Shown here: one piece after another, positions 1-29,253 of the stretch
How positions within the stretch are numbered: position 1 is the first letter of the stretch
Layout of the letters: each line of letters begins with the position of its first letter
Virus record (IMG/VR): IMGVR_UViG_3300044816_000087
Coordinates: 1 to 29,253 of that record
Source: a virus
DNA: 29,253 nt
Reading direction: 5' to 3' (one strand)
The notes under the pieces: model-generated
What the model was told of the DNA's origin: nothing
Seen by the model: the letters and a program-made list of their open reading frames with translations, nothing else
Databases searched by the model: none
Translations under genes and position numbers: made by a program

Positions 1-100
1 GCTGTCGCGAAATTATAATAATCCTTGGTTTGATGCCGCTGGGTCTGCAGTTAGTCTGTTGGATGGTACGGCTCGACGTCCGGCACAGGGATCAGGCTAG
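1..100 (+). CDS. 3' part of a small early protein; 5' part is at the right edge
   Basis: The frame starting at base 2 is open and encodes 32 residues before a TAG at 98-100. It begins LSRNYNNPWFDAAG and ends RRPAQGSG. Base 1 (g) completes a TGG codon with the last two bases of the window (tg), so this is the carboxyl end of the gene that starts at 29102. The joined protein would be 83 residues, acidic at the front and rich in Gly/Ala at the end. It is the last-but-two gene of the rightward early unit. The neighbouring frame 3 is also open, to a TGA at 117-119 that overlaps the next GTG, but its translation looks less protein-like. No family is recognised. Confidence 0.6.
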   Translation, partial: LSRNYNNPWFDAAGSAVSLLDGTARRPAQGSG

Positions 101-115
101 CGGAGGAGTTGGTAA

Positions 116-304
116 GTGAACGAACAGCAGGAAGAATGGCAGGTTCGGCGCCGCAGTGATGGCAAACTGCTCACGTGGGATGGCTGGGGCGGCTTCCACT
201 GGGATAATTCGGGTGGCATTTTCCCAAGTAAGGGATCAGCCGAGAAATGGCCGGGATTCAAGCCGGATGAGCATGAGGCTGTTCGTAGCGGAGACGTGTT
301 GTGA
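116..304 (+). CDS. Small early protein of unknown function (62 aa)
   Basis: This is a 62-residue protein starting at GTG 116. A strong Shine-Dalgarno GGAGGAG lies at 102-108, seven bases upstream, which decides the start. The sequence is rich in Trp, Gly and charged residues (WDGWGGFHWDNSGG near residues 20-33), with no membrane segment or signal peptide. It looks like a small soluble phage accessory protein. The stop TGA (302-304) overlaps the GTG of the next gene, so the two are probably translationally coupled. It belongs to the rightward early unit that enters from the right edge. No family is recognised. Confidence 0.65.
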   Translation: MNEQQEEWQVRRRSDGKLLTWDGWGGFHWDNSGGIFPSKGSAEKWPGFKPDEHEAVRSGDVL

Positions 305-468
305 CCAACGAGATCTGGCAAAAGCGCCGTCAACAGCTCGAGAAAGATGCGCGCGAAGCCATCTCGAAGCTGTTCGAGCATATGGGGGATCCCGCCAGCG
401 CTCAATTGCAGTTGGACAAGAAACTGTGGGTGAGGATCGAGCTCACCCCCGATCTGGCTACGGCGTGA
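301..468 (+). CDS. Small early protein of unknown function (55 aa), last rightward gene
   Basis: This gene encodes 55 residues from GTG 301, in a GTGA overlap with the preceding gene, to TGA 466-468. It has an amphipathic charged N-terminal half (WQKRRQQLEKDAREAISKLF), likely helical, followed by a short strand-like tail (LWVRIELTPDL). There is no membrane segment. It is the terminal gene of the rightward unit and ends 15 bases before the end of the convergent holin gene. Two short inverted repeats overlap its 3' end and may terminate transcription from both sides. The start is supported only by the overlap, and function is unknown. Confidence 0.6.
   Translation: MTNEIWQKRRQQLEKDAREAISKLFEHMGDPASAQLQLDKKLWVRIELTPDLATA
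428..448 (-). terminator. Hairpin at the end of the leftward unit (possible terminator)
   Basis: GGGTGAG (428-434) and CTCACCC (442-448) form a perfect 7-bp stem with a 7-base loop. Read leftward, the hairpin follows the holin gene and is succeeded by a mildly T-rich stretch (ACAGTTTCTTG). It lies inside the 3' end of the convergent 55-aa gene. The weak U-tract makes intrinsic termination only plausible. Confidence 0.35.
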
Positions 469-493
469 GATCGATGCCGTCTATTATTTTGTT
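460..493 (+). terminator. Possible intrinsic terminator of the rightward unit
   Basis: ACGGC (460-464) pairs with GCCGT (476-480) around an 11-base loop. It is followed by the T-rich CTATTATTTTGTT (481-493). It overlaps the stop of the last rightward gene and sits between convergent units, where a terminator is expected. The stem is only 5 bp, so confidence is modest. Confidence 0.4.
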
Positions 494-1002
494 GCAGCGA
501 TTTTGTTGATGACATCCGTCTTGGCAGCTGAGCCCGCAGAGCTTCCATAGAAGAAACTGACGATCGACGCCCAGGCCGTTCCCAGCGAACCGACCATGAC
601 GAGCATCACATCCCCTCCCGTAGTGGGTTTGCCGTAGACGATCAGGTAACCCAATGTGGCGAAGAATCCGAACGTGATCAGATACGCCAGATACCGCGGC
701 GTCGAGTCGTGGGTCGAGATCTGCATCCCCCGAGCGTTGGCAATGTCATCGAAGGTGAGTTTCTCCTCGCTGATTCGCAGGGTCTCCATCTGCGCCTTGA
801 AGGCCTGGTCAGCCTCCTGGAGCTTGAGGAGTACAGTCGGATCGCCTGAGGCAATCGCCGCCTCCTGGGCCTTCGGATCGCTCGTGCCGAGGGCTTTGGC
901 GAGCAAGGTGCCGGCCAGGCCTCCGAAGGGTCCGCCGAGTGCGGTACCTAGCAAAGGGGCTACCGTGCCGATAACTTGCTTGGCAGTACTTCCGAAACTC
1001 AT
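484..1002 (-). CDS. Holin-like membrane protein, 3TM phage holin family
   Basis: This 172-residue protein starts at ATG 1002 in an ATGA overlap with the lysozyme stop. The N-terminus has a glycine-rich hydrophobic stretch (about residues 5-37). A charged middle follows (about 45-95, including DPTVLLKLQEADQAFKAQ and a DIANAR segment). After STPRYLAYLITFGFF there are two clear membrane segments (about 105-125 and 132-150). The order of small hydrophobic helix, charged linker, TPRYLAYL and two helices is what I recall of the 3TM phage holin family. A holin would permeabilise the inner membrane and release the lysozyme encoded just upstream. It is the last gene of the leftward unit. Confidence 0.75.
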   Translation of the reverse strand: MSFGSTAKQVIGTVAPLLGTALGGPFGGLAGTLLAKALGTSDPKAQEAAIASGDPTVLLKLQEADQAFKAQMETLRISEEKLTFDDIANARGMQISTHDSTPRYLAYLITFGFFATLGYLIVYGKPTTGGDVMLVMVGSLGTAWASIVSFFYGSSAGSAAKTDVINKIAATK

Positions 1003-1406
1003 GTGGCACCTGTGAGCAGCAGTTGAGCGAGTGCCGCATAGCGGCCGGCGAGTTCGGGATTGGAGACCTTGCACTCTGTGGCCGCATCTGCCCAGTCACC
1101 TCGAGCAAGCGCTGCGATCATTCGAGGGAAATGAAGCAAACCCGCAGTACCGTTGTTGAATGCGATGTCGAGGCATACCGATTGTCGGACAGGGTCAAGA
1201 CCGCTGTACCAGGGATAGGTGAGCAGCGTGTTATGGCGTTCCGCTGCCTGAGCGTTAAGAAGGGCCGCTGCGGCGAACGCACTGATGCCAGCGTCCACAT
1301 TGAAACCGTACCCGATAGTGAGATGCCCTTGGGTGTCGGTGTACTTGGTGGCACGAAAGCCCTCCTCTGTTTTCAGCCGCGGCAATGCGAGATCGAAGGC
1401 GTTCAT
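999..1406 (-). CDS. Endolysin: T4-type lysozyme (glycoside hydrolase family 24)
   Basis: This 135-residue muramidase cleaves the peptidoglycan glycan backbone at lysis. The T4 lysozyme triad is visible with exact spacing: Glu15, Asp24 and Thr30, in the context EEGF...YTDTQGHLTIGYG, corresponding to E11-D20-T26 of T4. The C-terminal helical half contains the typical FNNGTAGL segment. No signal peptide or SAR-type N-terminal helix is present, so export should depend on a holin. The ATG overlaps the stop of the preceding TM protein (ATGA), and its own stop overlaps the holin start, forming a tight lysis cassette. The protein is slightly short for the family but looks complete. Confidence 0.9.
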   Translation of the reverse strand: MNAFDLALPRLKTEEGFRATKYTDTQGHLTIGYGFNVDAGISAFAAAALLNAQAAERHNTLLTYPWYSGLDPVRQSVCLDIAFNNGTAGLLHFPRMIAALARGDWADAATECKVSNPELAGRYAALAQLLLTGAT

Positions 1407-1717
1407 GATGGATTCGCCTTCTCATCCGCTCGCCCCTTCAAAATTCCCTTCGCCTCGCCTGTCGCTTCACCCAATAAGCCGGCCAATTTCTCTGCCTTCG
1501 CGGCCAGCCCGTTGGTACTCTCGTGCAACTTCACCAGCGCGACATCTTGCTTCTCGAGATGGTTCTGCATCACCTGCGCATTGCGGGCGCGATCCTCCCG
1601 GCTCTCCTGCGCATCCCGACGTGACTTGGCAATGATCACGTAAGCGGTACTGACATTCGCAATGATCACCGCCACCCCCGTGAGGATAGCGATGATTTCT
1701 CCGGGGGAGACATTCAC
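1403..1717 (-). CDS. Small membrane protein with coiled coil, lysis cassette
   Basis: This 104-residue protein starts at GTG 1717 in a GTGA overlap with the upstream gene. One N-terminal hydrophobic segment (about residues 7-29, IIAILTGVAVIIANVSTAYV) is followed by a highly charged helical region (30-100) with likely coiled coil (DAQESREDRARNAQVMQ, LEKQDVALVKLHEST). The position directly before the lysozyme suggests a lysis accessory, either a second holin/antiholin or an inner-membrane spanin-like protein. No outer-membrane spanin lipoprotein is visible beside it. The topology is seen in the sequence; the role is inferred from neighbours. Confidence 0.65.
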   Translation of the reverse strand: MNVSPGEIIAILTGVAVIIANVSTAYVIIAKSRRDAQESREDRARNAQVMQNHLEKQDVALVKLHESTNGLAAKAEKLAGLLGEATGEAKGILKGRADEKANPS

Positions 1718-1995
1718 GAATCAAACCTCCAGTTCTGCCGCTTCTTGCGCGGGATATCGAGCCTGCGCATCACGTCCTCCAGCTCGAAGTCGTGGACGCG
1801 CACATCCTCGTAATACACGGCGCTCTCCTTATTCATGCCATTCATGCGATTGTCCCCTGCATCCAGGCGTTCGCGCTTATAGTCCTTGTGTACTTCGAGC
1901 TTTGCTAGACCCACTTTCATGCCAACATACGCGCCCAATACCCCTCCACATAGACCGACAAAGAGGCTGACGGCTAGAATGAACCATTGTTGCAT
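1714..1995 (-). CDS. Small single-TM protein at the head of the lysis cassette
   Basis: This is a 93-residue protein. The first 30 residues form one membrane segment rich in Gly, Val and Leu (FILAVSLFVGLCGGVLGAYVG). A basic and acidic soluble tail follows (KDYKRERLDAGD, ELEDVMRRLDIPRKKRQN). It lies between the tailspike and the lysozyme/holin group, and its stop overlaps the start of the next membrane gene. It could be a holin-type or regulatory membrane protein. No specific family is recognised. The Shine-Dalgarno before ATG 1995 is weak. Confidence 0.6.
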   Translation of the reverse strand: MQQWFILAVSLFVGLCGGVLGAYVGMKVGLAKLEVHKDYKRERLDAGDNRMNGMNKESAVYYEDVRVHDFELEDVMRRLDIPRKKRQNWRFDS

Positions 1996-2031
1996 TACGC
2001 ATCCGGCGAATCATTCGTAATTTGAGTTGCA

Positions 2032-3765
2032 TCAGATAATCTGCTGAACATCCACAGTTTCGTTACCCACATTCGCCGATGGCCAGCTCACGCAGATGAC
2101 GCCCGAATTGCTCGAGGCAATTGTGGCAGTTCCTCCGACTGCGTTGAATTCAGGCGTCAGGGTCAACACGCCATTCAGATTCGCAGCTCCTTGCACCAGC
2201 ACGTTTGATGTCAAAAAAGATTTGGCTGACCCCGAAAAGTCATTGTCCTTTTCGAGATTGATCGTCGTGCCCTTGCGGTAACTACTGCTGCCCCCGGTGT
2301 TCAGATTGAGCGAGACCGAGACTTGCCAGATGTTGCAGAACTGGTATGGAAACAAGACAAAGTGACTCGCTCCCGAGACTTGGATCGCCCCGAACCAGTC
2401 CGTACAGCGGCGAATGACCATGGGCACGGTCTGCTGTGCATTGCACAATGTTTGAACCTTGTCTCCAATGCAATCAAAGGCTCGAAAGGCCGATGTGGTC
2501 AGTGAACTGCTGATGACCACGAGGGCAAACGAGGCATTGTTGTTGTACCACTCGCAATCGCGCAATTCGAGAATAGTGGCCGTAGCATTGCCCGCCAGAA
2601 CACATGGAACCCCGTTACCCGGTAGGTTCTTGAAGGTCACGTTGTTCAGCGTCATCCGCTCATTCGCAATGCTGAAACCCAATGCGGTCGTAGACGGGTC
2701 CCACGCGCTGAAAGATCTCACCCCATCCACGATGCCATTGGAGAACTTCGACACGCATCCGGTTCCGGTACCGTTGGCGTAGAAGTATCCCGGTGAGTTG
2801 TTCACCCGGAAGTTTGAAACCTGAATGTCGCTGTTGGTTGACTGGTTCAGGATCGTGGGACTGGGCGAGGGAATCGTGCCGCCACCCGTCACGCCAAACT
2901 GGGTGTTGTAGATCCACTTGGCATCATTGATTTGCAAGCCGAATACAGTGGACCCAGTGCTCAATAGGATCGAATCGGCCTGGTTGAATTCAGAGTGAAA
3001 GCCATCGAACTGGATGTCTGTGCAAGTCGCCCCGAAGCTCACATCGAAGTGATTCAGGAAGTACAACGTGTTATGGATATGCACGTTGCCGGTGGCGCTG
3101 AAGTTAATGGCGATTTGCGCCTGCTCGATGATGACGTCGGAGCCAAGAATGTCGCCGCTGCCGTAAAAAGCCAGTCCGATTCCCGGTCCTGACATGAACA
3201 GATTGCTGAAATATCCGCCGGCCACCTGGTCAAAAACGATAGTCCCGTTGTTCGATCCGGAGGAAGGCCCTCCGAGGATGAACAGATCCGAGATGCTGAC
3301 CGGCTGCCCTCCTCCGTCTACTGTGGGGACGCCAGAGATCAACCCCCAGCCCATCTGAAAGGTGGGTACGGTCGCGCTGCTGTTGGCGATGATGTAGGTG
3401 GCGCAGAAGGCCCCGCGGAAGCGCTGTCCCTTGCGTATGAACACTCTACCGTTGATGAGGTAGGTGCCTGGAGGCACATAGATGTCTTGCAGCTGATTCG
3501 GCGGCGGCGTGGGCAGCGCTGTATAAGACGCCGTCGCGAAGGTAGCTTGGTTGAATGCGGGAGTAGAATCGATCTGGCCGGTCGGATCCGCTCCATAGCG
3601 CAACACATTACCGGACGGATAGCTGTAATTACTCGGCGTCACCGCGGCGGCAATCTCCTCAGCGGTCCGTGCATATGAATCGATCGTTGAAAAGAAGTCA
3701 GAGCCCGGATTCGGCCCTCCGCGCCGCTGATGAATCGCTTCCAGAATGTCGCGTACGACGGCCAT
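2032..3765 (-). CDS. Tailspike / depolymerase-type protein with pectate-lyase beta-helix
   Basis: This 577-residue virion protein is expected at the tail tip, binding and probably cleaving surface polysaccharide. After a short N-terminal adapter (about 1-50) comes a hallmark pectate lyase superfamily entry motif near residue 55 (VLRYGADPTGQIDSTPAF). It is followed by DIYVPPGTYLINGRVFIRKGQRFRG, the first coils of a right-handed beta-helix. The middle (about 110-420) is rich in Asn, Gly, Ser and Val, with repeated strand-turn patterns typical of parallel beta-helices. The last ~70 residues look like a beta-sandwich or trimerisation region. The gene follows a short tail-fibre-type gene and precedes the lysis genes. 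Catalytic residues cannot be assigned by eye. Confidence 0.85.
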   Translation of the reverse strand: MAVVRDILEAIHQRRGGPNPGSDFFSTIDSYARTAEEIAAAVTPSNYSYPSGNVLRYGADPTGQIDSTPAFNQATFATASYTALPTPPPNQLQDIYVPPGTYLINGRVFIRKGQRFRGAFCATYIIANSSATVPTFQMGWGLISGVPTVDGGGQPVSISDLFILGGPSSGSNNGTIVFDQVAGGYFSNLFMSGPGIGLAFYGSGDILGSDVIIEQAQIAINFSATGNVHIHNTLYFLNHFDVSFGATCTDIQFDGFHSEFNQADSILLSTGSTVFGLQINDAKWIYNTQFGVTGGGTIPSPSPTILNQSTNSDIQVSNFRVNNSPGYFYANGTGTGCVSKFSNGIVDGVRSFSAWDPSTTALGFSIANERMTLNNVTFKNLPGNGVPCVLAGNATATILELRDCEWYNNNASFALVVISSSLTTSAFRAFDCIGDKVQTLCNAQQTVPMVIRRCTDWFGAIQVSGASHFVLFPYQFCNIWQVSVSLNLNTGGSSSYRKGTTINLEKDNDFSGSAKSFLTSNVLVQGAANLNGVLTLTPEFNAVGGTATIASSNSGVICVSWPSANVGNETVDVQQII

Positions 3766-3768
3766 TGC

Positions 3769-4371
3769 TTATGAGAGCAAGTACGCCACAGTCACGGTGT
3801 TGCCAAAACCCTTATTCCCCGCGCCCGCCCAACCGCTCAATGATCCGGCTAGACCGAGTTGGATAGTTGTGCTCGCGATGATCAGAGCATAGGCGCCTGC
3901 AATATCCGCTCCGTTGTTTCTTGCTATCCCGAGGGGTACTACTTGAGCCAAACTAGTCGGCTGAATCGCGGCAGGCAGCCCCGTTATGCTGAAACTCGTA
4001 GAGTTACTAACCCCGAGATTCGCCCCAATGTTCAACAGGGCTAACTTGCCGATACGCGCCCATGTACAAGCGAAATTAGTGCCCGCAGTGAAGCCGACTC
4101 CCACTCCCGTGAATGTCCCATTGGCAATCGAATCGCCATTGAGTCCCGTCCAGCGGAACGAAGCGCTCCCCAGATTTAACGTATTGTCGACCGCGGGGAG
4201 GAAATCGGCCGTAGGCTTCCCTTGGCCGTCCCGCGTGACGCATAAACTGAGACCTGCGGCGTAGCCGTTCTCTTCAGTATCCATCCGGGATGCGGTAATG
4301 TTGATCCCGTTGATCTTGTCCTGGACCCAGTTAAAGACCCGGACGAAGTTGCCTGAACCGTCAAAGGCCAT
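3769..4371 (-). CDS. Short tail fibre / tailspike adaptor protein
   Basis: This 200-residue protein has an N-terminal motif common in podovirus fibre proteins. MAFDGSGNFVRVFNWVQDK is followed by NITASRMDTEENGYAAGLS, then a small beta-rich region with TADFLPAVDNTLNLGSASFRW, a pattern often found just before fibre shafts. The C-terminal half is small-residue rich (GTNFACTWARIGKLALLNIGANLG) and probably a beta-structured knob. It ends four bases before the tailspike start, so the pair is likely co-translated. It may be the particle-attachment platform or a second receptor-binding protein. The 74 bases upstream hold only its ribosome-binding site (GGGG) and no convincing promoter. Confidence 0.65.
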   Translation of the reverse strand: MAFDGSGNFVRVFNWVQDKINGINITASRMDTEENGYAAGLSLCVTRDGQGKPTADFLPAVDNTLNLGSASFRWTGLNGDSIANGTFTGVGVGFTAGTNFACTWARIGKLALLNIGANLGVSNSTSFSITGLPAAIQPTSLAQVVPLGIARNNGADIAGAYALIIASTTIQLGLAGSLSGWAGAGNKGFGNTVTVAYLLS

Positions 4372-4445
4372 GGGATAACCCCGTTATGTTTAATTTCATC
4401 CTATTCTGTGTCATCTGCTTTTTCTGCGAAGACTTCATCCGGGCG

Positions 4446-6209
4446 TTAGTTCGATGCATTAACGGCTCCCGCAACTGAAGTTGGGAATCGACGCTGTAAG
4501 GCTTGCGCAAGCTGAGAGGCCATTTGTGGGCGCGCACCTTCTTGCCCCATGCCGCTCAACAAATATGCGCGCGACCCGCCGCGTACGAAAGGCAATGCGG
4601 CTCCTACTGTGCCGCCCAATATTCCCCCATATTCATGACCTTCTTTCGCCAAGAGAGCGGCTGCGTACAGATTCAGATGACTGACATTGCTACTGTTGGC
4701 CTGTAGATTTGCTTTGGGGTAGTTCGCAGCATGTTCGGCTGCTGTGAGTAGATTCCCGGAGAGTGGCTCACCGCGGCGCAATGCCGCCGCGAGCTTTTGC
4801 CCGCTGACGTTGCCGTTGGGATCCATTGCCTCTTCGATGGTCGAAGCTTTTGCGTAGGTCTGGCGCCCTTTTTTCAAGGCTTCGATCAATCCCGAGTAGG
4901 TTCCGGGGGCTGCAGCTTGGGGCTGCTCTCCGAACGATTCGGCAGCGCGTTCTCCGAAAGCACCCAATTGCTGCGGAGGCCCGGACTGCTGCACGACAGT
5001 CCGCATCGTGGGACGCACTCCTGCATCAACATAACGTCCTTTCGTGGGGTCAAATTCTAATGCCAGTTTGGACTGTGTCGGCGGCACGACCTGGTTAATA
5101 AGTTGACGCGCTCCCACATCGCCCTGTTGGGCATAGTCCATGTTGAGTGCGAATTGCTGCGGATCGGGCGGCTTCTCCAAGCTCTGCGCGCCCCGCTCGG
5201 TCTGCCGTTCAATGGCGGCTGAGACACCTTTGTAGGCGGCGCCCAGTTCACTCTGGCCTTGGCGGTAGGCATCACTGGCCTTCTCGCGCAACAGTTTGAT
5301 GGCCGAGACCGCGGAATTTCCTGTGAAGGACGGTTGCCGATAGGTCTCGACGATCTTCTCGACATCGGGATTGGATGCGCCGGGGAAATCCGCATTGGCG
5401 CCCCGATTGGAGCTCAGCACGCTATCGAGGTCCTGCCCATATTGCGGATCAGCGGAAAATCGCGGGATGGAACGCGCAGCCTCAAATGCTTTGCCGGCTT
5501 CCGCCTTCACGGCGCCCACAGCATCAGGAGTCAAGGTTTCCGCAGTCAATCCTAGATCTTGCGCAGCTCCTGCATTGCGGGCCGTCTGATTGATCACCCT
5601 CGCCTGATTCTGTGTAGCTTCTTTGCCGCCGATCGTCTCCAGCGTCTTGTTGATCAGTGTTGGGTTTGTCGTGGAAGGTGGAACCACATAACCCTTGTCT
5701 TGAGCTTGTTTCAATCCGGCCGCCAATCGCTGCACCTGCAAGTCCTTGGGAGATACAAATTCCGCAGGCGCTTTCGCGCCCGGAACGGGAAAACTCGGCA
5801 CCATCGCACCGCCCTCAATACCCAGCCCAAAACTGGCGACCTTTTCCGCCGTTGTCTGGGGGGTAGGGAGCGCGCTAGCGAGTGCCCGATTCGCGTATGC
5901 CGATGGAGTATTGCTGGGCCATGCATCAGCCGAGAATGGATTGACTTCCGACCACTTCGGAATGTGCGGATTCTGTGCGAAGTTGTATGCAGCGGTCATG
6001 GCGTCTGGCACCATGTTGACTGCTCCCACGACTCCATGTGCCAAGGCATTCGCGGAGAGTCCCAGGCCACGACCAATCTGATGGCCGATGGTGCCGGGGC
6101 CTTGATCTGGAGGCGCATTCAATTGCGCCAGCAATGCGGGATCGCTCACCGGTTGTGGCGCCCCATTCAGCTGAGCCAACAGAGCCGGATCAGTGACCTC
6201 GTTGGCCAT
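4446..6209 (-). CDS. Large virion protein, probable ejection/internal protein (587 aa)
   Basis: This 587-residue soluble protein starts in a TAATG overlap with the upstream gene. It opens with two copies of DPALLAQLN (residues about 7-15 and 23-31). A hydrophobic, glycine-rich stretch follows (about 40-75, GRGLGLSANALAHGVVGAVN), then long Ala/Gln/Lys-rich helical segments and a Gly/Ala-rich C-terminus containing GGILGGTVGAALPFVRGG. Short-tailed phages usually encode ejection proteins between the nozzle and the spike; these enter the cell with DNA, are helix-rich and carry amphipathic or hydrophobic patches. That positional logic and composition support the call. No catalytic motif is seen. 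Confidence 0.6.
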   Translation of the reverse strand: MANEVTDPALLAQLNGAPQPVSDPALLAQLNAPPDQGPGTIGHQIGRGLGLSANALAHGVVGAVNMVPDAMTAAYNFAQNPHIPKWSEVNPFSADAWPSNTPSAYANRALASALPTPQTTAEKVASFGLGIEGGAMVPSFPVPGAKAPAEFVSPKDLQVQRLAAGLKQAQDKGYVVPPSTTNPTLINKTLETIGGKEATQNQARVINQTARNAGAAQDLGLTAETLTPDAVGAVKAEAGKAFEAARSIPRFSADPQYGQDLDSVLSSNRGANADFPGASNPDVEKIVETYRQPSFTGNSAVSAIKLLREKASDAYRQGQSELGAAYKGVSAAIERQTERGAQSLEKPPDPQQFALNMDYAQQGDVGARQLINQVVPPTQSKLALEFDPTKGRYVDAGVRPTMRTVVQQSGPPQQLGAFGERAAESFGEQPQAAAPGTYSGLIEALKKGRQTYAKASTIEEAMDPNGNVSGQKLAAALRRGEPLSGNLLTAAEHAANYPKANLQANSSNVSHLNLYAAALLAKEGHEYGGILGGTVGAALPFVRGGSRAYLLSGMGQEGARPQMASQLAQALQRRFPTSVAGAVNASN

Positions 6210-7789
6210 TATTGCTCAAACCATTTGCCGTCCTGTTGGACGTAGGTTTTGCCACCGATCTGGCGAGTGATAGGCGCCGCAGTGGAGTTGGATTGGCCTT
6301 TCTCGATCTGTTGATTCTGCTGATCCAGCCAATGAGCAGTATGACCGGTCTCCCATTCATCCGGAGACTTGCCCGTTTTCCACTGGGCGAAGTCCTTCTG
6401 TTTGGCAATCTCCTGCTTGGCCTTGTTGTCCATATACTGCGCGACACGCTTGAACGCGGCCGGATCAGCCATCCCCAGATTGGGATTGTTGGTCATGAAG
6501 GTTTCCAGGTCGAAGTTGGTCCCTCGGCTGGTCATACTGTGAATGGTGTTGACTGCCAATGTCGCGGTCTGCTTCTGAGCGGCCTGCAAGGCGCCAATGT
6601 CCACACCTAGCCACTTCGAGACCGTCGCGGGATCAACTCCGGCAGCGATCATCATCGAACCGGTTTTCATCTTGGCATTGTTGGTCGCGGCGGGAGGTGC
6701 GTCCTTGGCGAGGCTCGTCAGTTCAGACAGAGATCGACGTACTTCCGTAGCGCCAGCGGCATTTTTGGACAGCTCGCTGGCATAGGATTGGCCAGCCTGG
6801 GCACCGGCCTTCTGGGACTCCAGCACCGCAGGACTCGCCGTCTGCCTGCCGGCTGAATTGCCGGAAACCTTCGGTCCACCTGTCGCCCCCGAAGCCACGG
6901 CCGGAGGCGTCGGGAATTCATAGACCTTGCGCCCGCTGGCATCCACGCCCGCCTCGAGCGGCGTCTGACTCACCTTGCCTGCGGTATCCGCCGCTGAACT
7001 GGCCGAGATTGCGCTTGATGCTCCGGGAGCCAACCCCTGACCAGTGAGGTTGCCCTTGGGATCATAGAAGTTCACTGCGCCTGTCGGAGCGGAGGGGTTT
7101 TGGCCAATCACAGCATTGGTCAGCGGATCGCGCTCGATCGCACCGGGTCGCTGCTCGATGGGCGCGATGTAGTTCGCCTTACCCACCGCCTGCTGCATGA
7201 TCTGGCGTCGCAGACCCGGATCTTGGATGCCCGCGGCATTCAGCATCTTCTCCATATCCGTCGGTGCGTATTGCGCCATCAGCGCTTTGCCATATTCCTG
7301 CGGCCCGGCCATGGAGAGAACACCCTGAGCCTGCTGTCGGCTCATGCCGGGGATGATCATGGGATTCTGCGCGGGGGGCTGAGGCGGCAATAGACCCGCG
7401 GGAGGCGCGGGAGCCGGCCCCGGAGGCCCCTGTGAACCCGCTACGCCGTTGGGCGGCAGGAGCCCAGGAGTTGGCGGTGGGGAAGGAGGCGCCTGCGGCG
7501 CGGCGGGCGGCTGCCCTCCTCCCATCATCCCCTGGAAGTACTGCTGCTGCGCGCCCAGCGCTGAATTCTGGGCCTTGCCGGCCATGAGCGCAGAGGCCAG
7601 GGTCGCGACATTCGACAATGCCGATCGGTGCGGCACAATCCGCATCGAATTCCAGTCCTGCGGGTTCTGCGCGGACTGTTGCGTGTTTTGCATCAACGCC
7701 TGCGCCAGCATCTGCTTGCGCTGCAGGTCGATGTACGCCGGGTACTGCGACGGATCGAGGTAGGGGGGCTGGATGCCCGAGTCAGCCAT
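6209..7789 (-). CDS. Virion-associated helical protein (526 aa), probable ejection protein
   Basis: This 526-residue protein has a good Shine-Dalgarno (GGAGG) six bases before ATG 7789. The first ~90 residues are Gln/Met-rich helices. Residues about 95-150 are a Pro/Gly-rich linker, the middle is Ala/Ser/Gly-rich, and about 330-480 is predicted helical (KSPDEWETG, QYMDNKAKQEIAKQKDFAQW). The C-terminus ends in a small repeat-like motif (GGKTYVQQDGKWFEQ), which resembles short beta-hairpins seen at the ends of phage virion proteins. It sits among ejection-type genes. No enzyme motif is visible, so the role is inferred from position and composition. Confidence 0.6.
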   Translation of the reverse strand: MADSGIQPPYLDPSQYPAYIDLQRKQMLAQALMQNTQQSAQNPQDWNSMRIVPHRSALSNVATLASALMAGKAQNSALGAQQQYFQGMMGGGQPPAAPQAPPSPPPTPGLLPPNGVAGSQGPPGPAPAPPAGLLPPQPPAQNPMIIPGMSRQQAQGVLSMAGPQEYGKALMAQYAPTDMEKMLNAAGIQDPGLRRQIMQQAVGKANYIAPIEQRPGAIERDPLTNAVIGQNPSAPTGAVNFYDPKGNLTGQGLAPGASSAISASSAADTAGKVSQTPLEAGVDASGRKVYEFPTPPAVASGATGGPKVSGNSAGRQTASPAVLESQKAGAQAGQSYASELSKNAAGATEVRRSLSELTSLAKDAPPAATNNAKMKTGSMMIAAGVDPATVSKWLGVDIGALQAAQKQTATLAVNTIHSMTSRGTNFDLETFMTNNPNLGMADPAAFKRVAQYMDNKAKQEIAKQKDFAQWKTGKSPDEWETGHTAHWLDQQNQQIEKGQSNSTAAPITRQIGGKTYVQQDGKWFEQ

Positions 7790-8078
7790 TGACGCCTCCG
7801 GGCATCGGCATCTGGTTCATCTGTTGCGGCATGGCCTGACCGGGCAGTCCCGGCGCTCCCATGGCGGTAGGATTCGGCGGTGCACCCGGCTGAGGGGGTT
7901 GGCCTGGTTGTGGCGGCTGTCCTTGTTGGAGCGCGCGCATCAGCATGATCTTTTGCGCCAATTGCCCGGCTGCACCGACTGGCCCGGCTTGTGGCTGCAT
8001 GCCACCTGCCTGAGGCTGCTGTTGGCCGCCCAACTGCGACGCCAGCATCTGGGCCATCATCTGCGGGTTCGCACTCAT
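7782..8078 (-). CDS. Pro/Gln/Met-rich low-complexity phage protein (98 aa)
   Basis: This 98-residue protein starts in an ATGA overlap with the S74-domain gene and overlaps the next start by eight bases. It is almost entirely Gln, Pro, Gly, Met and Ala, with tandem GQPPQP units in the middle (about 53-66) and a short helix (about 39-50, AQKIMLMRALQQG). Such low-complexity proteins often sit beside ejection proteins of podoviruses. It may be a flexible internal component or assembly factor. Overlaps on both sides, not homology, are the best evidence that it is real. Confidence 0.6.
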   Translation of the reverse strand: MSANPQMMAQMLASQLGGQQQPQAGGMQPQAGPVGAAGQLAQKIMLMRALQQGQPPQPGQPPQPGAPPNPTAMGAPGLPGQAMPQQMNQMPMPGGVNG

Positions 8079-9334
8079 GAGATTGCTCCGTAATCGACCA
8101 TTTTGGGTCCGCCGCGGCCGCCCAGGCTGAAGACCGCTTCGGGTCTTTCTTTCTCAACATCCTGAGCCATGACGCCCATCTGGGTGCGCGAATCACCCTT
8201 GTATTTGTAGGTGTAGACCGGCAGCCCGTCATCGGTCTTACCCACTTTGCGGATGTCTTCTTTTAGTCGTCGATCAGAGAAGAACATCGCAGCCAACATT
8301 GCAGCGGATGCCAGCGAGCTCTCGGTCTGATTCTGGCTCGCCGCTTGCGCATTGGCTGAATTCACAGCGCCCTGATAGTTCTGGTTGAACGCGCCCGAGA
8401 TATCCGGCGTCTGCGCAGTGGCCTGTGCAGCTCCACCGTTGCCCGCCAGTGTTTCGTATTCGTTCAGCGGCGCGTTGCGCACGGTGATCTGGTTCTGCAA
8501 TCCCTGTGTACCCAGTCCAAACAATCGGGATTGTTCGGCGCCTGCACCCGTAATCGCCTGAGTCCGGGCATCGGAGGTCTGCGCTTGTTGCTGTCGTCCG
8601 ATGCGCGCCATCTCGTTGTTGTAGGCTGGCGAGCCGATGGTTGCGCCCATATTGGCCAACTGCGCCTGTTCCTGATCGGACTGCAGCTTTTGCTCAGGCT
8701 GCAAGTACTGCATCTGCTTCTTGTACAGCGCGTCCTGCGTGTTCTGCAGGTCCTGGGTCGTGGAAGGACCTCCGGGCATACCCGCCAGTCCGCTCGTGTC
8801 GATCGGCTTATTGAGGGCATCCTGGAACTGGGGGGCGAGGCTCGTATATTGGGTATAGGTCGGCGCACCTCCCGTGGGACTGGACATGTTGTTGCTGTAG
8901 TTCGTCGACGGCATGCCTTGAGTTCCGGTCGCTGACCCGGCTCCCAATCCATAGGGAATGCCGGAACTACCTCCGAAGGTCGAACCTGCGGGCACGCCCC
9001 CATACGTCATCCCCGGAGCGTGATTACCCGTATAGGCCGGCGGGGCATTCGTGACCCCAGCCCCGGGACCTGACGCGGACGGACCTATGAGTCCGCCGCT
9101 GACAGGCAGGCCCGAGCCGCCTTGACCGCCACCCGGGAACATCTGCGTCGACCCGGGGACTCCCGATCCCTGGCCTGGATAGGCTGCATTCCAGTAAGAA
9201 CCCCCCATGGGATTGACGTTGTTGGTCCGGTTCAGCCCTGCATTGAACTGTGCCGTCCCGGTGGACAATCCATACTGGGCCGCCGCCTGGGTATACGGAT
9301 CAACCGGCTGTGGCGTATTGGGAGAACTGCTCAT
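8075..9334 (-). CDS. Peptidase S74 (intramolecular chaperone) domain virion protein
   Basis: This 419-residue protein starts at ATG 9334 in an ATGA overlap with the acetyltransferase stop. About 330 residues are Gly/Pro/Ser/Asn/Gln-rich and low in complexity. The last ~65 residues contain the recognisable S74 signature SDRRLKEDIRKVGKTDDGLP, then VYTYKYKGDSRTQMGVMAQDVEKERPEAV. S74 domains form trimeric chaperones at the ends of tail fibres and spikes and usually self-cleave at a conserved Ser. Here the domain is short and stops soon after the AQDVE motif, unlike the usual 100 or more residues. The position among ejection-type genes, far from the spike, is also unusual. Confidence 0.8.
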   Translation of the reverse strand: MSSSPNTPQPVDPYTQAAAQYGLSTGTAQFNAGLNRTNNVNPMGGSYWNAAYPGQGSGVPGSTQMFPGGGQGGSGLPVSGGLIGPSASGPGAGVTNAPPAYTGNHAPGMTYGGVPAGSTFGGSSGIPYGLGAGSATGTQGMPSTNYSNNMSSPTGGAPTYTQYTSLAPQFQDALNKPIDTSGLAGMPGGPSTTQDLQNTQDALYKKQMQYLQPEQKLQSDQEQAQLANMGATIGSPAYNNEMARIGRQQQAQTSDARTQAITGAGAEQSRLFGLGTQGLQNQITVRNAPLNEYETLAGNGGAAQATAQTPDISGAFNQNYQGAVNSANAQAASQNQTESSLASAAMLAAMFFSDRRLKEDIRKVGKTDDGLPVYTYKYKGDSRTQMGVMAQDVEKERPEAVFSLGGRGGPKMVDYGAIS

Positions 9335-9750
9335 TTCATCACCCACCGTTTCCAAGCCGGTTCATCGACAAACATCCGATAGACCAACACATCATCATTC
9401 GCCAGCGCTCGAACCATGGTGGATTCCAGCGTAAACCCCAGATGTTCAACGAAGCGCTTCACGGACGTGTTCTTTGCAGGAATCAGCGCATTGAATCGCT
9501 GCACCTTCAACTGCATGAACGGATAAAGGAAAATCATCCGCAGAAAAGGACGGGTGAGCCAGCGCTTGCCTTCTACGGCTGCAATGTGGCCGCGCACGGA
9601 ACCGCCGGGCAGAAACTCGGTGAAGCCGAGTGCTGCAATCAATTCACCTTTTTCCTCGAGTCCGATCGCCACGTACTTCCCATCCCAGATATTGCCGTTG
9701 ATGGATCGGCTGGCCGCCCACTCGGCAACCCGCTGATCTTCGCCAAACAC
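9331..9750 (-). CDS. GNAT-family N-acetyltransferase-like protein in the virion operon
   Basis: This protein of about 139 residues probably starts at GTG 9750 (or TTG 9753), just after the nozzle gene's stop; the longer reading frame into that gene is likely spurious. The fold order fits GNAT: an N-terminal helix (EDQRVAEWAASR), strands around YVAIGLEEKGELIAALGFTEF, a strand with GHIAAVEGKRW, and a later NTSVKRFVEHLGFTLE segment. NTxxxxxxExxGF is the typical helix-strand that follows the acetyl-CoA site. Small GNAT proteins occur in short-tailed phage structural operons; their substrate is unknown. No classical Q/RxxGxG/A loop is evident. Confidence 0.6.
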   Translation of the reverse strand: MFGEDQRVAEWAASRSINGNIWDGKYVAIGLEEKGELIAALGFTEFLPGGSVRGHIAAVEGKRWLTRPFLRMIFLYPFMQLKVQRFNALIPAKNTSVKRFVEHLGFTLESTMVRALANDDVLVYRMFVDEPAWKRWVMK

Positions 9751-9757
9751 CAATCGT

Positions 9758-11575
9758 TTAGAGTGGGCCGCCCTCCTCGTAGAGGTAGTCGGTTGAGTAC
9801 CATTGAGCGATGACGCCTTTGACCTGCTGACTGATCCGACCACTTGCGGCATAACCCAACCCCACAACACCTTGCCAATTTTTGATACTGATGGACGGAG
9901 CAGAATCCCCCCACGGGGTGATATCCCACGGACTCGTATCCCAGGGAGCGAGCCCGCCTGAAATGAACGGCGGCGCCGGATTGATCACATCGTTGAAATC
10001 CACATTCAATGTGATGACCGGCGCAATGTTGGCGCTCGCCTGGAAGATCGGCCGCGCCATCATGAAATTCTTGAGCTTGCCCGGTAGATCGAAATAGGAG
10101 AACGCAGGCTTGCAATCCACCGTAATCGCGCTGCCGGCATCATTCGTGCCCGTGTCTGCCAGGAACACCTTGGTCGAGCCGCCGTAATACAAGGCGTCCT
10201 GTTGCAGTTCCCAACAGTTGGCGTTCCAGGCATCAAAGCGCCACCAGGACTTCGCAACCGAGTTCATCACCCACTGGTGCATGATCGTGTTGAGTTGATC
10301 CGGCACATTGATGATCAGCTTGTTTCCCAATGGGTAATCGATCACCTGCCAGCCGAAATTGGCATTGAAACTCTGCACGTCATTGTTGATCGCATTGGCG
10401 ATCTTGTCGGTGAGCTGCGCATCCGACTGAGTACGATCCGTCAGCATGGCCTTGGAAAGAGGCGTCGCGCCATCGGCCGTGATGACAATGATGTCTGCGG
10501 CGTACTTGGTATAACACCTACGTCCAATGGGACGTCCGATGTTGAATACGCCGACCAGCGACCATGTGGATACTTGCGCTGGATCGTATCCTTGGTAGAT
10601 CGCGACCTCGCCTTCCGTGGTGATGAAGACCGCATAGTCATCGATACCGGAGACATTATCGATGGTCCAGGTGGCCATCTGCATCAACGTGCCGCCCTTC
10701 TTGAAGATCTGGCCTAGCGGTAGTTGGGTCAACACGCCTTGAAAGCTCAAGATCCCGGCATACCAGACGTTCATCGAGTTGTTCTCGATGTACCACATGC
10801 GCTGCTTGAAGACAGTCGCGGTGATTAGGTTCGCCACCGTCAGTCCCACGCCTGAGATGACCATGACCGACCAACCGCCGACTTGAGTGACGGGAATCGA
10901 AAATCCCGCCCCGGATCCGCCGAGATTGGCATTGCTCGCTGACAGCACATCGCCCACCAGATAGCCACTGCCGGCCGTCGTGATGAGGACGGAGGTGACC
11001 ACACCGCCCGCCACTACGATGGTGGCTTTGGCGAGTGTGCCGGTACCCCCGGTCAACGGAACGGCGGTGTAGGTTCCCGGGGTGGCGTAACCAGCACCAG
11101 GAGTGATGGCCCCCAGTTGCACCAAGGCACCTTGAGTGCCGCCGTCATAGCGTTGTGGCGTAGTGGCGCCATTGACCCATACCAGAACGTTGCCGCCGCC
11201 GGCATTGAACATCTGGTGTTGCAAACGGGAATTACCCAGCGTCGTGACCAATGCGGCCCCGACTGCGCCCTGAGCTGTAATGTCATAGATCGAATTACCG
11301 CTGACGCCATAGAGCTTGCGAGAAGTGAGGCCGTTGTAGGCCATGACCGTCTCGACCGCTCCGGGGAGTCCTGACGCCCACACCACTTCCCCGCTTCTGA
11401 TCGCGACATAGGACGGCGTGCCGAACCAGTTGCTGGCCGTGATGGCATCCGTCGGCGCCATGGCCGCCAAGGCATCGCGCGCGTTGATCCCCCCGATCGG
11501 TGCAGGCACCGATACGGTTTGCGGATCCACATCCCGCTGTGGCTCCCGATGACGCAATGAGCGCCCGAAGCCCAT
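9758..11575 (-). CDS. Tail nozzle / stabilisation-type protein (about 605 aa)
   Basis: This protein is expected to form the lower part of the short tail, sealing the portal after packaging. The N-terminus contains PIGGINARDALAAM followed by ASNWFGTPSYVAIRSG, an opening I associate with podovirus nozzle-like proteins downstream of the adaptor. The body is rich in beta strands, with repeated sensor-like segments (YAVFITTEGEVAIYQGYDP, ADIIVITADGATPL) suggesting a propeller-like fold. An inserted Gly/Thr-rich repeat lies at about 175-240. Near the C-terminus PWDTSPWDITPWG forms a small Trp-rich repeat. ATG 11575 forms a TGATG overlap with the adaptor stop; a GTG three bases earlier is an alternative. 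Confidence 0.75.
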   Translation of the reverse strand: MGFGRSLRHREPQRDVDPQTVSVPAPIGGINARDALAAMAPTDAITASNWFGTPSYVAIRSGEVVWASGLPGAVETVMAYNGLTSRKLYGVSGNSIYDITAQGAVGAALVTTLGNSRLQHQMFNAGGGNVLVWVNGATTPQRYDGGTQGALVQLGAITPGAGYATPGTYTAVPLTGGTGTLAKATIVVAGGVVTSVLITTAGSGYLVGDVLSASNANLGGSGAGFSIPVTQVGGWSVMVISGVGLTVANLITATVFKQRMWYIENNSMNVWYAGILSFQGVLTQLPLGQIFKKGGTLMQMATWTIDNVSGIDDYAVFITTEGEVAIYQGYDPAQVSTWSLVGVFNIGRPIGRRCYTKYAADIIVITADGATPLSKAMLTDRTQSDAQLTDKIANAINNDVQSFNANFGWQVIDYPLGNKLIINVPDQLNTIMHQWVMNSVAKSWWRFDAWNANCWELQQDALYYGGSTKVFLADTGTNDAGSAITVDCKPAFSYFDLPGKLKNFMMARPIFQASANIAPVITLNVDFNDVINPAPPFISGGLAPWDTSPWDITPWGDSAPSISIKNWQGVVGLGYAASGRISQQVKGVIAQWYSTDYLYEEGGPL

Positions 11576-12279
11576 CACCAGTTCCCGGCGCTAACGAAGA
11601 TTCCGGGTCCAAACTCTGCGGGCGGACCCTGCAGGTTCAATCGCGGCTTGCTGCCGTCCCGGGTGATCAGGTCATTGATCGCATCCTGGGCTTTCTGATA
11701 GTCCTCATCGTAGGAGAGTTTGTTCGCGCGTTTGAATCGCCACAACGCATCGAGTGTGATCACGCGCTCATCGAGCAATGCCACATCCGTATCGACCGTG
11801 AAACTACTCTTCGGCGTCGACCCTAAGATATCGGTCGCCCAGAACTTGGTGCACCACTCGAAGAACACGCTCTGACCTGCGGCCGGAATGGGAAAGAACA
11901 GCAGTTGGTTTCCGCGAATCCGATAGGAGATCCAGGGTCCGGAGCTGAAGCGGGCTTTCAGGTTCTGCCATTCGGACGAGGACTTGGGCCCAAAGAGCGG
12001 TCGACGTTGGGTGCGATTCCACATCGACTCATTGATGATGAAGCTGAAGCCAGTTCCTGCCAGAGCTGACATGAGACCCTGCACTTCCGTAGCCAGAGTC
12101 ACGAAACTCGATTCAATCGTGAGAGCCTGCCAGTTGTGGCGCGCGCCGAGTTCCTGACCCGCCTCATTGATGTATTCGATGGCCTGAATCGTCTTCGGAT
12201 CCGTAGACGCCGCGGCCACTGTCGGTTTCGAGGACAGTACCTTGATCGTGAGCGATTGGACGATCGTCAGGAGTGACAT
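11575..12279 (-). CDS. Head-tail adaptor (podovirus tail-accessory protein)
   Basis: This is a 234-residue protein starting at ATG 12279 in a TGATG overlap with the upstream gene. The N-terminus reads MSLLTIVQSLTIKVLSSKP, then STDPKTIQAIEYINEAGQEL and RHNWQALTIE. This helix-loop-helix pattern is typical of the phage adaptor family (P22 gp4 or T7 gp11-like role), which docks under the portal ring. The C-terminal part contains a helical DEDYQKAQDAINDLI segment. It is followed directly by the nozzle-like protein, as expected for this module. The exact family was assigned from pattern memory, not from a search. Confidence 0.75.
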   Translation of the reverse strand: MSLLTIVQSLTIKVLSSKPTVAAASTDPKTIQAIEYINEAGQELGARHNWQALTIESSFVTLATEVQGLMSALAGTGFSFIINESMWNRTQRRPLFGPKSSSEWQNLKARFSSGPWISYRIRGNQLLFFPIPAAGQSVFFEWCTKFWATDILGSTPKSSFTVDTDVALLDERVITLDALWRFKRANKLSYDEDYQKAQDAINDLITRDGSKPRLNLQGPPAEFGPGIFVSAGNW

Positions 12280-12893
12280 CAGGCCCGCTTACGAGGCTTC
12301 TCGTTTTCATCGAGCCGCGCCTCGAGGGCGGCTAATCGGGTTTCCTGCCGATCGATGATCTCCTGTTGGGTCGCGATCTTGGCGTTCGCATCGGCGAGCG
12401 CTTTGGCGTTGATGCCCTTGTCCTTGCCCTCAGCAATCCAGCCCCGGGCCAGGTCGCGCAAGTAACGACCGTCGAGTCCGATCACCCCGAGATTGCCATC
12501 CGGGTATTGCGCGAGATCCTCGACGGTAGGAATGCCGATGGCTTTCAGACGCGAACGCTGTTCGTTGCTCGCGGCCTGCCAGGTCTGAATGGGGGTTCCT
12601 TCCCGGGGAAGCTCGTTGCCCTTCTTCCATTCGCTGTATTGCAGATCGAAGTGGTTGTACCACTCCACCGGATAGTCACCGCGAAGTGCTTTGGCCTTGG
12701 TCTGTTGCAACCATTCCTCAGCGGGCTTTACAAACTCATCCTTCGATCCGTGAGGCGTGATGCAGACCATGGTGACCATGGCGGGCACGGGCCGGCCGGA
12801 GGCTTCGGAAGCCTCCCGGTTGATCCCATACTCCTGGTCGCGGAACTGCACGAACGGCGGACGTTTGTCCATGATGGACGGAATCATCGACAT
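12279..12893 (-). CDS. Conserved-type phage protein with C-terminal coiled coil (204 aa)
   Basis: This 204-residue protein lies between capsid-associated proteins and the adaptor. The N-terminal two thirds is mixed, including FVQFRDQEYGINREASE and a small helix-hairpin-helix-like stretch (RSRLKAIGIPTVEDLAQYPDGNLG). The last ~50 residues form a clear coiled coil (ALADANAKIATQQEIIDRQE, then ETRLAALEARLDENEK). It could be a virion component or assembly factor. The Shine-Dalgarno AGGAG is followed by CCTCC just before the ATG and could pair with it. A terminator-like hairpin lies immediately upstream. Internal ATGs (residues 3 and 8) are alternative starts. Confidence 0.6.
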   Translation of the reverse strand: MSMIPSIMDKRPPFVQFRDQEYGINREASEASGRPVPAMVTMVCITPHGSKDEFVKPAEEWLQQTKAKALRGDYPVEWYNHFDLQYSEWKKGNELPREGTPIQTWQAASNEQRSRLKAIGIPTVEDLAQYPDGNLGVIGLDGRYLRDLARGWIAEGKDKGINAKALADANAKIATQQEIIDRQETRLAALEARLDENEKPRKRA

Positions 12894-12907
12894 GGAGGTT
12901 GGCTCCT

Positions 12908-12938
12908 GAAAAGAGCCGGCAGGGTTGCCCCACCGGCT
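12908..12938 (-). terminator. Strong intrinsic terminator / attenuator after capsid genes
   Basis: On the minus strand AGCCGG pairs with CCGGCT, and the interior GGG-GCAA-CCC adds a further stem. The hairpin is followed directly by CTTTTC. It sits in the short gap after the 123-aa capsid-associated gene and before the 204-aa gene. A partial terminator here would keep capsid transcripts high relative to tail transcripts. Confidence 0.6.
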
Positions 12939-12944
12939 AGGTTG

Positions 12945-13316
12945 TTAGGCGGACTGAGAGGCGATGTACTGCAACGGACTGATGCAATACACATCAACGT
13001 ACGGTGTTGCTGTCGCGACCGAGTAGCTACCGTTGGTGGCGACGGCATTGATCTTGCCGCCCACGGGGGGGAACAACAGCAGGGCATTTGCCCCGCCATT
13101 GAAGATCGTCATCGAATCCCCGGGATTCATCAGTGGCAGTAACGCTCCCGCGTTGACCGCCACCGTCGTGAAGCGGTTGATATCGGCGGCCAGCGGAAAC
13201 GAGCCGGTTTGCGAGCTCGTTCCCGTGGCCGTCAATGCATCCGCGACCGTACCCTGGATCGCCTGCGCCTGAAGTGCGGACAAACCGGCTGTAACCAGTC
13301 GTGCTGAGAGTGGCAT
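12945..13316 (-). CDS. Small capsid-associated beta protein (123 aa)
   Basis: This 123-residue protein starts at ATG 13316, with AAGGAG a few bases upstream; the longer frame has no such support. It is rich in Ala, Thr, Gly and Val, with strand-forming segments (FPLAADINRFTTVA, PGDSMTIFNGGANALLLFPP, KINAVATNGSYSVA). The MTIFNGGANALLLFPPVGG pattern resembles small virion surface or fibre-base domains of phages. It follows the capsid and the 240-aa decoration-type protein, so a head-decoration role is likely but not proven. Its stop is followed by a strong hairpin terminator. Confidence 0.6.
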   Translation of the reverse strand: MPLSARLVTAGLSALQAQAIQGTVADALTATGTSSQTGSFPLAADINRFTTVAVNAGALLPLMNPGDSMTIFNGGANALLLFPPVGGKINAVATNGSYSVATATPYVDVYCISPLQYIASQSA

Positions 13317-13326
13317 GGAGGCTCCT

Positions 13327-14049
13327 TCAGGTGATGGCGCCCTGCGCAAACGGTCGGTTGATGAGGCCGGATCCAAATCCGGTGTAGGTGCCGGTCACCG
13401 TCACCTGTCCGGTTGCAGTCTGATTCGCTCCGCTGAGCGTGCCAATCGCCGTACCGGTGTAGATGCGCTTGCCATCCGGATCCAGACCGGCCACGACAGC
13501 CGAGGCCCCAATACCCGTTCCGGTGAGAGCGGCTCCCAGGAAGAAACCGTCATAGCCCTTCTGGAACAGCAATACGTTGTTGCCGTTGGTCGTCAGAGCT
13601 GAACCGGTCACGGTCCCGGTCGCGGCAATACGGTTGCGCACGTTCAGCAACTGTTTGCCTGCACTGTTGGTACCTGCAATGCCCGCCGAGGCCGCGGCGA
13701 TGCCGATCGCCGCATCCGCCGCCACCGTCGCATTGGTGGCATAGACCGCACGTCCGGAGATCTGCAACCAACCAAAGGATCCCGAAGGGATCGGCGCCAT
13801 CGCCACGCCGAACGGGAATCCCTGGTTCGCCGTCGTGGGCAGGAGTGCGCCGTTATAGGCCTCATCCCACATCACGAGCGAACCCTTGAGGATCGCGGCG
13901 GTGGATTTGATGTAGATGAATTCGCCCTGGCCCCAAAACGGGTCGACGGCCATGACGGTCATGCCCAGCGCCTGACGCTGAGTAGTGTCGGGAACAAACC
14001 AGTCGTTGAAAGGCTGAGTTCCCAGAGTAGGAGTAATCGATGCAAACAT
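13327..14049 (-). CDS. Probable capsid decoration / head-stabilising protein (240 aa)
   Basis: This 240-residue protein is encoded directly downstream of the major capsid gene and has a good Shine-Dalgarno (GAGGAA). The N-terminal ~110 residues include QALGMTVMAVDPFWGQGEFIYIKS and GSLVMWDEAYNGALLP, a beta-barrel-like pattern. The rest is Ala/Thr/Gly-rich with repeated TGT and GTA-type turns, as seen in capsid decoration proteins. It has no membrane segment or catalytic motif. Composition, size and position support a head-surface role. Confidence 0.65.
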   Translation of the reverse strand: MFASITPTLGTQPFNDWFVPDTTQRQALGMTVMAVDPFWGQGEFIYIKSTAAILKGSLVMWDEAYNGALLPTTANQGFPFGVAMAPIPSGSFGWLQISGRAVYATNATVAADAAIGIAAASAGIAGTNSAGKQLLNVRNRIAATGTVTGSALTTNGNNVLLFQKGYDGFFLGAALTGTGIGASAVVAGLDPDGKRIYTGTAIGTLSGANQTATGQVTVTGTYTGFGSGLINRPFAQGAIT

Positions 14050-14068
14050 GTTTGTTTCCTCTAAGTAC

Positions 14069-15070
14069 TCAGGTTTTCAAAACGCCCTGGAGGGACCGGT
14101 TGGAACACAGCAGGTTGCCCATCCAAAGGACGGGAATGACCACGGCGTCCTGGTTGACCGAGCGCAACTCATCCATCACGGTCATGTTGGCATCGCGATG
14201 TACACCCAACTCGAAATAGTCCGTGTTGGTGAAGTACATGTGCTGCGCGGGAATGCCGCCCGATGAATCGAAGAACACACTCGCGTTCTTGTACTTCATG
14301 GTGACAAATCCAGCCGTCGCATCGGTCTCCGGATCTCCACCGCCCGTGCTCGTATAGCGCTTCAGGGAGGTCTGGCTCTGCTCGAAGAAAGTGAACAGAT
14401 CGTCTGAGGACACAATGACGTCCGGCTGATCATCGCCACGAGTCAGCTTGATGTAGAGGGTCAGCATCAGGCTTTCGATCGTGGATGGTCCCAAGGTCAG
14501 GGCTGAACCGCCTTGAAGCGGAGCGGCCGCGCTCTGCACGATGTTCTGCCAGAACGGGAAGGTGCTCGAGTTGATCTGACCTACCGTACCCGTACCGGCG
14601 TCCGCAATCAGCGCCTGCACGCCATTGATCTGGTTGGCCGCGGTGCCGTCGGAGTAGATATCCGTCGACATGCCGTTCTTGAAGGAGTTCATGGCGTTGC
14701 GGATCTTCGCTTTCGTGAAGTTGATGATCCGGCTCTCGCCCATGTTCGTGCGCAGCTCGCGGCCCGAGGCGGCGACGTTAACGGCGACCTGCTGCCACGG
14801 ATATTCAGCCGCAGTCAGCACATCGACAGCAGCGATGTTCAGCGTGTCAAAGCCGCTATAGCGCTGGTAGGTGCTGTTGGAGGCGTACTCCAGCGGCATG
14901 ACGAGCGACAATCCGCCGTCTTCCATGCGGATGCGTCCTTTCGCGGTCAGCTTGCGAAAGAAGGCGTTGTGTTTGGAGACGTTATCGGCGACCTGGGTAT
15001 CGTGCTTGCGGAACGTGGTGGCGGCCAACTCCGTCCACGCCGTAAAGATGGAAGTAATGCCCGCGGGCAT
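14069..15070 (-). CDS. Major capsid protein
   Basis: This 333-residue protein probably forms the icosahedral shell, with HK97-like fold presumed. It directly follows the scaffold-type gene and has GGAG before its ATG. The central region contains a long-helix pattern (ESRIINFTKAKIRNAMNSFK), then TDIYSDGTAANQINGVQALI, which is typical of the capsid P domain and A loop. Near the C-terminus there are FVTMKYKNASVFFDSSGG, HMYFTNTDYFELGVH and a final strand-turn (DAVVIPVLWMGNLLCSN). These match the order of features in short-tailed phage capsid proteins that I know. No N-terminal prohead protease processing site is evident. Confidence 0.85.
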   Translation of the reverse strand: MPAGITSIFTAWTELAATTFRKHDTQVADNVSKHNAFFRKLTAKGRIRMEDGGLSLVMPLEYASNSTYQRYSGFDTLNIAAVDVLTAAEYPWQQVAVNVAASGRELRTNMGESRIINFTKAKIRNAMNSFKNGMSTDIYSDGTAANQINGVQALIADAGTGTVGQINSSTFPFWQNIVQSAAAPLQGGSALTLGPSTIESLMLTLYIKLTRGDDQPDVIVSSDDLFTFFEQSQTSLKRYTSTGGGDPETDATAGFVTMKYKNASVFFDSSGGIPAQHMYFTNTDYFELGVHRDANMTVMDELRSVNQDAVVIPVLWMGNLLCSNRSLQGVLKT

Positions 15071-15094
15071 GGTGGTGACTCCTGATAATCATGG

Positions 15095-16249
15095 CTACGT
15101 GATGAGTCCCAACTCACGTGCCGTAGTCGCGATCGTCTCTTCCAAGGTGCCGGGTTTGCCGACTCCAGGGACGGACGCTCGTCGAGGTACGTTCACGCTC
15201 GCGGCTCGCCTGGCTTCACGCACGCGGTTCTGGTTATCAGGAACGCGAGTCTGCCCAGTCCCTTGGGCCTGCAGTAGCAGTGTGCGAATCTCGGGGTTGC
15301 CCCAAGTCGCGGTTTCGTAAGCTTGTTGTAACACTTGCTCGTGGTTGAGGCTAGGGTTGGCCTGCCGGATCTGCGGCACGAGCGCGTTCATCTCATTCAT
15401 GACATCGCCCAGATACGGACGCGAGGGTTTGCCTTGCGCGTCCTGGGCGTTCATCCAATTCGTAACGGTGCCTTCGAGTGCCTGCTGCTCCAGTTGAGCT
15501 CGTTGCTGACGCTCCTGGTTCAGCTGCCCGATCAGCTGATCGACACGCGGGTCACTCGCAGGCGGCACGTGGATGATCTGCTGATCGGGTTGCTGGCCGA
15601 TCTGCGGCGCAAACGCTCGAAGGTCCACTCCGTATTGCTGGGCGACCTGCGCAAAGATCTGGACCTTCTGCTGTGGCGTGCCCATGCGCAGCTGGGCGGC
15701 GGTGCGCAGCAGATCGCCGATCGCGCGCTCCGGTGTCCCGCCCTCGGACTCGATCAGCATGCGATAGGGTTCTACGACCGTGCGGACGGACTTGCCGAAG
15801 TCCGCGTCCGGGCGGATCTGCTTGTGTCCGTCTAGGAAGTCCTGCTCGCGACGATGGATCTCGGCCCTTACCGGCGGCGGGAGCTTTTCCCACTCTGCTC
15901 GGGCGGTGGGCTTCCAGGTACTGGGCGCGCGGTTGATGTCGCGGGCCGGCTCGGCAGGGTGCGTTGGATCAGGTTCAGCAACTGCTGCCGGCTGAGCGGC
16001 TTCTTTCCCCGCTCCTGGCTTCGCTTCCTTGAGCGCAACTTCTTTGACAGGAGCCTTCTCCTTCGGGGCAAAGGTGCCGTCCGGTCGGCGACCATCCCCA
16101 CGATCCGTAACTGGCTCGGACGTATCAGGAGCCGCTGGCTCAGTCTCTTCTATAGGTTCCAGCGCCTCTGGTTCGACCGCGTGCTTTTCTTGAATAGCCG
16201 CCCAGTCGGTGGCCATCTGCTGATCAATGTCTTTATCTGTCAATGCCAT
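15095..16249 (-). CDS. Capsid scaffolding-type protein
   Basis: This 384-residue protein, strongly charged and helical, lies just upstream of the major capsid gene, the usual place for scaffolding. The first ~100 residues are Glu/Pro/Ala/Lys-rich and disordered (EALEPIEETEPAAPDTSEP). Residues about 108-160 contain STWKPTARAEWEKLPPPVRAE followed by IHRREQDF, a motif frequent in podovirus scaffold proteins. The middle is Gln-rich coiled coil (LIGQLNQERQQRAQLEQQAL), and the C-terminus is basic and helical. Scaffolds guide shell assembly and leave before maturation. The start overlaps the HNH gene by 17 bases. Confidence 0.75.
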   Translation of the reverse strand: MALTDKDIDQQMATDWAAIQEKHAVEPEALEPIEETEPAAPDTSEPVTDRGDGRRPDGTFAPKEKAPVKEVALKEAKPGAGKEAAQPAAVAEPDPTHPAEPARDINRAPSTWKPTARAEWEKLPPPVRAEIHRREQDFLDGHKQIRPDADFGKSVRTVVEPYRMLIESEGGTPERAIGDLLRTAAQLRMGTPQQKVQIFAQVAQQYGVDLRAFAPQIGQQPDQQIIHVPPASDPRVDQLIGQLNQERQQRAQLEQQALEGTVTNWMNAQDAQGKPSRPYLGDVMNEMNALVPQIRQANPSLNHEQVLQQAYETATWGNPEIRTLLLQAQGTGQTRVPDNQNRVREARRAASVNVPRRASVPGVGKPGTLEETIATTARELGLIT

Positions 16250-16583
16250 GGATCAGTCTCGGTTTGCTCCACGGATAGGTCCGTGTGTCTGTTGGCAGCC
16301 ATGCCCATTTGCGGGCATTGCAGGAGCCACAGAGCCGTTGAAGATTCTCAATCAAATGATGGCCACCCTTGGACAGAGGGATGACATGATCAGTCGAATT
16401 GGAAGGTGCTCCGCATTCAGCGCACGCATCGGCTTCATGGGTTTTGAGCCATTCCCTGAAATCCTCAATCGAGCAGGATTGGCCGCCATATTTCAGTGCT
16501 CTCGTCCGATAAGATTGATGACGAGCTCCAGAGCGTTGCCGCTGCATAAAGGTTTGAGCCTTCAGTAGCATTCGTTCGCTCAT
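16233..16583 (-). CDS. HNH endonuclease, C-x2-C zinc type
   Basis: This 116-residue nuclease contains CAECGAPSNSTDHVIPLSKGG, then HHLIENLQRLCGSCNARK. Two CxxC pairs would bind zinc, and the DH...N...N order matches the HNH metal and catalytic motif (approximately residues 54-91). It nicks or cuts double-stranded DNA. It sits between a small portal-proximal gene and the scaffold gene, with ATGA and 17-base overlaps. It could therefore be a packaging-associated nuclease, as seen in other phages near terminase/portal, or a free-standing homing endonuclease. The N-terminal region (RQRSGARHQSYRTRALKYGG) is basic. Confidence 0.85.
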   Translation of the reverse strand: MSERMLLKAQTFMQRQRSGARHQSYRTRALKYGGQSCSIEDFREWLKTHEADACAECGAPSNSTDHVIPLSKGGHHLIENLQRLCGSCNARKWAWLPTDTRTYPWSKPRLIHGIDR

Positions 16584-16915
16584 TTGGACCTGAACATCCT
16601 GCGCACTCGTTCCGGCGCATCACTCCACGCCACATGGGCCATGCGTTCAACCAACGCATCGGTCTTGCGCTCCTGCTCGGCGCGATACTTCGCGGCCTCT
16701 TTGCCCTCCTGCTCGCGTCCCTCATACGGCCGGCTGTGCGTGCGCGCCAGATCGTTTCGGCGCTGCTTGCGACCGTCCACGACCCGACCGTCAACGGGGG
16801 ATTCATAGGCCGGCAGATCGTCCCAGATAACCGGTGACAGGGCCTGTTGGCGCGAATCCCACGGCACTTCCACCATGGCTTTGGAGTCGGCATCCCACCG
16901 GTAGCGGCGTCTCAT
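16580..16915 (-). CDS. Small basic protein following the portal gene (111 aa)
   Basis: This 111-residue protein starts in an ATGA overlap with the portal stop and ends in an ATGA overlap with the HNH gene. The N-terminus MRRRYRWDADSKAMVEVP and the centre (VDGRVVDGRKQRRNDLARTH) are arginine-rich. The rest is helical and charged (EQEGKEAAKYRAEQERKTDA). I recall proteins beginning RRRYR or RYRWD beside short-tailed phage capsid genes but know no proven function. An assembly or DNA-contact role fits the charge. It has no membrane segment and no catalytic motif. Confidence 0.6.
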   Translation of the reverse strand: MRRRYRWDADSKAMVEVPWDSRQQALSPVIWDDLPAYESPVDGRVVDGRKQRRNDLARTHSRPYEGREQEGKEAAKYRAEQERKTDALVERMAHVAWSDAPERVRRMFRSK

Positions 16916-19113
16916 TGCACGCCTCCTTCGTAGATGCGTTCCGCCTCGGGACCGGCCTGCGGATCCGCTGCTTTCGTTGCCCCGATGGTCGCGACAATGA
17001 TCTTCACCGCGGCGTCGTAGCGCTCCTGCATGGAGGCAATCTGCGCTTCATGAGCCTGCGCGGTGAGTTGCCGCTGGGTCTCGGCCTGTTCCTTGAAATG
17101 CGCAATCTGTATCTCGATCCCGCCTTCCGCCTGCGTCTTGGCGACCTGCGCCTGTGCAGACGCCTGAGCGACTTGGATCTTCCCCTGTGTCTCGATCTGC
17201 GTCTGTTGGACGGCGCCTTGAGTCTGCGCCTGCACCTTCTGCACCTCCGCCTGCGCCTTGCCGGCATTCGGATCCGGCGGCGGCTTGGGCGCCTGCATCT
17301 TCTCGAACACATCCTCCACCGCAATGCCCATGCGGGCGCGGCGGATGATGGTCATCACCAACTCTTTCGCGGCATCGATCGGCAACATGCCCGACTGCAC
17401 GATGGGCGTGAGTCCGGTCAGCGCTTCGTGAACAGCGGTCAGCACCTGACTCAGCCCCTGCATGTCGGAGTTGAGGGTGCCGGCGACCGTGCTGTCTGTC
17501 TCGACGTCGATCTTGAAACGACGCATGGCACTCGAGCGCATCAACTGCAGAATTTCATCCCAGCTGGGGACTTGCAGCAGTGCAGGATCCGGCGGTGGGG
17601 GTGGCGGCGGCGCGCCGGGCATGGGCGGCATCTGCGCTTGTTGGGCTGCCATCTGCATCTGTTGCTTCTGCTGTGCCGTGGGGAACTGCAGCTCCGTCAT
17701 CTCGGCGAAGGTTTGAGGCGCAAACTTGCCGCACATCGCCTCACTGGCCAGGCGCATCAGATCCTTCGCATAGCGCTGCACTTCCTTTTGCATGCGCTGC
17801 AATCGAATGGAGCCAAAGGTCGCTTTCAGATCCTGCGCGCCCTTGGTCTCCTGCGGATCGGTCGATCCACGGATGATGTCCGAAATCCCCGTGATCTCAT
17901 CGATGATCGCTTTCTGCTCGGTACGGGCTTTGTATAGCCCCTCGAGCAACTCGACGGCCTTCTCAGTGGGGAACCAGCTGATGGCCTTGTCGAGTCCGCC
18001 GTCCATCCACGCTTGCGCGTTCAGGACGGGAATCATCTCGTTATCATCAGCCGTCATCATGTCGCCGAGTTCGGTCAGCTTCGAGTCGTACATCGCCCGC
18101 AGCCGCATGCCATCGGTGATCTTATCAATGCGCCGACTGATCTTATCGAGTTGATTCGCCTGCTGCTCGTACTGATGGAAGGGAATCAGCGGCAACAGTG
18201 AGCCTGTGTTCTCGATCATGTAGAGCGGTTCGGGGATGGGGAAGAAACCCGAGAAGTCGATGGGCGGATCGCCGTCCGGGTTGTCCGTGGGAAACAGCAG
18301 CTGCTGCACTTCCTCCTGGACGAAGAATACCCGCTCACCAATCTTGTCCCAGACCTCCCAGAATTCGGCCACTTTCTGGGTTTCATTCACCTGCTCGCCG
18401 GGCTTCTTCGGGTCATTCGCCGTGGGAGAGGCAAACTTGACCGCTCGAATGTCTTCCTCGTTGAATTTCTTCAGCGCATCCGGCTTGGTGAATTCATGCC
18501 GGAATGCCGTGAACGGCACCTCATCCCACACCCGTCCATAGCCGATGCGCAGATCGCGCCAGTCCACGTGTTCAGGCAGCACCTGCTCGTACTCGACTTC
18601 CTCCTGCTCTTCCTGTTCCTGCCCGCTCGCGGTATCGACCTCTCCGCTCTGATCATCCGGCTGTTCGCCCGACTCTTTGGCCTGCTCGCCAATCTGCTTG
18701 AGGCTGGGAACATAGCGGATACGCGAACAGCCCCGGCCGCATAACAGGCCATCCAATGTATCGTTCTTCAGCGCCTGATCGGTGCATTCATAGTCCACCA
18801 TGACCATGAGCGAGCGTTCCAACACTTCGGAAACCGCTTTGCCCGTGGGATCGGCGTCCCGAAAGCGCCGACGCACGTCCGGATTGGGACGCGAGTTGTA
18901 GATCGCAGGTCGCAAGGTCTCGGTATTACTCCACAGAATCGCCACGCGGTCTTTCTTGCGCTCCTCGGCCCGGTAGCGCTTGATAACCTTCTCGGAATCG
19001 CTGCGCCACTCCTTCTCACGTTTGTCGGCGAGTTGGATTTCCTTCTTCCAGGTACGCGCGTCCTTCTCGGACTGCATGGCCTGGGGGATGAGCGATTTGC
19101 GCGCAGTGGCCAC
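16912..19113 (-). CDS. Portal protein, P22-like large type
   Basis: This 733-residue protein is expected to be the dodecameric DNA gate at one capsid vertex, onto which terminase and adaptor dock. Its length is close to P22 gp1 (725). The N-terminus is charged and helical (KDARTWKKEIQLADKREKEW). It is followed by AILWSNTETLRPAIYNSRPNP, a hallmark segment of large podovirus portals, and later by helix-rich clip and wing regions. The C-terminal ~170 residues form a Gln/Ala-rich helical barrel (VQKVQAQTQGAVQQTQIETQ). A long Pro/Met/Gln linker (about 470-490) precedes it. The start is GTG 19113 in a TAGTG overlap with the upstream gene. Confidence 0.88.
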   Translation of the reverse strand: MATARKSLIPQAMQSEKDARTWKKEIQLADKREKEWRSDSEKVIKRYRAEERKKDRVAILWSNTETLRPAIYNSRPNPDVRRRFRDADPTGKAVSEVLERSLMVMVDYECTDQALKNDTLDGLLCGRGCSRIRYVPSLKQIGEQAKESGEQPDDQSGEVDTASGQEQEEQEEVEYEQVLPEHVDWRDLRIGYGRVWDEVPFTAFRHEFTKPDALKKFNEEDIRAVKFASPTANDPKKPGEQVNETQKVAEFWEVWDKIGERVFFVQEEVQQLLFPTDNPDGDPPIDFSGFFPIPEPLYMIENTGSLLPLIPFHQYEQQANQLDKISRRIDKITDGMRLRAMYDSKLTELGDMMTADDNEMIPVLNAQAWMDGGLDKAISWFPTEKAVELLEGLYKARTEQKAIIDEITGISDIIRGSTDPQETKGAQDLKATFGSIRLQRMQKEVQRYAKDLMRLASEAMCGKFAPQTFAEMTELQFPTAQQKQQMQMAAQQAQMPPMPGAPPPPPPPDPALLQVPSWDEILQLMRSSAMRRFKIDVETDSTVAGTLNSDMQGLSQVLTAVHEALTGLTPIVQSGMLPIDAAKELVMTIIRRARMGIAVEDVFEKMQAPKPPPDPNAGKAQAEVQKVQAQTQGAVQQTQIETQGKIQVAQASAQAQVAKTQAEGGIEIQIAHFKEQAETQRQLTAQAHEAQIASMQERYDAAVKIIVATIGATKAADPQAGPEAERIYEGGVQ

Positions 19114-20414
19114 TATTCGAAGTAACCATTGATCTGTACATCACCCCGGAAGATCTGTGACGCCGTGGCGGTCCCGACGGGAATCTCCACGATCACATGC
19201 ACGAACCGGCCGCCGTCCACTATCAGCGGCGGATCAAAGTTGCAGATGATGTCCGGCGGTGCATCTCCGATCTGCAGCGGGCCATTGGGCGCAACCAGCG
19301 GGAAGCCCTGCATGCCGAGTGGTATGCGCCGCGGCGCATAGGTGGCAGGCGGTGACTCAGCCGTGGCGAGCGAGACGGCTGAGGCGTTGATTCCCAAGCT
19401 CCAGTCCAGAACCGTGGCGGTCGTGGCAATCGCAGCGCCCGTCAGTAGCGAGGCGATCCGAATCCCGCTCAGATTCAGCTGATAGGTCGCGGGTATCTGG
19501 AAGGCAAAAAGCGCGTAGTCGGTAGCGGCTCCGGCCACGGCAGCGAACTGCCAACGGCCGCCAAACGTGGTATAGCCGGCCGCCGTGTTGGAGAGCGTGG
19601 CAGAGACCGGATCGGTCGAATTGGCGTGATTGGCCGTCTGCGTGTACGGGGTGATGGGCTGTTGATAGCCACCGCGGCCCAGTGAAACCAGGATCTCCTT
19701 CCACAGCTTATTCTGGTTCAGATCTTCCTGAACGATGTTGACCTGACCGATGCTCAGTTGTGGGGCGGTTGCAGGACTGGTACCGCCGTTGAAGGTACGG
19801 GCAAAGATCGTCTGCCGTCCGTTGTTGACCGGATAGGCCTGGCTTGCCGGTACGGGCACCGTGGCAATCACCACGTCATCGAGAGTGAAGAACACGTTGT
19901 CCTCCACCACGTCGATCTCGAAGATATGCTCGTTGTTGATGGCCGGGGCGGTGAGCGCGGCAGACAGGGTCTCCACGCCGTTGTTGTTGATCACGGCGCG
20001 GAACGTGCCATCGGGCGCCCAGCGATAGAACGCTCCGTCGGTCGGGCTGGCCGTGGTGGCCGCAGTACCGATGCCCAGTTCAATGGTGGCATTGGCGATG
20101 GGGATAATGTTCATCTTGGCACGGATTACGACCGTGAAGGGCAAATGCCCGTAGAGTTGCAAGGCTTTGATGGAAGTCAGAATGGCGTACGTGCCCGTCA
20201 CCACGCTCAATCCGGAGTTCAATGTGATGAATCCGGCCGCCTGGGCAATCGCCCGCGTGAGGACAGAGGTCATCCACAGGTTGGTGTTCAGCGCAACACC
20301 GTCCACCTGGTCGGTGAAGATCAGGGAGTTGAGACTGACGGCCATCGAGCCGCTTTCGACATAACTCGGTCTTTGCGGCGTAGTGGCCAGTCCAGAGGTG
20401 CTTTCCATTCCCAT
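19113..20414 (-). CDS. Virion-type beta-rich protein between terminase and portal (433 aa)
   Basis: This 433-residue protein has a strong Shine-Dalgarno AGGAGG before ATG 20414. The first ~60 residues contain SLIFTDQVDGVALNTNLWM. The following ~180 residues look like a beta-sandwich with concanavalin/jelly-roll style alternation (LPFTVVIRAKMNIIPIANAT, TDGAFYRWAPDGTFRAVINN, NEHIFEIDVVEDNVFFTLDD). The C-terminal part has further strands and Gly/Ala-rich turns. Such proteins suggest a head-surface or fibre component with possible carbohydrate binding. Its place between large terminase and portal is less usual than in P22. Function is inferred from composition. Confidence 0.6.
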   Translation of the reverse strand: MGMESTSGLATTPQRPSYVESGSMAVSLNSLIFTDQVDGVALNTNLWMTSVLTRAIAQAAGFITLNSGLSVVTGTYAILTSIKALQLYGHLPFTVVIRAKMNIIPIANATIELGIGTAATTASPTDGAFYRWAPDGTFRAVINNNGVETLSAALTAPAINNEHIFEIDVVEDNVFFTLDDVVIATVPVPASQAYPVNNGRQTIFARTFNGGTSPATAPQLSIGQVNIVQEDLNQNKLWKEILVSLGRGGYQQPITPYTQTANHANSTDPVSATLSNTAAGYTTFGGRWQFAAVAGAATDYALFAFQIPATYQLNLSGIRIASLLTGAAIATTATVLDWSLGINASAVSLATAESPPATYAPRRIPLGMQGFPLVAPNGPLQIGDAPPDIICNFDPPLIVDGGRFVHVIVEIPVGTATASQIFRGDVQINGYFE

Positions 20415-20423
20415 TATTGCCTC

Positions 20424-20747
20424 CTATCCATATGCAACAACGTTGACGATGGCGCCCGCGGTCTGACTGATGACCTGCAGTGCCGGCAGCGCACCCGTAT
20501 AACGAAGCTCTGCGCCCACCGCCAACGGGTAGCCCACGGCTGCGGTCGGAGCGATGCCGTCATCGCGCCAGCGAATGGCCTGCGCCTGCGGCTGAATCAA
20601 TAGCAACTGCGTGCCTTTGGGAATGCCGGCCTGGGCGTTTTCACCCGGCGGGGTAAAGGTGAGCGAACTGATGAGCGTCGCGGCATCGACGGCTGCGGAT
20701 TGCGCGTAGCCGCGCGGCTTGTCGGCCCAGTAGGCTGATTGGCTCAT
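20424..20747 (-). CDS. Small virion-type protein after large terminase (107 aa)
   Basis: This 107-residue protein, with GGAG upstream of ATG 20747, begins two bases after the terminase stop. After a short N-terminal segment (YWADKPRGYAQ) it is rich in Ala, Pro, Leu and Val, with strands around GTQLLLIQPQAQAIRWRDDG and YPLAVGAELRYTG. The IRWRDDG...PT..VGYPL...ELRYTG pattern is one I associate with small phage head or fibre-base domains. It may pair with the following 433-residue protein as a capsid ornament. No enzymatic motif is present. Confidence 0.6.
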   Translation of the reverse strand: MSQSAYWADKPRGYAQSAAVDAATLISSLTFTPPGENAQAGIPKGTQLLLIQPQAQAIRWRDDGIAPTAAVGYPLAVGAELRYTGALPALQVISQTAGAIVNVVAYG

Positions 20748-20749
20748 CG

Positions 20750-22216
20750 CTAGTTCTCCGCAAGGCGCTTGTTCTTCGCCCGCTTGATCAGATCGTTGAT
20801 GGTCAGATCCGTCTCAAAGCGGCGAGGTTGGCTCGCGGGTTTGTCACGTATGATCGGGCGGGACATGCACCCGTAGCGCAAGGCATCGGGGGCGTGATCT
20901 TCGCCGTTCGTGTCGACATCTTCCGCCTTGTGCGGGTCGTGCTGCAAGGCTGGTAGTGTCCTGATCAGATGCGAACAGGTATGGAAAATCAGCAACTGCG
21001 CGCCGTTCTCATCGCCTTTGAGCCGTTCGCGCACCTGATCCCAGCCGCCCATCGCTCCGCCGCGGGCCACACGGGCGTTATCGGCGCGACGCCAATTCAG
21101 GTCCATGCGCTCGGCAATGCTCGGTCCACCATCCCGGGCGAAGGCGGACGGGTCCAACACTTCATCGGACATCGGCTCCTGGGTTTCCCACTTGCCGTTA
21201 TCGAGGAGCTTGCACTCGATCTTGCGGATGCCCTCTCCCACCTCCTGCGCGGTCTTCTGACAGCCGGTGTTGGCCTCCCCGTTCCAGCCATACCATTCGC
21301 GGTAGATGACCAGCGCGCCGCGGGGTATGCGCTCCAGACTGCCATCGCTGACTGCGGCCCACAGGATCGCGAACGGTTTGGCCGATCCCCAATCGCCCAT
21401 GCGGATACGTGACCAGTGCTCTGGGATCTCGAACGGCTGGATAACATGGCGGTGGATGTCAAACTCGGGGAAGAAGGCGCCGGCGATGACGTTCCAGTCT
21501 CCCTCCAACCAGGCGCGTACGAGCTCGACGCTGCCGACCAGATAGAGCCGGCTCACATAGTCGGGATCCTTGGCGAGCAGGATCCGGTTGTCCGTGATTC
21601 GGCTCGGAATGTAGACGCTGTGATGCTCATGCCCGTTGGGCAGCTTGCGCACCAGGCGTTTCAGTCCGAGTGGGGCGGGATCGATGTAGCGCTGTTTGAT
21701 CCACTGGTGTCCAGGTCCGCCTGGATTGGCGCTGAGTAGTAGCTGTATAGGCACTCCGTGAGAAGACCGGAGGCATCCAAAGAGTCGGTCGATTGGCGCA
21801 GGCATTGGATAATTGCCAGCCTCTTCCACGGCGGCATCCGACAGAGACTGACCCTGATACTTCTCAGCGTCTGCGATGGACTCGAGCGGCCTGAATCGGA
21901 TGCGTCCGCCGTGAGGCATCGCGAACTGTTTCTTTTGGTCATGCCATCCAGCTCCTGTAGGGAGATAGATCTCCTTGGCACGCTCGATCAGATCGTCCTG
22001 CTGCGGCATCTCCTTACGGAAGAACACCGCGTTGAAGCCCTTGCCCCAGCGCTTCTCCTTGATGGCGTACTTGCCCAGGATGCCATCAGTCTTACCGCCA
22101 CCGCGAGCTCCGCCGAACAGGATCTCAGGATAGGGACATTGCACTAGCGCATGCTGCGGACCGCGTTGGGGCGCCCAGCTGTAGTCAGTTTGAACAGACT
22201 GAGCCGTAGCGCTCAT
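20750..22216 (-). CDS. terL: Terminase large subunit (packaging ATPase/nuclease)
   Basis: This 488-residue DNA-packaging motor docks on the portal and pumps DNA into the prohead. Walker A is clear at residues 35-43 (GGARGGGKT). A probable Walker B/coupling region follows near 125-140 (SLSDAAVEEAGN), with LLLSANPGG further on as a motif III-like segment. The C-terminal RNase H-like nuclease shows RMGDWGSAKPF (first acidic residue, about 275) and DHAPDALRYG near 447-456 (last acidic pair). Both domains look complete. The start overlaps the small subunit by 32 bases, with AAGGA upstream. Confidence 0.93.
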   Translation of the reverse strand: MSATAQSVQTDYSWAPQRGPQHALVQCPYPEILFGGARGGGKTDGILGKYAIKEKRWGKGFNAVFFRKEMPQQDDLIERAKEIYLPTGAGWHDQKKQFAMPHGGRIRFRPLESIADAEKYQGQSLSDAAVEEAGNYPMPAPIDRLFGCLRSSHGVPIQLLLSANPGGPGHQWIKQRYIDPAPLGLKRLVRKLPNGHEHHSVYIPSRITDNRILLAKDPDYVSRLYLVGSVELVRAWLEGDWNVIAGAFFPEFDIHRHVIQPFEIPEHWSRIRMGDWGSAKPFAILWAAVSDGSLERIPRGALVIYREWYGWNGEANTGCQKTAQEVGEGIRKIECKLLDNGKWETQEPMSDEVLDPSAFARDGGPSIAERMDLNWRRADNARVARGGAMGGWDQVRERLKGDENGAQLLIFHTCSHLIRTLPALQHDPHKAEDVDTNGEDHAPDALRYGCMSRPIIRDKPASQPRRFETDLTINDLIKRAKNKRLAEN

Positions 22217-22646
22217 CCCAGTCCTTCGCCGGCAGCGGCTCCGCGCTCACATCGCACGGCTTGAGATTGAGATCCACGTCCAACTTGTCGCGCCACTGCT
22301 CGGGCTTGCGATTCTTCAGCCAGAAGATGCAGGCCGTCGTGTCGGGTGGAAAGTGCTCCACGATCGGCGTCAGCGTGATCTCGCCCCGATAGTTGCTGAC
22401 GTGCACAGAGTCGTGTGAATAGCCCAGCGCGCGGCGATAGAGCGATTGTTCCACGCGCTTGTCAGCCGATTCCTTGGCCAGTTTTAGGGCTGTGGAAAAT
22501 TCCGCATGCGTGCTCTTCCACAGAGTGAGCGTGGATTCGTTCACATGGAAAAATGCGGCCATCTCTCGCTCGGTCGCACCCAATGCACAGAGCTTTGCAG
22601 CCTGCTCACAGAATTCAGGCTTGTACTTGCTGGGCCGTCCTCTCAT
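22185..22646 (-). CDS. terS: Terminase small subunit
   Basis: This 153-residue DNA-recognition subunit starts at ATG 22646 in an ATGA overlap with a small upstream gene; the longer frame would read a Pro/Ala tail that is probably non-coding. The N-terminal helix-turn-helix is seen in GRPSKYKPEFCEQAAKLCAL, then GATEREMAAFFHVNESTLTLW. The central helices (EFSTALKLAKESADKRVEQSL) are followed by RRALGYSHDSVHVSNYRGE and IFWLKNRKPEQWRDK, typical of this phage TerS group. It selects phage DNA and recruits the large subunit encoded next. Confidence 0.88.
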   Translation of the reverse strand: MRGRPSKYKPEFCEQAAKLCALGATEREMAAFFHVNESTLTLWKSTHAEFSTALKLAKESADKRVEQSLYRRALGYSHDSVHVSNYRGEITLTPIVEHFPPDTTACIFWLKNRKPEQWRDKLDVDLNLKPCDVSAEPLPAKDWDERYGSVCSN

Positions 22647-22801
22647 CGATCGACCTGGATGTGCCCTGCTACCGTCTTCGGGTACTGCCGTGGGTGGTGA
22701 TGGCGATGACGCAGGCACGCCAGTTGGTGGCGCAGCCACTGCAGTGCGTGCTCCAAGCGGGCGATCTCCCGCTTGAGCCACGCTTCAGTAAAGCCGCTCA
22801 C
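22643..22801 (-). CDS. Small helical protein overlapping terminase small subunit (52 aa)
   Basis: This 52-residue reading frame runs from GTG 22801 to TGA 22645-22643, which forms an ATGA overlap with the TerS start. The N-terminal part is a clear amphipathic helix (WLKREIARLEHALQWLRHQL) with coiled-coil heptads. A His/Arg-rich stretch follows. The Shine-Dalgarno is weak. The overlap pattern matches nearly all neighbours, and without it a 165-base gap would remain in an otherwise gapless operon. The role is unknown, possibly a terminase or assembly cofactor. Confidence 0.55.
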   Translation of the reverse strand: MSGFTEAWLKREIARLEHALQWLRHQLACLRHRHHHPRQYPKTVAGHIQVDR

Positions 22802-22810
22802 GAATGTCGT

Positions 22811-23134
22811 CTAAGCGCTAACCGTGATCGTTCCGCCCGTGGTCTGGGGGAACGGCTGGTCCTGTCCGCCGGTACCGGTTTCAGTCACGACGACGGGAGT
22901 GCCGATTGGATTGCCATCGGTGTCGAGGTCGGTGAAGGTCACGGAGGCTTCATTGGCGCCGGCGGTACCGGTGAAGGTCGCGGACCAGGGCGTAGCTTCC
23001 GAGCCTGATAGCAGCACGGCAGGCAGGACGTTGCCCGCGTTGTCGGTGACTTCAGCTTTCGTGTTCGAGAAGGGCTTGGCACCGAAGGGAACCGTGCCGG
23101 TGATCTTCAAGGCGGTAACGACGATGGTGGTCAA
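22811..23134 (-). CDS. Ig-like beta-sandwich protein, probable head decoration (107 aa)
   Basis: This 107-residue protein starts at TTG 23134 in a TTGA overlap with the Fis-type gene, with GGAG eight bases upstream. It shows an immunoglobulin-like strand pattern. VVTALKITGTVPFGAKPFSN is followed by KAEVTDNAGNVLPAVLLSG, then ATPWSATFTGTAGANEASVT and FTDLDTDGNPIGTPVVVTET. Acidic Asp turns (DLDTDGN) are typical. Phages carry such domains on head or tail surfaces, where they may bind carbohydrate weakly. Here it lies upstream of the terminase, separate from the capsid cluster. No signal peptide is seen. Confidence 0.65.
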   Translation of the reverse strand: MTTIVVTALKITGTVPFGAKPFSNTKAEVTDNAGNVLPAVLLSGSEATPWSATFTGTAGANEASVTFTDLDTDGNPIGTPVVVTETGTGGQDQPFPQTTGGTITVSA

Positions 23135-23388
23135 GGGGATACTCCAGAGGGTCGGGTGATGCGACGCGGAAGACTCCATGTCGCGAATAGGGTCGAGGTG
23201 GCGCGCGGCATCGGCGCGGCTGAGCGGGCTTCGGTGAAACTGACCTCACAGCGCTCGCACAGGCGGTAGAAGTTGCTGCGATGAAGGCCGGCGACTTTGG
23301 CCGCATGCGTGATGTTGCCACCGGTCTGCGCAAGACAGGCCCGCAGGTACGCGGTCACATGACGGTGGATGGAATCGCTCAGCGTCAC
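23131..23388 (-). CDS. Fis-type helix-turn-helix DNA-binding protein (85 aa)
   Basis: This 85-residue protein starts at GTG 23388 in a GTGA overlap with the exported protein gene. Residues about 7-46 resemble the C-terminal HTH of Fis and NtrC activators (HVTAYLRACLAQTGGNITHA, then AKVAGLHRSNFYRLCERC). The order helix, GGN, AA..AG..R..FYRL matches the HTH_8 family. No AAA+ or receiver domain is present, so it is a free DNA-binding module. It precedes the terminase and structural genes and could influence late transcription or DNA architecture. The C-terminal ~30 residues are disordered. Confidence 0.75.
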   Translation of the reverse strand: MTLSDSIHRHVTAYLRACLAQTGGNITHAAKVAGLHRSNFYRLCERCEVSFTEARSAAPMPRATSTLFATWSLPRRITRPSGVSP

Positions 23389-23885
23389 GGCAAGCACACC
23401 TGCTTGGGCGGGGCGAATCCCGTACTCACCAGCAGGCACACCGGGATGGGCATGCCGTTGAACTGCACCGCCTGGGGAGCGGCCACCCCGACGACGGTGA
23501 CCGTCACAGACTGCGTGAGGGAGGTTGTGGGCGGCGTTGTGACCGGGGGGCTACCTGAGGGCGGGTCGGGGGCCGATCGGGCTACCACGAGGCTGCCCAG
23601 GACGTGCCACTGGCCGTCGGCGGCGTAGACCTGGTCCATCGCATGCAGGCTGCTGAAGGCCCGCCAGCCCTGAGTGTTGTTCACCTGACTACGCACCAGC
23701 GTGGTTGGGAGTACGGGGGAAAACAGAAAACTACCCGTGGGGCATCCGGCGACGCTACCGACCGCCTGCGAGATCGGCGGGGCGGTGCAGACCTGTAGGT
23801 TGGTGGCGGCTTTCGCATCCTGGGCGACCGCGCACCAGAGCATCAGGCAGAACAGGATCAGCAAGGCCCATGTGCTTTTTTTCAA
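23385..23885 (-). CDS. Exported protein of unknown function with Sec signal peptide
   Basis: From TTG 23885 the protein has 166 residues and begins with a classic signal peptide: two Lys, a hydrophobic core (WALLILFCLMLWCAVA) and a cleavage-like AKA site. The mature part contains NTQGWRAFSSLHAMDQVYAA and a Pro/Thr-rich linker (PPSGSPPVTTPPTTS). Its C-terminal half has strands with AVQFNGMPIPVCLL and VCLP, including paired Cys. An in-frame GTG at 23972 would add 29 residues before the hydrophobic core. TTG is favoured because it places the signal at the N-terminus and overlaps the stop of a tiny upstream ORF (TTGA). It lies in a replication-to-packaging stretch, an odd place for an exported protein. 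Confidence 0.6.
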   Translation of the reverse strand: MKKSTWALLILFCLMLWCAVAQDAKAATNLQVCTAPPISQAVGSVAGCPTGSFLFSPVLPTTLVRSQVNNTQGWRAFSSLHAMDQVYAADGQWHVLGSLVVARSAPDPPSGSPPVTTPPTTSLTQSVTVTVVGVAAPQAVQFNGMPIPVCLLVSTGFAPPKQVCLP

Positions 23886-23965
23886 GATCGCGGTCTCGCA
23901 TAGCCGCCGGGCGGCTCGATGTCGGGTGGGAAGAGGATTCGCAGACACAGGCGCAGGTATTTCAC
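23882..23965 (-). CDS. Possible 27-residue leader ORF
   Basis: GTG 23965 opens a 27-residue frame (VKYLRLCLRILFPPDIEPPG and so on) ending at TGA 23884-23882. That stop overlaps the TTG of the exported-protein gene in the TTGA manner seen elsewhere in this operon. The first part is basic and hydrophobic. It could be a coupled leader, or merely the out-of-frame shadow of a longer exported protein starting at GTG 23972. Only the overlap supports it. Confidence 0.3.
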   Translation of the reverse strand: MKYLRLCLRILFPPDIEPPGGYARPRS

Positions 23966-23976
23966 GGTTCACCAGA

Positions 23977-24189
23977 TTACGGCTTGACCAAAACTAACTC
24001 AATGATATCAAGTTGCATTTTGGAGTTGGTTCCACGTGGAACTGAATGCAATTTCCTTGCAACTTGGTTGAGCAAACTCTGGCTGACCCCGAGTTCCTTG
24101 GCTAACTGCCGGCGAGTGGGAATGGCGCGACGGGCCATCTCCACCTCACGCAAGCGAGCAAGCTTCGCTTCGGTGAGTTTGTGATTCAT
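23977..24189 (-). CDS. Small helix-turn-helix protein (70 aa) containing a parS-like site
   Basis: This is a 70-residue protein starting at ATG 24189 in an ATGA overlap with the nuclease gene. It has a helical N-terminus (KLTEAKLARLREVEMARRA) and a clear HTH (PTRRQLAKELGVSQSLLNQV). The tail reads HSVPRGTNSKMQLDIIELVL. It may be a transcription factor or replication accessory. The SVPRGTN codons lie in a perfect 14-bp palindrome identical to the chromosomal parS core, flanked by further inverted repeats, so this gene doubles as a cis element. The protein's own DNA target is unknown. Confidence 0.7.
   Translation of the reverse strand: MNHKLTEAKLARLREVEMARRAIPTRRQLAKELGVSQSLLNQVARKLHSVPRGTNSKMQLDIIELVLVKP
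24010..24065. repeat. Nested inverted repeats around the parS-like palindrome
   Basis: AAGTTGCA (24010-24017) and TGCAACTT (24058-24065) are perfect inverted copies. TTGCATT (24013-24019) and AATGCAA (24045-24051) form a second pair. Both flank the central 14-bp palindrome at 24029-24042. Such density inside a coding sequence is unusual and suggests a protein-binding site or structured element. Confidence 0.6.
24029..24042. promoter_or_regulatory. parS: parS-like centromere site (ParB-binding palindrome)
   Basis: GTTCCACGTGGAAC is a perfect 14-bp palindrome. It is identical to the core I know for chromosomal parS in Pseudomonas and is a close relative of the general bacterial GTTTCACGTGAAAC form. 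Host ParB loads at parS, spreads on DNA and is moved by ParA. No phage ParA or ParB is visible in the window, so any function would use host proteins. It lies inside the 70-aa HTH gene. The sequence identity is seen directly; the function is inferred. Confidence 0.65.
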
Positions 24190-24458
24190 GCGGCTACCCT
24201 CGCACCCAGGCAGGCCATGACATCGCGCTCGCAGCGCCACGTCCAGACCGGGGCTTTGCGCTCCTTGCAGCGGGCGAGGAACAACACTTGTGCGGCGGTA
24301 TACGGATTCTTGCCGTGCTTGATTTCCACCGGATACCAATGCTCTCGCCAAAGTAACCAGCCATCGAGGGGGCCGGTCTGAATCCACAATGCGCCCAATT
24401 GCTCGGCGAGCGCCACGAGCTCGTTCTCGTTCGCATCACGGCGAGCTGCGCGTCTCAC
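24186..24458 (-). CDS. VRR-NUC-type PD-(D/E)XK nuclease (90 aa)
   Basis: This 90-residue nuclease starts at GTG 24458 in a GTGA overlap with the upstream gene, with GGGGAGGAG just before it. The motif order fits the restriction-endonuclease-like fold: an N-terminal Glu in NENELVALAEQLGA, then GPLDGWLLWREHWYPVEIKHG. This supplies the Asp and the E-x-K catalytic pair, followed by a Q-containing helix (YTAAQVLFLARC). Stand-alone VRR-NUC proteins are common beside phage replication genes and probably process branched or recombination DNA. The downstream HTH gene overlaps by ATGA. Confidence 0.75.
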   Translation of the reverse strand: MRRAARRDANENELVALAEQLGALWIQTGPLDGWLLWREHWYPVEIKHGKNPYTAAQVLFLARCKERKAPVWTWRCERDVMACLGARVAA

Positions 24459-24673
24459 AACTCCTCCCCATACAGCGACTTGAATGCAACACGCCAGTTC
24501 ACCGGCTTGCCATCCTTCGCACCGATCACAACATAGGCCAGCCCGCAACTGTTGATTGCTTCGCGCATCCGCTGCTTGCGAGTGTTGGTATCTGTGGTGC
24601 CATCAAACACATCTGGGCCGCGATGATCCAACATCCGTTTGGCGAGCCATGCCTCGTCCATCATGTTGATCAT
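24455..24673 (-). CDS. Small replication-module protein of unknown function (72 aa)
   Basis: This 72-residue protein starts at ATG 24673 in an ATGA overlap with the helicase-loader-like gene; its stop overlaps the GTG of the nuclease. Charged helices dominate (EAWLAKRMLDHRG, TRKQRMREAINSCG). The end reads GKPVNWRVAFKSLYGEEL, a tail I associate with small proteins in phage replication modules. It has no catalytic motif or membrane segment. A recombination or replication accessory role is likely from context only. The longer frame upstream lies inside the preceding gene and is rejected. Confidence 0.6.
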   Translation of the reverse strand: MINMMDEAWLAKRMLDHRGPDVFDGTTDTNTRKQRMREAINSCGLAYVVIGAKDGKPVNWRVAFKSLYGEEL

Positions 24674-25086
24674 ACCCGCCAGCACCGTTGCGGCAGGTCG
24701 TACCACAACTGCTCGCCGAATTGGCGATGCAACCGAATGGCATTGCAGTCCGGGCCCTTTGCCATCGCAACCACCTGTTCCCACTCCGTGGGAGATTTCT
24801 GACGCAATTCCTCGAGGCTGCGGATGGATTGATCTTCCAACATCCGCAGTGAGTTTGCATCAGACACCGGGGGAAGTTTGTCCTCCCTGGGTCGCAACTC
24901 CGATGGCTTCGGAAAGTACTTCCCGTGTTTCTCGTAACGCTCGGCAAATCGCCTGAACGTCGCGAGCGATTGATCCTTGAGCGCGCCCCAATACGCCTGG
25001 ATCGTCTCGTCGTCGAGTTTCTTCGTGAAGATTTTCTCGAGGCGCCGAACGATGGATTCAAACTCAGCAAATTCACTTGCCAGCAT
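24670..25086 (-). CDS. Helicase-loader / replisome-organiser-like protein (138 aa)
   Basis: This 138-residue helical protein starts at ATG 25086, overlapping the replication initiator's end by 14 bases; GAGG lies upstream. It shows SEFAEFESIVRRLEKIF and DETIQAYWGALKDQSLATFR, then YEKHGKYFPKPSELRPRE. The AYW.AL.D....F......KYFPKPSELR pattern is typical of phage proteins paired with an initiator, equivalent in role to lambda P or other DnaB loaders. There is no Walker motif, so it would act as a loader or adaptor rather than an ATPase. The order initiator then loader matches lambda O-P. Confidence 0.7.
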   Translation of the reverse strand: MLASEFAEFESIVRRLEKIFTKKLDDETIQAYWGALKDQSLATFRRFAERYEKHGKYFPKPSELRPREDKLPPVSDANSLRMLEDQSIRSLEELRQKSPTEWEQVVAMAKGPDCNAIRLHRQFGEQLWYDLPQRCWRV

Positions 25087-25819
25087 GTTCGTCCTCGTCC
25101 GGCGGCGGCCGCCACGTGCGCTCAGGGACATCGGCCGCGCGACCGTTGACGTGCGGTTTGAAATCCGGCGCCCGCCGGCACCAGTTGCGCCAGGTCGCGT
25201 CCCAGTCGTTCTTGCGACCCTTGACGCCCGGGGCCGCCCGGAAGTGATCGGTGAACTGCGCGAACTCCCGGTCCGGGTCCGCCTTCTCGGCTTCCGCCAC
25301 CGATCGCCTCTCGGGGGTCAATCCAAAATCGGGAGGCAACCGCGTGGCGAGGGTGGAGCGCGCAGCGCGAACCTCTCTCCCCATCAAGGGATCAGGAATC
25401 AGGGATCCGGAATCAGGAATCAGCAATAAGGAATCAGAGCGAAGTGCTTTCTTCCTTGGTTGTGCTGGCTTCCTACCTTGGTTGTGCTTGCTTGCATCCA
25501 TGGTAGGCAGCACACTTTCCGCCTCATTGTTGTGAGGACGCTGATGGTCGGAAAACTTCAAAACCTGGATGACTTTCAAGCCATTAGCGTCGTATCGCGC
25601 GATGAACCCGTGGTCTTTCAACCATGTCAGCATCGCGTCTATGTCCGCGTCATTTCGATACGGAAGAATCTCGGCTTTGAGTCGGAGCGGACGATCTTCG
25701 AGACGCCCCTCTCGATCGGCTTCGCACCACAGACCCTCAAACAGAATGGTCAGTAGCGGGTCTGCCGTTCCCAAAACTTCATTCTTGAAGAGGGATGGCT
25801 TGATGTTGCGCGCCCGCAC
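25073..25819 (-). CDS. Phage replication initiator protein (lambda O-like role)
   Basis: This 248-residue protein starts at GTG 25819 in a TAGTG overlap with a membrane-peptide gene. Its N-terminal winged-helix region is well known in phage initiators: ARNIKPSLFKNEVLGTADPL, then FEGLWCEADREGRLEDRPLR and LKAEILPY. A basic linker follows. Residues about 140-160 contain the repeat-encoded SLLLIPDSGSLIPDP, and the C-terminus ends in FTDHFRAAPGVKGRKNDWDA with TWRNWCRRAP, a typical replication-protein tail. It should bind the origin and recruit the loader encoded next. The repeat array inside the gene recalls lambda's origin within O. The longer upstream frame is a shadow of the membrane peptide. 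Confidence 0.8.
   Translation of the reverse strand: MRARNIKPSLFKNEVLGTADPLLTILFEGLWCEADREGRLEDRPLRLKAEILPYRNDADIDAMLTWLKDHGFIARYDANGLKVIQVLKFSDHQRPHNNEAESVLPTMDASKHNQGRKPAQPRKKALRSDSLLLIPDSGSLIPDPLMGREVRAARSTLATRLPPDFGLTPERRSVAEAEKADPDREFAQFTDHFRAAPGVKGRKNDWDATWRNWCRRAPDFKPHVNGRAADVPERTWRPPPDEDEHAGK
25388..25436. repeat. Seven tandem 7-bp repeats inside the replication gene
   Basis: Seven head-to-tail heptamers start at 25388, 25395, 25402, 25409, 25416, 25423 and 25430. Four are exact GGAATCA; the others are GGGATCA, GGGATCC and GCAATAA. They lie in the initiator's linker region. They could be origin iterons, a slippage-prone tract (7 bp is not a multiple of 3), or a genome-typical simple repeat. 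Confidence 0.75.
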
Positions 25820-25944
25820 TAAGGCAGCAGCCAATGGATGGCAGCCACCCAGCCGACCAGCGCTGCGCTGAGCACGATCCGCCACATCCAGCAACTCGGC
25901 AGATCGCCGATTTGGCTCGACGACCAATGAGGGTCATTTTTCAT
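25819..25944 (-). CDS. 41-residue single-membrane-segment peptide
   Basis: This 41-residue frame starts at ATG 25944 in an ATGA overlap with the HNH/AP2 gene. Its TAG overlaps the replication initiator's GTG (TAGTG). The first half is polar (KNDPHWSSSQIGDLPS), and the second is one hydrophobic helix rich in Trp, Val, Leu and Ala (MWRIVLSAALVGWVAAIHW). It would sit in the inner membrane with a very short tail. Couplings on both sides strongly argue it is real although very short. The role is unknown; possible roles are a membrane anchor for replication or a superinfection or toxin-like peptide. Confidence 0.7.
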   Translation of the reverse strand: MKNDPHWSSSQIGDLPSCWMWRIVLSAALVGWVAAIHWLLP

Positions 25945-26441
25945 GACCGCACCACCGAGTTGGGCGCAGCAAAGGCACCGAAATACCTAAGCGCTGCCGC
26001 GTCGTAAGCAGCCACTGCGTCTTCAAGTCTGGTAAATCGTCCTAATCTCTTAGGATTCCCGCTTATTTGAGGCGTGATGGCCGCAGCCCATTTGTGTGCC
26101 TCGGCGTCCCATGTCACTCCCTTAAAACCTGAAGAACTACTGGTGCGACGTCGATTGCGAGAATTTTCTGACTGGGAGCAAACGCGCAAATTGCAGCGAC
26201 GATTGTCGAGCGTGTTCCCATTCGCGTGATCTACGACTTGAGCAGGCAGAGCCCCGAGAAGGAATCGATGCAGTTTGATGCTGTAGCGACTTCCATCTTC
26301 CCGATAGATGACACGGATGGCATAGCAGTGAGCGCCGTCATTATTGGTTCTGGTATGCCACTTCCACTGGGCCAAATATTCGTAGTCAGCCTCATCAACG
26401 AGACAGGAGAGTCCGCGCCGGCCCAAAGAGAACGCCCTCAT
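25941..26441 (-). CDS. HNH endonuclease with AP2 DNA-binding domain
   Basis: From ATG 26441 this is about 166 residues. It begins MRAFSLGRRGLSCLVDEADY then LAQWKWH, the usual opening of phage HNH-AP2 proteins. The HNH part follows (RFLLGALPAQVVDHANGNTL, then DNRRCNLRVCSQSENSRNR), with His, Asn and Arg where expected. The C-terminal AP2 domain spans SGFKGVTWDAEAHKWAAAI to RFTRLEDAVAAYDAAALRYFG. It is probably a free-standing homing-type endonuclease. A TTG at 26498 preceded by GAGAGGGG could extend it 19 residues. It is the first gene of the leftward unit. Confidence 0.85.
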   Translation of the reverse strand: MRAFSLGRRGLSCLVDEADYEYLAQWKWHTRTNNDGAHCYAIRVIYREDGSRYSIKLHRFLLGALPAQVVDHANGNTLDNRRCNLRVCSQSENSRNRRRTSSSSGFKGVTWDAEAHKWAAAITPQISGNPKRLGRFTRLEDAVAAYDAAALRYFGAFAAPNSVVRS

Positions 26442-26571
26442 GGCTGATGACCCGACCAGTGGTAGGTGCGGTTGTGGCGCATCAAAGCGCCCCGCCAAGG
26501 CGCCCGCCCCTCTCGCGATACACTGGCAAGGGTTTCGCTAACTCCCCAGCTCTCACGAGAGGAACGGACAT

Positions 26572-26844
26572 ATGAAAATCGCTGCTATCGCTTTTGCTGC
26601 ACTGCTCACCGGATGCATGACCGCAGGGGGCGACGTCCAACGCATGGAGAGCGGAATGCTCACGGTAACCGGTGACTCCCGCGGCATCATCGCTTCCATG
26701 TCCACAGCTCATTCCAAGGCCATCACGGCTGCAGATACCTACTGCGCTCAGACTCATCAAACCTCGATCGCCGTTCGCTTCGATGACAGTATCCAACTCA
26801 ATGAATACGCCACCACGCTCACGTTTAAATGCGCTAATCGCTGA
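26572..26844 (+). CDS. Small secreted lipoprotein (90 aa), lone plus-strand gene
   Basis: This is a 90-residue protein starting at ATG 26572 with GAGAGGAAC upstream. A lipoprotein signal is clear: MKIAAIAFAALLTGC ends in the lipobox LTGC, Cys15 being lipidated, with Met at the next position. The mature part is short and mixed, with two later Cys (near 58 and 87) that may pair. It is flanked by minus-strand genes on both sides, so it must have its own promoter. This is typical of a moron: a lysogenic conversion or superinfection-exclusion gene expressed from a prophage. No specific family is recognised. Confidence 0.75.
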   Translation: MKIAAIAFAALLTGCMTAGGDVQRMESGMLTVTGDSRGIIASMSTAHSKAITAADTYCAQTHQTSIAVRFDDSIQLNEYATTLTFKCANR

Positions 26845-26915
26845 AATCCCGAGGTTATGTTGTCTCGCGCTATACAGGCCGACGAGCGATGTCACACTGC
26901 GCGCCATAACAACAA

Positions 26916-27131
26916 TCAACTGACTGCGACTCGCCGAGCTTGCCGCTTGGACTGCTCGCGGAAATAACCAGCGAGTTTTTCAATGTGACTGACGCCCGGG
27001 TCGGCAATCTCTCCGCTAGCGATCTTCTGAATCGTGCGGTTCGACATTCCAGTTGCCTCGGCAATCATCGGCCAAGTGCCCTTGGCTTCATGTAGTTGCG
27101 CGATGACGAAAGCGTGTAACGATTGTTCCAT
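26916..27131 (-). CDS. Cro/CI-type helix-turn-helix regulator (71 aa)
   Basis: This is a 71-residue protein from ATG 27131. The XRE-type HTH is seen at about residues 20-50 (TWPMIAEATGMSNRTIQKIA followed by SGEIADPGVSHIEKLAGYF). The C-terminus is basic (REQSKRQARR). It is divergently transcribed from the other regulator, and a perfect TACCCA-N4-TGGGTA operator lies 15 bases upstream of its start. It may therefore control itself and the rightward genes. It lacks the C-terminal dimer/protease domain of a full CI and is closer to Cro in size. Confidence 0.8.
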   Translation of the reverse strand: MEQSLHAFVIAQLHEAKGTWPMIAEATGMSNRTIQKIASGEIADPGVSHIEKLAGYFREQSKRQARRVAVS

Positions 27132-27145
27132 AACGCCAGATGCTA

Positions 27146-27161
27146 TACCCAACGTTGGGTA
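27146..27161. promoter_or_regulatory. Operator 1 (TACCCA-N4-TGGGTA, perfect palindrome)
   Basis: TACCCAACGTTGGGTA is a perfect 16-bp palindrome (18 bp counting the flanking A/T at 27145-27162) between the two divergent regulators. The same half-sites recur at 27519 and 27540. This is the strongest copy and is the probable binding site for one or both regulators. Confidence 0.75.
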
Positions 27162-27166
27162 TTTTC

Positions 27167-27182
27167 TACCCAGCTATGAACA
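27167..27182. promoter_or_regulatory. Degenerate operator half-site
   Basis: TACCCA-GCTA-TGAACA keeps the left half-site and only part of the right. It lies six bases after operator 1, giving the usual paired arrangement. It could be a weak cooperative site. Confidence 0.4.
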
Positions 27183-27207
27183 AAACCGCCTCCTATTCTC
27201 GGCGGCT

Positions 27208-27513
27208 ATGGCAAAAAAGGAAGGCAAGCGAGGGAAGCGACCGCCGACTATCGCGGCTGTGCGGCTGCGGCGCCTGTTGGCTTCAAACCTGCGCGCACTA
27301 ATCGATCGGAGCTATCCGCTGGCGCGCTACCCAGGAAAATCAGAGCAGGAAAAAGCATTTGCCAAAGATGCTGGCGTTTCCTGGTCCACCGTCCAGCGCG
27401 CGCTCGACCCCGAGAATGGGAAGACCATCGATATCTTGGCCGACTTGGCGTCGGGCCTCGATATTCCACCGGTGGAGCGTTTTGTTTTGCATTGCGAGAC
27501 TATCATCTCGTGA
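27208..27513 (+). CDS. Helix-turn-helix regulator of the rightward unit (101 aa)
   Basis: This is a 101-residue protein from ATG 27208. A basic N-terminus (MAKKEGKRGKRPP) precedes an XRE-like HTH (KAFAKDAGVSWSTVQRALDP). The C-terminus (KTIDILADLASGLDIPPVER) matches the family's closing helix. Operators lie on both sides: one pair before it and one pair after its stop across a promoter. A short stem (CCGCC/GGCGG, 27186-27205) ends just before the ATG and could hide the ribosome site. Whether it or the 71-aa protein acts as repressor cannot be told; it has no LexA-like protease domain. Confidence 0.8.
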   Translation: MAKKEGKRGKRPPTIAAVRLRRLLASNLRALIDRSYPLARYPGKSEQEKAFAKDAGVSWSTVQRALDPENGKTIDILADLASGLDIPPVERFVLHCETIIS

Positions 27514-27518
27514 TGAGA

Positions 27519-27534
27519 TACCCAACTTTGGGTT
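27519..27534. promoter_or_regulatory. Operator 2 (TACCCA-N4-TGGGTT)
   Basis: This copy differs from the consensus by one base. Its right half-site overlaps the first bases of the TTGACA -35 box. A bound repressor would block polymerase at the rightward promoter. Confidence 0.7.
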
Positions 27535-27561
27535 GACAGTACCCAGTTGTGGGTATATCGT
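27533..27561 (+). promoter_or_regulatory. Rightward early promoter
   Basis: A perfect -35 TTGACA (27533-27538) is followed after 17 bases by TATCGT (27556-27561); an overlapping TATATC at 27554 is an alternative with a shorter spacer. The first downstream gene starts at 27596. Operators 2 and 3 cover the -35 and the spacer, as in lambda-type PR promoters. Confidence 0.65.
27540..27555. promoter_or_regulatory. Operator 3 (TACCCA-N4-TGGGTA) inside the promoter
   Basis: TACCCAGTTGTGGGTA has perfect half-sites. It occupies the spacer between the -35 and -10 boxes, the strongest position for repression. Confidence 0.75.
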
Positions 27562-27595
27562 CTCTCCCACGCTACGAAGCAACGGGAGACGACAG

Positions 27596-27883
27596 ATGAC
27601 AACCGCCCAGCAGAACCCCGACCTGATCGCCCGCCTCAAGGCCGCACAGAACTCGCTGCACCGCCCGGTTGACATCGTCACCTTCGGCTATCTGGCCTCC
27701 AGCCGAGCCGAACTCGAGCGCCATGTGCAGTACTACGAGGATGCCGTGGCGAATCAACCCGCCCCTCGCAAGCCAAAGGCTGCATCCAACTCCAAGGCCC
27801 TCGCCGAGTTCGCCCGGATCATGGCGCAGGCCCAAGCCTCGCACGCCGCTGAGCTCGCACGCGCCGAGTGGGAGCGCCTGTGA
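27596..27883 (+). CDS. First early protein behind the repressible promoter (95 aa)
   Basis: This is a 95-residue protein from ATG 27596, with GGGAG upstream. The sequence is charged and helical at both ends (NPDLIARLKAAQNSL; ALAEFARIMAQAQASHAAEL), with a Pro/Lys/Ala linker (ANQPAPRKPKAAS). It has no membrane segment or known motif. It is first in the rightward unit, where phages place host-takeover or switch-control proteins. Its stop overlaps the next GTG. Family unknown. Confidence 0.7.
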   Translation: MTTAQQNPDLIARLKAAQNSLHRPVDIVTFGYLASSRAELERHVQYYEDAVANQPAPRKPKAASNSKALAEFARIMAQAQASHAAELARAEWERL

Positions 27884-28029
27884 CTCGATCTCTCCTCACG
27901 GTTGCCGCCCTCGCGCTGTTCGCCGTGGCAATCCTGTGGATCAAGCAGCACACCCCGGTGATGGATGACTGCCGCGCTGTCAGCGATCACTGCATCCCCG
28001 ATGCTCACCATCCGCAGATTAAACCGTAA
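27880..28029 (+). CDS. 49-residue membrane or exported peptide
   Basis: This 49-residue frame begins at GTG 27880 in a GTGA overlap with the previous gene. Residues 4-21 form one hydrophobic segment (LLTVAALALFAVAILWI). A short polar tail with two Cys and several His follows (DDCRAVSDHC). It could be an inner-membrane peptide or a small exported protein. A role in superinfection exclusion or envelope change is a guess from topology only. Confidence 0.6.
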   Translation: MTRSLLTVAALALFAVAILWIKQHTPVMDDCRAVSDHCIPDAHHPQIKP

Positions 28030-28074
28030 CTCAACACAAGGGTCGCTCACTCCGAGCAGCGATAGGGAAAGACG

Positions 28075-28206
28075 ATGACCACCCCCGGCACGAGACAAAA
28101 GGTTGCGCAGCTCATCTTCGCGTACGTCAACGCGCCCCTGCGTCCCATCGAGCCGATGGCCTCCCCTATGCAGACGGGTTGGTCGCTCAAACGTCAGGCC
28201 AGTTAA
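28075..28206 (+). CDS. 43-residue early peptide of unknown function
   Basis: This 43-residue frame runs from ATG 28075, with AGGGAAAG upstream, to TAA 28204-28206. It has basic and Pro-rich segments (TRQKVAQLIFAYVNAPLRPI) and a short basic tail. The TAA abuts the Shine-Dalgarno of the csrA-like gene, so translation may influence the next gene. It has no recognisable motif. Confidence 0.5.
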   Translation: MTTPGTRQKVAQLIFAYVNAPLRPIEPMASPMQTGWSLKRQAS

Positions 28207-28217
28207 GGAGAACAACG

Positions 28218-28394
28218 ATGTTGGTTCTGGGAGTCAAGATCGACGAATCCATCATGGTCGGCAACGATGTTGAGATCTTCGTTCTCAGCAATCGCCACGG
28301 TCAGATTCGCTTAGGCATCAAAGCGCCGCGAGAGATCGCTGTGCATCGCAAGACGATTTGGAAGCGAATCCAGGCTGAAAAGGCTGCGTCATGA
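28218..28394 (+). CDS. csrA: CsrA/RsmA-family RNA-binding regulator
   Basis: This 58-residue protein has an AAGGAG ribosome site seven bases before ATG 28218. It matches the CsrA pattern along its length: MLVLGVKIDESIMVGNDVEI, then GQIRLGIKAPREIAVHR and RIQAEK. Arg44 of the AVHR motif, a main RNA contact in CsrA, is present. The N-terminal RNA-binding segment differs: E. coli residues 5-7 are TRR, here GVK. CsrA homodimers bind GGA in mRNA leaders and block or stabilise translation. The phage could use it to alter host metabolism, biofilm or lysogeny, or its own mRNAs. Its stop overlaps the next ATG (ATGA). Confidence 0.93.
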   Translation: MLVLGVKIDESIMVGNDVEIFVLSNRHGQIRLGIKAPREIAVHRKTIWKRIQAEKAAS

Positions 28395-28699
28395 GCGACT
28401 CAACACCTCTGAATCGCAAGCACAAACTCGCCATCTATAAGCGCACCGGTGAGATTTCCTTCACCACGGTATGTGATGCGTCCTTCGATGAGATGCAGGA
28501 CTACGTCCGGTTGACAGAACACATCGAGGTTGAATTCCCGCCACTGCAGGACGATGCAATCATCCAGAAGCATCTGGATGCATTGGATCGTACCGAAGCT
28601 GCGATCACTGCGAAATACTTCCAGGCGCTGGCTGACATCAAACAGCAGAAGGAAGAACTTCGCGCGATCACCTACCAGCCGACTGAGATCGCGTCATGA
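28391..28699 (+). CDS. Early protein with C-terminal coiled coil (102 aa)
   Basis: This is a 102-residue protein starting in an ATGA overlap with csrA and ending in an ATGA overlap with the next gene. The first half is mixed (LNRKHKLAIYKRTGEISFTT). The second half is a long charged helix (DALDRTEAAITAKYFQALAD, KQQKEELRAI). It has no catalytic or membrane features. Coupling to csrA suggests co-expression and perhaps a shared role, but no family is recognised. Confidence 0.65.
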   Translation: MSDSTPLNRKHKLAIYKRTGEISFTTVCDASFDEMQDYVRLTEHIEVEFPPLQDDAIIQKHLDALDRTEAAITAKYFQALADIKQQKEELRAITYQPTEIAS

Positions 28700-29001
28700 C
28701 TCTCCACAAGGTCCGCTACAACTCTGCCTCCTGTGCGCTGATCACGCCGCACGCCCCCGCATTTCGGGCAGGCCAGTTCAGTCTGCGCCGCCAACAGAAC
28801 ATGAACTGGGCGCGCAAGCTCAAAGCGGAGGATAAAGACAATCGACTGCAAATCTCGCTGTTTGCGGACTTCGCCCGCGATGATCACCACCGCTATCTGA
28901 ACTGCCTGCACGAGATTCGCAAAGCACAGATTCTCGCCGAGCGCATGAAGAACTATGAATTCACAGTTATGGATCGCGTCATGGGAGTGTTGCACCGATG
29001 A
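28696..29001 (+). CDS. Early protein of unknown function (101 aa)
   Basis: This is a 101-residue protein with ATGA overlaps at both ends. It is basic and helical (AGQFSLRRQQNMNWARKLKA, EIRKAQILAERMKNYEF). The centre contains RLQISLFADFARDDHHR, which may be strand-turn. There is no signal or membrane segment. It is likely a DNA- or protein-binding early factor, but the family is unknown. Confidence 0.65.
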   Translation: MTLHKVRYNSASCALITPHAPAFRAGQFSLRRQQNMNWARKLKAEDKDNRLQISLFADFARDDHHRYLNCLHEIRKAQILAERMKNYEFTVMDRVMGVLHR

Positions 29002-29105
29002 GTCTGCGCGACATCCTGGTCCGGCTGGCAGTACGCAAGCATCTGACATTGGATCTGCGTCCTCATTACTGCTCGTGCAAGCGCTGTCGGAAAGTGCTGC
29101 TGTGA
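28998..29105 (+). CDS. 35-residue Cys-rich basic micro-protein
   Basis: This 35-residue frame starts in an ATGA overlap and ends in a GTGA overlap with the next gene. It has an amphipathic start (LRDILVRLAVRKHLTLDLRP) and a CxCxxC cluster (YCSCKRCRK), perhaps a single zinc knuckle. Double coupling supports it despite its small size. The role is unknown. Confidence 0.5.
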   Translation: MSLRDILVRLAVRKHLTLDLRPHYCSCKRCRKVLL

Positions 29106-29253
29106 GCGACGAGCAGGAAATCGATTTTGGAGCCGAACCAGAGCGGGGCGACGAAACCCCTCGCGTCCCGCTCTGGCCATCGGACGAAATTTGGGTTCGC
29201 GCTCGCGAGCGAGACGAAGAGTTGAAAGCGATGATCCGCGAGTGGAACGACTG
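29102..29253 (+). CDS. 5' part of a small acidic protein running off the right edge
   Basis: GTG 29102, in a GTGA overlap with the micro-protein, opens a frame of 50 codons plus two bases to the window end. It is rich in Asp, Glu and Trp (SDEQEIDFGAEPERGDE; DEIWVRARERDEELKAM). The remaining tg joins base 1 (g) as TGG and continues to a TAG at 98-100. The complete protein would have 83 residues. No family is recognised. Confidence 0.65.
   Translation, partial: MSDEQEIDFGAEPERGDETPRVPLWPSDEIWVRARERDEELKAMIREWND

Follow-up and report, generated by a model that had tools for sequence, protein, structure and literature searches.

A phage-borne CsrA homologue with both partners of the R6-E46 salt bridge replaced and its RNA-contact residues kept

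The window analysed here, by which we mean the whole stretch of 29,253 bases, is a virus record that encodes a large terminase, a portal protein and a major capsid protein. A short csrA-like gene lies in it within a run of plus-strand open reading frames (ORFs), downstream of two divergent small regulator genes, and the features of this region are as follows.

26916-27152, minus strand: small HTH_3 regulator, phrog_9425 (transcriptional repressor)
27146-27161, unstranded: operator TACCCAACGTTGGGTA, between the divergent regulator genes
27208-27513, plus strand: putative phage repressor, phrog_3949, a weak match (E 7e-6)
27519-27534, unstranded: operator TACCCAACTTTGGGTT, abutting the -35 box
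27533-27561, plus strand: sigma-70-like promoter TTGACA-17-TATCGT, 10 of 12 positions as in the sigma-70 consensus
27540-27555, unstranded: operator TACCCAGTTGTGGGTA, in the promoter spacer
27596-27883, plus strand: first ORF of the putative early operon, 95 aa
27881-28029, plus strand: small ORF, overlapping the ORF before it by GTGA
28075-28206, plus strand: small ORF, 43 aa, 11 nt upstream of csrA
28205-28210, plus strand: Shine-Dalgarno sequence AAGGAG of csrA, which matches ANGGA
28218-28394, plus strand: csrA-like gene, 58 aa, T5G/R6V/E46T variant (from translation, profile matches and alignment)
28391-28394, plus strand: ATGA stop-start overlap of csrA and the next ORF
28391-28699, plus strand: ORF downstream of csrA, 102 aa, weak phrog_2479 match
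28696-29001, plus strand: next ORF, 101 aa, likewise ATGA-coupled

From the promoter onward, three small ORFs, csrA and two further ORFs follow one another with short gaps or overlaps, the csrA start lies about 650 nt downstream of the promoter, and terminator prediction across this run of ORFs found none. The operator motif TACCCA-N4-TGGGTA occurs at three sites (27146, 27519 and 27540), a number reached in 0 of 100 shuffled sequences. The sequence-only reading had placed csrA in an early operon under a repressible promoter, and given the promoter and the three operators this is plausible. It had also described the gene as embedded by stop-start overlap, which is so on the downstream side, at the ATGA, but not on the upstream side, where there is a gap of 11 nt; the AAGGAG spans this gap and the stop codon of the preceding ORF. 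A similar order of genes is seen in Pseudomonas phage F116, where a CI-like repressor, a divergent gene and three small ORFs precede csrA, and in Providencia phage PSTCR8lys, in which csrA lies a few genes downstream of cI. Viral contigs searched with the two ORFs downstream of csrA gave no relatives of either, and the idea of an early operon common to other phages was therefore dropped.

Two further features of this part of the window are recorded in their own right. The three operators at 27146-27555 form a putative switch common to two divergent small regulators, whose matches to phage repressors are weak or partial. An HNH_3 endonuclease gene of the homing-endonuclease type with an AP2-like domain (25941-26498, minus strand) separates the regulators from the replication gene.

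The csrA ORF is intact, and its translation is MLVLGVKIDESIMVGNDVEIFVLSNRHGQIRLGIKAPREIAVHRKTIWKRIQAEKAAS, followed by the stop codon. It scores 72.4 bits against Pfam PF02599 (cut-off 27), matches PHROG 9500 'CsrA-like regulator' (phrog_9500, E 9e-21), passes the NCBIfam equivalog NF002469 (76.2, cut-off 73) and narrowly misses NCBIfam TIGR00202 (69.9, cut-off 70.1). Because the PF02599 score is above the curated cut-off, the ORF is by sequence a member of the CsrA family, and with TerL, portal and capsid genes in the same window it is one carried on a phage genome. Both of the critical RNA-binding residues R44 and L4 are present, residues that occur in 100% and 97%, respectively, of the sequences sampled.

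To place the individual residues we sampled 196 distinct CsrAs other than the window protein, 128 of them viral and 68 cellular, from all retrieved loci, part of which had been picked by a C-terminal pattern only, leaving the N-terminus free of selection. The cellular sequences came from whole Planctomycetota and Bacillota genomes and single genomes of other groups, the chromosomal CsrA of Pseudomonadota being represented directly by E. coli and otherwise through the papers cited; they thus belong mainly to two phyla and were ranked by similarity to the query, a bias that should, if anything, favour V6 or T46. Residue 6 is nevertheless arginine in all 196 of these proteins and residue 46 glutamate in 194, so that 194 of the 196 have both members of the R6-E46 salt-bridge pair, whereas the window protein has V6 and T46 and thus neither. 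This pair is near-universal, yet it lies outside the PF02599 profile definition. The two proteins lacking E46, from Escherichia phages Pondi and PTXU04, keep R6.

These two Xuquatrovirus proteins (L054, 1965-2165; L064, 965-1165) also have an N-terminal extension, MAKG, and a G33R change, and in PTXU04 csrA directly follows annotated endolysin and holin genes.

Other positions differ in how unusual they are. T5, found in 95% of one alignment of mostly phage sequences, is glycine in the window protein, a rare change that occurs elsewhere, and H27 is a further rare change, replacing a glycine present in 93% of a mostly phage alignment. K7 is frequent, being found in 19% of the sample and also in RsmE, and D9 is rare among the mostly phage sequences and common in the Bacillota and Planctomycetota copies. 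The sequence-only reading had given residues 5-7 as GVK with R44 kept, and the translation bears out both. Its emphasis on GVK in place of TRR is apt for T5G and R6V, but K7 is ordinary and E46T had been overlooked. It had further proposed an altered RNA-binding strand, and residues 5 and 6 do change within beta-1, but the published RNA-contact set (L2, L4, K7, Q29, R31, H43 and R44) is wholly kept, as is the hydrophobic core. Judged by these alignments, the change falls mainly on the R6-E46 bridge pair and T5, and not mainly on RNA-contact residues.

A frameshift was rejected as the source of GVK, given that K7-I8-D9-E10-S11 match proteins of the TRKIDES type exactly, which leaves two in-frame codons as the difference. 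An assembly error is likewise unlikely on this single viral contig, for which there are no reads, because the frame runs unbroken through the replaced codons and about 120 nt separate R6V from E46T.

The protein stands apart from the sequences available. Its highest identity to any sampled CsrA is 57%, and to any annotated phage CsrA below 60%. Protein searches for close orthologues gave only three viral matches, at most 51% identical over full length and with a contig-end fragment 70% identical over 20 aa, and seven cellular matches, none above 50%. A wider GVK clade was discarded as a candidate, the pattern MLxLGVKI having matched 61 viral contigs and no CsrA among them; a longer pattern had no match in genome contigs. 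Phylogenetic origin was likewise set aside, since a tree of 57 columns did not resolve it; a quick tree groups the window protein, without support, among mostly cellular sequences of Bacillota, Planctomycetota and Chloroflexota.

Published structures and mutants indicate what these replacements might mean. The hot and warm spots of RNA binding in RsmE are L2, L4, R31, R44, K7, Q29 and H43 (PMC6191724), and GGA is recognised mostly through the backbone (PMC3791407, PMC6692469), while the side chain of T5 touches the C-G pair that closes the stem (PMC3791407, PMC4005645); with G5 in the window protein, that side-chain contact is predicted to be lost. In RsmE-RNA structures Arg6 of subunit A lies beside Glu46 of subunit B, near the RNA (PMC4005645), and a passage of PMC6692469 that cites Heeb 2006 and Schubert 2007 holds this salt bridge to be indispensable for RsmE structure and activity. 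In the CsrA of C. jejuni, R6A and E46A rank with the most severe loss-of-function changes, each strongly impairing regulation, and R6A also impairs the E. coli protein (PMC6692469).

Given these effects, the double change in the window protein may simply weaken it, and the main rival to a functional reading, a serious one although we consider it somewhat unlikely, is that this is a relaxed or decaying copy that, its bridge lost, would be unstable or bind RNA poorly and be carried as a passenger of the early region on its way to being lost. The loss of two near-invariant residues and T5 is what such a copy might show. An AlphaFold2 monomer (pLDDT 77, pTM 0.51) has only CsrA, RsmA and RsmE chains as its top PDB matches, at a TM of about 0.63 for the monomer rather than the dimer, and its residues 1-10 have a mean pLDDT of 62 against 80 for a canonical phage CsrA modelled from the same set of sequences; a less confidently modelled N-terminal strand is consistent with decay without being decisive. 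A decaying gene would not, however, be expected to have kept an intact frame, a good ribosome site, translational coupling, the hydrophobic core and every direct RNA-contact residue, and random decay would not be expected to strike both partners of one interaction. Because two linked replacements fall at two otherwise near-invariant sites, co-evolution would fit the joint change of R6 and E46 more easily than independent hits, insofar as one sequence can indicate this.

Carriage of the gene among related phages also bears on decay. The contigs whose capsid protein is closest to that of the window (94-95% identity) are 39-40 kb long; the window therefore probably represents only part of a genome and breaks off within the early operon. 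Of eight larger relatives (35-40 kb), picked by their capsid protein, only one (G011) has csrA, and that copy has the canonical TRR. The gene is thus optional cargo among these related phages, and its lack in most near relatives is a further point in favour of decay. The capsid relatives are metagenome phages with distant matches to Mx8 and to Bradyrhizobium and Stenotrophomonas phages, and a host assignment from them was abandoned for that reason. The phage may be temperate, to judge by its operators and repressors and by a relative (G007) that has a tyrosine integrase (88 bits); a search of the window for an integrase found none.

Several observations on these genomes are unconnected with csrA. 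In L006, a close relative, the large-terminase gene is split (2821-4980), with residues 1-442 encoded at 2821-4110 and residues 444-488 at 4846-4980, an interruption of about 735 bp near the 3' end that an intron or the insertion of a homing endonuclease could explain. In L029 the major capsid gene (114-1060) is seemingly broken at position 617 (residues 1-168 and 183-333), possibly by a frameshift or an assembly fault. Among the structural genes of the window itself lies an Acyl-CoA N-acyltransferase-like gene (9331-9870, minus strand; phrog_4470, moron/host takeover).

The sequence-only reading had also suggested that the protein might antagonise host CsrA through mixed dimers. Plasmid RsmQ heterodimerises with host RsmA and RsmE (PMC9928087), a precedent for a dominant-negative antagonist that lowers host CsrA activity in this manner. 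With R6 and E46 both replaced, however, mixed dimers should be less favoured rather than more, because R6 or E46 would stand unpaired at each interface, and there is no obvious reason why a mixed dimer with intact RNA-binding residues should lack activity; we therefore regard this as highly improbable.

It is also conceivable that the protein acts mainly on the phage's own mRNAs, in early-to-late timing or autoregulation. Its co-expression with the early genes, as the putative operon implies, would suit such a role, as would the presence of ANGGA in 11 of 35 phage leaders, that of csrA included, but ANGGA overlaps ordinary Shine-Dalgarno sequences. The csrA leader has a stem GUU-AAGGAG-AAC, but hexaloops of this kind are just as common in control genes (8 of 98 csrA leaders, 11 of 132 control leaders), and the fold of this leader is nothing special (z = 0.44); autoregulation by a GGA hairpin at the csrA start was rejected on these figures. 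No z-score beyond -1.6 was found for the other early-operon leaders that were folded, and an Rfam search of the window for a sponge RNA of the CsrB/RsmY type gave no match of any kind. This last result also speaks against a role confined mainly to phage mRNAs, a reading that we hold to be rather improbable.

The reading that we prefer, at a probability of about one half, is that the gene encodes a working GGA-binding translational regulator of the phage, made early and with a remodelled dimer interface. The protein would be made from the operator-controlled promoter and would assume the CsrA dimer fold, with V6 and T46 in place of the R6-E46 pair remodelling the junction of beta-1 and helix between the subunits. 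From this replacement it would follow that homodimers are probably preferred over mixed dimers with host CsrA. With the T5 side chain gone, binding to ANGGA hairpins would depend less on the closing base pair, and the protein, once on GGA-type mRNA sites, would shift translation in the infected or lysogenised cell. The family match, the intact frame, the kept RNA contacts, the position in the operon and the joint loss of R6 and E46 are all consistent with this proposal. Apart from the possible weakening of the protein, what weighs against it is that it concerns a single sequence with no close relatives, that model confidence for the N-terminal strand is below that of the control, that the one csrA among the larger capsid relatives is TRR, and that there is no CsrA-site signal at the gene's own start. 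A stronger version of the proposal, in which the V6-T46 swap insulates the homodimers from host CsrA so that GGA sites are read free of host control, for example by requiring a different stem or by evading the sponge RNAs of the host, appears doubtful to us.

Phage-borne CsrA is already known. Our searches matched csrA in 85 phage records (E up to 0.01), 247 plasmids and at least 471 viral contigs, Sobrero and Valverde found 30 csrA-bearing phages among 2517 (PMC7366521), and Campa et al. reported many phage csrA genes in GenBank and IMG/VR and suggested that these act on host physiology and against CRISPR-Cas (PMC8450108); a functional study of a phage-encoded CsrA was not found in the open literature searched. 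What appears to be new here is the replacement of both R6-E46 partners with the RNA-contact residues kept, which makes the window protein a natural experiment on a residue pair regarded as indispensable. Should the protein have kept RNA binding, the bridge is dispensable or exchangeable, and its replacement would offer a route to insulation from host CsrA; should it have lost RNA binding, it is a natural inactive or interfering form.

The protein resembles the CsrA/RsmA/RsmE family (PF02599) in length, predicted fold class, RNA-contact spots, R44, L4, AP motif and hydrophobic core, and differs from it in T5G, R6V, E46T and G27H and in an identity of at most 57%. With the phage CsrA/RsmA proteins (the F116 RsmM type, those of Vibrio and Burkholderia phages; PHROG 9500) it shares a short csrA gene and, in the case of F116 and PSTCR8lys, an early region near a CI-type repressor, but those examined all keep R6, keep E46 outside Xuquatrovirus, and are mostly TRR, whereas the window protein is V6/T46. 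Plasmid RsmQ of pQBR103, a GGA-binding protein that reprograms the behaviour of its host and forms dimers with the host's Rsm proteins (PMC9928087), is likewise a CsrA homologue on a mobile element presumed to retarget host translation; its binding, proteome effect and heterodimers are experimental, whereas the window protein is known from its sequence alone. RsmN/RsmF of Pseudomonas aeruginosa offers a parallel for a changed dimer architecture combined with a conserved RNA face, but there the change is an inserted helix and a rearranged fold, whereas the window protein differs by point changes only, at one interface pair.
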